This document shows positions 1 through 64,000 of a stretch of 64,000 nt of DNA, piece after piece. The stretch lies in assembly GCF_021228235.1 (NCBI RefSeq), contig NZ_JAJQRG010000001.1:372001-436000 (forward strand). Reading direction: 5' to 3'. Within the stretch, counting starts at the first letter, position 1, and each line of letters opens with the position of its first letter. Source of the DNA: Pseudophaeobacter flagellatus. Its GTDB lineage: Bacteria > Pseudomonadota > Alphaproteobacteria > Rhodobacterales > Rhodobacteraceae. A program made the position numbers and the translations under genes. The notes beneath the pieces were generated by a model that was not told where the DNA came from, made no database searches, and saw only the letters and a program-made list of their open reading frames with translations.

Positions 1-25
1 TAGCAGCCTAGAGTTGTTTGGCCAA

Positions 26-57
26 GAAAAAGAGCGCAATGACTATCATTGCGCTCT
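26..57 (-). terminator. Rho-independent terminator of acnB
   Basis: Perfect 12-bp inverted repeat (31-42 with 46-57, 3-nt loop) followed on the minus strand by a run of five T (A26-A30 on the plus strand). It lies 45 bases after the acnB stop codon, so it ends the acnB transcript. Confidence 0.9.
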
Positions 58-101
58 GTTCAGATTTTACCATATCGGCCGTGTATTAGGCGAAGAGTGC
101 C

Positions 102-2888
102 TTAGAAGTGGGCCGATTTTGTGGCGGATGGGATTGCCAGGGGCGGTGCAAACTTGGTCAAGTCAATGCCCTCAACGGCGGCCTTGTATTCGTCAATTGT
201 TGGCGTGCGGCCCAGAATGGCCGCCAGCACAACAACCGGGGTCGAGGCGAGCAGGCTTTCGCCTTTCTTTTCGGCGGTATCTTCTACCACACGGCCCTGG
301 AACAGTCGGGTCGAGGTGGCCAGAACGGTATCGCCCTTGGCCGCTTTTTCCTGGTTGCCCATGCAGAGGTTACAGCCGGGGCGTTCAAGATAGAGAATGT
401 TCTCATACTCGGTCCGGGCGTTGTTCTTGGGCATGAAATCGTCGAATTCAAAGCCAGAGTACTTTTGCAGAATTTCCCAATCGCCTTCTGCCTTCAGCTC
501 ATCCACGATGTTGTAGGTGGGGGCTGCAACAACCAGAGGCGCGTTGAAGGTGACTTTGCCTTCTGCCTTTTCCAGGTTCTTGAGCATCTGCGCCACAATC
601 TTGATATCACCCTTGTGCACCATGCAGGAGCCAACAAAGCCAAGATCCACCTTTTTGTCGCCACCGTAGTAGGAAACGGGGCGGATTGTGTCGTGGGTAT
701 AGCGTTTTGACACATCGGCGTTATTCACATCCGGGTCAGCGATCATCGGTTCGACCACCTCGTCCAGATCCACCACGACTTCGGCAAAATACTTGGCGTT
801 GTCATCGGGGGTCAGGGCGGGCTTTTCACCGGATTTGATCTCACCAATCCGCTTGTCTGCAATGTTGATCAGCCCCTGCAGGGTGCCAGCCGCATTGTCC
901 ATGCCCTTGTCGATCATGATCTGGATCCGGCTTTTCGCGATCTCAAGCGATCCGATCAGCGTCTCGTCTTCGGAGATGCAGATAGAGGCCTTGGCCTTCA
1001 TTTCCGCTGTCCAGTCGGTGAAGGTAAAGGCCTGGTCCGCCAGCAGGGTGCCAATGTGCACTTCGATGATGCGGCCCTGGAAGACGTTATCGCCAAACTG
1101 CTTGAGCATCTGAGCCTGGGTGGCATGCACCACATCGCGGAAATCCATGTGATCTTTCATGGTGCCCTTGAAGGTCACCTTGACGGATTCCGGGATCGGC
1201 ATTGTGGCCTCACCGGTGGCCAGCGCCAGAGCAACGGTGCCGGAGTCGGCGCCAAAGGCGACGCCCTTGGACATACGGGTGTGGCTGTCGCCGCCGATGA
1301 TGATGGCCCAGTCATCCACGGTAATGTCGTTCAGCACCTTGTGGATCACATCTGTCATGGCATGATATTCGCCCTTGGGGTCACGCGCAGTGATCAGGCC
1401 GAATTTGTTCATAAAGCTCATCAGTTTGGGGATGTTCGCCTGGGCCTTGAGATCCCAGACCGACGCGGTATGACAGCCAGACTGATAGGCGCCATCCACC
1501 GACGGAGAGATCACCGTCGCCGCCATGGCTTCCAATTCTTGTGAGGTCATCAGGCCGGTGGTGTCTTGCGAACCCACGATATTGACCTTAACGCGCACAT
1601 CCGACCCGGCATGCAGCGGCGCATCCGACGTCAGCCCACGGGCGTTTTTGTTGAAGATCTTTTCAACTGCGGTCAGGCCCTGGCCTTCATGCGAAACCTC
1701 TTTCGAGGGGGCAAAGGCGGACTTCAGCTCCTGGCCCAAGGCCTCGGCGGCAAATGTTTGGAGTTTTTTGCCAAAGACCACAGCGTAGGAGCCGCCGGCC
1801 TTGATGAATTCGGCCTTTTGTGGCGTCAGCGAGGCGGAAATATCCACCAGTTCTTTGTCGCCTTCATAGAGCTTCTTGGTCTTGGTGTTGATGGTCAGCA
1901 CCTTGCCGGTTTCAACCGAATAGGTCTGTTCCAGCACCGGGTCGCCATTGGCATCCAGCACTGATTTGCCATCTGCGTCCAGCTTCTTGACCCAGTTCTT
2001 TAGGTCGATACCAATGCCGCCGGTCACGCCAACGGTGGTCAGGAAGATCGGCGAAATGCCGTTGGTACCGGCCACGATGGGGGCATAGTTCACGAAGGGC
2101 ACATAGGGGCTGGCGGGCTTACCGGTCCATAGGGCAACGTTGTTGACGCCGGACATGCGCGAAGACCCAACACCCATGGTCCCTTTTTCTGCGATCAGCA
2201 TCACGCGGGCATCAGGGTGGGCAGCCTTCAGCGCTTCGATTTCGGCCTGGGCCTCTGGCGTAATCATGCACTTGCCGTGCAGCTCGCGGTCGGAACGCGA
2301 ATGCGCCTGGTTACCGGGCGACAGCAGGTCGGTAGAAATATCACCTTCGCCGGCGATATAGGTGATAACTTTGATTTCTTCCTCGATCTCGGGAAGTGCG
2401 GTGAAAAACTCTGCCTTGGCATAGCTTTCGAGAATGTCCCGGGCGACAGCATTGCCCGCAGCCAGGGCGGCGGCCAGCCGATCGGTATCGGCCTCATAGA
2501 GGAAGAACTGCGTCTTCAGCACTGCAGCGGCCTGCTGCGCGATGGCTGCATCAGTGCCCAGGGCCAGATCCAACAGCACCTCAACCGAGGGGCCACCCTT
2601 CATATGGGACAGCAGTTCAAAGGCAAAATCAGGGGTGATTTCGGCCACTTCAGCCGCTCCCAGGATGATGTCTTTCAGGAACTTTGCCTTCTTGTCGGCT
2701 GCGCTGGTGGTTCCAGGCAAGGTGTTGTAAATAAAGAATTTAAGGCTGTCTTCGCGGTAGGGGTTGGCCGGATCTTTGATCTGCGTAATCAGCTCTGCCA
2801 CAAGCGCGCCGTCATCAATGGGCTTGGGGTGCAGGTCCTGGGCTTTGCGTGTTTCGATTTCTGCTAGATAGTCCGTGTACAAGGTCAT
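102..2888 (-). CDS. acnB: Aconitate hydratase B (bifunctional aconitase / 2-methylisocitrate dehydratase)
   Basis: Converts citrate to isocitrate through cis-aconitate in the TCA cycle, in the cytoplasm; AcnB enzymes usually also act in the methylcitrate cycle. The protein starts MTLYTDYLAEIETR and is 928 aa, somewhat longer than the 865-aa E. coli AcnB. The N-terminal ~160 residues form the HEAT-like helical domain peculiar to AcnB, followed by the swivel domain and the catalytic core. The probable 4Fe-4S ligands are Cys755 (in GSCMVHKG), Cys839 and Cys842 (in CNLCMGN). The open frame runs 55 codons further upstream, but that stretch does not resemble AcnB, so the ATG at 2888 is preferred. 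It is monocistronic, with a strong terminator just downstream. Identity is secure; the exact start is slightly less so. Confidence 0.97.
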   Translation of the reverse strand: MTLYTDYLAEIETRKAQDLHPKPIDDGALVAELITQIKDPANPYREDSLKFFIYNTLPGTTSAADKKAKFLKDIILGAAEVAEITPDFAFELLSHMKGGPSVEVLLDLALGTDAAIAQQAAAVLKTQFFLYEADTDRLAAALAAGNAVARDILESYAKAEFFTALPEIEEEIKVITYIAGEGDISTDLLSPGNQAHSRSDRELHGKCMITPEAQAEIEALKAAHPDARVMLIAEKGTMGVGSSRMSGVNNVALWTGKPASPYVPFVNYAPIVAGTNGISPIFLTTVGVTGGIGIDLKNWVKKLDADGKSVLDANGDPVLEQTYSVETGKVLTINTKTKKLYEGDKELVDISASLTPQKAEFIKAGGSYAVVFGKKLQTFAAEALGQELKSAFAPSKEVSHEGQGLTAVEKIFNKNARGLTSDAPLHAGSDVRVKVNIVGSQDTTGLMTSQELEAMAATVISPSVDGAYQSGCHTASVWDLKAQANIPKLMSFMNKFGLITARDPKGEYHAMTDVIHKVLNDITVDDWAIIIGGDSHTRMSKGVAFGADSGTVALALATGEATMPIPESVKVTFKGTMKDHMDFRDVVHATQAQMLKQFGDNVFQGRIIEVHIGTLLADQAFTFTDWTAEMKAKASICISEDETLIGSLEIAKSRIQIMIDKGMDNAAGTLQGLINIADKRIGEIKSGEKPALTPDDNAKYFAEVVVDLDEVVEPMIADPDVNNADVSKRYTHDTIRPVSYYGGDKKVDLGFVGSCMVHKGDIKIVAQMLKNLEKAEGKVTFNAPLVVAAPTYNIVDELKAEGDWEILQKYSGFEFDDFMPKNNARTEYENILYLERPGCNLCMGNQEKAAKGDTVLATSTRLFQGRVVEDTAEKKGESLLASTPVVVLAAILGRTPTIDEYKAAVEGIDLTKFAPPLAIPSATKSAHF

Positions 2889-3121
2889 GCGATTGTCCCG
2901 CCGATGAGTGTTGCGCATAGCTTGAATGACGGCTGTCAGAATGGTCTGGCGAGTCGAAACAAGCTGGTTGTATGCGGTGGTATACTTTTTAGTTCCGCTT
3001 TGCAAGATGCCCAATATCGGCCCTGCTGCGGCTCGGGTTTGGTGCTGTCCCAAGCCGGAGCATGCAGGTGCTGATACAGCATCAAGATTACTGCGCGACT
3101 AATCATGATTTTGCTGTGGTG

Positions 3122-3160
3122 GCAACAAATGCTGCTGGGTGTTTCTGCGGCATTTGTTGC
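3122..3160. repeat. Inverted repeat downstream of comE
   Basis: An 11-bp perfect inverted repeat, GCAACAAATGC at 3122-3132 and its complement at 3150-3160, separated by 17 bases. It sits just after the comE stop codon, between comE and acnB, so it may end the comDE transcript or stabilise its 3' end. There is no T-run on the minus strand, so it is not a classical rho-independent terminator. Confidence 0.5.
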
Positions 3161-3175
3161 TGCTCTGCCGCGAGG

Positions 3176-3733
3176 TCAGCGGCGGGCAACTGCCTGCATG
3201 AAACGCGCGCGGATTTCCACTGGATCCATGGTGATCACCGGCATCTTGGCGTTGCCGCTGTCACATTTGACCACGAGGACGGTGGCCTGCTGCGCTGCTA
3301 GCGCTTGTTGTAGTGCTGCGCCTGTGTCGAGATCGCGGACCTCGACCACGTTGTCACAGCCTGCTGCCCGCGCCATGCCTGCCAGGCAGGTCTTTTTGCC
3401 GGTATAGGTTGGTTGATCCCCGGTAGAGCCATATGAGCCATTGTCGATGATCATCAGGATGTAGTTGGCCGGGGCATTGTTGCCGATGGTGGGCAGGGTG
3501 CCAAGGTTGGTCAACACCGAGCCATCGCCATCAATCACGATGACGGGTTTGGGCTGCGCGAGCGCCAGGCCCAGTCCAATGGACGAAGCAAGCCCCATGG
3601 TGCCGAGCATGTAGAAATTGCTTGGTTGGTCGTCGATGGCGTGCAGTTCCTGACTGGGGATGCCGATATTGCAGACAACCAGCTGGTCGCGCAAAATGGG
3701 CGCGATTTCGGTTAGGATTTCAGACCGGATCAT
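3176..3733 (-). CDS. comE: Sulfopyruvate decarboxylase beta subunit-like, TPP-binding (ComE family)
   Basis: Beta half of a split thiamine-diphosphate decarboxylase that in its characterised relatives converts sulfopyruvate to sulfoacetaldehyde; the related phosphonopyruvate decarboxylases act on the phosphonate analogue. At 185 aa it has the size of a C-terminal TPP-binding domain only. The cofactor motif begins with GDGS at residues 69-72 and ends around IIDNGSYGSTG at 95-105. It overlaps comD by 4 bases (ATGA), so the two are translationally coupled and should form a heteromer. In marine roseobacters ComDE takes part in breakdown of C3 sulfonates such as sulfolactate and cysteate. No sulfoacetaldehyde acetyltransferase (xsc) is in the window, so the substrate remains an inference; phosphonopyruvate is the main alternative. 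Confidence 0.85.
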   Translation of the reverse strand: MIRSEILTEIAPILRDQLVVCNIGIPSQELHAIDDQPSNFYMLGTMGLASSIGLGLALAQPKPVIVIDGDGSVLTNLGTLPTIGNNAPANYILMIIDNGSYGSTGDQPTYTGKKTCLAGMARAAGCDNVVEVRDLDTGAALQQALAAQQATVLVVKCDSGNAKMPVITMDPVEIRARFMQAVARR

Positions 3734-4236
3734 TGCTCGCCATAGCCTCCCCAGAAGGTGGCATCCGTCAGGATGGCCACGGGTTTATTGCACATGAAGG
3801 TGTATTTCAGGATGGTGTCGAACTCTGCCACGTCGCTTTGCTGGTGAAAGTGATAGGTGGGGATATTGAGCTGCGCCAAGAGCGCCTTGGTGTGTAGCGC
3901 CATTTCCACCTGACAGGCGACCGGTTCACGCAGCTCGCCGCGATAGGAAATAAGCATGGGCAGCGGCATACGGTAGTATTGGATCAGGGTGGCCAGGGTA
4001 TTGATGGTGACGCCGATGGCGGTGTTCTGCATGATAATGGCCGGGCGCTTGCCGCCCATCCAGGCGCCCGCGCACAGGCCCATCCCTTCGTCTTCCTTGT
4101 TGGCGGGGATGTGAAAAATATCATCGCGCTGGTCGATTTCCTCGATTACTCCGGCCAGCTGTTTGCAGGGCACGGTGGTAACAAAAGAGATATCATTGGC
4201 GACCAGATCATCGGCGATCCGTTTGTCTATGTTCAT
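3730..4236 (-). CDS. comD: Sulfopyruvate decarboxylase alpha subunit-like (ComD family)
   Basis: Alpha half of the split TPP decarboxylase, 168 aa, corresponding to the pyrimidine-binding domain. Family marks are VPCKQL at residues 22-27, the acidic NKEDEG at 46-51, which carries the glutamate expected to activate the thiamine ring, and AIIMQNTAIG near residue 68. It is the first gene of comDE, and its TGA overlaps the comE start. The 179 bases upstream include the terminator of the BCCT gene, so comDE has its own promoter. The pair could equally be annotated phosphonopyruvate decarboxylase, because the families intergrade. Confidence 0.84.
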   Translation of the reverse strand: MNIDKRIADDLVANDISFVTTVPCKQLAGVIEEIDQRDDIFHIPANKEDEGMGLCAGAWMGGKRPAIIMQNTAIGVTINTLATLIQYYRMPLPMLISYRGELREPVACQVEMALHTKALLAQLNIPTYHFHQQSDVAEFDTILKYTFMCNKPVAILTDATFWGGYGEQ

Positions 4237-4355
4237 TGGGGCGGGCCTTTATGCCAGGGATCTAACAGGCAGCGATGCGGCAAATATGCACTGCCCATCG
4301 CACAGCTGGCAACAGCTGCCTTGCGGGCATTGGCATGGTAGCGACGCTGCAGAAT

Positions 4356-4392
4356 AAAAAGGGGCGAATGCTTGCAGCCAAGCATCCGCCCC
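4356..4392 (-). terminator. Rho-independent terminator of the BCCT transporter gene
   Basis: A stem of about 13 bp (4361-4373 with 4380-4392, one mismatch, 6-nt loop) followed on the minus strand by five T (A4356-A4360). It lies 24 bases after the transporter stop codon and separates that transcript from comDE. Confidence 0.9.
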
Positions 4393-4415
4393 CTGTTTTT
4401 GGCTAAGGCCTGTAC

Positions 4416-6059
4416 CTATTGGTTTTCGGCGTGCTCATTGCGCAGCCCGCGTAGGATGCAATAGCACATGACCAGCAGCACCACGGTGAACAGCAGACCG
4501 GTGGAAATCACCATGGACTGCAGGGCTGCAAGCCCGCCGCCCAGTAGCAAGGCAACGGCAACCGCACCTTCAAAAATGCACCAGCACACACGCTGCGGCA
4601 CCGGGGCGTGAACCTTGCCGCCAGCGGTGATTGTGTCAATCACCAGAGAGCCAGAGTCCGAGGAGGTGACGAAGAAGACAATCACCAGAATAATGCCGAT
4701 GAACGAGGTCACAGACGACAGGGGCAGCTCTCCGAGCATCTGGAACAGCTGGCGCGGCAGTTCGGCGCTCTGCGCTCCGGTGAAGTTATCGGTGATCACC
4801 TGATAGATGGCGCTGCCACCAAAGATCGACATCCAGGCTACGCAGGCCAGAGAGGGGATCAGCAAAACGCAGACGATGAATTCGCGTACTGTCCGGCCGC
4901 GGCTGACACGGGCGATGAACATGCCGACGAAAGGTGACCAGCTGATCCACCAGGCCCAATAGAAGGCGGTCCAGCCCTGGCTGAAGTTCACGTCCTCGCG
5001 TGCAAATGGGGTGGCAAGGGCAGGTAGGTATTCAACATAGGCAACGAGGCTGTCCCAGAAAAATGTAAACAAGAATGCGGTAGGCCCCACCACCAGTGTA
5101 AACAGGGCCAATAGACCTGCCAGCCCCATGTTGATTTCAGACAGGATCTTGACCCCGCCATCCAGCCCGCGCAGCACCGAGACCAGGGCAATAGCGGTAA
5201 TGCCGATGACCAGCACCACCTCTGTTGTGCTGCCCATCGGTACACCAAACAGCTCGTTCAGCCCTGCGCTGGCCTGTTTTGCGCCAAATCCCAAAGAGGT
5301 CGCCAGGCCAAACAGCGTGGCAAAAACGGCCAGGATGTCGATGACATGCCCCGGCCATCCCCAGATCCGTTCGCCAAAGATTGGATAGAATGCAGAGCGG
5401 ATCGTCAGCGGCAGGCCTTTGTTGTAGCTGAACAGGGCTAGCGCCAGGCCGAGAACAGCATAGATCGCCCAGGGGTGCAGGCCCCAGTGATAGATCGTGG
5501 CCGCCATGCCCAGGCGGATCGCCTCTTGCTGATTGTCCAGCGCCCCGGAGAGCGGCGCCCAATCTGTTCGCGCGCCTGCTTCGCCTGCGGTCCCACCTAA
5601 GGAGGAGGAGAAATGGGAGAGCGGTTCGGAAACCCCGTAAAACATCAGCCCGATGCCCATGCCGGCGGCAAACAGCATCGAGAACCATCCAATATAGGTA
5701 TAGTCTGGTTTCGCGCCAGATCCGCCAAGGCGGACGCTGCCATAGGGGGAGACGATGAGGCACAGGGCAAAGATGACCACAAGATCGGCAGCTCCGATCA
5801 GGAACCAGTCAAAGTTCTTGGTGGTAAAGTTGAACAAGCTCTTAAAGATTTGCTCCGCCTCTTCAGGCAGTGCCAGGGTAAAGAAGACAAAGGCCAAAAT
5901 GGCAGCGCCGGAAATGGCAAAAACCGGATTGTGAATGTCATAGCCAAAGGGACCAAGAGAGCCGTCTACATTATGCTGCCCTATTTCGTAGTCCGTCGCA
6001 ATGACATCCGCTACGCCTTCCGGCGCGGGGATACCATGTGCGGGTGTGTCGTCAGACAT
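4416..6059 (-). CDS. BCCT family transporter (betaine/carnitine/choline type)
   Basis: Sodium- or proton-coupled secondary transporter of the inner membrane, 547 aa with about twelve hydrophobic segments. The family signature is clear: GWTAFYWAWWISWSPFVGMF in the C-terminal half, the core substrate region, followed by the conserved amphipathic stretch ARVSRGRTVREF. Residues 1-40 form a soluble tail, as is usual in this family. A strong ribosome-binding site (AAGGAGGAGG, complement of 6066-6075) precedes the ATG. BCCT members carry glycine betaine, choline, carnitine, DMSP or ectoine, and the substrate cannot be read from sequence. Its neighbour comDE has a separate transcript, so a role in sulfonate uptake is only a guess. 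Confidence 0.93.
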   Translation of the reverse strand: MSDDTPAHGIPAPEGVADVIATDYEIGQHNVDGSLGPFGYDIHNPVFAISGAAILAFVFFTLALPEEAEQIFKSLFNFTTKNFDWFLIGAADLVVIFALCLIVSPYGSVRLGGSGAKPDYTYIGWFSMLFAAGMGIGLMFYGVSEPLSHFSSSLGGTAGEAGARTDWAPLSGALDNQQEAIRLGMAATIYHWGLHPWAIYAVLGLALALFSYNKGLPLTIRSAFYPIFGERIWGWPGHVIDILAVFATLFGLATSLGFGAKQASAGLNELFGVPMGSTTEVVLVIGITAIALVSVLRGLDGGVKILSEINMGLAGLLALFTLVVGPTAFLFTFFWDSLVAYVEYLPALATPFAREDVNFSQGWTAFYWAWWISWSPFVGMFIARVSRGRTVREFIVCVLLIPSLACVAWMSIFGGSAIYQVITDNFTGAQSAELPRQLFQMLGELPLSSVTSFIGIILVIVFFVTSSDSGSLVIDTITAGGKVHAPVPQRVCWCIFEGAVAVALLLGGGLAALQSMVISTGLLFTVVLLVMCYCILRGLRNEHAENQ

Positions 6060-6570
6060 CAGGTGCCTCCTCCTTGAGAGTGTTCATAATTGGGCCCCAT
6101 CCGCGCGGGGTGGTGCCTTGAGAAACAGATGCATTTGGAAGGCGTGACAACACGCCGCCTTGCGACTGTTTTATGCGTAATCACGCCACTAGGGCGGTGC
6201 CCGCACCAGATCGGCCAGGATCACTGGTGCCAGGGTCTGGTGTGGGCGGCCCTATATGTTTCTTTGCACCAAGATGAAAGGCTTGCTGCGGGGCGCATGT
6301 TCTCCGGCATATGGTGTTGCCTGTTGGAGCAGATCTTGCCGCCCGTGGTCGTTGTCGAAACCGTGACGTTGGCAGGTGGTAGTTGCGGGGCGTATAGGCA
6401 GGCTGATACCGCCGCTGAAGACCTTGCCACCTTGGATGCCGGCCCCCCCCCTGTCCGGGCAATGTGCCGTATCGGGGCAAATCGCACGATGAAAGAAACT
6501 GATTTAAGGCATTGTTTCTATTCTCTTTGTGATCTTATCATTTGGTGACAAATTTAGGGAGGAGAGGACC
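6060..6570. other. Long intergenic region without a credible gene
   Basis: This 511-base stretch separates two divergent genes. It holds the BCCT ribosome-binding site at 6066-6075, a run of nine C at 6443-6451, and an AT-rich stretch at about 6485-6550 that probably carries the promoter of the peroxidase gene. The open frames here have no recognisable domain, no ribosome-binding site and no consistent codon pattern, so I call none of them. Confidence 0.6.
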
Positions 6571-7179
6571 ATGGCCTGGATCAAGACAGTTCCATTCGAA
6601 GAGGCGACCGGCAAACTGAAGATACTCTATCAGCGGGTGACCGGGCCGGACAACAATGTCGACAACATCATGATGGTGCATTCCCTGCGGCCGCATTCGA
6701 TGGAAGGGCATATGGCGCTTTACAAGAATGTGCTGCACCATAGCGGCAACAAGATCCCAAAGTGGTTTCTGGAGGTTCTTGGTGTCTGGGTGTCGTCGCT
6801 GAACAACTGCGGCTATTGCGTTGAACACCATTTTTCCGGACTGCAGCGTCTGCTCCAGGATGAGCCGCGCGGCCTGGCCATTCGCGCCGCGATTGAAGCG
6901 CGCCGTCCGACGGAGGCTCCGCTGGATGCGGCGCAGCAGGTGGCGCTGCGCTATGCGCGCAAATTGACCGATGCCCCCGCAAGCCTGATCGAAAGCGATG
7001 TCGAGGCGCTGCGCGCAGTTGGCTATGACGATGGAGAGATCCTGGAGATCAACCAGGTCTGCGCCTATTTTGCCTATGCCAACCGTACAGTTCTGGGGCT
7101 TGGCTGTTCGACCAAGGGGGATGCGCTCGGGTTGAGTCCAAATAATTCCGACAACCCTGATGATTGGGGACATAAATAA
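6571..7179 (+). CDS. AhpD-like peroxidase-related protein (carboxymuconolactone decarboxylase fold)
   Basis: Predicted cytosolic thiol peroxidase or oxidoreductase of the AhpD/CMD superfamily, 202 aa. The redox motif is NNCGYCVEHH, a CxxC with the downstream histidine typical of AhpD, in the first half of the protein. The ATG at 6571 follows an excellent ribosome-binding site (GGGAGGAGAGG at 6558-6568); the frame extends 14 codons upstream without one. In this family the CxxC cycles between thiol and disulfide and removes alkyl hydroperoxides; the natural substrate here is unknown. It is apparently monocistronic. Confidence 0.88.
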   Translation: MAWIKTVPFEEATGKLKILYQRVTGPDNNVDNIMMVHSLRPHSMEGHMALYKNVLHHSGNKIPKWFLEVLGVWVSSLNNCGYCVEHHFSGLQRLLQDEPRGLAIRAAIEARRPTEAPLDAAQQVALRYARKLTDAPASLIESDVEALRAVGYDDGEILEINQVCAYFAYANRTVLGLGCSTKGDALGLSPNNSDNPDDWGHK

Positions 7180-7257
7180 TCACCGCCAGGGGCGACGCGG
7201 GCACAGCGGCTGTCTGACGGCGCTTGCCGGGGGCGCTGTACCTGCTAAGACTGCTGC

Positions 7258-8667
7258 ATGATAGATCAATTCACGCCCCCCAAATCCACCCCGAAGATGA
7301 GCACAGGTGGCCATGTGCGCGCGCTTTCTGTGCTGGGCCTGCCGTTGGTGGGCGGCCATGTGGCGCAATTTGCCATTGGCATGACGGATTCTGTCATGCT
7401 GGGGTGGTATGGCGCGGCAGCGCTGGCTGCGGTGACGCTGGCGGGGTCCTACTTCTTTGTGTTTTTCCTGATGGGCGCGGGATTCGCCATTGCGGTGATG
7501 CCGCTGGTGGCAGCGGCTGCCGGGGCAGGGGAAGAACGCCAGATCCGTCGTGCGACCCGAATGGGGTTGTGGCTGTCGCTGCTTTATGGCGTGGCGGCGA
7601 TGCCGCTCTTGCTGTTTTCTGAGGCGATTTTGCTGACCCTGGGCCAACCCCCAGAGGTGGCCGGTCCGGCCGCGACCTATCTGCAACTGGCGGGGTGGGG
7701 GCTGTTTCCTGCACTGCTGGTCATGGTGTTCAAATCCTATCTGGCGGCGCTGGAGCGCACGCAGATCGTGTTGTGGATCACCATTCTTGCCGCCGTGGTC
7801 AACGGACTGGTGAACTATGCGCTGATCTTTGGCAATTGGGGTGCGCCCGAGTTGGGAATCGCCGGTGCGGCCTATGCCTCGATCACCACGCAGACGGTCT
7901 CTTTGCTGGCGGTTGGTGCCTATGCGCTCTGGGTTCTGCCGGAACAGGAAATCCTGAAGAACTTTCATCGCCCCGATTGGGAGATGTTCGCGCGGGTCTT
8001 CAAGCTGGGCATGCCGATTGGCCTGACCAACCTGAGCGAAGTCAGCCTCTTTGCCGCCTCGGCGATGATGATGGGCTGGCTGGGGACTATTCCGCTGGCG
8101 GCGCATGGGGTGGCGGTCACTCTGGCGGGGCTGACCTTCATGGTGCATCTGGGGCTCAGCAACGCGGCGACGATCCGGGCTGGCAATGCCTATGGGCGGG
8201 GCGACCGAGAGCACATGGCCCTTGGGGCGCGGGTGGTGATCGTAATGTCATTGGTCATGTCATTTGTCGGCATGGCTGCCTTTCTGCTGCTGCCGGATCA
8301 GTTGATTTCACTGTTCCTGGATGCAGAGGATCCTAACAAGCCTGAAATCCTGCTGGTGGGGGCGGGGCTGCTGGCCATGGCGGCGCTGTTCCAGCTGACC
8401 GATGGGATGCAGGTTATTGCCCTGGGGCTGTTGCGCGGCGTGCAGGATACCAATTGGCCGATGTTGATCGCGGCGTTCAGCTATTGGGCGATTGGGGTGC
8501 CTGCCTCATATCTCTTTGGCTTTACCTTTGGCTGGGGCGGTATCGGGATCTGGTCGGGGCTGGTGCTGGGGCTCAGCTTTGCCGGGGTGTTCCTGATGCT
8601 GCGGTTTTGGCGCCATACGATCAAGCAGACGGGCAAACAGAGCCGCAGGCCAAGCGCCGCCACCTAA
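7258..8667 (+). CDS. MATE family efflux transporter (NorM-like)
   Basis: Inner-membrane drug or cation antiporter of the MATE superfamily, 469 aa with twelve predicted membrane segments in two six-helix halves. Visible marks include GLPLVGGHVAQFAIGMTDSVMLGWYG near the N-terminus and the matching second-half segment beginning GMPIGLTNLSEVSLF. Relatives export cationic dyes, fluoroquinolones and metabolites using sodium or proton gradients. The first ATG (7258) has no obvious ribosome-binding site; a second ATG at 7297 is possible and would remove 13 hydrophilic residues. The 3' end overlaps the convergent gene at 8664 by four bases. Confidence 0.93.
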   Translation: MIDQFTPPKSTPKMSTGGHVRALSVLGLPLVGGHVAQFAIGMTDSVMLGWYGAAALAAVTLAGSYFFVFFLMGAGFAIAVMPLVAAAAGAGEERQIRRATRMGLWLSLLYGVAAMPLLLFSEAILLTLGQPPEVAGPAATYLQLAGWGLFPALLVMVFKSYLAALERTQIVLWITILAAVVNGLVNYALIFGNWGAPELGIAGAAYASITTQTVSLLAVGAYALWVLPEQEILKNFHRPDWEMFARVFKLGMPIGLTNLSEVSLFAASAMMMGWLGTIPLAAHGVAVTLAGLTFMVHLGLSNAATIRAGNAYGRGDREHMALGARVVIVMSLVMSFVGMAAFLLLPDQLISLFLDAEDPNKPEILLVGAGLLAMAALFQLTDGMQVIALGLLRGVQDTNWPMLIAAFSYWAIGVPASYLFGFTFGWGGIGIWSGLVLGLSFAGVFLMLRFWRHTIKQTGKQSRRPSAAT

Positions 8668-9080
8668 TCGTCTTTTGGGGTCTTTTTCATCAGCCGATCT
8701 GCCTTCTTGCGCACCAGCACGCTGCGCAGATCGTGCATCGCCAGCAGTAAGCCATCGGTCACAGCCTCCAGTTGATCGGGGCTGGCCTTGGTCTGGGCCC
8801 AATGGGCGGTGAGGCTTAGGTGATCCACCGCCCGTTTGATATCGTCGATGTCGCGGGCTGCCAGCACGGCGCTGCGCTCTGTCATCCAGGATTTTATCGC
8901 CGCCAGGTCCTGGTCTGACAGGGCCCGGCCACCATGCGGCTTGATCTCTCCGTTGCGGATGTTCACTGCTGCGATCTGATCCATATCGATGCGCCGCTGC
9001 CGGTTTTCGGTATCAACCCGAAACACAAAAGCACCGTTTTCACGGATGCGAAAGAAATACTCGGGCAGCGATGCAGCCAT
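8664..9080 (-). CDS. Conserved hypothetical protein, 138 aa
   Basis: I do not recognise a named family. The protein is soluble and hydrophilic, with no signal peptide. An N-terminal beta-rich stretch (EYFFRIRENGAFVFRVDTENRQRRIDMDQIAAVNI) is followed by a mainly helical region that ends in a lysine-rich tail. It lies 18 bases downstream of aatA on the same strand with a ribosome-binding site (AAAGGA), so it is probably cotranscribed with the aminotransferase. It converges on the MATE gene and overlaps its end by four bases. Confidence 0.75.
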   Translation of the reverse strand: MAASLPEYFFRIRENGAFVFRVDTENRQRRIDMDQIAAVNIRNGEIKPHGGRALSDQDLAAIKSWMTERSAVLAARDIDDIKRAVDHLSLTAHWAQTKASPDQLEAVTDGLLLAMHDLRSVLVRKKADRLMKKTPKDD

Positions 9081-9098
9081 CAGGCAGGATCCTTTGAC

Positions 9099-10337
<1,239 letters not shown>

Positions 10338-10399
10338 TCATAGGGTGCCACCAAATCGCGATCAAGCAACATTGATAAAGACCGGAACGGAGATGGCAT

Positions 10400-10801
10400 A
10401 TGTCTGACGAAACAACGGATTGGTTCGGGCCAGAGGCTGCAACCTTCGGCGACCGCGTGGCCGCTGCCCGCGAAGCCGCCGACATGACACAGGCGCAACT
10501 GGCGCGCCGCCTTGGGGTGAAGAAATCCACCCTGATTGGTTGGGAACAGGACCTGTCAGAGCCACGTGCCAATAAACTGTCGATGGTTTCGGGCCTGCTG
10601 AATGTGTCTATGTCCTGGCTGCTGACCGGCGAGGGTGAAGGCATGTCCGAGCCTGGCGACGTTGAGCTTGAGGTGGGCGATTTTGCCAGTATACTGCAAG
10701 AGCTACGGGCTCTGCGCAACGATATGCGCAGCAGCTCTGAGCGCGCCGCTCGGTTGGAAAAGAAACTGCGCACGCTGATTCAAAGCGCTGCCAGTGCATG
10801 A
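10400..10801 (+). CDS. XRE family helix-turn-helix transcriptional regulator
   Basis: A 133-aa DNA-binding protein. Residues 14-75 form a Cro/C1-type helix-turn-helix: RVAAAREAADMTQAQLARRLGV, then KKSTLIGWEQDLSEPRANKL. The tail (about residues 85-133) contains a short helix that may be a coiled coil for dimerisation. It is followed within 10 bases by sdhE on the same strand, so the two are probably cotranscribed. The regulator's target is not evident. It shares the divergent promoter region (10302-10399) with aatA. Confidence 0.9.
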   Translation: MSDETTDWFGPEAATFGDRVAAAREAADMTQAQLARRLGVKKSTLIGWEQDLSEPRANKLSMVSGLLNVSMSWLLTGEGEGMSEPGDVELEVGDFASILQELRALRNDMRSSSERAARLEKKLRTLIQSAASA

Positions 10802-10811
10802 GGTCAAGGTG

Positions 10812-11081
10812 ATGACACAAGAGCCTGAAAATCATGAGCATCGCTTGAAGCGCTTGAAAATGCGCTCCATGCGTCGTGGCATCAAAGAGATGGACATTCT
10901 CTTGACCGCCTATGCCGACGCCAATCTGGGTTTAATGGATGGCGCGAGGTTGGATCTCTATGACCAGCTTCTGCATGAAAATGATCAGGATCTTTATCAA
11001 TGGGTGACCGGCCAGGTCACCCCGCCTAGCCCCTATACAGATTTGATTAACCACGTCGCCCAAACGCATCAAACTAAATAA
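10812..11081 (+). CDS. sdhE: FAD assembly factor SdhE (DUF339/YgfY family)
   Basis: Small cytosolic factor that promotes covalent flavinylation of succinate dehydrogenase subunit A. The hallmark RGxxE motif is present as MRRGIKEMD (Arg22, Gly23, Glu26), and the 89-aa length is typical. A Shine-Dalgarno (GAGGT, 10800-10804) sits seven bases before the ATG at 10812; an upstream ATG at 10794 overlaps the XRE gene and is less likely. No succinate dehydrogenase genes are in the window. Confidence 0.9.
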   Translation: MTQEPENHEHRLKRLKMRSMRRGIKEMDILLTAYADANLGLMDGARLDLYDQLLHENDQDLYQWVTGQVTPPSPYTDLINHVAQTHQTK

Positions 11082-11152
11082 AAAACCAGCTTAACGCATT
11101 TTTGGGAAATTTTCTGTATTCTTTCCTGAGCAAACTCGAGTCGGAGACGCGT

Positions 11153-11650
11153 ATGAGCATGGAATTACCAATTGGCCAGCAGGACCGCAAAGGGTTCATG
11201 ACTGGTTACCTAGAAGCGCTGGCGCTGGTGGAACGTCTTCACCGGTTGTTGCTGGATGTTATCAAGGACGAATTTGAACGTGTCGGCGTTCTGGAAATCA
11301 ACGCAGTGCAGGCGCTGCTCTTGTTCAATGTCGGTGACAATGAAGTCACTGCCGGTGAACTTAAGAGCCGTGGGTACTATCAGGGCAGCAATGTCAGCTA
11401 TAATCTGAAAAAGTTGGTTGAGCTGGGCTATATGCACCATCAGCGCTGTGAAATTGACCGTCGTTCTGTTCGGGTTCGCCTGACACCGCGCGGTCGAGAG
11501 ATTCGCGATATTGTTGCGGGCCTCTTTGCACGGCACGCCGACGGCCTGGAGGGCAAGGATGTTATCAGCCGCGAAGGCATTGCTGACATCACAAGCTCGC
11601 TCAAGCGGGTGGAACGGTATTGGTCGGATCAGATCCGCTATATCTACTGA
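11153..11650 (+). CDS. ldtR: MarR-type transcriptional regulator, LdtR family
   Basis: Winged-helix regulator of 165 aa. Residues 35-120 hold the MarR fold: VGVLEINAVQALLLF, the recognition region GELKSRGYYQGSNVSYNLKKLVELGYM, and the wing RCEIDRRSVRVRLTPRGREI. Its sequence fits the alphaproteobacterial LdtR group, first described in Liberibacter as activator of an L,D-transpeptidase gene and linked to osmotic tolerance and cell-wall remodelling. The ATG at 11153 follows CGGAGACG; the frame extends 17 codons further upstream. The targets in this organism are not in the window. Confidence 0.85.
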   Translation: MSMELPIGQQDRKGFMTGYLEALALVERLHRLLLDVIKDEFERVGVLEINAVQALLLFNVGDNEVTAGELKSRGYYQGSNVSYNLKKLVELGYMHHQRCEIDRRSVRVRLTPRGREIRDIVAGLFARHADGLEGKDVISREGIADITSSLKRVERYWSDQIRYIY

Positions 11651-11815
11651 ACACAGGCTTTTGGGCGACATGTCCAATAGCATAGATCCTATGGCGACAT
11701 GCTGAAGGTTATATTGTGCAGGCGCAAGAATTGCTCCGTTCGACACGCGATACGACCTCGGATCAGCTGGGAAACAGTTGCATCTAGACTTGAAGAATTC
11801 GGGTTCACCACAAGA

Positions 11816-11854
11816 CGCACCGCCTTGGTCCTGACGGGACCGGCGGTGCGTTTT
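11816..11854 (+). terminator. Rho-independent terminator downstream of ldtR
   Basis: A 9-bp outer stem (11816-11824 with 11842-11850) encloses an inner GGTCC/GGACC stem and is followed by TTTT on the plus strand. It lies about 165 bases after the ldtR stop, so it ends either a long ldtR 3' region or a small transcript encoded in between. Confidence 0.8.
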
Positions 11855-11929
11855 CATATCTGCGATAGCGCAGGTGTTGCCGCCCAATAGCTGCGGCAGC
11901 AACGAGGCGGGCTTTTGCCAGTGGCTTGC

Positions 11930-12358
11930 TTACCAGTGGCCAGTGTTTTCCATGCTGGCCCAGGGCTCTGCCGGCTCCAGAGATTCGCCGTTTTGCAGCA
12001 GCTCGATTGAGATATTGTCAGGCGAGCGGATAAAGGCCATATGCCCATCGCGCGGCGGACGGTTGATGGTGATCCCATTGTCCATCAGGAACTGGCAGGT
12101 GTCATAGATATTATCAACACCATAGGCCAGATGGCCAAAATGACGGCTGTCGCTTGGCAGCGCATCATCGCCATCCCAGTTGTATGTCAGCTCCAGCGGG
12201 GCTTCTTCCTGACCCGGAGGCGCCAGATAGAGCAGCGTGAAACGCCCTTTTTCGCTGTCATAGCGGCGGGTTTCGCGCAGGCCGAGCAATTCGTAGAACG
12301 CCATGGATTTTTCCAGGTCTTTCACCCGGACCATTACGTGCAGATAGGTAAGCGCCAT
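11930..12358 (-). CDS. gloA: Lactoylglutathione lyase (glyoxalase I), VOC family
   Basis: Converts the methylglyoxal-glutathione hemithioacetal to S-lactoylglutathione, the first step of methylglyoxal detoxification. The 142-aa protein has two betaalphabetabetabeta modules. It starts with YLHVMVRVKDLEKSMAFYELLGL, contains PLELTYNWD, then GHLAYGVDNIYDTCQFL and the C-terminal AFIRSPDNISIELLQNGE; the histidines and glutamates in these four strands are the expected metal ligands. It is divergent from thyA. Confidence 0.9.
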   Translation of the reverse strand: MALTYLHVMVRVKDLEKSMAFYELLGLRETRRYDSEKGRFTLLYLAPPGQEEAPLELTYNWDGDDALPSDSRHFGHLAYGVDNIYDTCQFLMDNGITINRPPRDGHMAFIRSPDNISIELLQNGESLEPAEPWASMENTGHW

Positions 12359-12597
12359 ATGCGGTGATCCTTACAAGTTGGAACACCCGTTTCTGCAGCT
12401 GATCTTGAACTGACAGAGCCGGGGGTGTGCTGTAGTTTTTTAACACTATCATAACTATAGGCGAAGACGGATTGATTCGCAGGGGGGCGGGACTGGAAAC
12501 GGGCCGCCGCATTGGCAGGGCAATCAACTTGCCTTTGGTTGACAGGCGCAGCTATAGCTGGCCCATCTCGTGATGAGCGTCAGAAAAGGGGATCCCT

Positions 12598-13431
12598 GTG
12601 CAGCAATATCACATGGCCTTGCGGCAAATTCTGGAAACCGGTGTGTCCAGCAGCGACCGCACCGGCACCGGCACCATCTCTTGTTTTGGCATGCAGGCGC
12701 GCTATCCGCTGGAGGATGGTTTTCCGCTGGTCACCACCAAAAAACTACATCTACGCTCTATTATACATGAGCTGCTTTGGTTCCTGTCGGGCGATACGAA
12801 TATCAAATATCTCAAGGATTACGGGGTTTCGATCTGGGATGAATGGGCCGATGAACAGGGAGATCTCGGGCCGGTCTATGGCCACCAATGGCGCCGCTTT
12901 CCCAAGCTGGAGCTGATCCCGGGCACCACCGGGGATGAGCCAGTGTACAGGGCGGGGTCTGTCGATCAGATCGCCGATCTGGTGCAGATGATCAAGACTA
13001 GCCCCGATAGCCGCCGTCTGATCGTTTCGGCCTGGAACCCGGGGGATGTGCCGGATATGGCGCTACCGCCCTGTCATACCCTGTGGCAGGTGCGTATCCT
13101 GGGGGGCAAACTGCATTTGCAGCTTTATCAGCGCTCGGCGGATATGTTCCTTGGGGTGCCGTTCAATATTGCCTCTTATGCCTTGTTGCAGCTGATGCTG
13201 GCCCATGTCACCGGCTATGAGCCGGGGGATTTCATTCATACCCTTGGCGATGCGCATATCTATTCCAATCACCGAGAACAGGTGGCCCTGCAACTGTCGC
13301 GTACGCCCAAGCCACTGCCGCAGATCCGGATCAAGCGGCAGGTCAGCTCTATTTTTGATTTCACCTATGATGATTTTGAGGTGCTGAACTATGATCCCGA
13401 TCCAGGGATCAAAGCCCCCGTCGCGGTGTAA
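12598..13431 (+). CDS. thyA: Thymidylate synthase
   Basis: Methylates dUMP to dTMP using methylenetetrahydrofolate, producing dihydrofolate. The 277-aa protein is typical of ThyA. The nucleophile is Cys159 in LPPCHTLWQ; the N-terminal [11 protein letters not shown] and the dUMP-binding stretch [16 protein letters not shown] are both present. The start is GTG at 12598, preceded by AAAAGGGG; an in-frame ATG lies five codons on. It is followed 83 bases later by folA, which recycles the dihydrofolate, an obvious functional pair. Confidence 0.97.
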
Positions 13432-13514
13432 CAGCCAGCCGGGGTCTTGCCGTCGTCCCATATATCATGCACCGGCTTTTGCCGGGTGCTTCAGCTGCAA
13501 GGCAGACCACTACG

Positions 13515-14003
13515 ATGATTACCCTGATTGTTGCCCGCGACCGCAATGGCGCCATTGGCAAGGACAATACCATTCCCTGGCATGCCCCTGAAGATCTGAA
13601 GGCCTTTCAGCGCGAAACCCTGGGTGGCGCCTTGATCATGGGGCGCAATACATGGCAGAGCCTGCCGGTCAAGCCTCTGAAAAATAGGCTGAATTTGGTT
13701 GTGTCGTCTAACCCTGCCGCTGCCGATACGGTCCATGACAGCGTCACACGCGCGGTTGCAGCGGCCTATGCCCAGGGCTATCGCCGGATCTATGGTATTG
13801 GCGGCGCCCGGATTTACCAAGAGATGCTGTCGCTCGCGGATCGCTTGTTGATCACCGAGGTCGATCTGGCGGTTGCCGAGGCGGATACATTCTTTCCCGA
13901 GGTTGCCGAGGCGGACTGGCAGCGCCAGGGCGAAACAAAACTACGCCCAGCCGATCCCACCTGCGTCATGGTGGAATACCTGCGCCGTACAACAACGGGT
14001 TAG
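13515..14003 (+). CDS. folA: Dihydrofolate reductase
   Basis: Reduces dihydrofolate to tetrahydrofolate with NADPH. The 162-aa protein starts MITLIVARDRNGAIGKDNTIPW, has the substrate and cofactor motifs LPWH-like IPWHAPEDLKAF, GRNTWQSLP, and the GGARIYQEML glycine pair near the C-terminal third. The frame extends 16 codons upstream of the ATG at 13515, but that segment is outside the family. It is expressed with thyA and is the trimethoprim target in this folate branch. Confidence 0.96.
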   Translation: MITLIVARDRNGAIGKDNTIPWHAPEDLKAFQRETLGGALIMGRNTWQSLPVKPLKNRLNLVVSSNPAAADTVHDSVTRAVAAAYAQGYRRIYGIGGARIYQEMLSLADRLLITEVDLAVAEADTFFPEVAEADWQRQGETKLRPADPTCVMVEYLRRTTTG

Positions 14004-14057
14004 CGGCCGAATGCGTGTTTTGAAGCGCGCAGCCCCGATCCTTGCCACTGATCCCTA

Positions 14058-14085
14058 CCAGCGTTGCGTGTCACCGCAACTCTGG
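14058..14085. repeat. Hairpin downstream of folA
   Basis: CCAG-C-GTTGCG (14058-14068), a six-base loop and CGCAAC-T-CTGG (14075-14085) form a 10-bp stem with one mismatch. No T-run follows on either strand. It may stabilise the thyA-folA mRNA or weakly stop transcription between folA and the convergent cold-shock gene. Confidence 0.45.
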
Positions 14086-14134
14086 CAGGGCGGGCTGCGC
14101 TGCTTTGCTTATCCGGTTGTGAGTAGGCAGGTGT

Positions 14135-14341
14135 TTAGGCAGGGCGAATTTCCCCCGCCATTTGCCGACCGTCTCGCCCCTCGGTCAGTTCATAATCGAC
14201 CTTCATATTATCTGTGAGACCAGTCAGGCCGGATCGTTCGACCTGCGAGATGTGAACAAAAACATCACTGCCGCCGTCTTCGGGTGCGATAAAGCCAAAT
14301 CCCTTGCTGGTGTTAAACCATTTCACGGTGCCACTTGGCAT
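14135..14341 (-). CDS. Cold-shock domain protein (CspA family)
   Basis: Small RNA chaperone of 68 aa made of a single cold-shock domain. It carries both RNA-binding motifs, RNP1 KGFGFI and RNP2 VFVHIS, after the start MPSGTVKWFNTS. A strong Shine-Dalgarno (GAAGGAGGCAC on the minus strand, 14348-14358) precedes it. The 232 bases to the divergent ArsC-like gene leave room for the long 5' leader common in csp genes. Whether it responds to cold cannot be seen. Confidence 0.95.
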   Translation of the reverse strand: MPSGTVKWFNTSKGFGFIAPEDGGSDVFVHISQVERSGLTGLTDNMKVDYELTEGRDGRQMAGEIRPA

Positions 14342-14573
14342 TTGCCGTGCCTCCTTCTAATTTATGCGCTGTTCCGGTGCGATCCCAGGACCGATCCAGA
14401 GGTAATTCGGCGTTCGTGGCACCGCGGTCTATACGTCGAAATACACGTAATTCTGCCAATGGTGCTGCAGGTAAGCCGGAGTGCAACTTTTGCATGTGGA
14501 AAAAATAAATCAAGTGGGTAAGTTTCACGCGGCTTAGGATTGATCCTTCCCCCTACCAAAGAGAGGCCGAGCT

Positions 14574-14891
14574 ATGATCCTATACGGATTGAAAAATTGC
14601 GATATCTGTCGCAAAGCGATGAAACAGCTCCCGGATGCCAGATTGGTTGATGTCCGCGCCGAGGGCGTGCCGCCCGAGGTTCTGGCAGCAGCCCTAGCGC
14701 AGTTTGGTGAGCGGCTTGTAAATACGCGCTCAACCACTTGGCGCGGGCTGAGCGCAGAGGAACGCGCCAGTGCCCCGCTGGAACTGCTGCAACAGCATCC
14801 CACCCTGATGAAGCGGCCTTTGATTCAATCCAGATCAAATCTGGCCCTTGGCTGGGACAAAGCCACTCAGACGGCCTTGGGCCTGGGCTGA
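14574..14891 (+). CDS. ArsC/Spx-type thioredoxin-fold reductase
   Basis: A 105-aa protein of the ArsC family, YffB-like branch. It begins ILYGLKNCDICRKAMKQL, with a CxxC (Cys9, Cys12), and ends with the typical MKRPLIQS followed by a glycine-rich tail. The name 'arsenate reductase' is often attached, but no ars genes are nearby and the YffB-like branch is better viewed as a glutathione-dependent reductase of unknown substrate. GAGAGG precedes the ATG. Confidence 0.88.
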   Translation: MILYGLKNCDICRKAMKQLPDARLVDVRAEGVPPEVLAAALAQFGERLVNTRSTTWRGLSAEERASAPLELLQQHPTLMKRPLIQSRSNLALGWDKATQTALGLG

Positions 14892-14902
14892 GGCGAATAT
14901 TG

Positions 14903-14935
14903 CAAAAGGCGCCGCTGCGAGACAGGGCGCCTTTT
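14903..14935. terminator. Bidirectional rho-independent terminator
   Basis: Perfect 11-bp inverted repeat CAAAAGGCGCC (14903-14913) and its complement (14925-14935), with T-runs on both strands. It serves both the ArsC-like gene (plus strand) and the bufferin operon ending at 14958 (minus strand). Confidence 0.92.
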
Positions 14936-14957
14936 GTGTGTGGACCTGCGCGTGGTC

Positions 14958-15494
14958 TTAGCTTGGTGTAACGGGGATCAGGCGGCGCAGGAATGCATCC
15001 AGTGACAGGGGACCCGCACCTTTGAACATTAGGACCAGCAGTAGAAAGCTCCACATCAGGCGTTGGTCAACCAAGCCAATGCTGGTGTCGAATAGGCGGC
15101 CCAGCTCGACCTCATGGCCGGTGACATCCACCAAGGTTTGCACCCAGATAAAGCCAAGGGTGCCAAGCGCGGCAAGACGGGTCACCAACCCGAGCAAGAT
15201 CAGCGTTGGCAGCACATATTCCGCCAGTGTGCCGACAAAAATTATCAGTCGTTGTAACAGGTTCAGCTGCGAAACATCATAGAGCGCCGCCTCGGCTGCC
15301 TTGGGGAAAATCTGTGCAAAGGCCCCGGCCGATGGTGAAAAGATCGACCCTTCGATCTTAAGACCGGCTGAATTCCAATAGTAGACCAGCAGAACCGCGA
15401 CAAACACCAGGCGTGCCAAAGTGGGAAGGATAAAATCCGCAGACCGATCCAGCCGATTAGCCTGGGTCTGATATATCGAGACAACTGCGTGCAT
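14958..15494 (-). CDS. DoxX family membrane protein of the bufferin/gig operon (BufD/GigD-like)
   Basis: Integral membrane protein of 178 aa with about four hydrophobic helices (residues 25-45, 80-105, 108-125, 145-165). It is the last gene of the operon, four bases after the DUF2063 gene. In the Caulobacter, Legionella and Acinetobacter buf/gig systems a DoxX protein sits in this same last position. Its role is not settled; a redox or export function in the inner membrane has been suggested. The assignment rests on family fold and context. Confidence 0.88.
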   Translation of the reverse strand: MHAVVSIYQTQANRLDRSADFILPTLARLVFVAVLLVYYWNSAGLKIEGSIFSPSAGAFAQIFPKAAEAALYDVSQLNLLQRLIIFVGTLAEYVLPTLILLGLVTRLAALGTLGFIWVQTLVDVTGHEVELGRLFDTSIGLVDQRLMWSFLLLVLMFKGAGPLSLDAFLRRLIPVTPS

Positions 15495-15498
15495 GTCT

Positions 15499-16287
15499 TT
15501 ACCTTTTTCTTTCTAGTCCGGTGATGGCACCGCCCTGCAGCAGCAGGGTCAGCGGGAAACTCAAATCAAAATCGGCATCTGTCGCGGTGGCGCGCTGCAG
15601 TGCTGCACCGATGCTGGCGCCCTGTTGCAGGGCGTCGAGCCAGACTGCGCCTGCGGCGGGGAATAGCTGCAGTACCGGATCAAATTCCGGCCGCGTGATT
15701 ATCACCGCCTGCGCTCCGGCCTGGGGGGCGGGGGCCTGCGGTACTGTGTTGAAGCGCCAGATCGCCTCTATCGGCCAGGGCGATTGCAGAAGGTGCAGGG
15801 CCGGGGCAAAGGTCAGACGGCTTGTCAGCAGCGCGTCTTCTGACAAGCCGACCAGGGTATCAGGCGCAATTGGTGTGGCATCGGCAGCGTGGTAGGCTTG
15901 GCGCATGGCCAATTCCAGGCGGGCCACATCTCCGAGATAGCCAAGATGGCTAAGTTGCGGTTGGGCCTCAAGAAAATTTGGAAATTCAGCGCCGTAAAAC
16001 ATCATTAGCGGCGATTTTGGCGGATGGGCATGCAGGAAAAGGCGCGACAGTCCGTTCATGTTTTCGGTCCCCAACAGTTTTGTGATAACCGGAAAGGCGC
16101 TGTGCATCGCCTCGCGAAGCGAGACGGCGATATTGTTGCGATAGACGGAAAACCGTCGCCCTGCGCTGCTCCCGTCCTGATCCACCAGGCCAAGAGGAAT
16201 GGGCAGGCTTGCATCCCGCATCGCCCGGGTAAAGTCATCCTGTGACACCGCAAACGCAGTGCCGTGGGCTTGTTTGCAGCGGTTCAT
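15499..16287 (-). CDS. DUF2063 domain protein, partner of the MNIO enzyme (BufC/HvfC/GigC-like)
   Basis: 262 aa. The N-terminal DUF2063 domain is clear: FTRAMRDASLPIPLGL, then RRFSVYRNNIAVSLREAMHSAFPVITKLLG (about residues 44-73). Known relatives bind the leader or N-terminal part of a precursor peptide and deliver it to the DUF692 enzyme. It overlaps bufB by four bases (ATGA), so the two are translationally coupled, as expected for a complex. The C-terminal half is less conserved. Confidence 0.88.
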   Translation of the reverse strand: MNRCKQAHGTAFAVSQDDFTRAMRDASLPIPLGLVDQDGSSAGRRFSVYRNNIAVSLREAMHSAFPVITKLLGTENMNGLSRLFLHAHPPKSPLMMFYGAEFPNFLEAQPQLSHLGYLGDVARLELAMRQAYHAADATPIAPDTLVGLSEDALLTSRLTFAPALHLLQSPWPIEAIWRFNTVPQAPAPQAGAQAVIITRPEFDPVLQLFPAAGAVWLDALQQGASIGAALQRATATDADFDLSFPLTLLLQGGAITGLERKR

Positions 16288-17177
16288 GCCCGGACCACTG
16301 GTTCGCTGGCCACGGCGGGAAGATGCCCCAGCGCAAAGGCGGCGCGCTCAGCTTCGGCGGCCAAAAGCGGCCAGTCGGGTACATCAGTATCCCATTCTAT
16401 CAGCACGGGTTTTGGGCCAGCGCGTTCCAGGGTGTAATCCAGCAGCGCCCAGACCGGATCGACAACCGCGCAGCCGTGACTGTCGATCAGCAGCGGGCGC
16501 CCCTGATCATCCGTGTCGCTGTCATGGCCGCCAAGGTGAATTTCCCCCACCCGCTCCAGGGCAAAATCATCAATATAGCCCTGTGGTGAAAAGCCAAGAT
16601 TATTGGCCGAAACAAAGACGTTGTTTACATCCAGCAGCAGCCCGCAGCCAGTGCGTCGGCTGATCTCTGTCAGGAACTCGGGTTCTGACCAGGTGCTCTC
16701 GGCAAAAGCGAGGTAGCTGGAGGGATTTTCCAGCAGCATCGGCCGACCAATTGCGGCTTGCAGCTGGTCAATATGATCACAAACGCGGGTTAGGGTCGCG
16801 TCGGTATAGGGCAGTGGCAGCAGGTCATTGTAGAAATGCCCCTCATGGGTCGACCAGGCGAGATGTTCGGAAAAGCTGGAAGGTTCCAGCCAAGCCAGCA
16901 GTCGTTGCAGCCGGGCTAGGTGGGTTGTGTCCAGCGCGGCCTCGCCGCCGATCGACAGACCAACCCCATGCACTGAAATGGGAAATAGTTCGGCTAGATG
17001 GCGCAGTTGCGCCACTGGCCGCCCGCCATCGCCCATGTAGTTCTCGGCGTGGATTTCCAGCCATTTTACCGGGGCGGCATCTGTCAGAATTTGGGAAAAA
17101 TGCTGCGGCTTGTACCCGACACCGGGGGCAGATGGCAGGGCATTGAGGGCAGGGGCTGGGGAGATGGCAGCTGGCAT
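16284..17177 (-). CDS. DUF692 multinuclear non-heme iron oxidative enzyme (BufB/HvfB/MbnB-like)
   Basis: A 297-aa TIM-barrel enzyme of the MNIO family, which oxidises cysteines of ribosomally made peptides to oxazolone-thioamides or thiooxazoles. The metal-ligand strands are visible: WLEIHAENYMGDGG, ISVHGVGLSIGG, SFSEHLAWS, LLENPSSYL, LLDVNNVFVSA, EIHLGGHDSD, IDSHG and LIEWDTDVP. It is followed by the DUF2063 partner (4-bp overlap) and preceded by the cysteine-containing precursor. The product would bind copper in the periplasm if the system works like bufferin. Confidence 0.93.
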   Translation of the reverse strand: MPAAISPAPALNALPSAPGVGYKPQHFSQILTDAAPVKWLEIHAENYMGDGGRPVAQLRHLAELFPISVHGVGLSIGGEAALDTTHLARLQRLLAWLEPSSFSEHLAWSTHEGHFYNDLLPLPYTDATLTRVCDHIDQLQAAIGRPMLLENPSSYLAFAESTWSEPEFLTEISRRTGCGLLLDVNNVFVSANNLGFSPQGYIDDFALERVGEIHLGGHDSDTDDQGRPLLIDSHGCAVVDPVWALLDYTLERAGPKPVLIEWDTDVPDWPLLAAEAERAAFALGHLPAVASEPVVRA

Positions 17178-17338
17178 GGCGGGGCTCGTGTTGGCCGAGG
17201 CCAGGGGCCGGGGCGTGTCTTCGGGGGGCAGATGGCTGGGGGCTGTTACGCGCGAAAGAGGGCGATCAGGTGAAAAGGGCCGCCCCCTGCGCTGTTCTTT
17301 TGTATGTTGGTCAGGTGATATGTGGTTCGGGCCACCTC

Positions 17339-17644
17339 TTAGGCTGGCAGATCCCGTTCCTGCGGTTCCAGAGAGCCACTGCGTTCGGTGCCATCGGGTG
17401 CTGCGGGCAGGTCGATATCTGCGCAGGTGCCTGCGTCGACCAGCGTCCAGGCGTTGCCTTGGTAGTCGACAGTAGAGGTGCCTGCACAGGTGGTGCCGGG
17501 GCCTGCTGCGCAGTCATTTTGACCGGCAAGCGAGACGCCATAGCATTTTTCCTTGGTAGCAGCCGCTGCAGGCATGCTGGAGGCTGCGGTGAGGGCAGCC
17601 GCGATGGCTCCGGCGACGGCGAGAGACTTGGATGGGTTCGACAT
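17339..17644 (-). CDS. DUF2282 bufferin precursor peptide (BufA1/GigA-like)
   Basis: 101-aa secreted precursor. Residues 1-29 are a Sec signal peptide ending in MPAAAA; the mature part has exactly four cysteines (34, 45, 53, 74) in the DUF2282 pattern [18 protein letters not shown] and TTCAG, followed by [11 protein letters not shown] and the tail [15 protein letters not shown]. In bufferins these cysteines are modified by the DUF692 enzyme to give a periplasmic copper-binding product. It is first in the operon, as is usual for precursors, and 161 bases separate it from bufB. The start is preceded by AGAAGGAT. Confidence 0.92.
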
Positions 17645-17803
17645 CTCTTAAAATCCTTCTGGTTGGTGGTGATATGCAAAGCCTAACTCGTTGTGAGAAA
17701 GAGCTTAAGTCACGAGAGCGTGTCTCACGACGGCGTCAGGTACTGTGAGGGTATTGTAACAGGTTATTCCCTGAAAACAGGGATAATCTGAGGCCTGAAT
17801 AGC
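17645..17803 (-). promoter_or_regulatory. Promoter region of the bufferin operon
   Basis: The 159 bases upstream of the bufA start must hold the operon promoter. I see two imperfect dyads (17718-17740, GTCACGAGA/TCTCACGAC type; and 17763-17785 around TTCCCTGAAAACAGGGA). Caulobacter buf operons are driven by the ECF factor SigF at a GTAACC-N16-CGAA sequence; no full match is present here (the nearest is GTGACT-N17-CGAG). No ECF sigma or anti-sigma gene is nearby in the window. Confidence 0.4.
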
Positions 17804-17827
17804 AAAACGGCCCCCGATGGGAGGCCG
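17804..17827 (-). terminator. Rho-independent terminator of thrS
   Basis: CGGCC (17808-17812) and GGCCG (17823-17827) enclose a CCC/GGG inner stem with a small bulge; four T follow on the minus strand (A17804-A17807). It sits 26 bases past the thrS stop. Confidence 0.82.
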
Positions 17828-17852
17828 CTTCGTGGTCAAAACTTGGCAAATG

Positions 17853-19799
17853 TTACAGCAAATCTGGGGCGGTTGCCTCTAGCGCCAGCGCCTTTGTAAC
17901 ATTCTCGAGACTGTCGACGCGGGTTTGCTTCTCCCCCAGACGGCGGATCGATACAGTGCGCTCTTCGACTTCGCGGTGGCCAATGGCCAGGATCACCGGC
18001 ACCTTGCCAACCGAATGTTCGCGGACTTTGTAGTTGATCTTTTCATTGCGAATATCGGCCTCGGCGCGCACACCGACAGCCTGCAGCTGGGCAACGACCT
18101 CTTGCACGTAGTCATCCGAATCCGAGGTGATCGAGGCGACAACAACCTGACGGGGGGCCAGCCAGAAGGGCAGCTTGCCCGCATGTTCTTCGATCAGGAT
18201 GCCAATGAAACGTTCAAACGAGCCGAGCGTCGCCCGGTGCAGCATAAAGGGACGGTGCTTGTTGCCATCGGTGCCGATGAAGTTGGCCTCCAGGCGTTCC
18301 GGCAGGTTGGGGTCCACCTGCAGGGTGCCGCACTGCCAGTTGCGGCCAATGGCATCCGTGAGGGTGAACTCCAGCTTGGGGCCATAAAAGGCGCCTTCGC
18401 CTTCCAATAGCTCATAGTCATAACCAGCGGCCTTGCAGGCATCGCCGAGGGCCTTTTCGACCAGATCCCAGCTTTCATCGGTGCCGATGCGTTTTTCGGG
18501 GCGGGTCGACAGCTTGATGGTCCAGTTGTGGAAGCCGAGATCGGCATAGACCTTGGACAGGAAGGCGATGAACTTGGCGGTTTCAGACTCGATCTGATCT
18601 TCGGCGCAGAAGATATGGCCGTCATCCTGGGTAAAGCCGCGCACCCGCATGATTCCGTGCAGGGCACCAGAGGGTTCATAGCGGGCGCAGGAGCCGAATT
18701 CCGCCATGCGCAGCGGCAGGTCGCGGTAGGATTTCAGACCCTGGTTGAAGACCTGCACATGGCAGGGGCAGTTCATCGGCTTCAGTGCGTTGACGGCCTT
18801 TTCCCGAGCATGGTCTTCGTCTACTTCGACGATGAACATGTTCTCCTGGTATTTATCCCAGTGGCCAGAGGCCTCCCAGAGTTTGCGATCAACAACCTGC
18901 GGGGTGTTGACCTCGACATAGCCGTCGCGTTCCTGCATGCGGCGCATGTAGTCCTGCAAGGTGGTGTAAATTTTCCAGCCATTGGGGTGCCAGAAGATCT
19001 GGCCGGGAGCCTCTTCCTGCATGTGGAACAGCTCCATCTCGCGGCCCAGCTTGCGGTGGTCGCGCTTGGCAGCCTCTTCCAGCATGTGGAGATGGGCTTT
19101 CAGCTTTTCCTTGCCGGTGAAGGCAACGCCGTAGATGCGCTGCAGCATGGCGCGGTCACTGTCGCCGCGCCAGTAGGCGCCAGCAATCGACATCAGCTTG
19201 AAGGCATCGCCGGGCAGCTGGCCGGTGTGTTGCAGGTGGGGGCCGCGGCACAGATCCTGCCAATCGCCATGCCAGTACATCCGCAATGGCTCATCGCCGG
19301 GAATGGCCTCGATCAGTTCGACCTTATAGGGTTCATCATTGGCGGTGTAGAAATCAATCGCGCGCTGACGGTCCCAGACTTCGGTGGTGACCGGCTCACG
19401 CTTGTTGATGATCTCTTTCATCTTTTTCTCGATCACGCCGAGGTCTTCGGGGGTGAAGGGCTCGGCGCGGTCAAAATCATAGTACCAGCCGTTGTCGATC
19501 ACCGGGCCAATGGTGACCTTGGTGTCGGGCCAGAGCTCCTGCACGGCGCGGGCCATGACATGGGCCAGATCGTGGCGGATCAGCTCATTGGCCTGGGCTT
19601 CGTCCTTGAGAGTGTGCAGGGCGATAGCGGCATTACCCTCGATGGGCCACTGCAGGTCCCAGTGCCTGCCATCAAGGGTGGCAGAGATGGCTTTTTTGGC
19701 CAGAGAGGTCGAAATATCGGCAGCCACTTCGGCGGCGGTGATGCCGGCAGCATAGCTGCGTGCGTTGCCATCGGGGAATGTGAGAGAGATTTGGGCCAT
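17853..19799 (-). CDS. thrS: Threonyl-tRNA synthetase
   Basis: Class II synthetase of 648 aa that charges tRNA-Thr. Domain order is TGS (residues 1-65), tRNA-SAD editing domain with the HDLAHVMA metal motif, catalytic core with motif 2 [15 protein letters not shown] and [13 protein letters not shown], and a C-terminal anticodon-binding domain. The start at 19799 ([11 protein letters not shown]) follows GAGGAG; eleven upstream codons are not part of the family. Essential gene, apparently monocistronic. Confidence 0.97.
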
Positions 19800-19970
19800 G
19801 GTTTGGCTGCTCCTCGTCGGTTTGGCGCCCACTGAACGCCCGGTTGCGGGTTATGTGATTGTGGGCTGCTTTCGCAGTTGCGCGTGCCGCTGTCAAGGCG
19901 GCGAGGGGCCAGCCCCTCGCGCTCCCCGGGATATTTGCGGCCAAATGAAATGGAACAGGTTTGCGCCGCT

Positions 19971-20978
19971 TTAGTCTGGCTGTGGGGTGGGGACACCTTG
20001 GCGGATCATGCGGGAATAGTCGGGGGCAATTCCATGCGCCTGGGCGCGGGCGGTGATCCTGCCTTTTTGGGTGAGTTCAGCCAATGGCAGCCCTGTGGCC
20101 AGAACGCCCATATCATAGGCGTATTCCGGCAGGTAGCCATTGGCCATGACGCGCCAGTCCAGTGGGACTTCGCCCAGTATGGTGCGGATCAGTTGAAACA
20201 CCACGGTGGTGCAGTTGGTGGAGAGCGAATTATACCAGCGCGGCGTCTTGGCCAGCTGGTTGGAGGTGGCCACATATTGCAGCAACAGGGCGCGGGCTTG
20301 CTTGGGGCTTGAGTTGAGGCGGTAGAGCTGGACGTCTTCGCCGCGGGCATTGGTGCGGGTGCCGACAAGGTCGCGTTCATCTGCGGCTATGATCGCCAGG
20401 GTGTTGGACTTGAACATATCCGCGAGGGGAGAGAAGGCGCCGTCTTTTTGGCGCCTGACCTCTACGGACCAGGCGATCTGTTCGCCATTGGCGAAACCAA
20501 AGCTGACGATCATATGCGCGATCGTCTTGCCAGCCCAATAGGACATGAACAGATCGACGGTGTTTAGTGTATCGAGATCATAGTGGCGCTGTTCCCAGTG
20601 GGGGTCAAAATCTGTTGGGCTGCGCCAGGTGAAATTGCGCAGGTTGGTCAGGGTCAGCTGGGATCCCTTGACTTCTCCGGTGACTTGGCGCGCCACATCC
20701 GGAGCCCAGTCGCGGTTGACAGGCGGAGTGAGGCTGATCCACCAGGTCAGTACCGCCGCCAGGGCCAGGCAATATGTGGCCAGGGCGCGCAGGCGGCGCG
20801 GGCGAAACAGGCCGCAGATCACCGCCAGTCCAAGCAGCGCAAACCCGACTGCGAGCCCTAGTCGCAGGCCTGCCCCCAAGGGGAGCCGATACCACAAGGC
20901 CAGCACGGCCCAGGCGCTGCAGAGGGAAATGACAAGAGACAGCAGAGCCAGAAAACTGTGGTGCAGTATGCGTGTCAT
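19971..20978 (-). CDS. DUF4105 (Lnb N-terminal-like) membrane-anchored protein
   Basis: 335 aa. Two or three hydrophobic helices occupy residues 5-90, followed by a large domain that should be periplasmic. This domain matches DUF4105: WRSPTDFDPHWEQRHYDLDTLNTVDLF, HMIVSFGF, and STNCTTVVFQLIRT, which carries a cysteine and histidines resembling the papain-like Lnb peptidase fold. Function is unknown; the DUF4105 group has been speculated to be a cysteine hydrolase. The ATG at 20978 follows a CTGGAGGG ribosome-binding site and is more credible than the longer frame. Confidence 0.85.
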   Translation of the reverse strand: MTRILHHSFLALLSLVISLCSAWAVLALWYRLPLGAGLRLGLAVGFALLGLAVICGLFRPRRLRALATYCLALAAVLTWWISLTPPVNRDWAPDVARQVTGEVKGSQLTLTNLRNFTWRSPTDFDPHWEQRHYDLDTLNTVDLFMSYWAGKTIAHMIVSFGFANGEQIAWSVEVRRQKDGAFSPLADMFKSNTLAIIAADERDLVGTRTNARGEDVQLYRLNSSPKQARALLLQYVATSNQLAKTPRWYNSLSTNCTTVVFQLIRTILGEVPLDWRVMANGYLPEYAYDMGVLATGLPLAELTQKGRITARAQAHGIAPDYSRMIRQGVPTPQPD

Positions 20979-21124
20979 GGGGCCCTCCAGGCGGTCGCGG
21001 GTCAATCGCCGCAGCCTAGGGGGAGGTCCGTTTGGGGGCAAGCCCGTCAGCGCGAAGGTGATTTTGGCAATTGCAGCGCTGTCTCCTGCATGGCACATCT
21101 TGGGTAATGAAGGGGAGCAGATGA

Positions 21125-21865
21125 ATGGCTGGAACACAGTTTCTGAAGACCGCGCAGGGGCGTCAGATCGCCTATCATACGCAGGCAGGCGCAGGGCCGA
21201 CGCTGGTGTTTTTGGGCGGGCTGAAATCTGACATGCAGGGCACCAAGGCGCTGCATCTGGAGACCTGGGCCCGTGGTCGTGGCCTTGGGTTTTTGCGCTT
21301 TGATTACTCGGGCCATGGGGAGAGTTCTGGCAGTTTTGAGGCCGGCTGCATTGGCGATTGGCACCAAGATAGCCTGGCAGCGATTGCGGAGCTGACGACC
21401 GGACCGTTGCTGATTGTGGGGTCCTCCATGGGGGGCTGGCAGGCGCTGTTGCTGGCGCGGGCCATCCCGGAGCGCATCTGCGGTATGGTAACCATCGCGG
21501 CGGCCCCCGATTTCACCGAAGATGGCTATTGGCAGAGCTTTAGCGCAGCGCAGAAAGCCGCGTTGGAGAGCCAGGGCTATGTTGAAATGCCCAGCGACTA
21601 CATGGAGCCCTTCCGCATCAGCAAACGGCTGATCGAAGATGGTCGCGATCATCTGGTGCTGCGCACGCCGCTGAATCTGCCCTTTCCAGTGCGCTGCCTG
21701 CAGGGCACGGCGGATACGGCTGTTTCCACCGAAACCGCACTGCGCCTGTTGCACCATGCCAGCGGTGCTGACATCCGTTTGACCCTGGTCAAAGATGCCG
21801 ATCACCGGTTTTCGGACGAGACTTGTCTTGCCCTTATAGAGGCTTCTGTCGCAGAGTTGCTCTAG
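21125..21865 (+). CDS. Alpha/beta hydrolase, ABHD10-like
   Basis: 246-aa soluble hydrolase. The nucleophile elbow is GSSMGGW; the oxyanion segment is LVFLGGLKSDMQGTKA, followed by FDYSGHGESSG. An aspartate and the histidine in DADHRFSD near the C-terminus complete the triad. Relatives include mitochondrial ABHD10, an S-depalmitoylase, but the natural substrate here is not known. ATG 21125 sits in a GGGGAGCAG context. The gene is followed 63 bases later by a VOC protein. Confidence 0.88.
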   Translation: MAGTQFLKTAQGRQIAYHTQAGAGPTLVFLGGLKSDMQGTKALHLETWARGRGLGFLRFDYSGHGESSGSFEAGCIGDWHQDSLAAIAELTTGPLLIVGSSMGGWQALLLARAIPERICGMVTIAAAPDFTEDGYWQSFSAAQKAALESQGYVEMPSDYMEPFRISKRLIEDGRDHLVLRTPLNLPFPVRCLQGTADTAVSTETALRLLHHASGADIRLTLVKDADHRFSDETCLALIEASVAELL

Positions 21866-21927
21866 GTTCGCCGCGCCTGTCCTGCCGATCTTGGCGGGGG
21901 CTTGGTTGGATGAGTTGGAGTTTGAAA

Positions 21928-22359
21928 ATGACTATGGAGCAACGCGTTAGCCTGATCACCCTGGGGGTGCAGGATCTGGACCGGGCCGCGGCGTTTTATA
22001 CGGCTTTGGGGTGGCAGCGCACTGAGAGCCCGGATGGGGTGGTGGCCTTTGATCTGATCTCACAGACCCTAGGGCTATACCCGCTGGAGAAGCTCGCCGA
22101 GGATATCGGATTGCCGATAGAGGCGCTTGGCACCGGGGCGATGACCCTGAGCCATAATACCCGCAGCCCAAAGGAAGTCGATGACGTGATGGAGCTTGCG
22201 CTGGCGGCGGGTGCCGAGGTGCTGCGCCCGGCCGGTGAGGTCTTTTGGGGCGGCTATATTGGTTATTTTCGCTCCCCCGATGGCCACATCTGGGAAGTGG
22301 CGCATAACCCTTTTTCGCCCTTGTCGAAACAGGGGGCCTTTCGTTGGGATGGATACTGA
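21928..22359 (+). CDS. VOC family protein
   Basis: A 143-aa vicinal-oxygen-chelate protein of the glyoxalase/bleomycin-resistance fold. Strand motifs are VSLITLGVQDLDRAAAFYTALGW and GYIGYFRSPDGHIWEVAHNP; the first-half histidine ligand of true glyoxalases is absent. The start at 21928 is chosen from an upstream TTGGAG. The function is unknown, and the gene could be cotranscribed with the preceding hydrolase. Confidence 0.8.
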   Translation: MTMEQRVSLITLGVQDLDRAAAFYTALGWQRTESPDGVVAFDLISQTLGLYPLEKLAEDIGLPIEALGTGAMTLSHNTRSPKEVDDVMELALAAGAEVLRPAGEVFWGGYIGYFRSPDGHIWEVAHNPFSPLSKQGAFRWDGY

Positions 22360-22526
22360 TGGTCCCGCTGGGGGCTTTGCGTGAAATGGTTCTTGCCCTT
22401 GGCAAGCCTAGGCTGCACAAACACCTATAGGGCGAGTTGTGCAGGATCGGCACTGCCGTATTGTTTGGCCGGGTTGCATCCGGCAGGGGCTTGCAGATGC
22501 AATCCCGGCAGAGAAGGGGCAGAGGC

Positions 22527-23291
22527 ATGGAGCAGGGCGAAAATTTAGGCGCAGAACCGGTGGTTTTTCTGCCGGGAATGATGTGCGACGCGCGGATCTT
22601 CACACCGCAAATCCTGGCGCTGTCAAAGCAGGCCCCGGTCATGGCTGCACCGCTGTTTGGTGGCGAGACGGTGGAGCAGATTGCCAGCCATATTCTGGAG
22701 ATGTTGCCTGCGCGCTTTGCCCTGGTGGGGCTGTCGATGGGGGGCATTGTGGCGCTGGAAATTCTACGCCGAGCCCCTGCGCGGGTTTCTCGTCTGTGTC
22801 TTATGGCGACGACCCCCCTGGCTGAAACGCCGGATCAAGCAGCGATGCGTGAGCCGCTGATCATCAGCGCCCGTACCGGGGGGCTGGAAACGGCGCTGCA
22901 GCAGTCACTGCCCCCAGAGGTGCTGGCACCGGGGGCGCAGCGGCTCGAGATCCTTAGTCTGGTGCGCAATATGGGGCTGGATCTGGGGGCAGAGCTGTTT
23001 GTCGCGCAAAGCCGCGCCCTGCAACGCCGCGTCGATCAGCAGGCCACGGCACGTCGCTGTCGGGTGCCGACCTTGATCCTGTGCGGCGAACATGATCGCC
23101 TGACCCCGGTAAAGCGGCATGAATTCCTGGCTGAACTGATCCCCCATGCTGGGCTCAAGATCATTTCAGGGGCAGGGCATTTGCCAAGTCTGGAACAGCC
23201 AGAGGAGGTCACTCAGGCGCTGCTTGGCTGGCTCTCTGTCCCCGGTAAACGTCCCGGTGAACGACCTGTTGAACCTTTGGTGGAGACCTGA
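22527..23291 (+). CDS. Alpha/beta fold hydrolase
   Basis: 254 aa. Recognisable alpha/beta hydrolase marks are VVFLPGMMCDARIF near the N-terminus, the nucleophile elbow VGLSMGGIVALEI (Ser near residue 86) and the C-terminal triad histidine in ISGAGHLPSLEQPEEV. The ILCGEHDRLTP stretch contains the acid. The start at 22527 follows GAAGGGGCAG; an earlier frame start at 22437 has no ribosome-binding site. Substrate unknown. Confidence 0.85.
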   Translation: MEQGENLGAEPVVFLPGMMCDARIFTPQILALSKQAPVMAAPLFGGETVEQIASHILEMLPARFALVGLSMGGIVALEILRRAPARVSRLCLMATTPLAETPDQAAMREPLIISARTGGLETALQQSLPPEVLAPGAQRLEILSLVRNMGLDLGAELFVAQSRALQRRVDQQATARRCRVPTLILCGEHDRLTPVKRHEFLAELIPHAGLKIISGAGHLPSLEQPEEVTQALLGWLSVPGKRPGERPVEPLVET

Positions 23292-23329
23292 GGGCGCGGG
23301 CACGGTGCCCCGCCCTCCTGGCATTCCGG

Positions 23330-23902
23330 TTAGGGGTACAGACTGGCCCGTTCTTCTTTGCTCAAGACCTTGGCTTTGGTCATGGGCTGGCTGGATGCGC
23401 TGTCAAAAAATGGAGTTTGGCGCCACATGCCAGAGAGGCGTGCGGTGATCATCCGGGAAAAGATGCCATAGACCATGCGCATCATTCCTTCGTTGCGGGG
23501 GGGCTTGCCCGGCTGCGGAACGGCGGATCGCGCCCGGACCTTGCCAAGGCAGTCTGGGTTTTGAAACAGATCTGAACGCATCCCAGCAAAGGCCAGTTGC
23601 GGCTTGGCCAGCGTATTGGCAAACGGCGTGTCACAACAACCGGCATACCAGCGATGCAGCCCCTTTGGCCCCAACCGCATCAGTTGCAGATATTCGGCGC
23701 CTTGGGTCAGGGTGATAGCATGTGGGGCAAGTTGAAACAGATCAACCCCATCCACTGGATCGGGCTGATTATGATACAGTTCTGCGGCGCGGCAATCTGA
23801 GCAAAAGCAAAGCAGCCTCAACCCGGATTTTCGACCCTCAGCCGAGATATGTCCAGCCAGACGGCCGCAGTTGCAGGAAAACGTGCAGGCCCCGTCGCTC
23901 AT
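23330..23902 (-). CDS. DUF6151 / GFA-like zinc-binding protein
   Basis: 190 aa with a pattern of cysteines that should bind zinc: SCNCG near the start, CFCSDC around residue 32, and AGCCDTPF around residue 88, resembling glutathione-dependent formaldehyde-activating enzymes. The remainder is hydrophilic with a Met/Arg-rich helix near residues 139-165. The family has no assigned reaction. Its start lies three bases from the end of phaZ on the same strand, so it is probably cotranscribed with phaZ. Confidence 0.8.
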   Translation of the reverse strand: MSDGACTFSCNCGRLAGHISAEGRKSGLRLLCFCSDCRAAELYHNQPDPVDGVDLFQLAPHAITLTQGAEYLQLMRLGPKGLHRWYAGCCDTPFANTLAKPQLAFAGMRSDLFQNPDCLGKVRARSAVPQPGKPPRNEGMMRMVYGIFSRMITARLSGMWRQTPFFDSASSQPMTKAKVLSKEERASLYP

Positions 23903-23905
23903 GGA

Positions 23906-25225
23906 TTAGGCCTTACGGGCTTGTGTTGGGGTCTTGGCCTGGCTTGCGGCTTTGGCTGTGCTGGCGGCTGCCGGTGCCTTTGCCGTGGTGGGTTTGCGGG
24001 TGTTTGCATCCATGAAATCAATTACCAAGGGGCGGATATTGTCGCGCCAGCTGCTGCCGGCAAAGATACCGTAGTGACCGGCGCCGGGTTCCACATGGCT
24101 GGCTTTCTTGCTGTCGGGCAGGCCTGTACACAGATCAAGCGCGGCGATGCATTGCCCGGGCGCGGAAATATCGTCATTGGCGCCTTCGACGGTTTTGACC
24201 GCCACATCCGTAATTGCCCCGATATCGACCTTGTGGCCATCGACGACAAATTCGTTGCGCGCAATCTCGCGCGACTTGAACACCCGTTCCACGGTCGAGA
24301 GGTAGAATTCCGCCGTCATGTCCATAACGGCCAGATATTCATCGTAAAATCGGTTGTGGTGATCATGATCCGAGGCATCGCCGCGGCTGGTGCGCTGGAT
24401 TTGATCGCTGAAGGCCTTGGCGTGGCGTTCCATGTTCATCGACATGAAAGAGGACAGTTGCAACAGGCCGGGATAGACCTTGCGGCCGACGCCCTTGTAT
24501 TTGAAACCAACCCGCTGGATCATGGTTTCTTCCAGCTGGCCCATCGTGACGCGGCGGCCAAAATCTGTGACCTCGGTTGGGGTTGCATCTGGATCCACTG
24601 GCCCGCCGATCAGGGTCAAGGATGAGGGCTGCGCCTTTGGATCCTGCTCTGCCAGATAGGCGGTGGCGGCCAGGGTCAATGGGGCGGGTTGGCAGACGGC
24701 GACGACATGGGATTCCGGTCCCATTTCGCGCATGAAATCAACCAAATAGAGTGTATAATCTTCGATATCGAACTTGCCGGCGGATACCGGAATGTCGCGG
24801 GCATTGTGCCAATCCGTGATATAGACTTCGCAGTTCACCAGTAGGCTCTTGACGGTTGAACGTAGCAGGGTTGCGTAGTGGCCGGACATCGGTGCCACAA
24901 CCAGAACCTTGCGGGGCTGTTCCTTGCGGCCGGACACACGAAAATGGATCAGGTCGCCAAAGTCGCGCTTCACAATCGGGGTGACCTCGACAAGATGGTC
25001 CTTGCCGTCTTCGCAGGTGAAGCTGTGGATGCCCCAGTCAGGCTTTACCGTCATGCGGTGAAAGCTGCGCTCGGTGACTTCGCCCCAGGCGGCCATCCAG
25101 CTGAGCGCCGGATTGGGAAGCGTTGAAAAGATGGGATATGAGCCTATGGACTGAGCACTGGCGCCGAGCCATTGGTTCATGTTTCGGGCCGTTTCCATCA
25201 GGTCGTAGGACATCATAAAACGCAT
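23906..25225 (-). CDS. phaZ: Intracellular polyhydroxyalkanoate depolymerase
   Basis: Degrades stored PHB to 3-hydroxybutyrate oligomers inside the granule. The 439-aa protein has the cysteine nucleophile Cys178 in VCQPAP (a replacement of the serine lipase box), as in the PhaZ1-type intracellular enzymes, preceded by VLVVAPMSGHYATLL and ITDWHNARDIP. The C-terminus is an Ala/Lys-rich tail. It is divergent from phaC and has a DUF6151 gene after it. The frame continues 18 codons upstream of the preferred ATG at 25225. Confidence 0.93.
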   Translation of the reverse strand: MRFMMSYDLMETARNMNQWLGASAQSIGSYPIFSTLPNPALSWMAAWGEVTERSFHRMTVKPDWGIHSFTCEDGKDHLVEVTPIVKRDFGDLIHFRVSGRKEQPRKVLVVAPMSGHYATLLRSTVKSLLVNCEVYITDWHNARDIPVSAGKFDIEDYTLYLVDFMREMGPESHVVAVCQPAPLTLAATAYLAEQDPKAQPSSLTLIGGPVDPDATPTEVTDFGRRVTMGQLEETMIQRVGFKYKGVGRKVYPGLLQLSSFMSMNMERHAKAFSDQIQRTSRGDASDHDHHNRFYDEYLAVMDMTAEFYLSTVERVFKSREIARNEFVVDGHKVDIGAITDVAVKTVEGANDDISAPGQCIAALDLCTGLPDSKKASHVEPGAGHYGIFAGSSWRDNIRPLVIDFMDANTRKPTTAKAPAAASTAKAASQAKTPTQARKA

Positions 25226-25349
25226 AAGGCTTTCCTTTTTAACTGTTTGCCGCAGGGGCGTTCGCGCAAGACTCTGCAACTTTTGGCAGTAAATTATACA
25301 GGGCCTCGGACCTTTCGTCGCTTTGGCGTAACATGGCTAAACCAGTATT

Positions 25350-25360
25350 CTGCACAGCAG
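25350..25360. promoter_or_regulatory. Candidate PhaR operator upstream of phaC
   Basis: CTGCACAGCAG, an exact CTGC-N3-GCAG sequence, the kind bound by PhaR in Rhodobacter and Paracoccus. It lies 24 bases before the phaC start, between divergent phaZ and phaC. Confidence 0.7.
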
Positions 25361-25384
25361 AAAGAGTATGGGGGATTCCTTAAG

Positions 25385-27190
25385 ATGACAACAAGTGACG
25401 CAGTGGACCATGGTACTTCTCCGGAACACATTGAACGGCTTAAGGAAAATCTGGAGCGTGTAGAGCAGCTCTCGCAGAAACTGATCGAAATTATGGCAAG
25501 TAAGAAAGGCCATCACCCCGGATTGGATGGTCCGAATCAAGATCTTTTTGCACGTGCAGCAACGTCGTACTGGGCTGAAATCCTGCAAAACCCCGCAAAA
25601 CTGATGGAGCAACAGGTGGAGTTCTGGGGCAAATCGGTGCTCAACTTTGCCGAAGCGCAACAGATTCTGGCAGCGCAGGAGGTTGAAATCCCGGAGGCCG
25701 ATCGCGTGGAGGATCGCCGCTTTGGAAATCCGATGTGGGAAAAGAACCCCTATTTTCACTATGTGAAGCAACAATATCTGACCAATGCTCAGACCATTCG
25801 CACAGCGGTTGAAGGGGTCGAAGATCTGTCTCCTATTGATCGCCGTCGGCTCAGTTATTTTTCGGATCAGATAATCAACATGATGGCACCGACCAACTTT
25901 CTGCCTACCAACCCGGATGCGCTGGAAAAGGCGCTAGCGACCGAGGGGCAATCGCTTGTCGACGGGCTGCAGAACCTGGTGGATGATCTGGAAGCCAATA
26001 ATGGCGAGCTGGTGGTGCGTCTGGCGGATGAAAGCGCCTTTGAGATCGGGCGCAACATCGGCACAACCCCGGGCGAGGTTGTGTTTCGCAACCGAATGAT
26101 GGAGATGATCCAGTATCGCCCTACCACAGAAACCGTGCATGAAACCCCCATCGTGCTGTTTCCGCCCTGGATCAACAAATTCTATATTCTTGATCTCAAG
26201 GCGCAAAACAGTCTGATCAAATGGGTGACCGAGCAGGGCTACACCCTGTTTGTGGTCTCTTGGATCAACCCCAATGGCGATTACGCAGATGTGGGGCTGG
26301 AAGAATACGTCGAAGAAGGTTTCCTGACGGCAATCAACAAGGCCAAGGAGATCTGCGCGGTCAAACAGGTCAATGCCATCGGCTATTGCATCGCAGGCAC
26401 CACGCTAAGCCTGACCTTGGCGCTGATGAAAAAACGTGGCGATAAATCGGTAAAGTCGGCCACGCTGTTTACCGCGCTGACGGATTTTTCCGATCAGGGG
26501 GATTTTACGCCCTTTCTGCAGAATGATTTTGTCGATGCCATCGTCGAAGAGATCGGCGAAGACGGTATTCTGCCCTCTTACATCATGGCGCGAACCTTTT
26601 CCTATCTGCGGGCCAATGATCTTGTCTATGGGCCGGCCATTCGCAGTTATATGCTGGGGGAAACCCCGCCGGCCTTTGATTTGCTTTACTGGAACGGTGA
26701 TGGTGCCAATCTGCCGGGGAAGATGGCGCAGCAGTATCTGCGCCGCCTCTGTCAGGCCAATGAATTTGCTACCGACGGGTTTGAACTGTTTGGCGAGACA
26801 TTGCATTTACGGGATGTGGATATTCCGCTGATGGCCGTGACCTGCGAGACAGATCACATTGCCCGCTGGAGCGATTGTTATCGCGGGGTGCAGGCCATGG
26901 GCGGGCGCAGCAAGACCTTTGTGGTCTCCCAGTCGGGCCATATCGCGGGGATCATCAATCCGCCCAGCCGCAACAAATATGGTCATTACACCAATGACGA
27001 CCTCAAGCTGTCGCCCGAAGCCTGGATGGAGGGCGCGGCCTTTCACGAAGGATCCTGGTGGCCCCGTTGGGAAGCCTGGCTGAAAAAGCGTTCTGGCAAG
27101 CAGGTGCCCGCGCGGGAACCGGGTGATTCGAACAATCCTCCGCTAGAACCGGCACCGGGCAGCTATGTGCTGCGTCGGGCAAGTGTTTGA
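25385..27190 (+). CDS. phaC: Class I polyhydroxyalkanoate synthase
   Basis: Polymerises (R)-3-hydroxybutyryl-CoA into PHB on granules. The 601-aa protein has the lipase-like box GYCIAGT with catalytic Cys335, Asp490 in CETDHIARW and His519 in SQSGHIAGI, the complete PhaC triad. The N-terminal ~190 residues are the less conserved region, with the FYILDLKAQNSLIKW segment just before the core. ATG 25385 is chosen because the longer frame would overlap phaZ on the other strand and is unlike PhaC. Divergent from phaZ; phaP follows 131 bases on. Confidence 0.96.
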   Translation: MTTSDAVDHGTSPEHIERLKENLERVEQLSQKLIEIMASKKGHHPGLDGPNQDLFARAATSYWAEILQNPAKLMEQQVEFWGKSVLNFAEAQQILAAQEVEIPEADRVEDRRFGNPMWEKNPYFHYVKQQYLTNAQTIRTAVEGVEDLSPIDRRRLSYFSDQIINMMAPTNFLPTNPDALEKALATEGQSLVDGLQNLVDDLEANNGELVVRLADESAFEIGRNIGTTPGEVVFRNRMMEMIQYRPTTETVHETPIVLFPPWINKFYILDLKAQNSLIKWVTEQGYTLFVVSWINPNGDYADVGLEEYVEEGFLTAINKAKEICAVKQVNAIGYCIAGTTLSLTLALMKKRGDKSVKSATLFTALTDFSDQGDFTPFLQNDFVDAIVEEIGEDGILPSYIMARTFSYLRANDLVYGPAIRSYMLGETPPAFDLLYWNGDGANLPGKMAQQYLRRLCQANEFATDGFELFGETLHLRDVDIPLMAVTCETDHIARWSDCYRGVQAMGGRSKTFVVSQSGHIAGIINPPSRNKYGHYTNDDLKLSPEAWMEGAAFHEGSWWPRWEAWLKKRSGKQVPAREPGDSNNPPLEPAPGSYVLRRASV

Positions 27191-27212
27191 TTTCCTTTGG
27201 CCTGTGAAGTTT

Positions 27213-27257
27213 TTCTGCATCGCAGCATGAAAAAACTTGAAATGCTGCGATGCAGAA
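27213..27257. promoter_or_regulatory. PhaR operator (double CTGC-N3-GCAG) upstream of phaP
   Basis: A perfect 16-bp inverted repeat (27213-27228 with 27242-27257, 13-base spacer) containing two PhaR half-palindromes: CTGCATCGCAG (27215-27225) and CTGCGATGCAG (27245-27255). The arrangement and position (65 bases before phaP) are what PhaR-regulated phasin promoters show in this group. Confidence 0.85.
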
Positions 27258-27321
27258 AGTATATTGTCCTCATGCTGAAACGCGGGATGGTCCCGAGTTG
27301 GCAACGTAAGGAACCAGTTCA

Positions 27322-27765
27322 ATGGCTAAGACCCAAGATTTTACCGCTATGATGAAAGACATGATGGGCGCATTTCCGGTGGATACCTCCGCTATGGAAG
27401 ATGTCTTCAAAAACACTGCCGCACTGAATGAAAAGCTGAGCGCTGTTGTTCTTGGTGCTGCTGAGCAGTCCTCTGAGATCTCCAGCAAGTGGACAAAAGA
27501 CGCCCTGGCCAAAATGTCCGGCGTTTCCAAAGTACAAAGCGACCCTGCTGAATACGCAAAATCCGCCACCGATTTCGCAAGTGCCTCTGCTGAGGTTGCT
27601 GCTGAGAACCTGGCAGCTTTTGCTGAAGTCGCAAAAAAGGCGCAGATGGAAACCGTTGAACTGCTGATGTCCGCCGGTAAGGACATGGGCGAAGAAGCAA
27701 CTGCCGCTGTCCAAAAGGCCACCACCGAGGTGACCGCTGCTGCGAAAAAAGCCGCTGCAAAATAA
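27322..27765 (+). CDS. phaP: Phasin family protein
   Basis: Small amphipathic PHB-granule coat protein of 147 aa. It is almost wholly helical, rich in Ala, Lys and Glu, without cysteine, and has a central coiled-coil-like helix (residues 70-110) and an Ala/Lys tail. It matches the phasin TIGR01841-type group from alphaproteobacteria. Strong repression is likely via the PhaR double site upstream. A terminator follows 75 bases after the stop. Confidence 0.93.
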   Translation: MAKTQDFTAMMKDMMGAFPVDTSAMEDVFKNTAALNEKLSAVVLGAAEQSSEISSKWTKDALAKMSGVSKVQSDPAEYAKSATDFASASAEVAAENLAAFAEVAKKAQMETVELLMSAGKDMGEEATAAVQKATTEVTAAAKKAAAK

Positions 27766-27840
27766 GCAGACGCAAGGCTGAGCACCAAGCGCGGGATCAA
27801 CACGCCTCCTCCCTGATGTTGAACCTATGCCACGGTGTTG

Positions 27841-27874
27841 AAAAAGGACAGATCCCCGGGATCTGTCCTTTTTT
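27841..27874. terminator. Bidirectional rho-independent terminator after phaP
   Basis: Nearly perfect 16-bp inverted repeat (AAAAAGGACAGATCCC at 27841 with its complement ending at 27874) with A/T-runs on both sides. It separates phaP from the convergent oxidoreductase gene. Confidence 0.93.
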
Positions 27875-27929
27875 GTACGGCCAGGCCTTGCTGTGATAGC
27901 GCTCGTTCACGCCCTGGCAGGGCAGCAGG

Positions 27930-28808
27930 TCAAAAGGCCGCCTGGGTGAAATCCGCGACTTCGGGGTGCCAGCCGCAGCTTTGCCGGATCTTTTCCGCCC
28001 GCATCTGCTGGTCCAGGGTGGGGCCCTCGGCCCAGGCACCATATTTGAACATGACATATTTGCGGTTGCGCACCAGATAGGCCCCATCATGAGGGTGGCG
28101 TGTCAGGATTTCTGCCAGGATGTCGCGCACGGGTATACCGGATTGTGCCGCCACGTTGAAATGGCCGGTCAGCGCTGCTTGCTCGGCCAGCATGCGATAG
28201 GCGCGGGCCAGGTCGCGGCGGTGCACCAGCGGCCAGCGGGTGTGAATGCTGCCCCAGACTTCGAGTGGCAGACCTGCGGCGGCTTGGTCCAGCATTCGGG
28301 CAAATACCCCGCCACCATCTTTGTGATAGACCATGGCAGGGTGGACCACTGCGCAGTTCAGGTTGGGATCCTTGAGCAAAAGACTGGCAGAGTCCTGCAT
28401 CCAGGAAAAGGCCGGAATGGGGCGCTGTGGGCTGGTCTCGCAGGCCATGTGGTCGCCGGTTTCACCATAGAGCCAGCAACCCCCAGTATAGATCACCCGC
28501 AGCGGCTGATTGCTGGGCCGCGCCCTGGCTTCCGCCCGCAGGCAGGCCACTGCGGCGGCATCCACCACCGCCATATCCGTGCCAAATGTGCTGGCAAGCT
28601 GGATGACAACATCCACCCCGGCAAGTGCGGCCTGCCAACTGCTTGGCGCCCGCAGGTCCCCGCGCCAGGGCTGGCCGCCAAGCTCTGATAGCTTTCGCGC
28701 CGAGACTTCAGAGCGGCAGAGGCCAATAACCTGGTGGTGATGCGCCACCAGATCTGCGGTGACGGCGCTACCAATGGAGCCGGTGCCCCCAAGGATCAGA
28801 ATTTTCAC
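27930..28808 (-). CDS. NAD(P)-dependent epimerase/dehydratase-like oxidoreductase (extended SDR)
   Basis: 292-aa Rossmann-fold protein. The dinucleotide motif is ILILGGTGSIGSAV at residues 3-16; an active-site tyrosine lies in YTGGCWLYGETGD. The rest resembles atypical SDR epimerases with HTRWPLVHRRDLARAYRM in the substrate region. The natural substrate is unknown. It is convergent with phaP and divergent from phaR, but I see no reason to link it to PHB metabolism. Confidence 0.85.
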   Translation of the reverse strand: MKILILGGTGSIGSAVTADLVAHHHQVIGLCRSEVSARKLSELGGQPWRGDLRAPSSWQAALAGVDVVIQLASTFGTDMAVVDAAAVACLRAEARARPSNQPLRVIYTGGCWLYGETGDHMACETSPQRPIPAFSWMQDSASLLLKDPNLNCAVVHPAMVYHKDGGGVFARMLDQAAAGLPLEVWGSIHTRWPLVHRRDLARAYRMLAEQAALTGHFNVAAQSGIPVRDILAEILTRHPHDGAYLVRNRKYVMFKYGAWAEGPTLDQQMRAEKIRQSCGWHPEVADFTQAAF

Positions 28809-28965
28809 ATTATCCCTCCTGTGCTCTGAGGGGGTCCTTGTAAAACCTCAAGTCGGGTTTAGCTCAAGCGAAATCTGCAGGTTATTTCATGGTACTTGAA
28901 ATTCAGGTAAGGTGGTGGAACCATTCTGCAGGCTTTTCTTTTGTTCTGCACTCGCATAGGCTTTT

Positions 28966-28976
28966 CTGCGATGCAT
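28966..28976. promoter_or_regulatory. Candidate PhaR autoregulatory site
   Basis: CTGCGATGCAT differs by one base from the phaP operator half-palindrome CTGCGATGCAG. It lies 20 bases before the phaR start; a weaker CTGC-N3 motif is nearby at 28947. PhaR is autoregulated in relatives. Confidence 0.5.
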
Positions 28977-28996
28977 CATGTCCGGGGAGGGACAGT

Positions 28997-29563
28997 ATGG
29001 CCGACCAGGAAAAAGCCCTGCTGATCAAGCGTTACGCCAGTCGGCGTTTGTACAACACTGAGACCAGCGACTATGTCACGCTTGAAGATATTGCGGGGTT
29101 CATTCGGGAAGGGCGTGAAGTCCAGATCGTGGATTTGAAATCTGGTGACGATCTGACGCGCCAATATCTGCTGCAGATCATTGCCGAGCATGAAAGCCGT
29201 GGGGAAAACATCCTGCCGGTCAATGTGCTGAATGATCTGGTACGCAGCTATATGCAGCCCGGTGGCGGGGTTATGCCGCAATTCCTGCAGGCCTCTTTCG
29301 ATATGCTGCGCGACAGCCAATCGCAGATGGTGGAAAATATGTCAGCGATGAATCCGATGGCGCAGATACCCGGTTTTGACGCGATGAAGGCCCAGCAAGA
29401 GGCTTTCTTGAAGGCCATGACCTCTGGCCTGCCCGGCGGTGTCGGCGGTTGGGGCGCTGCAGCCGAAGAGACAAGCGCCAAAGACAAGGGCGAGGGCGAG
29501 GATCTGGATGCAATCAAGCGCCAGCTGTCAGAGCTGCAGGAAAAGCTGTCCAAATTGAAGTAG
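28997..29563 (+). CDS. phaR: Polyhydroxyalkanoate synthesis repressor
   Basis: 188-aa DNA-binding repressor and PHB sensor. The N-terminal PHB/PHA accumulation regulator domain is seen at residues 6-70: LLIKRYASRRLYNTETSDYV, EDIAGFIREGREVQIVDLKSGDDLTRQYLLQII. The middle is Met/Gln-rich and hydrophobic, the part thought to contact polymer, and the C-terminal 25 residues form a coiled-coil. It binds CTGC-N3-GCAG sites, which occur before phaC, phaP and its own gene. The ATG at 28997 is preceded by GGGGAGGG. Confidence 0.95.
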   Translation: MADQEKALLIKRYASRRLYNTETSDYVTLEDIAGFIREGREVQIVDLKSGDDLTRQYLLQIIAEHESRGENILPVNVLNDLVRSYMQPGGGVMPQFLQASFDMLRDSQSQMVENMSAMNPMAQIPGFDAMKAQQEAFLKAMTSGLPGGVGGWGAAAEETSAKDKGEGEDLDAIKRQLSELQEKLSKLK

Positions 29564-29630
29564 CGGTACCCGCTGGGACCAGCTGCAGACCGGATCGGTA
29601 CTGACAGCAGGCTCGGGGATAGACAATTAA

Positions 29631-29663
29631 GCGGCACCTCCAGAGGGGGCGGCGCTTTTTTTT
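29631..29663 (+). terminator. Rho-independent terminator of phaR
   Basis: An imperfect GC-rich hairpin (29631-29641 with 29645-29655) followed by eight T (29656-29663) on the plus strand, 68 bases after phaR. Confidence 0.78.
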
Positions 29664-29690
29664 GTTGTCTGGCTTTGATACGGGCCGAGC

Positions 29691-30899
29691 CTAGGCTGCG
29701 GCGCGCTCCATGGTAGAGGTGACGGCTGTCACCAGAATATCCGCCACGAGATCCAATTCTGACTGGGTGAGGCGGACCGGCAGGCGCACGTCACAGGCCT
29801 GCATCAGCATGGCGCGGGTCTGTGGCAATTCTGGCAGGTCCTGAATGAACTGCCAGTTCCAAAAGGCGCGGGCATTGTCTGCGGAGCGGCCAAAGATCTG
29901 CACCTTGACGCCGGCCTGGGCCGTGGCTTCGGAAAAGGCGGTGATTTGCTCTGCTGTCATCCCCACCAGATTGAACTGGATCGAATCCGGCGCCCGCTGT
30001 TCGGGGGCTAGGGGGGCAGGTACATTAAAATAGGGCGAGGCATTCAGCTGCGCTGCGACATAGTCGTGGTTTTTCAAGCCGTCTGTCACCCGGTGGGCCA
30101 GCTCGGGCAGTTGCGGGCGAATGACCACGGCGGATAGATTGCTCATCCGCAGATTATACAGTGGCAGCTGGTTCTGCCATTTAGCAAAGGCATCAGCCAG
30201 ATCTGTACTATTGTCGCCCATTGGGCCTTTGTGCTTTTTCCAGTTGTGTTCATAGGCACCAGACATGATGACGGCGCGGGCCACCAGATCAGCATCATCG
30301 GTGATAAGTATGCCACCTTCGCCGGCATTGATCATCTTGTAGGACTGGAAGGAAAAGCAGCCAATCTTGCCCAAAGTTCCGATATTGCGACCATTCCAGG
30401 TGGTGCCCAGCGAATGGGCTGCATCCTCGATCACCGGGATGTTGCGCGTCTCACAGAGCGCCAGAATGGCATCCATGTCGGAGGTATGGCCGCGCATATG
30501 GCTGATGATGACCGCCTGAATGTCGCTATCCAGCCGGGCTTTGAAATCCGCCAGATCAATGCGGTAGTTGTCGCCTACCTCGCACAGGACGGGCAGACAA
30601 TCGGCGTGGAGCACGGCAGAGGGCACAGCGGCAAAGGTAAAGCCAGGGATCAAAACCCGTGCATCGCGTGGCAGGTCCAACGCTTTGAGAGAGAGAAACA
30701 AGGCCGCCGAACAGGAGGAAACCGCCAGCGCATATTTGCTGCCCAGAAGGCTGGCAAATTCTTGCTCCAACAAGGCAACCGGGGCATTTTCCGGTGCGGT
30801 GTAGCGAAACAGATCGCCAGATTGCATCAGCGCATCAATTGCCTCGCGGGCTGCTGCGGGGATCGGTTCCGCTGCATGAACATTGGGGGCCTGAGTCAT
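29691..30899 (-). CDS. DegT/DnrJ/EryC1/StrS family aminotransferase
   Basis: 402-aa fold-type I PLP enzyme of the sugar aminotransferase family. The PLP lysine is Lys188 in SFQSYKMINAGEGG, the PLP-contacting Asp159 lies in VIEDAAHSLG, and SSCSAALFLSLKAL is the phosphate-binding stretch. Members usually aminate a nucleotide-linked keto-sugar; some act in other metabolites. No sugar genes are nearby. The next gene upstream on the strand, 255 bases away, is an FAD oxidase, so the product could be an amino-sugar or the gene could belong with the amine cluster. Confidence 0.88.
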   Translation of the reverse strand: MTQAPNVHAAEPIPAAAREAIDALMQSGDLFRYTAPENAPVALLEQEFASLLGSKYALAVSSCSAALFLSLKALDLPRDARVLIPGFTFAAVPSAVLHADCLPVLCEVGDNYRIDLADFKARLDSDIQAVIISHMRGHTSDMDAILALCETRNIPVIEDAAHSLGTTWNGRNIGTLGKIGCFSFQSYKMINAGEGGILITDDADLVARAVIMSGAYEHNWKKHKGPMGDNSTDLADAFAKWQNQLPLYNLRMSNLSAVVIRPQLPELAHRVTDGLKNHDYVAAQLNASPYFNVPAPLAPEQRAPDSIQFNLVGMTAEQITAFSEATAQAGVKVQIFGRSADNARAFWNWQFIQDLPELPQTRAMLMQACDVRLPVRLTQSELDLVADILVTAVTSTMERAAA

Positions 30900-31154
30900 A
30901 TTTCAAATTCCTGAATTATGGATTTGATAAATATAAAACAATTGGCACCTTCTGCCAAGTCGCAGATGGAGTATGTCGGCGGCTTTTGGTGAAATTTCAC
31001 AAATCTGTTGCGCAGGGACGCGCCCCTGGCGGGGGTGTTGGGACGCAAGGCGGGGGCAAAACCGGGCACAGGGGCGAAAATACCCCCTCCAGCGGCGCGA
31101 AAGGGGGCATATCCAAAGTCAGAGATTTGGCAAATGAACAGAAGCGGCCTGTGG
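30900..31154. other. Intergenic spacer, GC-rich
   Basis: This 255-base stretch lies between the FAD oxidase stop and the DegT aminotransferase start. It is GC-rich with several G/C tracts. I see no gene, no clear terminator and no well-formed hairpin. Confidence 0.5.
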
Positions 31155-32465
31155 TTAGATGCCGATCCGGTCGCGCAGCGCATACCAGCTCATGGCGAGG
31201 GCCAGCAGCGGCGAGCGCATGGTAGGGCCGCCAGGGAAACTGGGCGCTGGAACCTTTGCCATGGTGTTAAACCCTTCGGCCTCTCCCTGGATTGCATGGG
31301 CCATCAGCTGCCCGGCGTGGACGGCGGTGCCGACGCCATGGCCGGAATAGCCCGAGGCCGACAGCACATTGGCGCTGAGCCGTGCCAGATAGGGCATACG
31401 CTTCATGGTGATCCCAAGGGTGCCGCCCCAAGCATAGTCGACTCGGACATTTTTTAGATGCGGAAAGATCTGGGTCATGGGCTTGCGCACCACGGCCTCG
31501 ATATCGGCGGGAAAACGATAGCCGTAACTTTCACCGCCACCAAAGAGCAACCGTTTGTCATGGCTGAGCCGGAAGTAGTTGACCACGAACCGGCCATCGG
31601 CCACGGCGATGTCGCGGCTCAGCACCCTGGCGGCATCATCGCCCAAGGGTTCGGTTGCGACAACAAAGTTGTTGATCGGCATGACCTTGCTGGCGACCTG
31701 GCGGTTCAGCCCGCCAAGATAGCCATTGCAGGCCAGGATCAGGTGATCGGCGCGCAGGTTGCCGGTGGCGGTTTTTACCCGCACCTCGGCGCCTTCGCTG
31801 ATCTCCAGCACTTCGCTTTGTTCGTGCAGGGTGGCCCCGGCTGCGGCGGCCGCGCGGGCCAGACCAAGGGCAAGATTCAGCGGATGCAGATGGCCAGCGC
31901 CATGGTCCAGAATGCCGCCCTTGTAGTCGGGTGAGGGGCAGATTTCCTGGCAGGCCTCGTCTGATAAAAGGTCAATCTGATCATAGCCATAGCGATCTTG
32001 CAGGTGACGGCCATAGTCATGCAGATGGGCGACATCCTTGGCGTTGGAGGCGGTCCAGGCAACGCCTGGGCGTAGGTGGCAATCGATCTGATGCTTGGCA
32101 ATCAGCGACTTTACCAGATCCTTGGCGTCCTCGCCCAATTGCCACAGCTTTTGCGCATCCGGCATTCCGACAAAGCTCTCCAGGCCTTCCTGATCCAGGC
32201 GCTGACCACTGCCCAGCTGGCCACCATTGCGCCCCGAGGCACCAAAGCCCACCCGGTGGGCCTCAAGCAGGACAACCTTCATCCCGGCTTCGGCCAAGTG
32301 TAGCGCGGCCGACAAGCCGGTAAAGCCACCGCCGATGATGCAGACATCGGCGCGCTGGTCGCCCTGCAGCGGCGCAAATGGCGCTTGCAGTGTTGCTGTC
32401 GCCGCATACCAACTGGTGGGGTAGCGACCTTTTTGATCGTTGGAATGCAGCAGATTCAAAGCCAT
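31155..32465 (-). CDS. FAD-dependent amine/amino-acid oxidoreductase (PuuB/DadA-like)
   Basis: 436-aa flavoprotein of the DAO family. It has the FAD dinucleotide motif VCIIGGGFTGLSAALHLAEAG (around residues 41-61), followed by VVLLEAHRVGFGASGRNGGQLGSG typical of PuuB and related oxidases. The C-terminal SASGYSGHGVGTAVHAGQ is the second flavin-contact region. In the Puu putrescine pathway a similar enzyme oxidises gamma-glutamylputrescine to the aldehyde. Last gene of a minus-strand cluster with two glutamine-synthetase-like ligases and a glutamine amidotransferase; 130 bases follow the nearest ligase. Confidence 0.88.
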   Translation of the reverse strand: MALNLLHSNDQKGRYPTSWYAATATLQAPFAPLQGDQRADVCIIGGGFTGLSAALHLAEAGMKVVLLEAHRVGFGASGRNGGQLGSGQRLDQEGLESFVGMPDAQKLWQLGEDAKDLVKSLIAKHQIDCHLRPGVAWTASNAKDVAHLHDYGRHLQDRYGYDQIDLLSDEACQEICPSPDYKGGILDHGAGHLHPLNLALGLARAAAAAGATLHEQSEVLEISEGAEVRVKTATGNLRADHLILACNGYLGGLNRQVASKVMPINNFVVATEPLGDDAARVLSRDIAVADGRFVVNYFRLSHDKRLLFGGGESYGYRFPADIEAVVRKPMTQIFPHLKNVRVDYAWGGTLGITMKRMPYLARLSANVLSASGYSGHGVGTAVHAGQLMAHAIQGEAEGFNTMAKVPAPSFPGGPTMRSPLLALAMSWYALRDRIGI

Positions 32466-32595
32466 TGTGTCACTCTCTTGTCAGCTGTCTTTAGGTCCCT
32501 TTTGCCGCGCCTGCCCTGGGCTGGGCAGGGATATTTGACGGCGATGCCTGCTGGGCAAACGGGGGGGCGGGAAGCGGCGCGGGTCAGATATGGCC

Positions 32596-33954
32596 TTAGA
32601 CGTTCATCAGCAGATGCTCGCGCTCCCAGGGGGAGATAACCTGCAGGAACTCTTCGTATTCGGCCCGTTTCACGATGCTGTAGACACGGGCAAAATCAGG
32701 GCCGAGCACCTCGTGCAGTTTGGTGGCTTCGTCAAACAGATCCAGCGCACTGCCCATGACATTGGGAATATCGCCTTCGCCTTCATAGGCGTTGCCTTTG
32801 AACTGCGCGTCTGGCTTTTGCTGTTCCAGCAGGCCAAGATAACCACAGGCCAGCGAGACAGCGATCCCAAGATAGGGGTTGCAGTCCATCCCGGCAAGGC
32901 GGTTTTCCACCCGCCGCGCCGCAGGGCTGGACAGTGGAATGCGAATGCCGGTGGTGCGGTTGTCACGCGCCCATTCCAGATTGATCGGGGCGGCGTGGTC
33001 TTTCACATAGCGCCGGTAGGAATTCACATAGGGGGCCATCACCGCAATCCCGGAAGGCAGGTGGTTCTGCAACCCGGCGATAAAGTGGAAAAAGGCATCC
33101 GTTTCACTGTCGTCTTCGGCTGAAAAGATGTTCTTGCCAGTTTTCAGATCCAGCACCGAATGGTGAATATGCATCGCCGAGCCGGGTTCATTCTCGATCG
33201 GCTTGGCCATAAAGGTGGCAAAGCAGTCATGGCGCAGGGCGGCTTCGCGGATCAGCCGCTTGAAGTAAAAGACCTCATCCGCCAGCTTGACCGGGTCGCC
33301 GTGCAGCAGGTTGATTTCCAGCTGGCCTGCGCCGCCTTCCTGGGTGATGCCGTCGATCTCAAATCCCTGGGCCTCGGCAAAGTCGTAGATATCGTCGATC
33401 ACGGGCCCAAATTCATCCACCGCAGTCATCGAATAGGCCTGTCGCGCCGCGGCCGGGCGACCAGAGCGCCCCATCATCGGTTCGATCTTTTTGCCCGGAT
33501 CAATGTTGCGTGCGACCAGGAAGAATTCCATCTCAGGCGCGACAACTGGCTGCCAGCCCTTGTCATGATAGAGCTGCACCACGCGTTTCAACACATTGCG
33601 CGGGCTATAGGGGATCGGCGCGCCGTCACGGTCCAGCGCATCATGGATCACCTGCAGCGTCCAGTCCCCTGTCCAGGGGGCGGCGGTTGCGGTGGACATA
33701 TCGGGATGCAGCGTCATGTCCTTTTCGATCCAGCCGTCATCATCGGCGGCCTCGGCCCAATCTCCGGTAATGGTCTGATAAAAGATGCTGTCCGGCAGGT
33801 GAAAGAAATCCTGCTTGGCGAATTTGGATGCCGGTACCGCCTTACCCCGGGCGATACCGGGGAGGTCCGAGATAACGCATTCAACTTCGTCGAGACGACG
33901 GCCCTCCAGATAGGTTCTTGCCGCTTCGGGAAGGTCGTCAATCCAGGATGACAT
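32596..33954 (-). CDS. Glutamine synthetase family protein 1 (gamma-glutamylamine ligase-like)
   Basis: 452 aa. The GS catalytic fold is complete: the N-terminal beta-grasp (residues 1-120) and the C-terminal domain with ATP/metal motifs VVAPEMEFFLVA, GQLEINLLHGD, FATFMAKPIENEPGSAMHIHHSVLD and NRTTGIRIPLSSPAARRVENRLAG. This is not GlnA proper; it fits the PuuA / GlnT / gamma-glutamylpolyamine-synthetase type, which ligates glutamate to an amine using ATP. It overlaps the amidotransferase gene by one base (TAATG). The amine substrate is unknown. Confidence 0.92.
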   Translation of the reverse strand: MSSWIDDLPEAARTYLEGRRLDEVECVISDLPGIARGKAVPASKFAKQDFFHLPDSIFYQTITGDWAEAADDDGWIEKDMTLHPDMSTATAAPWTGDWTLQVIHDALDRDGAPIPYSPRNVLKRVVQLYHDKGWQPVVAPEMEFFLVARNIDPGKKIEPMMGRSGRPAAARQAYSMTAVDEFGPVIDDIYDFAEAQGFEIDGITQEGGAGQLEINLLHGDPVKLADEVFYFKRLIREAALRHDCFATFMAKPIENEPGSAMHIHHSVLDLKTGKNIFSAEDDSETDAFFHFIAGLQNHLPSGIAVMAPYVNSYRRYVKDHAAPINLEWARDNRTTGIRIPLSSPAARRVENRLAGMDCNPYLGIAVSLACGYLGLLEQQKPDAQFKGNAYEGEGDIPNVMGSALDLFDEATKLHEVLGPDFARVYSIVKRAEYEEFLQVISPWEREHLLMNV

Positions 33955-34634
33955 TAAGTCCTCTCTTTCTTCATAAAATCTGCGAGGAAGGTTGCGATTT
34001 CGGGGGCGTCTACAGCGGTGTCGAGACCTTGGCGGGCCTGATCAAGCAATGCGTCGGGCACCACGCCGCGACCGCGCTTTTCGATCAACCCGCCGGTGAA
34101 GGCATTGCTGAATTCGGGATGTGGCTGCAGGGTCCAGATATGGTCACCATAGGCCAGGATGCCGTTTTCACAAAAGGCATTGCCAGCCAGAACGCGGGCT
34201 TCGGCCGGGCGTTCGATCACCTGATCCTGATGCCAGGCATTCAGGGTTACGGGTTTGCCATCCTGTTCATAGGTGACATGGCCCACCGCCCAGCCACCGT
34301 CAAATTTGGCCACCTTGCCACCCAGAGCCTGGGCAATGATCTGATGACCAAAGCAGATCCCGGCAAGCGGTTGCTGCCTGGCGTGAATGTCACGGATCAG
34401 ATCTTCCAGCGGGGGGATCCAGGCGTGATCTTCATAGGCCCCATGTCGGGAGCCAGTGATGATCCAACCCTCTGCCGCCAGCGCATCCTTGGGGAATTGC
34501 CCATCCACAACCGCAAAGGTTTCAAAGGCAAAGCCGTGGCCCGCCAAAAGGTCGCAAAACATCTGGTCATAGTCGCCTGCCTCTTGGATAAGATCCTCGG
34601 GGGCGTGGCCGGTTTGCAAGATGCCGATTTTCAT
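33954..34634 (-). CDS. Class I glutamine amidotransferase domain protein
   Basis: 226 aa, GATase1 fold. The nucleophile is the cysteine in AGICFGHQ; the catalytic His/Glu pair is in TLQPHPEF. No synthetase domain is fused. In the Puu pathway PuuD, another GATase-fold enzyme, hydrolyses gamma-glutamyl-GABA; this protein lies between two GS-like ligases and may remove the glutamyl group in the same way. That role is inferred only from the context. Overlaps the following gene by one base. Confidence 0.87.
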   Translation of the reverse strand: MKIGILQTGHAPEDLIQEAGDYDQMFCDLLAGHGFAFETFAVVDGQFPKDALAAEGWIITGSRHGAYEDHAWIPPLEDLIRDIHARQQPLAGICFGHQIIAQALGGKVAKFDGGWAVGHVTYEQDGKPVTLNAWHQDQVIERPAEARVLAGNAFCENGILAYGDHIWTLQPHPEFSNAFTGGLIEKRGRGVVPDALLDQARQGLDTAVDAPEIATFLADFMKKERT

Positions 34635-34694
34635 AGTTCACCAGATTTGATCAAAATATAAAGCCCAAAGCGCCATGCTCCTGGCTGGCTGATG

Positions 34695-36014
34695 TCATAC
34701 CGCTTCCAGCCAGCTGAGCCAACGTTTCTCTGGCGGCAGGGCCGCAAAGCCGGCGAGTTCCTGTCGCTTGGTCATTGTCAGGTTGCGGATCATCATCTTT
34801 GGTAGGATCCGTGCCATCAGCGGGTCTTGTTCGAATAGGGAAATGGCGCTTTGCCAATCCCCAGCCAGCTGCGGAAGATCGGGAATATCGTAGATATTGC
34901 CACATGATGCAGGCGGCGGCACCAGGGCGTCTTCGATGCCCAGCAGGGCGGCGCCAAGTACAACTGATAGCATCAGATAGGGGTTGATATCGCCCCCGGC
35001 GGTCCGGTGTTCGATGCGCCGTGCCTTTGGGCTGCCGCCGGGAATGCGGATTGCGGCGGTGCGGTTTTCGTAGGCCCAGGCGGCGCTGGTTGGCGCATGG
35101 GCACCGGGCACCAGCCGCGCATATGAATTGCCATGCGGAGCAAAGATCAGGGTGCTGGCTGGCATGGCGGCCAGACAGCCCGCCACGGCCTGGTGCAACA
35201 GCTCCGATCCCTGCTCCGAGCCATCATCAAAGACGTTGTTGCCGTCTCTGTCGACCACCGAAAAATGCACATGCATGCCATTGCCGGCTTCGTCCTCATA
35301 GGGCTTGGCCATAAAGGTGGCAGCCAGGTCGTGCTTGCGTGCAAGTCCTTTTACCAGCGCCTTAAACAGCCAGGCGTCATCAGCGGCGCGAAGCGCATCC
35401 TGATGGTTGAGGTTGATTTCAAACTGCCCCAGACCGGCCTCTGAAATAGCGGATTGGGCGGGGATGCCCATCTCTTCTGCACCGTTGTAAAGATCAGTGA
35501 AAAAGGCATCAAAAGCGTCCAGTTCTTCGACCGATAGCACCGATTGCTGCACCAGTTTGCGCCCGGTGTGGGGGTGCGCTGGGGGGGCAGGTTGGGGACC
35601 GCTGTCATCAACCAGATTGAATTCCATTTCAGTGGCGGCCATCACCTGCCAGCCACGTGCGGTGTAGCGTTCCAGCACCTGGGCGAGCACCTGCCGGGGG
35701 TCACCCAGAAAAGGCGCACCCGCTTCGGTTTCCATCACCATTGGCACAAGCGCCGAAGGGGTCGCAAGCCAGGGCATCGGCACCGGCCCCCGCGAGGAGG
35801 GTTTGAGAATGCCATCGGCATCACCGGTTTCAAACACCAGCGGGCTGTCTTCGATGTCACGGCCCCAGATATCGACGTTCAAGGCAGAGAGCGGCATTCT
35901 GGCCGCGCCCGTGGCCAGCTTGGCCATCTGCGAGGCAGGCATCCGTTTGCCACGCATCTGCCCGTTCAGATCGCAGGCGGCGATGCGGATGGTTTTCAGC
36001 TGTGACAGATCCAT
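34695..36014 (-). CDS. Glutamine synthetase family protein 2 (gamma-glutamylamine ligase-like)
   Basis: 439-aa paralogue of the preceding ligase. GS motifs present are AATEMEFNLVD, GLGQFEINLNHQDALRA, AATFMAKPYEDEAGNGMHVHFSVVD and NRTAAIRIPGGSPKARRIEHRTAG. The first ~100 residues, with DLNGQMRGKRMPASQM, are the beta-grasp domain. Two ligases beside one oxidase and one amidotransferase suggests either two substrates or two steps. It is first in this gene group and 159 bases, with a terminator, separate it from the ABC operon upstream. Confidence 0.92.
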   Translation of the reverse strand: MDLSQLKTIRIAACDLNGQMRGKRMPASQMAKLATGAARMPLSALNVDIWGRDIEDSPLVFETGDADGILKPSSRGPVPMPWLATPSALVPMVMETEAGAPFLGDPRQVLAQVLERYTARGWQVMAATEMEFNLVDDSGPQPAPPAHPHTGRKLVQQSVLSVEELDAFDAFFTDLYNGAEEMGIPAQSAISEAGLGQFEINLNHQDALRAADDAWLFKALVKGLARKHDLAATFMAKPYEDEAGNGMHVHFSVVDRDGNNVFDDGSEQGSELLHQAVAGCLAAMPASTLIFAPHGNSYARLVPGAHAPTSAAWAYENRTAAIRIPGGSPKARRIEHRTAGGDINPYLMLSVVLGAALLGIEDALVPPPASCGNIYDIPDLPQLAGDWQSAISLFEQDPLMARILPKMMIRNLTMTKRQELAGFAALPPEKRWLSWLEAV

Positions 36015-36125
36015 GATCGGCTCTCCTTGATCGCTATGTCAGTGTTGTACTGCAGGATGGCGAATGAGCCAAGGAAATTTGATCAAAAGTTTCATTGCCT
36101 GCCTGATTTTCGCCGAAGTTTGCAT

Positions 36126-36154
36126 AAAAATAGGCCCCAGAGGGGCCCATTTTT
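36126..36154 (-). terminator. Rho-independent terminator of the ABC transporter operon
   Basis: TAGGCCCC / GGGGCCCA type hairpin (about 36129-36150) followed on the minus strand by TTTTT (A36126-A36130). It sits about 20 bases after the last permease gene and before the GS-like gene. Confidence 0.82.
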
Positions 36155-36173
36155 CTTGCAGTTATTTGATCTT

Positions 36174-36980
36174 TTAGCGAATGAGGTTCGGTTTGAACTT
36201 TAGCTTTGGGCGCTTGCTCTGGGGCAGATGGCGATTCAGCCATGTGTTGACCCGGCCAAAGACGGCGATGATCACCAGGGTTAGCAGGATGAAATAGAAG
36301 GCCAGGATCGGGTAGGGCACAAAGGGATTGAAGGTCTTGTCGGCGAAATAATTCGCATAGTACAGCGCATCGCCCTTTTGTTGCCAGGCGGGAAAGCCGG
36401 AAAAGAACACCAGGGTGGTGGCATGGAACAGAAAGATCGCCTCGTTGGTATAGGCGGGCCAGGCCAGACGCATCATTGTGGGCCATTCGATGCGCCGGAA
36501 ACGTGTCCAGCCGGATAGCCCATAGGCATCGGCCGCCTCGATATCGCCCTTGGGGATCGACCGCAGCGCACCATAGAGGATCTCTGCGGAATAGGCAGCT
36601 GTGTTCAGGAACAATACGATCAATGCTCCGGCCCAGGCCGAAGACAGCGGGTTGAAGATGCTTGAAACGCTTTTCAGGCTGAGGAACAGGAAATAGGCAA
36701 AGAAGAACTGGATAAACAGCGGCGAACCGCGGAACAGAAAGATAAACCATTCAGCCGGTTTGCGCGCCCAGGCCGATTTGGAATTCTTGCCAAGCGCCAG
36801 AAAATTGGCAAGGACAAACCCGGTGGTCACGGCAATGACGCCAAAGTAGATGTTCCACAACAGCCCCGATCCGATCAGGGTGAACTGTTCACACAGGGTG
36901 AAATCGCTGCGCGGCAACAGGCGTTCGCCATAGCCAAAGGCGCGAAAGGCATAGTCTTGTAGAGTTTGATAGCAGCTCAT
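36174..36980 (-). CDS. Polar amino acid ABC transporter permease 2 (HisM/AotM type)
   Basis: 268-aa inner-membrane permease, with about five membrane helices. The EAA loop that contacts the ATPase is YGLSGWTRFRRIEWPTMMRLAWPAYTNEAIFLF. Its start overlaps the preceding permease by four bases. It is the last gene of a four-gene transporter operon (ATPase, binding protein, two permeases). Confidence 0.93.
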   Translation of the reverse strand: MSCYQTLQDYAFRAFGYGERLLPRSDFTLCEQFTLIGSGLLWNIYFGVIAVTTGFVLANFLALGKNSKSAWARKPAEWFIFLFRGSPLFIQFFFAYFLFLSLKSVSSIFNPLSSAWAGALIVLFLNTAAYSAEILYGALRSIPKGDIEAADAYGLSGWTRFRRIEWPTMMRLAWPAYTNEAIFLFHATTLVFFSGFPAWQQKGDALYYANYFADKTFNPFVPYPILAFYFILLTLVIIAVFGRVNTWLNRHLPQSKRPKLKFKPNLIR

Positions 36981-37918
36981 GCGGCTTTCCTTTGCGCTTC
37001 ACCATCCACGGTGGCTTGGCCATGGGCCAGGCGGGTGGTGATCCGGTCCAAGACCAGTTCCGAAACACGGGTAAAGACCAGATAAAACACCAAGAGCCCC
37101 AGAAAATACCACATGCGCCAGTCTGGATGCGGATAGGCGGTGAATTTGGCGGTTTTGGAGCCGCCAAGCTCGCGGGCCCAAAAGACGATGTCTTCGACGC
37201 CGAGCAGGAACAAGAGCGGCGTTGCCTTGATCAGTACCATCCACAGGTTTGACAGGCCGGGCAGGGCATAGGTCCACATCTGCGGCACCAGAATACGCCA
37301 AAAGGTCTGCCGATGGCTTAGCCCATAGGCCGCGGCGGTTTCGATCTGGGCATGCGGAACAGCCTGCATCGCCCCAAACAGCACATTGGCGGCAAAGGCA
37401 CCAAAGACGATGGCAAAGGTCAGCACCGCCAGGCTAAACCCATAGGCTTCATGCAGCCACTGCGGTGCATCCCCAAGCGGCATCTTGGCGATGCTGCAGA
37501 CAAGGAAATCACTGCCCTGGCGAATGGGTTCATCCCAGTCGGGGCATTTTACCTTGTGGCGCAGGTATTCGATGCCCTGATCCAGCGCGATGACGAAGAA
37601 CAGAAAAAAGGCGATATCCGGCACACCGCGCACGACCGATATATAGATCTTGCCGAGCCAAGAAAGCGGGGTAAACCGCGCCCGAGCCGCCATAGCACCG
37701 CCAAACCCAAAGAGCAGGGCCGCAGGTGCCGTCACCGCCAGTAACAGCAAGACGGTGCCAAAGGACATGTAGAAAGCAAGATGCTTTCCGGTGGTCAGGT
37801 AGCAGCTATACCACTGGATACCCTCCAGCGTGGCCGGGTCAGAGCAAAAGGAAAAAATGGTGAACCTCGTCGGGATCGGGACCGGAGACAAGAAACAAGG
37901 CTGTCTGGTCAGGGGCAA
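36977..37918 (-). CDS. Polar amino acid ABC transporter permease 1 (HisQ/AotQ type)
   Basis: Inner-membrane permease with about five helices and a long periplasmic insertion around residues 120-160. The EAA loop is visible at AAAYGLSHRQTFWRILVPQMWTYALPGLSNLW. The start is uncertain. The longest frame begins at a TTG (37918) inside a hairpin with no ribosome-binding site. The family N-terminus begins near FSFCSDPATLEGIQWYSCYL, where an ATT (37858) sits six bases after a GACGAGG ribosome-binding-site-like stretch, suggesting a rare start or a changed ATG. Overlaps the next gene by four bases. Confidence 0.85.
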   Translation of the reverse strand: MPLTRQPCFLSPVPIPTRFTIFSFCSDPATLEGIQWYSCYLTTGKHLAFYMSFGTVLLLLAVTAPAALLFGFGGAMAARARFTPLSWLGKIYISVVRGVPDIAFFLFFVIALDQGIEYLRHKVKCPDWDEPIRQGSDFLVCSIAKMPLGDAPQWLHEAYGFSLAVLTFAIVFGAFAANVLFGAMQAVPHAQIETAAAYGLSHRQTFWRILVPQMWTYALPGLSNLWMVLIKATPLLFLLGVEDIVFWARELGGSKTAKFTAYPHPDWRMWYFLGLLVFYLVFTRVSELVLDRITTRLAHGQATVDGEAQRKAA

Positions 37919-37938
37919 AGGGGGCTGCCGCCCCCTTT
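37917..37938 (-). other. Intercistronic hairpin between binding protein and permease genes
   Basis: Perfect 9-bp stem AAAGGGGGC (37917-37925) and GCCCCCTTT (37930-37938), 4-nt loop, just after the binding-protein stop. There is no long T-run. Such hairpins commonly protect the binding-protein mRNA and reduce readthrough into the permeases. Confidence 0.75.
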
Positions 37939-37961
37939 ATTGATCAATGGGGAGGCGTGTT

Positions 37962-38672
37962 TCAGAACTTGCCTTCGATTTCCCATTTGTCGAGCATCGT
38001 GTTCAACGTGCCGTCTTCTTTCATCGAAGCAATCGCGGCGTCGAACTTGGCAATGACGTCGGTGTCGGACTGACGGAAGGCCATGCCGATACCATCACCG
38101 AGGAATACGTCGTCGCCAACAAACTGCAGCTCGGTTTCGCTAACGATGGGCAGCAGGAAGTCTTTGTCGGCCATGACGGCGTCGACTTCACCTGAATTTA
38201 CTGCAGCAATGGTTTCATCCGGTGTGGGGAATTCAACCAGGGTCGCACCGGTGCCGGCAACATGCGACGACTGAATGGTGGAGGCCTGAGCCGCGATCAC
38301 GGCGGCCCCAAGATCAACGTCAGCCGAAAGCGCCGCAAAGGCAGAAGGCGATGGGCGCGTGTAGCCTTGGGTGAACTGCACAACTTCCTTGCGCTCTGGG
38401 GTGATCGACATGCCGGCGATGATGGCATCGTAGTTGCCCGACAGCAGGTTGGGAATGATCGAATCCCAGTCATTGGTAACCCACTCGCAGGTCAGCTCGG
38501 CGCGTTTGCACAGCTCGTCGCCCAGCTCGCGCTCAAACCCGTCAACTTCGCCATTGTCGTTGAGAAAATTATAGGGAGGGTAGGCGCCTTCGGTGCCAAG
38601 ACGCACGGTGTCGGCCAGGCCCATGCTGGCGGTCAGCGCCAGGGCTGCGGTGCTCAGAATAAGTGATTTCAT
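37962..38672 (-). CDS. Polar amino acid ABC transporter periplasmic binding protein
   Basis: 236-aa solute-binding protein of the bacterial SBP family 3. Residues 1-20 are a Sec signal peptide (MKSLILSTAALALTASMGLA). The mature protein begins DTVRLGTEGAYPPYNFLND and has WDSIIPNLLSGNYDAIIAGMSITPERKEVVQF and a second-domain VNSGEVDAVMADKDFLL, which make the alpha-amino/alpha-carboxyl pocket. The ligand side-chain specificity cannot be predicted here; a basic amino acid or an opine-like compound are possible. Confidence 0.94.
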   Translation of the reverse strand: MKSLILSTAALALTASMGLADTVRLGTEGAYPPYNFLNDNGEVDGFERELGDELCKRAELTCEWVTNDWDSIIPNLLSGNYDAIIAGMSITPERKEVVQFTQGYTRPSPSAFAALSADVDLGAAVIAAQASTIQSSHVAGTGATLVEFPTPDETIAAVNSGEVDAVMADKDFLLPIVSETELQFVGDDVFLGDGIGMAFRQSDTDVIAKFDAAIASMKEDGTLNTMLDKWEIEGKF

Positions 38673-38789
38673 TGTGTTACTCCCAGTTTTTTGATTGGTA
38701 TTTTGGTGTCTTGTCGTGGTCTTATCCGGTGGTTTTCTCTGCTTCAGGCGCGCGCGCCCTAGGTCAAAGCCCGAATGTGGTGTGTCGGC

Positions 38790-39575
38790 CTATCTGTTGC
38801 GCGCACTTCGGCTTGGCGACAGGAAACCGCGCAGTCGTTCCGATTGTGTGCTGCCAAACACCGCGTCCGGTGGGCCCTGTTCTTCGATCAGGCCTTGATG
38901 CAGGAACACAACCGAATCAGAAACATCCGCCGCCAGGTTCATGTCATGTGTCACGATCATCATGGTCCGTCCCTCAGCGGCAAGGTCCTTGATGACCTTG
39001 ATGACTTCCTGCTCCAGCTCGGGGTCCAGCGCCGATGTGGGTTCGTCAAACAGCAGCGCCTCTGGCTCCATGCACAGCGCCCGCGCGATGGCGGCGCGCT
39101 GTTGTTGCCCCCCGGAAAGCTGCGCCGGATAGGCATCGCATTTGTCGCCAATTCCAACCTTGTCCAGATAGGCGCGGGCCGAGGCCTCGACGGCGGCTGG
39201 CTCCAGTCCCAAAACGGTTACCGGGGCCTCCATCACATTTTGCAAAATGGACATATGAGCCCAGAGGTTAAACTGCTGAAAGACCATCGACAGATTGGTG
39301 CGTATGCGCAGCACTTGCTTGGGGTCGCAGGGGCGGCGTGCCAGCCCGGTTCCGCTCCATCTGATAGGCTCTCCCTTGAACAGGATCTCGCCCTCCTGGC
39401 TGTTTTCCAGCAGGTTGCAGCAGCGCAAAAGGGTTGATTTACCCGACCCGGAAGAGCCGATCAGCGACACAACATCACCGCGGTTTGCAGTGATACTGAC
39501 ACCTTTGATGACCTCCAACTCGCCATAGGATTTATGCAGGTCGCGGATCTCGAGTACAGGTGTCGAATTGGTCAA
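38790..39575 (-). CDS. Polar amino acid ABC transporter ATP-binding protein (HisP/GlnQ type)
   Basis: 261-aa cytoplasmic ATPase that powers the neighbouring permeases. It has Walker A GSSGSGKSTLL, signature LSGGQQQR, Walker B ALLFDEPTSALD and the switch histidine in IVTHDMNLA. It is the first gene of the operon, 117 bases ahead of the binding-protein gene. Confidence 0.95.
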   Translation of the reverse strand: MTNSTPVLEIRDLHKSYGELEVIKGVSITANRGDVVSLIGSSGSGKSTLLRCCNLLENSQEGEILFKGEPIRWSGTGLARRPCDPKQVLRIRTNLSMVFQQFNLWAHMSILQNVMEAPVTVLGLEPAAVEASARAYLDKVGIGDKCDAYPAQLSGGQQQRAAIARALCMEPEALLFDEPTSALDPELEQEVIKVIKDLAAEGRTMMIVTHDMNLAADVSDSVVFLHQGLIEEQGPPDAVFGSTQSERLRGFLSPSRSARNR

Positions 39576-39711
39576 AGCGGTTTCGCCCGATTAAGAAAAA
39601 CTGGTTCTAAATGGACCGAAAAAATGGCTAAATGCAACGCTAAAACCGGAAGCTTTGGGCTTGAACATGCGAAGCGGGTGAAAAAACGGTCAAATCGGAA
39701 GGCGCGGCGGC

Positions 39712-40491
39712 CTAGCTGCGAGCGGCGATCTTTAGCCCTGTCAGCACGGGCCCCGGAGGGGTTGGGACAGAGAGATATTCACTCATTGGAATCTGCAAGA
39801 TTCCCGTCAGATGCAGCGCTGCCCGTGTCGACGGGTCAAGGTCTTCGATCGCATCGGCGATGGCCTGATAGATCTGCACCGGATCCTGCGAGAGCGCAGT
39901 AATAAAGGGCAGGCCTGGGGTTGGGGCTGTCCGTTCAAAGACACAGAGCTGGTCGGCGAAAGCGTCGTATTTCTGGATCAGTTCCCAAGACAGGATATCC
40001 AGCGCGGCAAAGTCTGCGCGCCCCTCGGCAACCGCCAGGGCCGAGGCCCGGTGGCCGCCGGTCTCGACCAGTTCCCCCGGCAGAATGCCAAGATCCTGCA
40101 TATGGATCAGGGGCGCGGCCCAGCCCGATTGCGACAGGCCGTCATTATAGGCAAAGCGGGCACGATCAAAGTCTTTCAGCCGTGGCAGCGGCGTCGCGGT
40201 CTTGGCAACAAAGACACTGCGATAGTATCCCGGCGGGCAGTCGGGCAGACCGTAGTCCGGGGTGCCTACCAGATCGACCTCGCCATAAAGCCGGGTGCGA
40301 AACGGGCACCCACAGGTCTGAGCCAAGAGTAGATCTGGCGCATTCCAGGCCTCCCAGGGGTCGATGTCCCGGTTCAGGGCCTCTGGTGGTTTTTCTGGTC
40401 CCAGATCAAGGTTGTTGCGAATGGCGGCCCAGAACAGATCATTGGCCTCTGCGGTTTCTGGCCTGTCATACATGCCGAGATAGGCGATCAT
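39712..40491 (-). CDS. PhnD/SsuA/transferrin-type binding-protein-like protein, without signal peptide
   Basis: 259 aa. Family 12-type binding-protein fold is suggested by IAYLGMYDRPETAEANDLFW at the start, the central VDLVGTPDYGLPDCPPGYYRSVFVAK and GHRASALAVAEGRADFAALDILSW, which resemble PhnD-like proteins. No signal peptide is seen from the ATG at 40491, nor convincingly in the longer frame, so the protein may be cytosolic, unlike normal ABC binding proteins. Overlaps the TerB gene by four bases (ATGA). Confidence 0.8.
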   Translation of the reverse strand: MIAYLGMYDRPETAEANDLFWAAIRNNLDLGPEKPPEALNRDIDPWEAWNAPDLLLAQTCGCPFRTRLYGEVDLVGTPDYGLPDCPPGYYRSVFVAKTATPLPRLKDFDRARFAYNDGLSQSGWAAPLIHMQDLGILPGELVETGGHRASALAVAEGRADFAALDILSWELIQKYDAFADQLCVFERTAPTPGLPFITALSQDPVQIYQAIADAIEDLDPSTRAALHLTGILQIPMSEYLSVPTPPGPVLTGLKIAARS

Positions 40492-40928
40492 ATAGTGGTT
40501 TCCGCCCGCTTGCGGGCCTGGGCGCTGTCGATATCGCTGACGCCAAGCAGGTTTGCCGACAACCGCATGAGGGCGTCTTCGCCTTGGTCGCGGCGGCCAT
40601 CCGCCAGCACCACCTGCCACAGGGCCTCTACCACGCCGATACGATCTTCATAGGCGACGGCCTCTTTGATGGCGCGAGTGAAGCGGACGGTATCAGGGGC
40701 CTCTGCCTCCATGGCTTCGGCCTGTTCGCGCAACAGGATCGCGCCACCTATGTCCTGGCCATAACGGGTGCAGATGATACGGTCGATACGGTCTTTTTCG
40801 ACTTCTGAGTAATTGTGATCAGACCGGGCAATTCGCACCAAGAGCGCAGTCAGAGCCAGACGCGCGCCTTCATCGTTCAGCGGGGCTGGGGCCGGGGTCA
40901 GCAGGTGGGCAAGTAATTCCTTGAACAT
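40488..40928 (-). CDS. TerB-domain protein 2
   Basis: 146 aa; helical TerB-like domain with the acidic metal-site pattern in LLVRIARSDHNYSEVEKDRID and VEALWQVVLADGRRDQGEDALMR. It is a paralogue of the following upstream gene and translationally coupled to both neighbours. TerB proteins bind metals or act in stress modules; no ter genes are nearby, so 'tellurite resistance' is not a functional prediction here. Confidence 0.87.
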   Translation of the reverse strand: MFKELLAHLLTPAPAPLNDEGARLALTALLVRIARSDHNYSEVEKDRIDRIICTRYGQDIGGAILLREQAEAMEAEAPDTVRFTRAIKEAVAYEDRIGVVEALWQVVLADGRRDQGEDALMRLSANLLGVSDIDSAQARKRAETTI

Positions 40929-41392
40929 TACTCTTCTGTCTCCCGCTTGGCGGCAAGTTTCGCCATGGCCTTGCTGCGTGCCGCCTCGTTATCGGCGAAG
41001 GACAATCCCATGGCCTTGTAAGCCTCTTCGATGATGCGCACTTCGCCTTCATGTTCGTTGTGATCGGCCAGCACCACCTCCCAAAGGGCATCGAGCGCGG
41101 CAAGCCGTTCATCCAGACCTGTGGTTTCACGGATCAGTCGGCCAAAGGTATCGGTTTCTGGCGCCGCCGAGTGCAGTTTTTCGCAGGTGGCACGCACCTT
41201 TGCAGCCTCAATCGCGTCGTGCTGGTACAGCCGCGACAGGATGCGATCAATCAGGCTGATCTCTTCAAGTTTATATTCGCGATCAGACTGCGCCACCCGC
41301 ACCAGCAGGGCGCCCAGGGCCAATTCCGCGTCGGGGTCAGGCAGGGCTGGCGGATCGGTGGGCCGAAAGGCCTGAAAGAACTTCTTGAGCAT
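40928..41392 (-). CDS. TerB-domain protein 1
   Basis: 154-aa helical TerB-like protein starting MLKKFFQAFRP. Motifs match the paralogue: LLVRVAQSDREYKLEEISLIDRIL and LDALWEVVLADHNEHEGEVRIIEE. It is the first gene of the three-gene overlapping group. The ATG at 41392 is preferred over the frame start 42 codons upstream, which is in non-conserved sequence. Overlaps TerB2 by one base (TAATG). Confidence 0.87.
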   Translation of the reverse strand: MLKKFFQAFRPTDPPALPDPDAELALGALLVRVAQSDREYKLEEISLIDRILSRLYQHDAIEAAKVRATCEKLHSAAPETDTFGRLIRETTGLDERLAALDALWEVVLADHNEHEGEVRIIEEAYKAMGLSFADNEAARSKAMAKLAAKRETEE

Positions 41393-41562
41393 GCTTGGAT
41401 ACTCCATCTCTCTGAGCGTCGGTAGTTGCAGTCGTATGTTGCAGGGCCGACTGTTATGAACCTTTGGGGCAGGCTGCGCAACGGGTCCGATCGGCGCGGC
41501 GCATGTGCTGTAGGCCAAGACGCCGGGCCGGTTTTCCGGGCACGGCCCCAGCCAGTCTGTGG

Positions 41563-41856
41563 CTAGCCGCCATAGCCTTCGATAATTGCCATATCGCCGT
41601 TGGCAACCGGATCCCGCAGCGCCTTGGCATCTTGGTAGGCGACACTATCATAGCAGGATTTTGCAGTTTCGAAATCTTTGAATTCAATCACCACGGTCCG
41701 CGAACGCATGGTCCCTTCGCGGATCTCCTTGGTGCCGCCTCGCACCAGAAACCGGGCACCATATTCAGCGAAAGGTGCGGCATTGGCGGCAATGTAGTCT
41801 TTGTAGCGCTCCATATTGTCAACATCGACATGTGCCACCCAATAGGCCTTTGGCAT
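41563..41856 (-). CDS. DUF1330 domain-containing protein
   Basis: 97-aa dimeric alpha/beta-barrel-type protein of the DUF1330 family: MPKAYWVAHVDVDNMERYKDYIAANAAP, then RGGTKEIREG and the C-terminal VANGDMAIIEGYGG. Function unknown; the fold resembles small heme- or ligand-binding monooxygenase-like proteins. A good ribosome-binding site (GAAGGAG) lies upstream. Independent gene. Confidence 0.9.
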   Translation of the reverse strand: MPKAYWVAHVDVDNMERYKDYIAANAAPFAEYGARFLVRGGTKEIREGTMRSRTVVIEFKDFETAKSCYDSVAYQDAKALRDPVANGDMAIIEGYGG

Positions 41857-42036
41857 TTTGTGAGCTCCTTCAATATATTGGTGCCAAGCTGATACAGAAC
41901 CACCGCAAAGGCAATGCTGCGCGGGCAGGGAATTTCCCCGTAAGCAAATGATCTTGCCACGAGTTATTGCAAAACCCGGCCCGTTGGCCAAGGGAAAACA
42001 CCCAAGGCTGTGACGGTGGCAGGAACGCGAGTAACA

Positions 42037-42063
42037 AAAACGCCCGCGCAAAGGCGGGCGTTT
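42037..42063 (-). terminator. Rho-independent terminator of valS
   Basis: AAACGCCCGC (42038-42047), short loop, GCGGGCGTTT (42054-42063), followed on the minus strand by T-run (A36-40). It is 40 bases after the valS stop. Confidence 0.9.
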
Positions 42064-42102
42064 GAGGCAGCGACAGACCGGGGTGCGGCCGATCCTGGCG
42101 GG

Positions 42103-45100
42103 TCAGCCGATCTCTTGCAGGCGCGCCAGGGCGTCTTTGATCTTGGCTTCTTCCTCTTCGCGCAGAGCCAGGTTTTCGCGGGCTTCTGCCACCACCTCTT
42201 CGGGGGCCGAGGCAGCGAATTTGGGGTTTTTCAACCGCCCACGCAACCCGCCCAGTTCCTTGGTCAATTTGCCGAGGTTCTTTTCCTGACGTGCCTTTTC
42301 TGCTGCAACATCAATGATATCGGCCAGTGGCAGCGCAAAGGATGCCCCCGGAGCCGCGATTGAAATACAGCCCTTGGGCAGGTCCTTTGCCTGCGTCAGG
42401 CTTTCAATGCGGGCCTTGTTCAGGATCAGCTCTGCATTGCGATCCCAATAGCCCTGGGCCGCGGCGTCCATTTCGGTGACCAGCATCGGCACGATGGAAC
42501 CCGACGGCACGTTCAGCTGCGAGCGGGCCGAGCGCACATTGCCAATCACCGCGATGACCCAGTTCATTTCGGCCTCGGCCTCGGCATCTACCAGATCGGC
42601 GGCGCGGTAGCTCGGCCAGGCGGCATGGGCCAGCATCTTGGAGGCTTCGCCCATCTTGACGCCGCGCCCTTCGGTGGCATTCCACAGCTCTTCGGTGACA
42701 AAGGGCATGATCGGGTGCATCAGGATCAGCGCCTGATCAATCGCCCAGGCAAAGGTGGCGCGGGTTTCTTCCTTGGCGGCCGCATCATCGCCCTGGAATA
42801 CCGGCTTGGTGAATTCCAGATAGCGGTCGCAGAAGGTGTTCCAGAAGGTGGCATAGATCGCATTGGCGGCGTCATTGAAGCGGAAGCTTTCAAACCCGGC
42901 CTGCACATCGTCGCGCAGCTTGGCAATTTCGCCAATGATCCAACGGTTGAGCGGCAGGGTCGCCTTGGGCGGCGTTGCATCACGGGTAAAGCTGAAGGCA
43001 TCAATCTGACTGTCGCCATAGGAGCAGGCCTGCCAGATCTTGGTGACAAAGTTGCGATAGCCCTCGATCCGCTTCATGTCGAGCTTCAGGACACCACCAA
43101 GCGAGGCCATCGCCGCATTGGTAAAGCGCAGCGCATCGGCGCCGTATTCGTCAATGATTTCCAGTGGGTCGACGACGTTGCCAGTGGATTTGGACATCTT
43201 CTTACCCTTGGCGTCACGCACGAGGCCATGCAGGTAGACGGTGTCGAATGGAATGCGTTCCTTGACCGGCAGGTCCTGATCCAGAACCGCCAACTGCATC
43301 ATCATCATCCGCGCAACCCAGAAGAACAGGATGTCCTGCCCGGTCACCAATGTGGAGGTCGGGAAATACTTCGAGGTGTCCTCGGTCCATTCCGGCCAGC
43401 CCAGGGTGCCGATCGGCCAGAGGCCGGAGGAGAACCAGGTGTCCAGCACGTCGGGGTCGCGGGTAAGTTCAACGTAGAGCGTTCCAGCAGTCCCTTTTTC
43501 TAGGTCAGCGACCCAACCGGTCTCAACATTGGCAACGGCTTCCACGCGCCGTCCTGCGTCGTCTGGACTCAGGTGCTGCCCACCAACGTTTTCACATCGA
43601 ATATCTAGCTGATGATCTGGATACTCTTTCTTGTAAAAGTTGCGGGCACTTTCAATCGCTTCAGCTTCAGTGGGCGCGCAGAATTGGTTGCCTGCTTGGT
43701 CAAACCAGACCGGGATCTGGTGGCCCCACCAGAGCTGACGCGAGATGCACCAGGGCTCGATGTTTTCCAGCCAGTGGTAATAGGTCTTTTCGCCAGACTC
43801 CGGCAGGATCTTGACGGTGCCGTCTTTCACCGCCTCCAGTGCGGGGCCGACGATTTTTTCGGCGTCAACAAACCACTGGTCGGTCAGCATTGGCTCGATT
43901 ACCACTTTGGAGCGGTCGCCAAAGGGCTGCATGATCGGCTTGCTCTCGACATAGGGCAGGGTCTCGGTGACCTCGCTCTCATTGCCGTCTTCATCCTTCA
44001 CTACCTTGGTGACGGTCTGCATCACGGCAAGGCCTTCGGCGGTGATATCTGCCACCACGCGTTTGCGGGCCTCAAACCGGTCCAGCCCGCGATATTCTTC
44101 CGGCACCAGGTTCATTGCGGCGATGCTGGCCTCGGTGAACTCAGCCTCGCCATTGGCGATGGCCTGGGCTGTGGCGGCCTCTTTCACATAGGGGGCACCA
44201 TCGGCACGCATATGGGCCTTGGTGTCCATCAGGTTGTACATCGGAATGCCGCCGCGTTTGGCAACCTGATAGTCGTTGAAGTCATGGGCACCGGTGATCT
44301 TCACCGCGCCAGAGCCAAAGTCCTTGTCGGGGTACTCATCAGTGATGATCGGGATCAGGCGGCGCTGCGCCTTGGGACCGACGGGGATTTCGCACAGCAT
44401 GCCAACGATGGGCGCATAGCGTTCATCCGAGGGGTGCACCGCAACCGCGCCATCGCCCAGCATGGTTTCGGGGCGGGTGGTGGCGATGGAGATATAGTCG
44501 CGTGTCTCCTCCAGCGTGACGTTCCCGTCTTCATCCTTTTCGATGTAGGTATAGGTCGCCCCCCCCGCGAGTGGATACTTAAAGTGCCACATATGGCCGG
44601 GGGTCTCGATATTCTCGACTTCCAGATCCGAGATCGCGGTTTCAAAATGCGGGTCCCAGTTGACCAGCCGCTTGCCGCGATAGATCAGGCCCTTGTTGTA
44701 CATCTCCACAAAGACCTTGATCACGGCGTCGTGGAAGTTGGGCGAGTTCTCATGCCCCGTGCGCGTATCACCGGAAGCGCCCGCCATGGTGAAGGCGGTG
44801 CGGTCAAAATCGCACGACGCACCAAGGCGTTTCAGCTGTTCGATGATGGTGCCGCCCGACTGTTCTTTCCATTCCCAGATTTTGGCAAGGAAATCAGGGC
44901 GTGCAAAATCGGTGCGTTTCTTGCCCTCTTTGGCCAGCTCGCGTTCCACCACCATCTGCGTCGCAATCCCGGCGTGGTCGGTGCCCGGCTGCCACAGGGT
45001 GTCAAACCCCTGCATCCGCTTCCAGCGGATCAGGATATCTTGCAGCGTGTTGTTGAAGGCATGGCCCATGTGCAGCACCCCAGTCACATTGGGGGGCGGG

Positions 45101-45228
45101 ATCATGATGCAATAGGTCGAGGCCTCAGGCTTGGCATTGGCGCCTGCCTTGAAACAGCCAGCCTCTTCCCAGGCCTTGTAAAGGCGGCTTTCAGCTGTGG
45201 CCGCGTCGAATGTCTTGTCCAGTGCCAT
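42103..45228 (-). CDS. valS: Valyl-tRNA synthetase
   Basis: Class I synthetase of 1041 aa that charges tRNA-Val. Domain order: Rossmann core with HIGH motif LHMGHAFN, CP1 editing insertion (about 200-450), KMSKS motif in KGKKMSKSTGNVVDP, anticodon-binding domain (~750-900) and the C-terminal coiled coil at about 970-1041. The start at 45228 (MALDKTFDAATAESRL) is that of the family; upstream 27 codons are unlike it. The gene stands alone on the minus strand. Confidence 0.97.
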   Translation of the reverse strand: MALDKTFDAATAESRLYKAWEEAGCFKAGANAKPEASTYCIMIPPPNVTGVLHMGHAFNNTLQDILIRWKRMQGFDTLWQPGTDHAGIATQMVVERELAKEGKKRTDFARPDFLAKIWEWKEQSGGTIIEQLKRLGASCDFDRTAFTMAGASGDTRTGHENSPNFHDAVIKVFVEMYNKGLIYRGKRLVNWDPHFETAISDLEVENIETPGHMWHFKYPLAGGATYTYIEKDEDGNVTLEETRDYISIATTRPETMLGDGAVAVHPSDERYAPIVGMLCEIPVGPKAQRRLIPIITDEYPDKDFGSGAVKITGAHDFNDYQVAKRGGIPMYNLMDTKAHMRADGAPYVKEAATAQAIANGEAEFTEASIAAMNLVPEEYRGLDRFEARKRVVADITAEGLAVMQTVTKVVKDEDGNESEVTETLPYVESKPIMQPFGDRSKVVIEPMLTDQWFVDAEKIVGPALEAVKDGTVKILPESGEKTYYHWLENIEPWCISRQLWWGHQIPVWFDQAGNQFCAPTEAEAIESARNFYKKEYPDHQLDIRCENVGGQHLSPDDAGRRVEAVANVETGWVADLEKGTAGTLYVELTRDPDVLDTWFSSGLWPIGTLGWPEWTEDTSKYFPTSTLVTGQDILFFWVARMMMMQLAVLDQDLPVKERIPFDTVYLHGLVRDAKGKKMSKSTGNVVDPLEIIDEYGADALRFTNAAMASLGGVLKLDMKRIEGYRNFVTKIWQACSYGDSQIDAFSFTRDATPPKATLPLNRWIIGEIAKLRDDVQAGFESFRFNDAANAIYATFWNTFCDRYLEFTKPVFQGDDAAAKEETRATFAWAIDQALILMHPIMPFVTEELWNATEGRGVKMGEASKMLAHAAWPSYRAADLVDAEAEAEMNWVIAVIGNVRSARSQLNVPSGSIVPMLVTEMDAAAQGYWDRNAELILNKARIESLTQAKDLPKGCISIAAPGASFALPLADIIDVAAEKARQEKNLGKLTKELGGLRGRLKNPKFAASAPEEVVAEARENLALREEEEAKIKDALARLQEIG

Positions 45229-45365
45229 GTGGGTCGTCCTGCGTCGATTGAATTCGGGGTTGCTGCCTCCAATAACGAATGGGGGGGCAAAGGGAAAGGG
45301 ACCGCGCAAACCAGCCTGAAAAATCCGGCAGCGGAGGTGCAGGGGAGGCGGCGCCTAAGGGCAGG

Positions 45366-45800
45366 CTAGAGGCTGCGATCCAGCTTGGTGGCCAGGTGGA
45401 TCAGGCTTTCGGAGGAGCGCACGCCTCGGGCCTCGCCGATCCGGTCGATGGTTTCGTCCAGTGCGGTGGTGGTCTGGGCAACCACCTGGGCCAAAAGATC
45501 AAACCGGCCCGATGTGGTGTGCACCACCTCGACCCCCAAAAGGCTGCGCAGGCGCGACAGTACCTCGGGACCAGAGCGCGGCTCGATCGAGATCAGCACC
45601 GTGGCCTGTAGGGGCGCGCGCTCAACCGCGGATTGGCGCAGCGTATAGCCTGCGATGACACCGCTGCGTTCCAGCCGTTCGATGCGTGCCTGCACCGTGG
45701 TACGCGCCAGTCCCAGGGCGCGGCCCAGTTCCGCCACCGGGCGACGGGCGTTTTCACGCAAGAGGGCCAATAACTGCTGGTCTGTTTCGTCGGTTTTCAT
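45366..45800 (-). CDS. Lrp/AsnC family transcriptional regulator
   Basis: 144-aa regulator. The N-terminal winged helix-turn-helix (residues 1-60: DQQLLALLRENARRPVAELG, RTTVQARIERLERSGVIAGY) is followed by an AsnC effector domain. It is divergent from the ornithine/lysine decarboxylase gene 107 bases away, so it most likely controls it in response to an amino acid or polyamine; that is inferred from the arrangement. Confidence 0.9.
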   Translation of the reverse strand: MKTDETDQQLLALLRENARRPVAELGRALGLARTTVQARIERLERSGVIAGYTLRQSAVERAPLQATVLISIEPRSGPEVLSRLRSLLGVEVVHTTSGRFDLLAQVVAQTTTALDETIDRIGEARGVRSSESLIHLATKLDRSL

Positions 45801-45819
45801 GTTTTTGCCTGCGATCTGG

Positions 45820-45831
45820 CGAAATGTTTCG
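45820..45831. promoter_or_regulatory. Candidate operator of the Lrp/AsnC regulator
   Basis: Perfect 12-base palindrome CGAAATGTTTCG-type (CGAAA-TG-TTTCG) 19-30 bases upstream of the regulator start, in the divergent promoter region with the decarboxylase gene. Position and size fit an AsnC-family site. Confidence 0.5.
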
Positions 45832-45906
45832 TCACTTTAGGCAAACTGCCGGGTGAAAGCGATGCAAAATCAGCGCAAAATATTCAAAACAATAGAGGCT
45901 TTCCCG

Positions 45907-47058
45907 ATGCAGCAGATTTCCCCGCTTTGGCTTGATCCTGAAACTCATCTAGCGCGCCGCCAGCCGGATCACCCGATCCTGTATTTTGCCCCCCAGGTGC
46001 TGCACCAGACGGCAAAGCGGTTTATGGCGGGCTTTGACGGGTTGGTGACCTATGCGGTTAAGGCCAATCCGCACCCGGCTGTATTGTCTAATCTGGTGGC
46101 GGCGGGGCTCAACGCTTTTGATGTGGCCTCCCCCGGCGAGATGGCAGCGGTCCGTGCAGCCAGCCCTGATGCGGTGCTGCACTACAATAATCCGATGCGC
46201 TCTGAGGCCGAGATCGCGGCCGGTATCGCCTATGACGTGACCAGCTGGTCGGTGGATGAGCTGTCCGAGCTGGAAAAGCTGGATGCGGTGCCGCGGGATC
46301 GCGAAATCGCGGTGCGCTTTGCACTGCCTGTGGGGGGGGCTGCCTATGATTTTGGCAGCAAATTTGGCGCTGCCCCACAAGAGGCTATCGCCTTGTTGCA
46401 GCAGGTCGCGGCCGAGGGCTGGACCCCGGCGCTGTGCTTTCACCCCGGCACCCAATGTGAGGATGCGGCGGCCTGGGTTGAATATATCCACGCCGCCAAA
46501 CGCATTATTGACGAGGCGGGGGTCCCTGTTGCCCGGCTGAATGTTGGCGGTGGCTTTGCGGCCAACCGCGATGGGATTGCACCAGATTTGGAGGCCGTTT
46601 TTACCGCCATTCGCGCCGCCACAGCCGCAGCCTTTGGAAGGGACGCGCCGCAGCTGATCTGCGAGCCGGGACGGGCGATGGTGTCAGAGGCTTTTACCCT
46701 GGCTGCACGGATCAAAGGCCTGCGCCGGGACGGTGAGGTGGTTTTCCTCAATGACGGGATTTATGGCGGGCTGGTCGACATCCGCGACATGGGGCTGCCG
46801 GGGCGGGTCGCCGTGGTCAGCGCCCAGGGCGAACACCGCTGCGCCCCGGTGCGCCCAAGGGTGATCTTTGGCCCAACCTGCGACAGCTTGGACCGTTTGC
46901 CGGATGGCCTGGCCCTGCCGACAGACAGCCAGATGGGCGATTATGTGCTGTTTCCTGGGCTTGGCGCCTATTCCTCGGCCATGAGTACGCAATTCAACGG
47001 CTATGGGCTGTCTGACGTGGCGACGGTGATTGAGCTCTCTGGACAAGCGCGCCACTAA
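45907..47058 (+). CDS. Group IV (eukaryotic-type) ornithine/lysine decarboxylase
   Basis: 383-aa PLP decarboxylase of the alanine-racemase fold. PLP lysine is Lys52 in YAVKANPHP; the substrate-binding cysteine is Cys325 in GPTCDSLD, and the family motif CFHPGTQ is present. The size fits bacterial ornithine/lysine decarboxylases, producing putrescine (or cadaverine) from ornithine (or lysine). The amine could feed the gamma-glutamylation cluster at 31-36 kb. Start ATG 45907 follows GAGG; the frame extends 18 codons upstream. It is divergent from an Lrp/AsnC regulator. Confidence 0.92.
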   Translation: MQQISPLWLDPETHLARRQPDHPILYFAPQVLHQTAKRFMAGFDGLVTYAVKANPHPAVLSNLVAAGLNAFDVASPGEMAAVRAASPDAVLHYNNPMRSEAEIAAGIAYDVTSWSVDELSELEKLDAVPRDREIAVRFALPVGGAAYDFGSKFGAAPQEAIALLQQVAAEGWTPALCFHPGTQCEDAAAWVEYIHAAKRIIDEAGVPVARLNVGGGFAANRDGIAPDLEAVFTAIRAATAAAFGRDAPQLICEPGRAMVSEAFTLAARIKGLRRDGEVVFLNDGIYGGLVDIRDMGLPGRVAVVSAQGEHRCAPVRPRVIFGPTCDSLDRLPDGLALPTDSQMGDYVLFPGLGAYSSAMSTQFNGYGLSDVATVIELSGQARH

Positions 47059-47105
47059 GGCTAAGGTCCCCTGAAAGCACGAGTAAGCGCGAACAGGGGG
47101 CGAGC

Positions 47106-49400
47106 ATGGACAAATTTGGAAAAAGTCAGCCGGTCAAACGGGTCGAAGATGTTCGGTTTCTGACCGGGCATGGGCGTTATATCGAAGACTGCGCCCCGGC
47201 GGAGGCGTTGCGGGCCTGGGTTCTGCGCAGTCCGGTTGCCCATGGGGTGATCTCGACCCTGGATCTGGAGGAGGCCCGCGCCGCCGAGGGGGTGCATATG
47301 GTGCTGACCCTCGCGGACCTTAAGGCGGCGGGGCTGACCACCACCATGGATGCCACCGTGGTCAAGAATCGCGACGACAGCGACGGCGCCGCACCTGAAC
47401 GCCATATGCTGGCTGACGGGCGCGTGCGCTTTGTCGGGGAGCCCATCGCCGTTGTCATTGCAGAGACCCTGGATCAGGCCCGTGATGCGGGTGAGCTTAT
47501 TGAGCTGGACATTGACGATCTGCCGGTCAAGCTGGACCTGCAGGCTGGTGGTGAACCGCTGCACCCGGAGGTGCCAACCAACAGCGCCTTTGATTGGGGC
47601 ATGGGGGATGAGGCCGCAACACAAGCGGCCTTTGAGGCGGCAGCCCATACCGTGTCGCTTCAGGTTGAAGACAACCGCATTATCGTCAATGCCATGGAAC
47701 CACGGGGCTGTTTTGCGACCTGGGACGAGGGGCGTTTGCATTTCACCTATGGCGGGCAGGGCGTCTGGGGCACCAAAAGCCAGCTGGCGGCCAAGCTGCA
47801 TTTGGCAGAGGAGGACGTGCATGTGGTGACGCCGGATGTCGGCGGTGGCTTTGGCATGAAGGCGATGACCTATCCGGAGTATTTTGTCGTCGCCCATGCT
47901 GCCAAGACGCTGGAGAAACCGGTGTTCTGGATGTCGGACCGTACCGAGGCAATGCTCAGCGACAACGGCGGGCGCGATCTTACCTCACTGGCAGAGCTGG
48001 CCTTTGACGCGGATCTCAAGATCACTGCCTACCGGGTGCAGACCCGCTGCAACCTTGGCGCCTATAATTCGCAGTTTGGCCAGCCCATTCAGACCCAGCT
48101 GTTCAGCCGGGTCTTGGCCGGGGTCTATGATATCAAAACAGCCTGGCTGCAGGTGGAAGGCATCTATACCAATACGACGCAGGTGGATGCCTATCGCGGC
48201 GCTGGGCGTCCCGAGGCGATTTATGTGCTGGAACGGGTGATGGACCGCGCCGCGCGGGAACTGGGGGTTGACCCGCTTGAACTGCACCGTCGCAACTTTA
48301 TTGCGCCGGGTAATTTCCCCTATGCCACGGTAACCGGCGAAAGCTACGATGTTGGGGATTTTGGCATGATCCTGACACGCGCTGAAGAAGAAGCTGATAT
48401 TGCAGGGTTTGCGGCCCGTCGTGCTGCCGATGCCGAGGCCGGGAAACTGCGTGGTCTTGGCCTGTGTTACTATATTGAAAGTATTTTGGGCGACCCTTCC
48501 GAAGGTGCAGAAGTCGAATTTCTGGAGGATGGCGGGGTGAATATCTACGTGGGCACGCAAAGCAACGGGCAGGGGCATGAAACTGTCTATGCCCAGTTCC
48601 TTGCGGATCAGACGGGTATTCCGGCCGACAAAATCACAACCATTCAGGGCGACAGCGACCGTATTGCCAAGGGCGGCGGTACAGGTGGTTCGCGTTCGGT
48701 GACGACACAGGCCAATGCGACACTGGCCACGGTAGAGGTGATGGTTGCGGCTTTTGCACCCTTCCTTGCCGATGAAATGGGGGTCGAGGAAGAGGCTGTC
48801 CGCTTTGATGGCGAGACCTTCCGCGCGCCGGGATCCAACCTGACACCATCGTTGCTGGAGGCGGCAGAGATGGCCCGCACGCAGGGGCGCGTTGATTTGC
48901 TACGTCACACGGCGCGGGCGCAGCTGCCGGGGCGTTCCTTTCCAAACGGGGCCCATATCGCCGAGGTGGTGATTGATCCTGAAACCGGGGTTTCCGTGGT
49001 CGATCGCTACACGGTAGTTGATGATTTTGGCAACCTTATCAACCCGATGTTGGCCGAAGGTCAGGTGCATGGCGGCGTCGTGCAGGGCCTGGGTCAGGCG
49101 ATGATGGAGCATGTGGTCTATGATGAAGACGGCCAGCTGCTTACTGCAACATTTATGGACTATGCCTTGCCGCGTGCCGCCGATGTGCCCATGATTGACT
49201 TTACCTCCGAACCGGTGCCCTCCACCCAGAATCCAATGGGGATGAAGGGCTGTGGCGAGGCGGGCACCGTTGGTGCCCTGGCCGCTGTCGCCAATGCGGT
49301 GCAGGATGCCACCTGGGACCAGGGGTTGCGGCAGGTGGATATGCCGTTCACCCCACTGAAACTTTGGGAAGCTTTGAGGAATGGGATTAAAGCAGCTTAG
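47106..49400 (+). CDS. Form II CoxL-like molybdopterin-binding aldehyde/xanthine dehydrogenase subunit (orphan)
   Basis: 764-aa catalytic large subunit of the molybdenum hydroxylase family. The active-site loop is AYRGAGRPE at residues 362-370. This is the form II (BMS) pattern; true CO dehydrogenase has AYRCSFR with a copper-binding cysteine, so CO oxidation is unlikely. The catalytic glutamate is Glu718 in KGCGEAGTVGA. Partner CoxM (FAD) and CoxS (2Fe-2S) subunits are not adjacent, so they must be encoded elsewhere or the protein works otherwise. The 3' end overlaps the DUF2235 gene by 20 bases. Confidence 0.92.
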   Translation: MDKFGKSQPVKRVEDVRFLTGHGRYIEDCAPAEALRAWVLRSPVAHGVISTLDLEEARAAEGVHMVLTLADLKAAGLTTTMDATVVKNRDDSDGAAPERHMLADGRVRFVGEPIAVVIAETLDQARDAGELIELDIDDLPVKLDLQAGGEPLHPEVPTNSAFDWGMGDEAATQAAFEAAAHTVSLQVEDNRIIVNAMEPRGCFATWDEGRLHFTYGGQGVWGTKSQLAAKLHLAEEDVHVVTPDVGGGFGMKAMTYPEYFVVAHAAKTLEKPVFWMSDRTEAMLSDNGGRDLTSLAELAFDADLKITAYRVQTRCNLGAYNSQFGQPIQTQLFSRVLAGVYDIKTAWLQVEGIYTNTTQVDAYRGAGRPEAIYVLERVMDRAARELGVDPLELHRRNFIAPGNFPYATVTGESYDVGDFGMILTRAEEEADIAGFAARRAADAEAGKLRGLGLCYYIESILGDPSEGAEVEFLEDGGVNIYVGTQSNGQGHETVYAQFLADQTGIPADKITTIQGDSDRIAKGGGTGGSRSVTTQANATLATVEVMVAAFAPFLADEMGVEEEAVRFDGETFRAPGSNLTPSLLEAAEMARTQGRVDLLRHTARAQLPGRSFPNGAHIAEVVIDPETGVSVVDRYTVVDDFGNLINPMLAEGQVHGGVVQGLGQAMMEHVVYDEDGQLLTATFMDYALPRAADVPMIDFTSEPVPSTQNPMGMKGCGEAGTVGALAAVANAVQDATWDQGLRQVDMPFTPLKLWEALRNGIKAA

Positions 49401-50475
49401 TAAGAACCTGCGCGGATGGCTGGGGCTTGGCTGGCTTGGTCGGCCCCTGCGGTCTGAGCATTCTGGCGAGGCAAAGCTGCGCGGGCCGCAGGCCCATGTG
49501 ATCATTCTGGATGGCACCATGTCGACACTGGAGCCCGGACAAGAGACCCATGCCGGACGTCTCTATCAGATGTGCCTTGAAATGAGCGGCGAGGTTTCTG
49601 TTTTCTATGAGGCGGGCGTGCAGTGGACTGGCTGGGGCAGCGCGCCAGATGTCATGATGGGCCGGGGCATCAACCGGCAAATCCGCCGGGCTTATGGCTA
49701 TCTTGCGTCGCGCTATCGCCCGGGCGACAGGATCTATCTGATGGGATATTCGCGCGGCGCCTATGCAGTGCGTTCGCTTGGCGGGGTGATCGGCGAGGTT
49801 GGCCTGCTCAAGGCAGAACATGCCACCGTGCGCAATATCCGCACGGCCTATCGCCACTATCAACAGGCGGGTTCTCCGCTGGTGGCAGAGGCTTTTCGTG
49901 AGGCATATTGCCACTCTGAGACCCAGATCGAAATGATCGGTGTCTGGGATACGGTCAAGGCTCTGGGCCTGCGGCTGCCCTTGCTGTGGCGCTGGGCAAA
50001 AAGCCGACATGCCTTTCATAACCACGAATTGGGCGCGCATGTCAAAAATGGCTATCACGCCCTTGCGCTGGACGAGACGCGCAATGTGTTCCAGCCGGTG
50101 CTCTGGATCGGTTCGGAGCGCTGGAAGGGGCATTTCGAACAGGTCTGGTTTCACGGCGCACATGGGGATATTGGCGGTCAGCTAGGCGGGTACGAAGAGG
50201 CGCGCCCCTTGGCCAATATTTCGCTGGTCTGGATGCTGGAGCGGGCTGAACATTGCGGTTTGCCCCTGCCGCAGGATTGGCGCATGCGCTTTCCGGTGGA
50301 TCCAAAGGCACCGTCGGTTGGCACCTGGAACGGATGGGGCAAGATCTTTTGGCTGCGGAGCAAACGGCAGGTGGGGCTGGACCCTAGCGAACGTCTGCAC
50401 CACAGCGTGCGCGATGTTACGCTGCCAAAAAAGCCGACAGGCTGGTTCGCCGGGCAGACTGGAAACGCGCCTTAG
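49381..50475 (+). CDS. DUF2235 alpha/beta hydrolase
   Basis: 364-aa hydrolase of the DUF2235 family, which also includes T6SS phospholipases (Tle1). The nucleophile elbow is MGYSRGAYAVRSLGG; the start IILDGTMS and the WIGSERWKGHFEQVWFHGAHGDIGGQ stretch carry the other expected residues. No T6SS genes are in the window, and no membrane anchor or signal peptide is present, so a secreted effector role is unsupported. It starts within the CoxL-like gene, which implies translational coupling with it. Confidence 0.85.
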   Translation: MGLKQLSKNLRGWLGLGWLGRPLRSEHSGEAKLRGPQAHVIILDGTMSTLEPGQETHAGRLYQMCLEMSGEVSVFYEAGVQWTGWGSAPDVMMGRGINRQIRRAYGYLASRYRPGDRIYLMGYSRGAYAVRSLGGVIGEVGLLKAEHATVRNIRTAYRHYQQAGSPLVAEAFREAYCHSETQIEMIGVWDTVKALGLRLPLLWRWAKSRHAFHNHELGAHVKNGYHALALDETRNVFQPVLWIGSERWKGHFEQVWFHGAHGDIGGQLGGYEEARPLANISLVWMLERAEHCGLPLPQDWRMRFPVDPKAPSVGTWNGWGKIFWLRSKRQVGLDPSERLHHSVRDVTLPKKPTGWFAGQTGNAP

Positions 50476-50522
50476 AGCATGTCGCTCGAAAGTGGATTCC
50501 GGTTTCGAGCTATTCGACATGC
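50476..50522. repeat. Intergenic palindromic repeat A
   Basis: GCATGTCG / CGACATGC outer arms and GCTCGAAA / TTTCGAGC inner arms form a nested hairpin directly after the DUF2235 stop codon. The arm sequence and layout resemble the short palindromic elements scattered in alphaproteobacterial genomes. No T-run follows. Confidence 0.7.
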
Positions 50523-50534
50523 GAAATCAATAAA

Positions 50535-50578
50535 CTAGAGCGTGTCGTCTGAATGCGAATGAACGCGACACGCTCTAG
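50535..50578. repeat. Intergenic palindromic repeat B
   Basis: Perfect 13-bp inverted repeat CTAGAGCGTGTCG (50535-50547) and its complement (50566-50578) with an 18-base loop. Repeat A and repeat B share the GTGTCG/GCATGTCG-type arm, so the pair looks like a tandem mosaic element. No gene lies in it. Confidence 0.75.
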
Positions 50579-50600
50579 CACCGCCCGATCACCTGGCAAA

Positions 50601-50628
50601 CTCTGCACTCTGCACTCTGCACTCTGCA
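50601..50628. repeat. Heptamer tandem repeat (CTCTGCA)4
   Basis: Four perfect copies of CTCTGCA, followed by one degenerate copy (TTCTGAT). It lies downstream of a plus-strand gene and of the minus-strand thioesterase gene, outside any coding frame that I trust. Copy number could vary between strains. Confidence 0.9.
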
Positions 50629-50689
50629 TTCTGATCTGCGCTGCCGCAGGCCGCAGCGTACTGGCTGGCGCCTGTCAGGCAATGTGGGC

Positions 50690-51181
50690 TCAGCTCTTTT
50701 TGCCGGTCATATTCATCACAATGCAGGTGGTCGATCCGGTGGCGTAAAGCTTGCCGTCGTCGACGCCGCGCAGTTCCCCATGGGCGACCCCGGTTGAACG
50801 GCCAACATGGTCGATAACGCCAATGCAATCCACTGTGGTGCCCAGCGGAACAGAGCGCAGGATATTGATCTTGTATTCCAAGGTTGTATAGGCCGAGCCC
50901 TTGGGCACGGCTGTCATCACCGCACAGGCCATGGCGCTGTCCAGCAGGGTGCCGTACCAACCGCCATGCACCGTGCCCATTGGGTTGGTGACCTCAAACC
51001 GGGGCGTGCCGCGAAATACCGCGCGCCCTTCGCTAACCTCATGCAGGGTATAGCCCATCAGGGCGCCAATTGGCGGGCCGGGCAGGCGGCCATCCAGAAT
51101 GCCTTGCATGAACTCCAGCCCCGAAAGCTGAACGATCTGATCCATGGTCGGAAGGTCGGCAGTTGATTTTGCGATCGGCAT
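50690..51181 (-). CDS. PaaI family (hotdog-fold) thioesterase
   Basis: 163-aa acyl-CoA thioesterase-like protein. The hotdog motif is VTNPMGTVHGGWYGTLLDSAMACAV (residues 69-93), with the Asp/Gly and HGG pattern of PaaI; the conserved C-terminal strand VDDGKLYATGSTTCIVMNM ends the fold. Substrate is unknown; no phenylacetate genes are nearby. The ATG at 51181 is chosen because the 21 codons upstream include the terminator hairpin of metF. Confidence 0.88.
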   Translation of the reverse strand: MPIAKSTADLPTMDQIVQLSGLEFMQGILDGRLPGPPIGALMGYTLHEVSEGRAVFRGTPRFEVTNPMGTVHGGWYGTLLDSAMACAVMTAVPKGSAYTTLEYKINILRSVPLGTTVDCIGVIDHVGRSTGVAHGELRGVDDGKLYATGSTTCIVMNMTGKKS

Positions 51182-51206
51182 GGCGTGCCCTCTGTATTTA
51201 CAGCTG

Positions 51207-51253
51207 AAAAAGCTGCACCCTAGGGGTAATCCCCTAGGGTGCATAGCTTTTTT
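51207..51253 (-). terminator. Rho-independent terminator of metF
   Basis: Perfect 13-bp inverted repeat TGCACCCTAGGGG (51214-51226) and its complement (51231-51243), flanked by AGCT on both sides and T-runs on both strands. The stem contains two CTAG tetranucleotides, otherwise rare in such genomes. It ends metF 38-84 bases after the stop codon. Confidence 0.92.
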
Positions 51254-51290
51254 AGTGACAGTACCGGGCAGGAACGATCCGCAACAAGCT

Positions 51291-52160
51291 TTACGCTACG
51301 TTCTCGAGCGAGACCTTGGGAGAGAGGCCGAGGGCAAAACAAACATCGCGGGTCAGCTCGGGGCGGTTGAGAGTGTAGAAATGCAGTTTCTTCACCCCTT
51401 CGTCGAGCAGGTCTGAGCACAGCTCGCTGCAGATCGCCGTGGCCAGCAGGTCTTCGCGATTGTCGCGGGTGGCTTTTTCAAAGGCGTCATCTATCCAGGC
51501 CGGGATCACAGTGCCGCAGCGTTTGGCAAAGTTGCGCGCACCTTTCCAGTTTTCTATCGGCAGGATGCCTGGCACCAGCTTATCCCCATCAATGCCGGCC
51601 TTGGTGCAGGCATCGCGGAAACGCAGGAAGGTATCTGCCTCAAAGAAAAATTGGGTCAGGGCCTCATCGGCACCGGCGTCCAGCTTGCGCTTGAGCCAGT
51701 CGACATCTGCTTGGGCATTTGCCGCTTCTGGGTGTGGATCGGGATAGGCACCAACGCGCAGGGAAAATTTACCCGTCGCTGCCAGCGCCTCAATCAGTTC
51801 CACCGAATTGGCAAATCCATCAGGGTGGGGCACAAATTTTCCGGTATCCTTGGGGGGGTCACCGCGCAGTGCCACGATTTCGGTGACACCCACTGCGGCA
51901 AAGTTTTCCGCGATTTCTAGAGTTTCGGCGCGACTTGCATCAACACAGGTCAGATGCGCTGCCACATTGAGCCCAGAGCTGCCATGCAGGGTCTTCACGG
52001 CATCGCGGGTCAGGTCGCGGGTGGTGCCGCCCGCCCCATAGGTAACCGAGACAAAGCGCGGATCCAGCGGTGCCAAGGTCTGTACGGTATCCCAAAGTCG
52101 AAAAGACGCCTCCAGAGACTGGGGTGGGAAAAATTCAAATGAAATCTCAGGGCTCGTCAT
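51291..52160 (-). CDS. metF: 5,10-Methylenetetrahydrofolate reductase
   Basis: FAD-dependent TIM-barrel enzyme, 289 aa, reducing methylene-THF to methyl-THF for methionine synthesis. Motifs: SFEFFPPQSLEAS at the start, FVSVTYGAGGTTRDLT, ALRGDPP and the C-terminal LHFYTLNRPELT. The start at 52160 follows CGGAGA; the upstream frame has 15 extra codons. Divergent from a LysR regulator of the MetR type, 95 bases away, which should activate it. Confidence 0.95.
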   Translation of the reverse strand: MTSPEISFEFFPPQSLEASFRLWDTVQTLAPLDPRFVSVTYGAGGTTRDLTRDAVKTLHGSSGLNVAAHLTCVDASRAETLEIAENFAAVGVTEIVALRGDPPKDTGKFVPHPDGFANSVELIEALAATGKFSLRVGAYPDPHPEAANAQADVDWLKRKLDAGADEALTQFFFEADTFLRFRDACTKAGIDGDKLVPGILPIENWKGARNFAKRCGTVIPAWIDDAFEKATRDNREDLLATAICSELCSDLLDEGVKKLHFYTLNRPELTRDVCFALGLSPKVSLENVA

Positions 52161-52207
52161 AGCTGTGCTCTCCGTAGGATTTCCCTCTTGTTGCATGTGC
52201 AGCATTG

Positions 52208-52229
52208 TGAGACAATTTCATAATTCTCA
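52208..52229. promoter_or_regulatory. Candidate MetR operator between metF and metR
   Basis: TGAGA-N12-TCTCA arms span 52208-52229, and TGAGACAATTTCA (52208-52220) matches the TGAA-N5-TTCA MetR site with one mismatch. It lies between the divergent metF and metR starts, where a LysR-type regulator normally binds. Confidence 0.5.
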
Positions 52230-52255
52230 AGAACAACATGAGTAGATATGAAGTT

Positions 52256-53161
52256 ATGCACATCGAGTTTCGCCACCTGCGTACGATAAAGGCCATTCAC
52301 GAGGCTGGCGGGTTGGCACGCGCGGCCGAGCAGCTCAACATCACGCAAAGTGCATTGAGTCATCAAATCAAAGGTCTGGAAGATCAAGCCGGAGTCGAAC
52401 TTTTCAAACGCCGCTCCAAGCCGATGAAACTGTCGGCGGCAGGGCTGCGATTGCTGCGGCTGGCCGAACAAGTGCTACCCCAGGTTGAGGCCACCTTGGC
52501 AGAGTTTTCCTCTCTGCGCGACGGCCACACTGGACGGATGCATATCGCCATTGAATGCCACGCCTGTTTCGAGTGGTTGTTCCCTGTGCTGGAAGCCTTC
52601 CGCAAGAGCTGGTCGGATGTCGATGTGGATATTCGACCCGGTCTTGCCTTTGACGCACTGCCAGCCCTGCAAAAACAAGAGGTCGATCTGGTGGTCTCTT
52701 CCGATCCCGAAGATATTCCCGGCGTCGATTTTATCGAACTGTTTGATTACAAAGCGGTGTTTGTCGCCTCTGCGCAGCATCCGCTGGCTCAGAAAACCTA
52801 TGTCGAGGCCGAGGATTTTCTTGACCAGACATTGATCACCTATCCGGTTGAAAAATCGCGGTTGGATGTGTTCAGCCAGCTGCTGATCCCGGCGCGGGTC
52901 GAACCCGAGAGCATTCGGCAAGTGGAGCTGACGGCGGTGATCTTGCTGCTGGTGGCGTCAAACCGCGGGGTTTCGGTCCTGCCCGATTGGGTGGTGCGCG
53001 AGGTGAAATATTCGTCCGATTACGTCACTCGCCCGCTGACCAAGGGCGGAATTACCCGCCGTCTCTATGCGGCGATCCGCAGCGAAGATCGCGAAAAACC
53101 CTATATGCAGGAACTTATTCGCCTGGCAAAGGTCGAGGCACGCAAGCTGCAACAGCAGTAG
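52256..53161 (+). CDS. metR: LysR family regulator of methionine biosynthesis
   Basis: 301-aa LysR-type regulator. The N-terminal winged HTH (RTIKAIHEAGGLARAAEQLNITQSALSHQIKGLED) is followed by the effector-binding domain with IAIECHACFEWLFPVLEAFRKSW, the diagnostic start of MetR. It likely senses homocysteine and activates metF, as in Enterobacteria; this is based on gene arrangement and family. ATG 52256 fits the usual MetR start, six codons after the frame start at 52238. Confidence 0.92.
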   Translation: MHIEFRHLRTIKAIHEAGGLARAAEQLNITQSALSHQIKGLEDQAGVELFKRRSKPMKLSAAGLRLLRLAEQVLPQVEATLAEFSSLRDGHTGRMHIAIECHACFEWLFPVLEAFRKSWSDVDVDIRPGLAFDALPALQKQEVDLVVSSDPEDIPGVDFIELFDYKAVFVASAQHPLAQKTYVEAEDFLDQTLITYPVEKSRLDVFSQLLIPARVEPESIRQVELTAVILLLVASNRGVSVLPDWVVREVKYSSDYVTRPLTKGGITRRLYAAIRSEDREKPYMQELIRLAKVEARKLQQQ

Positions 53162-53228
53162 GTGGCGCTTCGCTTGAACTGGCTGCGGATACCGGGGGAT
53201 CCCCCGGTGCCCGCAGAGATTACCCGTA

Positions 53229-54269
53229 TCAGATCAGTTTGACGATCTGCTTGCCGGTGTTGCCGCCGTTCAGCATGGCCATAAAGGCGGCAGGAGCGTT
53301 TTCCAGCCCTTCGGCCACATCCTCGATAAAGCGCAGCTCGCCTTTGGCCACCAGCGGGGCGACCTCTTTCAGGAATTCGGGGTAGCGGTCAAAGTGGTTT
53401 GATATGATAAAACCGTTCACCGACAGGAACTTGACCAATATATTGCGCCAGATGCTTGGCCCGGTAAGCCCTGCTTCCGTGGCCCCTTCGCCCAGCCCCC
53501 CGGCGTTGTACCAGGCAATCATGCCGCAGATCGGAATGCGGCCATTTGGATTCATCAGCGGCAGAACGGCCTCTAGCACCTTGCCGCCGACATTCTCAAA
53601 ATAGATATCAATGCCTCTGGGGCAGACCTCTTTCAGGTCTTTGCGCAGGGCGCGGGCATCGGCATAGGCGCGGTGATCGAGGCAGACATCAAAGCCAAAG
53701 GTGTCAACGGCAAGCTTACATTTTTCGGCACCACCTGCGATGCCCACAACCCGCAGCCCGGCCTGTTTTGCCAGTTGACCCACCATAGAACCCACCGGCC
53801 CGGTTGCGGCGGCCACCACCAGGGTTTCACCTGCCTGCGGGCGCCCATAGGCGGATAAGCCATGCCATCCGGTAAACCCTGGCATGCCCAGAACGCCAAG
53901 CGCCGCCGTGATTGGCCCCTGTGTGGGGTCAATTTTGCGCAGTTCTTTCGCGGGCAGGCAGCCGTGGCTGGCCCAGCCAAACATGCCAAAGGCAAAATCG
54001 CCAACCTGGAAATGCGGGCTGTTTGAGGCAATGACCTCGCCAACGGCGCCGGCCTCCATGCGGCCGCCGATGGGCACTGGTGCGGCATAGGATTTCGCAT
54101 CATCCATACGGCCGCGCATATAGGGGTCCAGCGACATATAGTGCAACTTTACAAGCACTTCGCCTTCACCGGGTTCGGGCAGAGCGACCTTTTCCAGCCG
54201 GAAGTTTTCTGCCACTGGTGCGGCCTCGGGGCGGCTGGCCAAAACGATTTGTTGCATTTCACCGGTCAT
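53229..54269 (-). CDS. NADP-dependent MDR-family oxidoreductase (CurA/leukotriene B4 dehydrogenase-like)
   Basis: 346-aa zinc-independent medium-chain dehydrogenase/reductase. It has YMSLDPYMRGRM near the N-terminus, which is typical of LTB4DH-like reductases, and the NADP motif VVAAATGPVGSMVGQLAK. Members reduce the double bond of enones and aldehydes. Start ATG at 54269 follows AAGGAGA; the frame continues 49 codons upstream in non-family sequence. Function in this organism is not evident. Confidence 0.9.
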   Translation of the reverse strand: MTGEMQQIVLASRPEAAPVAENFRLEKVALPEPGEGEVLVKLHYMSLDPYMRGRMDDAKSYAAPVPIGGRMEAGAVGEVIASNSPHFQVGDFAFGMFGWASHGCLPAKELRKIDPTQGPITAALGVLGMPGFTGWHGLSAYGRPQAGETLVVAAATGPVGSMVGQLAKQAGLRVVGIAGGAEKCKLAVDTFGFDVCLDHRAYADARALRKDLKEVCPRGIDIYFENVGGKVLEAVLPLMNPNGRIPICGMIAWYNAGGLGEGATEAGLTGPSIWRNILVKFLSVNGFIISNHFDRYPEFLKEVAPLVAKGELRFIEDVAEGLENAPAAFMAMLNGGNTGKQIVKLI

Positions 54270-54519
54270 CTCTGTCTCCTTATTGTGGTCCAACGCAGGC
54301 ATTGCCTGCGCAGAGGGCGTTTTTTGGACTCTGTCGTTCAGTTTGGCTTTTGACAACTGTAGAGCTACTGTGACCCTGCGGAAAGCCCAACTAGGATCTG
54401 ACACAGCCAGGGCCACTGGGCTTGATTTGATGCGCTATTGACCCTTGGCAAATGGAGGCTTGCCGCGTATAGGCACGGTTTGACCGACATCTCCCCGAGC
54501 ACAACAGGATCCAGCAGAC

Positions 54520-55305
54520 ATGATTGGCAGCGCAAACCTCAATGTGATGATCAAAGCGGCCCGCAAGGCTGGCCGGTCCCTGGCAAAAGACTTTCGTGAG
54601 GTTGAAAACCTGCAAGTCTCCCGCAAGGGCCCTGGAGACTTTGTGTCCAAGGCGGATATCGCTGCCGAAGCGATTCTGAAGGAAGAGCTGATGGGCGCGC
54701 GCCCCACCTATGGCTGGCTGGCGGAAGAGGGTGGCGAAATCCCTGGTGACGATCCAACCCGTCGCTGGATTGTCGATCCGCTGGATGGCACCACCAACTT
54801 TTTGCATGGCCTGCCGCATTGGTCGATTTCTATCGCGCTGGAACACAAGGGCAAGGTCATCGCCGGTGTGGTCTATGACCCCAGCCGGGATGAGCTGTTC
54901 TTTGCTGAAAAAGGCGCGGGTGCCTGGATGAACGAAAGCCGGATCCGTACCTCGGGTCGGCATCGTCTGATCGAATCCATCTTTGCCACCGGGCTGCCTT
55001 TTGCGGGCCGTGCTGATCTGCCCGATACCCTGCAGGATCTGGCCCGCCTGTTGCCCGCCTGTGCCGGTGTGCGCCGCTTTGGCTCCGCTGCGTTGGACAT
55101 GGCCTATGTGGCTGCCGGCCGTTACGATGGCTTTTGGGAACGCCGCCTGAATGCCTGGGATCTGGCTGCGGGTATCATCATCGTGCAAGAGGCTGGCGGT
55201 CTGGCTGAAGCCATCAATCCAAGCGACAGCATTGTTGAGTGCGGTGAAGTTGTCTGCTCCAACGAGCCGATCTTTGAAAGCTTTGCCAAGGTTGTACGCG
55301 CCTGA
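54520..55305 (+). CDS. suhB: Inositol-1-monophosphatase family protein
   Basis: 261-aa lithium-sensitive magnesium phosphatase. Motifs are the metal-binding WLAEEGGE, IVDPLDGTTNFLHGLPHW and the second-motif WDLAAGIIIVQEAGG. In enteric bacteria SuhB also binds the transcription machinery; that role is not shown here. The gene ends in a convergent terminator with the rhomboid gene. Confidence 0.95.
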   Translation: MIGSANLNVMIKAARKAGRSLAKDFREVENLQVSRKGPGDFVSKADIAAEAILKEELMGARPTYGWLAEEGGEIPGDDPTRRWIVDPLDGTTNFLHGLPHWSISIALEHKGKVIAGVVYDPSRDELFFAEKGAGAWMNESRIRTSGRHRLIESIFATGLPFAGRADLPDTLQDLARLLPACAGVRRFGSAALDMAYVAAGRYDGFWERRLNAWDLAAGIIIVQEAGGLAEAINPSDSIVECGEVVCSNEPIFESFAKVVRA

Positions 55306-55396
55306 TCGATAGGCTTTTTGCCCAGCCACTGGCTGTACCTGACGATATATAGTCTGAGCCTTCCGAACCGGGCGATACAGAGACGAAACCTATGAC

Positions 55397-55424
55397 AAAA
55401 GCGCGTCCTTTGAGGCGCGCTTTT
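55397..55424. terminator. Bidirectional terminator between suhB and the rhomboid gene
   Basis: AAAAGCGCG (55397-55405) and its complement CGCGCTTTT (55416-55424), 10-base loop. A-run before and T-run after let it act on both strands. Confidence 0.88.
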
Positions 55425-55443
55425 TCGTTATACGGTGCCGGGT

Positions 55444-56214
55444 CTATTTCCCCCAGGGGCCGGGCCGCCGCCGTTTGTGCGGCAGCCGCGGTATGCGACT
55501 GGCGCTATAGGTATACTGGGTTGCAGGGTTGGGCGGCAGGCCATGGGTGCGCGACCAAAAGGCTGGCCCGCCACGGCGTAACCAAAGCGGCAGGATCAGC
55601 ACCAGCCCCACCGCAAACCCGCCGGCATGGGCCCAATAGGCAACCCCGCCCTGGTCGGGATCCGAGCCCAATCCGCCAAAGATCTGTAACGCCAGCCAGA
55701 GTCCCAGCATCAATGCGGCGGGCACGGTGATGATGCGAAAAAAGATGATTAGGATCAGTAGGATATCGACGCGCGCCTTAGGGAAGAGCAAGAGGTAGCC
55801 CCCCATCACCCCGGCAATGGCCCCCGAGGCCCCAACGGTGGGGACCTGCGAGCCTGGCGCGGCCAGCACATGGATCAGCCCGGCGCCAATGCCGCAGGCA
55901 AGGTAAAAGGCCAGAAAGGGCAGGTGCCCCATCTCATCCTCGAGATTGTCGCCAAAGATCCAGAGAAACAGCATATTGCCGCCCAGATGCATCAGTCCGC
56001 CATGAATGAAGACAGAGGTCAGCAGTGTCGTGGAGCCCTCGCCACGGGCAAGATTGGCTGGGATAATGGCATAGCTCTGATAAAACTGCATCAGGGCGCG
56101 GGGATCATTACCCAGGCCGGAATACATCAGATAGGCCAGAACATTGGCCGCAATCAGCCCGTAGACAACATAGGGCGTACCGGCTGATGGGTTATGGTCA
56201 CGCAGCGGAAACAT
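55444..56214 (-). CDS. Rhomboid family intramembrane serine protease
   Basis: 256-aa membrane protein with six transmembrane helices. Catalytic Ser130 is in GASGAIAG; the base His196 is in AYWAHAGG; the HxxxxHxxxN motif HGGLMHLGGN is at residues 71-80. It cleaves single-span proteins within the membrane; the substrate is unknown. The proline-arginine-rich tail is on the cytoplasmic side. It lies 68 bases downstream of putA. Confidence 0.94.
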   Translation of the reverse strand: MFPLRDHNPSAGTPYVVYGLIAANVLAYLMYSGLGNDPRALMQFYQSYAIIPANLARGEGSTTLLTSVFIHGGLMHLGGNMLFLWIFGDNLEDEMGHLPFLAFYLACGIGAGLIHVLAAPGSQVPTVGASGAIAGVMGGYLLLFPKARVDILLILIIFFRIITVPAALMLGLWLALQIFGGLGSDPDQGGVAYWAHAGGFAVGLVLILPLWLRRGGPAFWSRTHGLPPNPATQYTYSASRIPRLPHKRRRPGPWGK

Positions 56215-56282
56215 GCCCCGACGCTGAGCCGATTTTGGCCCAGCGTCAAGGGGTTATCAGCGAGCCAACCCAGCACTGGGGG

Positions 56283-59200
56283 TCAGGTTGCGCCGCCCAG
56301 CAGCGCCGCATTCCCGCCCGCAGCAGTGGTGTCGACGCAGACATGGCGTTCCGCCAATACGCGGGCGCGATCCGGCAGACCTGGAATCAGGGGCAAAATG
56401 GGACCGTCCCGCATGGCCAGACTACGCTCGATCTCGGTGGCCGTTTTGCTGTCACCCCACCACAGAACCCCGGCGATGCCTTCGGCCTGTTGCAGCTCTT
56501 GCACGTTCAGCGGACCCTGTGCCTGCAGCGCGGTACCGCCAAGGTCGATCACCGCCTGCACCTGTGCAGCCACGGTCTGCACCCCAGGCCCGAGACAGAG
56601 CAGCGGCGCGCGGGGCAGGGTGGTCAGCCGGTTCGATTCCCCGGTGGGACCCGGCAAGGAGGTGGTGACACTGGGGCCCGGCGTGCCAGTTGGCTTTGCG
56701 CGCGACAGAGGCACTGGTGCGGTCGTCTCCCATTCATCACTTGGGGTTTGACGGTCTGGAGCACAGAACCGGGCCAGGTAGTTCGGCCCCCCCGCCTTGG
56801 GGCCGGTGCCCGAGAGACCTTCGCCGCCAAAGGGCTGGCTGCCGACAATGGCGCCGATCTGGTTGCGGTTCACATAGATATTACCGGCGTGAATGCTGTC
56901 GCAGATATGCTGCACCCGGTCGTCAATGCGGGTGTGCAGGCCAAAGGTCAGCCCGTAGCCGGTAGCATTGATATCCGCGATGACCTGGTCCAGATCTTTT
57001 GATTTGAACCGCGCCACATGCAGCACCGGGCCAAAGATCTCTTGTTCCAGATCGCCAATACGAGAGACCGAAATCAGGGTCGGGGCGACAAAGGTGCCGG
57101 CCTGCGGGGTGTTCACCTCCTTGAGCACCCGGCCCTCGGCGCGGGCCTGGTCGATATGGGCCAGGATGACAGCACGGGCATTGGCGTCGATCACCGGGCC
57201 GCTGTCGACCTCCAGGTTCCAGGGGTCCCCGAGGTGCAGCAGATCCATCGCGCCTTTCAGCATGGTCAGCACAGCGTCGGCGATGTCTTCCTGCAGGTAG
57301 AGACAGCGCAGCGCCGAACAGCGCTGGCCCGCAGATTGAAAGGCGCTTTCGACGATGGCCTGCACCGCCTGTTCGGGCAGCGCGGTGCTGTCGACGATCA
57401 TCGCATTCAGCCCGCCAGTTTCAGCAATCAGCGGTGCGCCCGGTTGCATGTGTTCTGCCATGCTGGAGCGGATGCGCAGGGCGGTCGCGGTTGAGCCGGT
57501 AAAGGCGACGCCATGCACCCGGCGATCCGAGGTCAGTGCGGCACCGACAACCGCACCAGCACCAGGCAGAAACTGCAGGGCGGTGCGCGGCACCCCGGCT
57601 TCGTGCATCAGGGAAATGGCGCGATGGGCAATCAGTGGCGTTTGTTCGGCTGATTTGGCCAGCACCGCGTTGCCAACGGCCAGCGCCGCCGCGATCTGAC
57701 CCGAGAAAATCGCCAGAGGGAAGTTCCAGGGCGAGATACAGGTGAACACACCGGCGGGTTCCGCATCGGGAATGCGGGCGGCGTAGTAGCGCAGGAAATC
57801 CACTGCCTCGCGCAGTTCGGCCACGGCGTCGGGCAGGCTCTTGCCGGCCTCGCGCGCCAGAATCGCAAAGAGCTCGGCGTAGTTTTCCTCAAACAGATCG
57901 GCAGCGGTATTGAGAACCGCAGCCCGCTCTGCCGCGCTGGCCTGCCAAGGTGTGGCGGCCTCAAGGGCGGCCTCTACGTCTGCAGCGCTCGACGGGGTGA
58001 CCTGGCCGACGTTGGTGAAATCCGCAGGGTTGGACACGTTCTCGGGCTGCGAGGGGGTAATCTCGGCGGCAATCAGCGGCTCGGACAGCCAACTGTGCTG
58101 ACGCCAGGGGTCGCGGTCTTCTTCGATCCGGGCGAGGGTAGGGGCATGGCCCAGGTCAAACCCGATGGAATTGGGTCGTTCCGGCGCGTAGAGTTCAGGC
58201 CCGGTGGGAATGGTATTGGCGCAGTTGGCGGCGTCCAGAAAGGGATCGGCCGCGACGATTTCCGGTGCCACATCTTCATCGACGATTTGGTTGACAAAAG
58301 AGCTGTTGGCGCCGTTTTCCAGCAGACGCCGTACCAGATAGGCCAGCAGATCCCGGTGCGCCCCCACGGGGGCATAGATGCGGCAACGGGTCTGGTTCTG
58401 TTCCAGCACCATATTGTGCAGGGTTTCGCCCATGCCATGCAGGCGCTGAAATTCATAGCTGTCGGCATCACCTGCCATGTGCAGAATGGCGCTGACAGTA
58501 TGGGCGTTATGGGTGGCAAACTGCGGATAGATCCGGTCTGTCATGCCCATCAATTTGCGGGCATTGGCAATATAGGACACATCGCTCAGCGCCTTGTTGG
58601 TGAAGACCGGAAAGCCATCGACGCCCTCGACCTGGGCCAGCTTGATCTCGGTATCCCAATAGGCGCCCTTGACCAGGCGGACCATAAAGCGGCGGTCGTG
58701 TTTTTCCGCGAGATCATAAAGCGCATCAATCACCAGGCCGGTGCGCGGGCCATAGGCCTGTACCACGACGCCAAAGCCTTCCCACCCGTTCAGAGATGGT
58801 TCAGAGACCACCGCCTCTATCACCTCAAGCGAGAGCGACAGGCGGTCGGCCTCTTCGGCATCGATGTTCAGCCCCATATTGGCTGCCTTGGCCAGCAGCG
58901 CCAGCGCTTTGACGCGCGGCACCAATTGTTCCATGACGCGGCCTTCCTGGGCCAGCTCATACCGGGGGTGCAGCGCCGAGAGCTTGATCGAAATGCCGGG
59001 GTTCTTGCGAATGTCATCGCTGTCACAACCGGCAGCAATGGCCGAAATCGCCTTGGAATAGGCCAGATGATAGCGGGCGGCATCCGCCTCGGTCCGGGCG
59101 GCTTCTCCCAGCATGTCGTAGGAATAGGTATAGCCCTTTGCCTCCATGCCGGCGGCACGTTTCATTGCCGATTCAATGGTTTCTCCCAGAACGAACTGGC

Positions 59201-59699
59201 GGCCCATTTCCCGCATGGCGCGGGCTACGGCAGTGCGGATCACCGGCTCGCCCAGGCGTTTGATGGCGCCGCGCAGGGCCCCCACCGGGCTGCGATCTTC
59301 ATCCAGAACTTTGCCCGTCAACATCAGGGCCCAGGTCGAGGCATTGACCAGTGAAGAGGAGGAATGACCCAGGTGTTTGCCCCAGTCAGAGGGGGCAATC
59401 TTGTCCTCGATCAGCGCATCAATGGTATCGGCATCCGGCACCCGCAACAGGGCTTCGGCTAGGCACATCAGGGCGATACCTTCGTCGGTGGACAGGCCAT
59501 ATTCCGCGAGGAAGACCTCCATCAGGCCGGGGTTGGAATGGCCACGGATGTCGCGCACAAGGGCAGCGGCACGGGTGCAAATCGCCGCGCGATCGGCCGC
59601 GCTTAGCGCGGCGGTACTACACAACTGATCAAACATATCCTGTTGATTGACATAGGTTCCGGCATCAATCCGGTCACGCAATTTGCTGTGCAGGTTCAT
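56283..59699 (-). CDS. putA: Bifunctional proline dehydrogenase / glutamate-5-semialdehyde dehydrogenase
   Basis: Oxidises proline to glutamate in two steps, with FAD and NAD+. The 1138-aa protein has the PRODH barrel (~130-460) and ALDH domain (~550-1000) with catalytic Cys794 in SAGQRCSALRC and the glutamate in IAETGGLNAM. The N-terminal ribbon-helix-helix DNA-binding domain of enteric PutA is absent, so regulation should fall to the divergent Lrp-type regulator. The C-terminal ~130 residues are the conserved but catalytically uncertain extension. Start 59699 follows GGAGCC. Confidence 0.96.
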   Translation of the reverse strand: MNLHSKLRDRIDAGTYVNQQDMFDQLCSTAALSAADRAAICTRAAALVRDIRGHSNPGLMEVFLAEYGLSTDEGIALMCLAEALLRVPDADTIDALIEDKIAPSDWGKHLGHSSSSLVNASTWALMLTGKVLDEDRSPVGALRGAIKRLGEPVIRTAVARAMREMGRQFVLGETIESAMKRAAGMEAKGYTYSYDMLGEAARTEADAARYHLAYSKAISAIAAGCDSDDIRKNPGISIKLSALHPRYELAQEGRVMEQLVPRVKALALLAKAANMGLNIDAEEADRLSLSLEVIEAVVSEPSLNGWEGFGVVVQAYGPRTGLVIDALYDLAEKHDRRFMVRLVKGAYWDTEIKLAQVEGVDGFPVFTNKALSDVSYIANARKLMGMTDRIYPQFATHNAHTVSAILHMAGDADSYEFQRLHGMGETLHNMVLEQNQTRCRIYAPVGAHRDLLAYLVRRLLENGANSSFVNQIVDEDVAPEIVAADPFLDAANCANTIPTGPELYAPERPNSIGFDLGHAPTLARIEEDRDPWRQHSWLSEPLIAAEITPSQPENVSNPADFTNVGQVTPSSAADVEAALEAATPWQASAAERAAVLNTAADLFEENYAELFAILAREAGKSLPDAVAELREAVDFLRYYAARIPDAEPAGVFTCISPWNFPLAIFSGQIAAALAVGNAVLAKSAEQTPLIAHRAISLMHEAGVPRTALQFLPGAGAVVGAALTSDRRVHGVAFTGSTATALRIRSSMAEHMQPGAPLIAETGGLNAMIVDSTALPEQAVQAIVESAFQSAGQRCSALRCLYLQEDIADAVLTMLKGAMDLLHLGDPWNLEVDSGPVIDANARAVILAHIDQARAEGRVLKEVNTPQAGTFVAPTLISVSRIGDLEQEIFGPVLHVARFKSKDLDQVIADINATGYGLTFGLHTRIDDRVQHICDSIHAGNIYVNRNQIGAIVGSQPFGGEGLSGTGPKAGGPNYLARFCAPDRQTPSDEWETTAPVPLSRAKPTGTPGPSVTTSLPGPTGESNRLTTLPRAPLLCLGPGVQTVAAQVQAVIDLGGTALQAQGPLNVQELQQAEGIAGVLWWGDSKTATEIERSLAMRDGPILPLIPGLPDRARVLAERHVCVDTTAAGGNAALLGGAT

Positions 59700-59752
59700 C
59701 TTGAGGCTCCAATCTTTTGCGGAGGGTGTTTTGCTAGCTTTACTGTCTTTTA

Positions 59753-59771
59753 TTCGGGACAATCTCCCGAA
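59753..59771. promoter_or_regulatory. Candidate PutR operator upstream of putA
   Basis: Perfect 7-bp inverted repeat TTCGGGA-caatc-TCCCGAA in the divergent putA/putR promoter region, 54 bases from the putA start. Its position fits an AsnC-type binding site, but it could instead be a leader hairpin. Confidence 0.55.
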
Positions 59772-59824
59772 GGTGTGGCAAAACGTGATCAATCGTATCG
59801 CAATTTTGGTCAGAGGCAGGCTGA

Positions 59825-60295
59825 ATGGATTTATCTGATCTGGATCGGTTTGACCGAGAGATTCTCAATGTACTGGGGGGCGATGGGCGTCTCTCTATTG
59901 CTGATCTAGCGCGCCGGATCGGCCTGTCAAAATCGCCGACGCAAACCCGGCTGCGTCGGCTGGAGCTTGGCGGCATAATCACCGGGTATCGGGCGCAGAT
60001 TGATCCCATTCGACTGGGGCTGGATCATATCGCTTTTGTGGAGGTCAAACTGGAAGACACCCGCGAGGCGGCGCTGTCAAAGTTCAACGCGGCCGTGACG
60101 CGCATCCCCGAGATTGAACAGGCCTATCTTATGGCCTCTCATTTTGACTATCTGCTGCGGGTTCGTACGCGGTCCATGTCGGCCTATCGGCAGGTGCTGG
60201 GCGAAAAGATTTCCTCTCTGCCCTATGTGGCTGCAACCTCGACCTATGTTGCGATGCAGGCGGTCAAGGAAGATGCAGGCCTGGCACCGATTTAA
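59825..60295 (+). CDS. putR: Lrp/AsnC family proline-responsive activator
   Basis: 156-aa regulator: winged HTH at residues 1-60 (DLDRFDREILNVLGGDGRLSIADLARRIGLS), then an AsnC_trans_reg effector domain. It is divergent from putA, the arrangement of PutR in Rhodobacter and Agrobacterium, where it activates putA with proline. The assignment is therefore confident by arrangement plus family. Confidence 0.92.
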   Translation: MDLSDLDRFDREILNVLGGDGRLSIADLARRIGLSKSPTQTRLRRLELGGIITGYRAQIDPIRLGLDHIAFVEVKLEDTREAALSKFNAAVTRIPEIEQAYLMASHFDYLLRVRTRSMSAYRQVLGEKISSLPYVAATSTYVAMQAVKEDAGLAPI

Positions 60296-60432
60296 CGCCT
60301 GCCTGCGCCCTGCGGGTGGGATGCAGCCTGATCGAGCAGACCGACCCGGGCGGCCATCTGTCCAGGGCAGGCCCCGCTGGCAGATCTGTAGCATTGCGCG
60401 CAAAAAGTTGATTTGCCAGCCCCGGCTTAGTT

Positions 60433-61134
60433 TTGCAGCCTGTCTGTATGACCTGTGCTGATGTTCTTTCCGTTCTGTTGTCTCGTTCAGCAGCGTGGCT
60501 GCGCTGTCTTCCAGCGCCGCGCGGGCACCACCCTTGTTGGGCCTGCGGCCTCTCTCTCTTTCTTGTGGTGCCTGTGCTGACGGCAACTGCGGGGGCAGGG
60601 CTTGCCCGTTGCCCATCTGCCCAGGACCATTCCGTTGCCTTGGATGCGCTGATTGCAAAGGTGCATCGCGCGTCTGATGAGGCAGAGGCTCAGGCCCTGT
60701 TCAATCAGATGTGGGCGTTTTGGGCGGATGCGCCGGATGCCCAGGCCCAGGCGATCCTGGATCGCGGCATGATGCGGCGCTCTGCCTATGATTTTGTCGG
60801 TGCGCTAGAGGATTTCGACAGGCTGATCGCCTATTGTCCTGCCTATGCCGAAGGCTACAACCAGCGGGCCTTTGTGCATTTCCTGCGCCAGGATTTTGCC
60901 GCTGCCCTGCTGGATCTGGATCGCACGCTGGCCCTGTCATCGCGCCACGTTGCCGCACTTAGCGGTCGCGCCTTGGCTCTCTATGGTTTGGCCCGTCTGC
61001 CAGAGGCGCGGGATGCGCTGGGGGCGGCCCTGCGGTTAAACCCCTGGTTGGCAGAGCGCAGCCTGGCCCTGCAAGGCGGCCCCCTGGCACCGGAAGCTCT
61101 CGATAAGGTCACGCCTGAGGACCGCGAGCTTTAA
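60433..61134 (+). CDS. Tetratricopeptide-repeat protein
   Basis: 233 aa. A hydrophobic segment at residues 38-55 (CGLSLFLVVPVLTATAGAG) looks like a signal peptide or anchor, so the rest should be periplasmic. Three TPR-like helix pairs occupy residues 95-200: RSAYDFVGALEDFDRLIAY, AFVHFLRQDFAAALLDLDRTL, ALALYGLARLPEARDALGAAL. No enzymatic domain. The start is uncertain: an ATG at 60448 is five codons later and would also fit. Function unknown. Confidence 0.75.
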   Translation: MQPVCMTCADVLSVLLSRSAAWLRCLPAPRGHHPCWACGLSLFLVVPVLTATAGAGLARCPSAQDHSVALDALIAKVHRASDEAEAQALFNQMWAFWADAPDAQAQAILDRGMMRRSAYDFVGALEDFDRLIAYCPAYAEGYNQRAFVHFLRQDFAAALLDLDRTLALSSRHVAALSGRALALYGLARLPEARDALGAALRLNPWLAERSLALQGGPLAPEALDKVTPEDREL

Positions 61135-61302
61135 GAGGGAACGCGGGTTTCGCCCAGGCCCGCTGATCTGGCCCGGAGTGTTTGCTGATAGGCTTTGCAG
61201 CAATGCGAAAAATGCTCATCTTGCGAGAAAAACGAATTGTACCCCAAGGGTTAGGCCGTTAGATATTTGAACCAAGGCGCAGACCTGTTCTGTGCTATGG
61301 TT
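61135..61302. other. Intergenic region before tRNA-Leu
   Basis: 168 bases between the TPR gene and the tRNA. It probably carries the tRNA promoter, but I see no gene and no clear terminator. Confidence 0.5.
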
Positions 61303-61389
61303 GCGGGCGTGATGGAATGGTAGACATACCAGACTTAAAATCTGTTGGGCCTTGTGCCCGTGTGGGTTCGAGTCCCACCGCCCGCACCA
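61303..61389 (+). tRNA. tRNA-Leu (anticodon UAA)
   Basis: Acceptor stem GCGGGCG pairs with CGCCCGC; T-arm GTGGGTTCGAGTCCCAC, and an extended variable arm TGGGCCTTGTGCCCG, which marks leucine/serine class II tRNAs. The anticodon loop CTTAAAA reads TAA. The 3' ACCA is encoded. It is the apparent integration site for the element at the window's right end: the integrase lies 141 bases downstream in the same orientation. Confidence 0.97.
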
Positions 61390-61530
61390 GCATCTAAACC
61401 GACGTGAACGGTTTTGAACATTTATCCTTATAAAATAAGAGTGTTACGGATTTTTGTGAACTGAGTGACTACCCATGATGTGCAGGAATGTGTATCCGTT
61501 TACGCATATTTTCCGCACGGTGCGTAAATC

Positions 61531-62493
61531 ATGGCCTCTATTCGTAAGCTCAAATCAGGATACCGAGCAGAGATTGCCCGCAGGGGTATCCGAAAGTCAA
61601 AGGTATTCCCGACAAAGCAAGAGGCCAAGGATTGGGCCGCGCGGGCAGAATATGAGATACTGCACGGCGATAAGATCGCTGCCAAGCTGGCATTGGGTGA
61701 GCTGTTTGACCGCTATGCCCGAGAGGTGTCGCCTTCTAAACGTGGTCACCGATGGGAAGTCATCAGGCTGGAGAAGTTTGGGCGAGATCCTATTGCTCAA
61801 ATTCGCCTGGAGGATCTGTCTGCTAAAGACTTTGCCAAGTGGCGGGACAAGCGGTTGCAGGAGGTCGCTCCTGCCAGCGTCATTCGAGAAATGCAGCTCA
61901 TGTCTTCGGTCCTGACTGTTGCGCGGCGCGATTGGGAGCTGATCTCAATAAACCCGCTAAGCGATGTGCGAAAACCTGCCAAGCCTCAACCGCGTGATCG
62001 ATTGCCAACCCCTGCCGAGATCGAGGCGATGCAGTTCTGCGCGGGTGAGGACCTGAGCAAAGCTACAGCGCGGGCTTTCCATGCGTTCAAATTTGCGATG
62101 GAATGCGCCATGCGCGCGGGCGAAATCGCAGGGCTGGAGTGGGATCGCGTCGATCTGGATCGCCGGGTGGCTCTGCTGACCCACACAAAGAACGGCAGGC
62201 CGCGCGAGGTGCCTTTGTCGACCAGGGCCGTTGAGCTCATAAGAGCGTTGCCGGAATTGGATCCCGTGTTTGGCCTGTCGTCTCGTCAGTTGGATGTGTT
62301 GTTCCGAAAGCTGCGGGACCGGGCAGGTGTGAAGGGGCTGACTTTCCATGATTCCCGCCATGCGGCCATTACAGCACTCTCAACCAAGCTAGATGTGTTG
62401 GCGCTTGCTCGGATGGTGGGACACACAGATTTGCGGCAATTGCGGGTGTACTATAATGAAAGTGCCGAAGAGCTGGCCAAGCGCCTTGATTAG
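61531..62493 (+). CDS. Site-specific tyrosine recombinase (integrase)
   Basis: 320-aa phage-type integrase. Catalytic residues fit R-K-H-R-H-Y: Arg195 in ECAMRAGEIAGL, Lys220, His273 and Arg276 in TFHDSRH, His298 in VGHTDLRQ and Tyr307 or Tyr308 in RVYYNES. An N-terminal Arm-binding segment (residues 1-55) and a SAM-like core-binding domain (60-145) precede the catalytic domain. It sits just after tRNA-Leu, as integrases of tRNA-targeted islands do. No other phage structural gene is visible in the 1.5 kb that remains. Confidence 0.93.
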   Translation: MASIRKLKSGYRAEIARRGIRKSKVFPTKQEAKDWAARAEYEILHGDKIAAKLALGELFDRYAREVSPSKRGHRWEVIRLEKFGRDPIAQIRLEDLSAKDFAKWRDKRLQEVAPASVIREMQLMSSVLTVARRDWELISINPLSDVRKPAKPQPRDRLPTPAEIEAMQFCAGEDLSKATARAFHAFKFAMECAMRAGEIAGLEWDRVDLDRRVALLTHTKNGRPREVPLSTRAVELIRALPELDPVFGLSSRQLDVLFRKLRDRAGVKGLTFHDSRHAAITALSTKLDVLALARMVGHTDLRQLRVYYNESAEELAKRLD

Positions 62494-62807
62494 GCGTTTG
62501 AAATTTGGGTAGCTGTGTCGGCTCTGCGCAGATAGCGACATTTGCAAAGTTTGGCCGTTGCGCCAGAGCGGACACTGGGCAAAGATGCGGCTAACGGCGG
62601 TTGTGAGCCACTTGGACCAATGCCGTGCTATGTACGAACATCCACTCTTTATTGGCAGGTAAAAAGGTGACAAAACCTGAGGTGGTTTTGCCAAGAATTT
62701 GTAGCACAAGACGTTTTCAACGTATCATGTGGACATAAAGCGAGTGATAAAAACGACCGTTTTGGGCAGTGAGCTATTGGCCAACTCGAGTGATCTGATC
62801 TTGGTTA
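62494..62807. other. Intergenic region inside the integrated element
   Basis: 314 bases without a convincing gene. No clear hairpin or promoter. Confidence 0.5.
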
Positions 62808-63014
62808 CTAATAAACAATAACCGTATCGCCGCCGAAGAGAATTTCGTTCTGTTGCCGCTGCCGTTCAGCTCTTATCTGTTCAACTTGAAAGCAGGTTTG
62901 AGTATCGCCATTTTGGCAGGCCTGCTGTAGGGCGACAAATTCTGGGGTCTGTGGGTCTTGGACTTCACAACCCGTCACCAGCATCAAAACTGAAACCATC
63001 AAAATGCGTTTCAT
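62808..63014 (-). CDS. Small lipoprotein
   Basis: 68 aa with a lipoprotein signal peptide: MKRILMVSVLMLVTGC, lipobox VTGC and the lipid-modified Cys16. The mature part is short and charged with two more cysteines (ACQNGDTQTCFQ), which may form a disulfide. It is on the opposite strand to the integrase, in the element. No homologue name is recognised. Start 63014 is chosen by the lipobox; the longer frame continues upstream in unlikely sequence. Confidence 0.7.
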   Translation of the reverse strand: MKRILMVSVLMLVTGCEVQDPQTPEFVALQQACQNGDTQTCFQVEQIRAERQRQQNEILFGGDTVIVY

Positions 63015-63568
63015 AGTATGTAAGTACCTCATTTTTTGAAAAGCTATCTGAAACCTGATCACGACTGCCTTTGCAGTTATAGACGTTAAAAACTGTAGGG
63101 CATCAACTTTGCAACTGAAAACCATGATTTGTAAGTGTTATCGTTGCCCAGAAACCTGAGCTTATCTGCGAATGGCCACAAACAACCGTTTCTTCCCGGC
63201 CAGATTTCTCGAGAGCCGACTTTGGCGCACCAGCAGCGAATTCACACTTTGTCCCGCACACTACCAGTTCGCGGCGTGCATGGACAAGGTCTGCTATATG
63301 CAGATCCGTGCCAATGGCTGTTGAGGCGCTTCGGGTTGAGTGCAGCGAATCCCGGGTGAGAGGCTAGGTGAGGTCATTAGGATTGGCTTCTGCCAGTTAC
63401 ACTTACATCCGGGACGAAGCATCACATCAAGGCCATCAATGAAGAAAAGAAAGACGGGCCGCTTTTCACATAATTCTGCGACCATCAACACAGAACTGGG
63501 GACATTCAACGGTTGCCCCAGTTAGTCCATTAATCGCTACCAACGCTAAGAGCGTGACTTAAACTAGG
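63015..63568. other. Intergenic region with no clear gene
   Basis: 554 bases between the lipoprotein and the edge protein. Short frames occur (for example a 50-codon frame at 63172-63324 on the plus strand), but none has a ribosome-binding site or recognisable domain. It looks like degenerate accessory DNA. Confidence 0.5.
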
Positions 63569-63994
63569 TCACTCAGTGGCGTAACGGGCGGAGTGGATAG
63601 CGATGTTACCGGTCGCTTCTACACGTTTCACTTCGCCAGCCTTCTCACTGTCGAAGAAAAAAACAACGTTGTAGAGCGTGTGCTCGCCAATATCAGTCTT
63701 TGCCACGATTATATGCGTATCGCCATCATCTAAACGACAAACCCCATGCAACTCGCGCTGGCTGATACCTTCAACATGTGAGACCTTCTGCGATGAACTG
63801 GCAAAATCACCCTTGCAAAGGCCCGACATGAATGCCAGGTCCTCACTGTCGGTCGCCCTTAAGTCTCCAGTCGGACGGTGCGCCGTAAGTGTGCCAGCCA
63901 GAACTCCAAGATCGTCAGAGGCCCAAAACACCGAATCCGCCCCAAAGCCCAAGTCTTGTATCTCCGCATCGCTCAAATAGGTAGCATCTGACAC
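63569..63994 (-). CDS. Hypothetical protein at the window edge (possibly partial)
   Basis: A 141-codon frame starting with GTG at 63994 that stays open to the window edge, so the true start may lie outside. The protein is acidic, beta-rich with motifs such as DDGDTHIIVAKTDIGEHTLYNVVFFF, no signal peptide, and one Cys pair (GLCKGDF, GVCRLD). I do not recognise a family. It lies in the element after the integrase. Confidence 0.55.
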   Translation of the reverse strand: MSDATYLSDAEIQDLGFGADSVFWASDDLGVLAGTLTAHRPTGDLRATDSEDLAFMSGLCKGDFASSSQKVSHVEGISQRELHGVCRLDDGDTHIIVAKTDIGEHTLYNVVFFFDSEKAGEVKRVEATGNIAIHSARYATE

Positions 63995-64000
63995 GTCAAT

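Follow-up and report, generated by a model that had tools for sequence, protein, structure and literature searches.

Our data identify the four-gene operon in the stretch of the Pseudophaeobacter flagellatus genome analysed here, a window of 64 kb, as a Buf1 bufferin operon, a kind that is already known. The new part is its control: judged from the DNA, the operon appears to be switched on via a conserved site of its own and not by a special sigma factor, and apart from this it is an ordinary bufferin operon. The bufferin part is given by gene content, the families of BufA and BufB, the predicted fold of BufC and synteny, while chemistry, metal, export and benefit would be those of the related families. 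As a whole, we consider it likely that a Buf1 bufferin operon is here governed by a box-bound activator instead of the sigma-F/NrsF switch. That switch is the bufferin control described in detail in PMC3511200 and PMC8224329, which report sigma-F control and copper induction of the Caulobacter operons; in PMC13097082, other transcriptional regulators are mentioned as neighbours of such clusters.

The operon consists of four open reading frames on the minus strand, namely bufA (17339..17644, 101 aa), bufB (16284..17177, 297 aa), bufC (15499..16287, 262 aa) and, as the last gene, one for a DoxX-like membrane protein (14958..15494, 178 aa). A sequence-only reading had proposed the order DUF2282-DUF692-DUF2063-DoxX, and the list of open reading frames of the window gave exactly its bounds; Pfam agreed, with the DoxX-like protein just below the cut-off of PF07681 (21.4 against 23.6 bits) and also below that of NF050144 (21.2 against 80 bits). 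The overlap of four bases between the two enzyme genes that it had described is present as well (16284-16287) and recurs in 100 of the 119 relatives measured. It was also right that no sigma-factor gene adjoins the operon, the neighbours being thrS upstream (17853..19832, minus strand; named by product similarity alone) and, downstream, an ArsC/Spx-like gene in convergent orientation (14574..14891, plus strand; PF03960, 43.7 bits). Among the 80 named loci kept from the BufB scan, a thrS relative stands upstream of bufA in 79, the contig of the 80th starting within bufA, a DoxX-like relative follows bufC in all 80, and the convergent ArsC/Spx-like gene is found in 75, two of the other five stopping short of it. 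This arrangement recurs across the 80 loci and is therefore not due to chance. A terminator-like stem after thrS (17811..17823, minus strand) parts thrS from the operon, at a level not above chance (two such sites in the region, shuffle mean 2.9).

The DUF692 enzyme is a bufferin maturase, as had been supposed: BufB reaches 338.2 bits with PF05114, over the cut-off, and, with the NCBIfam model NF050167 (MNIO_BufB, MNIO family bufferin maturase), 366.7 bits at a curated cut-off of 310. It aligns with 3BWW, and the H/D/E/N motifs match between both. Across 119 sequences, H70, H105, E150, D183, N185, H214, H218, D232, H234 and E261 of BufB are conserved to at least 98%, and we take these to be metal-site motifs with the metal ligands among them. 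BufC belongs to the DUF2063 (PME-type 1) partner family (PF09836, 83.9 bits, over the cut-off); with the HvfC model NF050145 it scores 57.8 bits, short of the 142 required. Its AlphaFold2 model (pLDDT 92.3) retrieved in Foldseek the TglHI chains 8hi7_A and 8hci_A, followed by 3DEE, and more weakly an MbnABC chain (E 0.3); in this model, BufC shares the fold of the MNIO partners TglI and NGO1945. Pfam describes DUF2063 as a putative DNA-binding domain, but a role of BufC as DNA-binding regulator is not favoured in view of this predicted fold. TglHI and MbnBC have the same MNIO-partner architecture, with a TglHI chain closest to the BufC model, but act on other substrates by other chemistry.

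The precursor BufA is a DUF2282 (Buf1) protein (PF10048, 86.5 bits at a cut-off of 22.4), and the four cysteines attributed to it, C34, C45, C53 and C74, are invariant in 15 diverse DUF2282 proteins. Judged by eye, its N-terminus (MSNPSKS, then a hydrophobic stretch) is typical of a signal peptide; the C-terminal tail is conserved, its pattern being found in 95 of 97 box-type sequences, and the structure model was set aside due to its low confidence (mean pLDDT 60.1). Four conserved cysteines are likewise described for the family in PMC12452194, according to which only the two central cysteines of Buf1 bufferins are modified while the first and the last form a disulphide, so that four modified cysteines are not to be expected. 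The proposed likeness to buf/gig systems is supported by the families of BufA and BufB, the four conserved cysteines and the MNIO-partner fold of the BufC model.

Compared by gene content and description, the Caulobacter operon CC3254-CC3257 (Buf1) has the identical four genes in the order DUF2282, DUF692, DUF2063, DoxX (PMC3511200). In Cupriavidus metallidurans and Legionella, the gold-induced gig operons, likened here by description, are bufferin gene clusters according to PMC12452194. The same paper notes that the precursors of methanobactin and pearlin lack a signal peptide. Captophorins (fontiphorin, oxazolin, gonophorin) likewise combine an MNIO enzyme with a DUF2063 partner, cysteine-derived 5-thiooxazoles and a link to copper, but their precursors carry EGKCG repeats, and PMC13097082 groups DUF2282 precursors separately within the class. 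The view that such products are little studied in roseobacters needs a refinement: PMC11595833 and PMC11278168 record DUF692 clusters from genomes of Phaeobacter and Sulfitobacter, for Sulfitobacter together with their expression in biofilms, as unnamed RiPP clusters.

Upstream of bufA lies a stretch of 31 bp, TGACGCCGTCGTGAGACACGCTCTCGTGACT, which we call the buf box and regard as a putative operator (17708..17738, minus strand; -94 to -64 relative to the start of bufA). Its consensus is TGAC-N6-GTGA-N2-CAC-N5-CGTGA-N-T, and it sits just upstream of a weak promoter-like pair, suggested by column conservation: a candidate -35 hexamer TTAAGC at the box end (17703..17708, minus strand; family consensus TTnAAC) and, 17 bases past it, a candidate -10 hexamer TAGGCT (17680..17685, minus strand; TAnnnT). 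The box is conserved across 80 distinct upstream sequences. In an alignment that leaves out the incomplete locus L079, the best match covers 11-14 of 14 scored positions in 90/90 upstream regions, where a single shuffle of each region reached 7-10; the 14 positions were derived from 34 of the same 90 regions, yet T-9, A-7, C-6 and T21, which lie outside them, are 96-100% conserved. Under the proposed mechanism, a transcription factor encoded elsewhere would bind the box, just upstream of the weak sigma-70-type promoter, and activate the operon, thereby replacing the sigma-F/NrsF switch.

With up to three mismatches, the bufA site is the sole match to the box within the window, where chance would give 0.08, and the exact pattern has one site, at bufA, in 11 of 12 genomes of the genus. 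Allowing one or two mismatches adds three sites across the 12 genomes, one of them in P. flagellatus itself, and a reversed control pattern gives three as well. Alternatively, the box might be bound not by a dedicated regulator but by a pleiotropic one that has many imperfect targets, or the operon might be expressed by general factors. The strict 31-bp pattern finds only full copies and misses single half-sites, and in the P. flagellatus genome a shorter version of 20 bases has 85 matches with up to two mismatches, a figure close to that of the reversed control (73). Against such a regulator, no second target recurs across the 12 genus genomes at up to two mismatches, and we regard this explanation as unlikely, although it is the strongest of the alternatives. 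The shorter pattern has four sites with one mismatch in this genome, and two of them were considered as further targets and found unconvincing: one lies 144-163 bases before a glyceraldehyde-3-phosphate-dehydrogenase-like frame, inside the end of another frame (L125), the other at the start of an electron-transfer-flavoprotein-like frame (L126), both frames being named by eye from their translations.

In Caulobacter, the operon adjoins sigF and nrsF (CC3253, CC3252) and has a GTAACC-N16-CGAA promoter (PMC3511200), where the window has the box instead. A hidden sigma-F promoter was rejected, as the stretch before bufA in the window does not match the pattern GTAAC[CG]-N15-17-CG[AT]. A SigF/NrsF pair encoded at another place was rejected too, as the genome contains no match to NrsF (PF06532) and no close SigF relative; the SigF of locus L235 as a query hit three places at 25-34% identity. 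Together with the different conserved site before bufA, this bears out the earlier guess that the control may differ. The three weak SigF matches would also fit another possibility, namely that an ECF sigma factor encoded elsewhere uses the box itself as its promoter, with TGACGc as -35, CGTGAnT as -10 and a spacer of about 17 bases, in which case control would still be of the sigma type, through a different sigma. The two outer blocks are indeed spaced as an ECF promoter could be, but the middle block GTGA-N2-CAC is conserved as strongly as the outer ones, and a TAnnnT block 22 bases downstream is conserved too, both of which would be superfluous for one sigma factor. Moreover, to our knowledge, the box resembles no ECF promoter, and we judge this possibility to be rather improbable.

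Concerning the product, we propose, by analogy to the families, that BufA would be made with a Sec signal peptide, that the cytoplasmic BufB-BufC pair, an iron oxygenase and a peptide-binding partner, would oxidise its two central cysteines to thiooxazoles, and that the modified BufA would then be exported, its outer cysteines closing a disulphide, to bind excess copper in the periplasm. The DoxX-like protein probably protects against the accompanying redox or sulphur stress. Whether the product mainly serves another metal, gold, or oxidative or sulphur stress instead of copper buffering deserves consideration, as related operons were named gig after gold induction, the Caulobacter operons are reported to respond also to chromate and cadmium (PMC3511200, PMC8224329), further metals are discussed in PMC12452194, and PMC12538549 describes a related thiooxazole cluster in Microbulbifer as undetected, whether or not copper was added. 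On the other hand, the characterised Caulobacter Buf1 peptide is a chelator of Cu(I) and Cu(II) that boosts growth in copper excess (PMC12452194), and we hold a main role other than copper buffering to be improbable.

A hairpin in the gap between bufA and bufB (17250..17292, minus strand) may allow more precursor than enzyme to be made. It is weak here and strong in most relatives: a stem of at least 9 bp occurs in the gap of 88/97 box-type and 18/19 NrsF-linked sequences, but folding of the whole gap of the window was not better than shuffles (z 0.74), and the hairpin is kept as a family feature only. That the conserved stretch before bufA is itself an RNA element or the end of thrS, i.e. a terminator or processing signal unrelated to bufA, is already disfavoured and very improbable, for although the box lies in the thrS-bufA gap, thrS is followed by the separate terminator-like stem (itself not above chance), about 5 kb of upstream sequence at the box-type operons L248 and L255 contains no thrS match, the box starts 54-151 bases ahead of the start codon among the loci listed in the upstream alignment, and an Rfam search of positions 12000-20500 of the window returned nothing.

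Across the Rhodobacteraceae, the box with at most one mismatch was found in 51 of 248 genomes, with one site each, and the reversed control pattern in none. All 51 genomes carry DUF2282, 30/30 retrieved sites adjoin bufA, and in 40 of the 41 genomes with a listed bufA position the box precedes the DUF2282 match by 100-350 bases, a count that omits the ten others. NrsF exceeds its cut-off in 35 of the 248 genomes, none of them among the 51; within the 178 genomes with DUF2282, co-occurrence would be expected in 8.0 and is seen in 0, in counts that ignore shared ancestry. A strong box is present in only 51 of these 178, the rest having weaker versions or neither signal. In other Rhodobacteraceae, the presence of the sigma-F/NrsF genes beside bufferin operons makes it probable that this switch controls them. 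The box is absent from 19/19 such NrsF-linked operons, of which 12 match the sigma-F pattern and seven lack it as written. Three of 120 sequences show neither signal (L258, L259 and the incomplete, unreadable L079); the box-type locus L068 also matches the sigma-F pattern, which shuffles match in 20/1450 cases, and a stretch of 10 bases (L260) was dropped as meaningless.

Both types of control occur at one chromosomal position: L235 and L243, with thrS, nrsF with sigF, buf and arsC, and L244, with the sigma-F pattern, occupy the same site as the box-type loci. By this shared position, control was therefore probably exchanged in place at the thrS-buf-arsC site. In the BufB tree, which omits L233 with its split BufB, 15 of 19 sigma-type sequences fall into one deep clade, and the independent exchanges were therefore few. 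We put forward tentatively, as possible but somewhat short of an even chance, that a dedicated metal- or redox-sensing factor, unlinked to the operon and with about one target per genome, controls the roseobacter bufferins, and that it and sigma-F/NrsF have exchanged in situ between thrS and bufA.

With one site per genome, next to bufA, the box of 31 bp offers a direct handle for isolating its putative regulator. The box-type operons make it possible to ask in a marine lineage which signal, copper or another, bufferins answer, and the presence of both types of control at one chromosomal position makes the exchange itself testable. If the dedicated factor and the exchange in situ hold true, one and the same operon would exist in nature under two unrelated sensors.

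All four minus-strand open reading frames that the sequence-only reading had placed in the window were recovered at exactly its coordinates, and its interpretation as a bufferin operon is supported. BufA (17339-17644) is a DUF2282 protein (Pfam), BufB (16284-17177) scores over the curated NCBIfam cut-off for bufferin maturases, and BufC (15499-16287) belongs to DUF2063 (Pfam), while the product of the doxX-like gene (14958-15494) matches DoxX slightly under the cut-off. The four-base overlap of bufB and bufC is present as described and is the same in 100 of the 119 relatives measured. The genome holds one DUF692 match and one DUF2282 match. In genome G415, two DUF2282 matches on the same strand are separated by about 190 bases (contig C18, 55492-55990), and these are possibly tandem precursor genes.

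A signal peptide was recognised in BufA by inspection of its sequence, and all four cysteines, likewise noted earlier, are invariant among 15 diverse sequences compared. The cysteine chemistry and a role in copper handling would be those of the Caulobacter bufferin Buf1 (PMC12452194) and of the captophorins (PMC13097082), from which they are carried over. BufB retains the motifs that align with 3BWW. Searching the PDB by sequence gave no relative for BufC. Its AlphaFold2 model (pLDDT 92.3, confident) has its best matches in chains of TglHI (E 2e-6) and in NGO1945 (3DEE, E 4e-5) and matches a chain of MbnABC more weakly (E 0.3); the predicted fold is as expected of a bufferin partner. In two relatives, BufB (locus L233, genome G551) and BufC (locus L063) were each matched as two pieces, which suggests frameshifts or assembly errors.

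The regions upstream of bufA share a common block with fixed spacing. In the window this box, a putative operator of the form TGAC-N6-GTGA-N2-CAC-N5-CGTGA-N-T, lies at 17708-17738 on the minus strand, and with up to 3 mismatches allowed the full pattern matches nowhere else in the window (0.08 matches expected). We aligned 80 distinct upstream sequences by their best match to the anchor CGTGA-N2-CACG-N4-CGTGA. Positions T-9, A-7, C-6, G1, G3, A8, C9, G16 and T17 were invariant and T2, G18, A19 and T21 were at least 96% conserved; T-9, A-7, C-6 and T21 fall outside the anchor. The 14-position anchor score was 11-14 in 90 of 90 usable loci versus 7-10 in one simple shuffle of each, a comparison that is by itself partly circular because the anchor was read from 34 of the same regions. 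Directly 3' of the box stands TTnAAC, with TAnnnT 17 bases further on, which could plausibly form a weak sigma-70 promoter.

At up to one mismatch, the full pattern occurs in 51 of 248 genomes of the family, with one site in each, and the pattern read backwards gave no match in the same genomes. All 51 belong to the genomes with DUF2282, and bufA was present in each of the 30 loci fetched from these sites. The box lies 100-350 bases upstream of the DUF2282 match in 40 of the 41 genomes with a printed DUF2282 position. The exception, G468, whose locus is one of the 30 fetched, carries a strong copy (16/17) between bufA and bufB and a second, weaker copy (14/17) before bufA. When the 29 best DUF2282 loci of a draw from the phylum were scored, at least 13 of the 17 box positions were found in 6 of the 7 loci inside the family and in none of the 22 outside it, 6 of which showed the sigma-F pattern GTAAC[CG]-N15-17-CG[AT]. 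Among shuffled sequences, 4 of 1450 reached a box score of 13 and 20 of 1450 matched the sigma-F pattern.

For Caulobacter, control by sigma-F and induction by copper have been described in PMC3511200 and PMC8224329. A search of the window's own genome for NrsF, the anti-sigma factor of the Caulobacter system, gave no match. Among the 248 family genomes NrsF matched in 40 and exceeded the cut-off in 35, none of which has a box at up to one mismatch; in G626, a genome with the box, NrsF matches below the threshold (21.5 bits versus 26.8). Within the 178 DUF2282 genomes, NrsF over the cut-off (28) and the box (51) overlap in none where 8.0 were expected, an outcome with a chance of about 3e-5 under the assumption, which does not hold, that genomes are independent. 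We read 120 loci in detail, namely the window, 80 named loci, 20 from NrsF genomes and a further 19 without NrsF, of which three were picked for a strong box, so that the following counts describe chosen samples and not frequencies. With NrsF in the locus (19 loci), no box of at least 13/17 was found and the sigma-F pattern preceded bufA in 12; among the 101 loci without it, 97 have such a box, one of which (L068) also matches the sigma-F pattern. The remaining four are L244, L258, L259 and L079, the last being incomplete and unreadable. L244 has the sigma-F pattern, and NrsF lies on another contig of its genome.

The C-terminal tail of BufA ends in RDLPA and lies outside the Pfam match (residues 31-78). 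After the last cysteine, the tail GSLxxLxRDLP (17342-17422) is near-constant in box-type loci, and instead of it many NrsF-linked proteins have GMGSLEPIxM-like ends; the tail pattern occurs in 95 of 97 box-type versus 10 of 19 NrsF-linked loci.

Most relatives have a strong stem-loop behind the bufA stop, with a sequence that varies between lineages. Stems reach at least 9 bp in 88 of the 97 box-type loci and in 18 of the 19 NrsF-linked ones, and 50 shuffles failed to match the stem in 72 and 10 of them, respectively. The 100 bases after bufA had a median folding-energy z of -2.2, compared with -0.6 in the 100 bases preceding the gene, and z fell below -2 in 50 and 15 of 90 loci, respectively. 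The hairpin of the window itself is weak (z -0.2; a 7 bp stem within 80 bases). Such hairpins may act as leaky terminators or stabilisers, which would favour the precursor over the enzymes.

DUF2282 was found in 11 of 12 genomes of the genus (the twelfth is 86% complete), in 178 of 248 of the family and in 102 of 398 drawn evenly across the phylum. Scanning with BufB gave at least 582 relatives, and the 80 best were retained. Except for L043, all of these carry Rhodobacterales, Rhodobacteraceae-family or unspecific alphaproteobacterial titles. L043 (JAHVJD010000002.1) is a 593-kb contig whose title names the actinobacterium Nocardioides marinus; it has a typical roseobacter thrS-buf-arsC locus and a BufB 81% identical, and mislabelling or contamination of the record is probable. 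Among the best 80, the order thrS-bufA-bufB-bufC-doxX is kept in 79 of the 79 loci that reach thrS, and a convergent ArsC/Spx-like gene follows in 75 of 80 (14574-14891 in the window, where it scores 50 bits against the Spx/MgsR model, below the cut-off of 75). This conservation suggests a vertically kept chromosomal locus and not a mobile island.

In L235, nrsF and sigF stand between thrS and bufA, both on the opposite strand; Pfam confirms NrsF together with regions 2 and 4 of the sigma factor, and L243 has the same order. Since the ArsC-like gene lies downstream in L235, L243 and L244, these operons occupy the same chromosomal site as the box-type operons. In a tree of BufB from 119 loci, 15 sigma-type operons fall in one clade (support 100/99), and the other side holds 104 loci, namely 97 with the box, four scattered sigma-type operons and three with neither. 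The branches with good support require a minimum of one change of control. Parsimony on the drawn tree, in which many forks are weak, would need four changes for the sigma label, a tentative number with no direction attached.

DUF692 clusters of Phaeobacter and Sulfitobacter have been mentioned as RiPP clusters, those of Sulfitobacter being expressed in biofilms, and they may differ from the operon studied here. Among the DUF2282 papers listed, none dealt with Rhodobacteraceae as judged from the title or the opening of the abstract, and in the literature searched, mostly at listing level, neither an account of how roseobacters control bufferins nor a description of this control region came up. 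Overall, the gene content of the buf operon is ordinary, and its control region is a lineage-wide variant.
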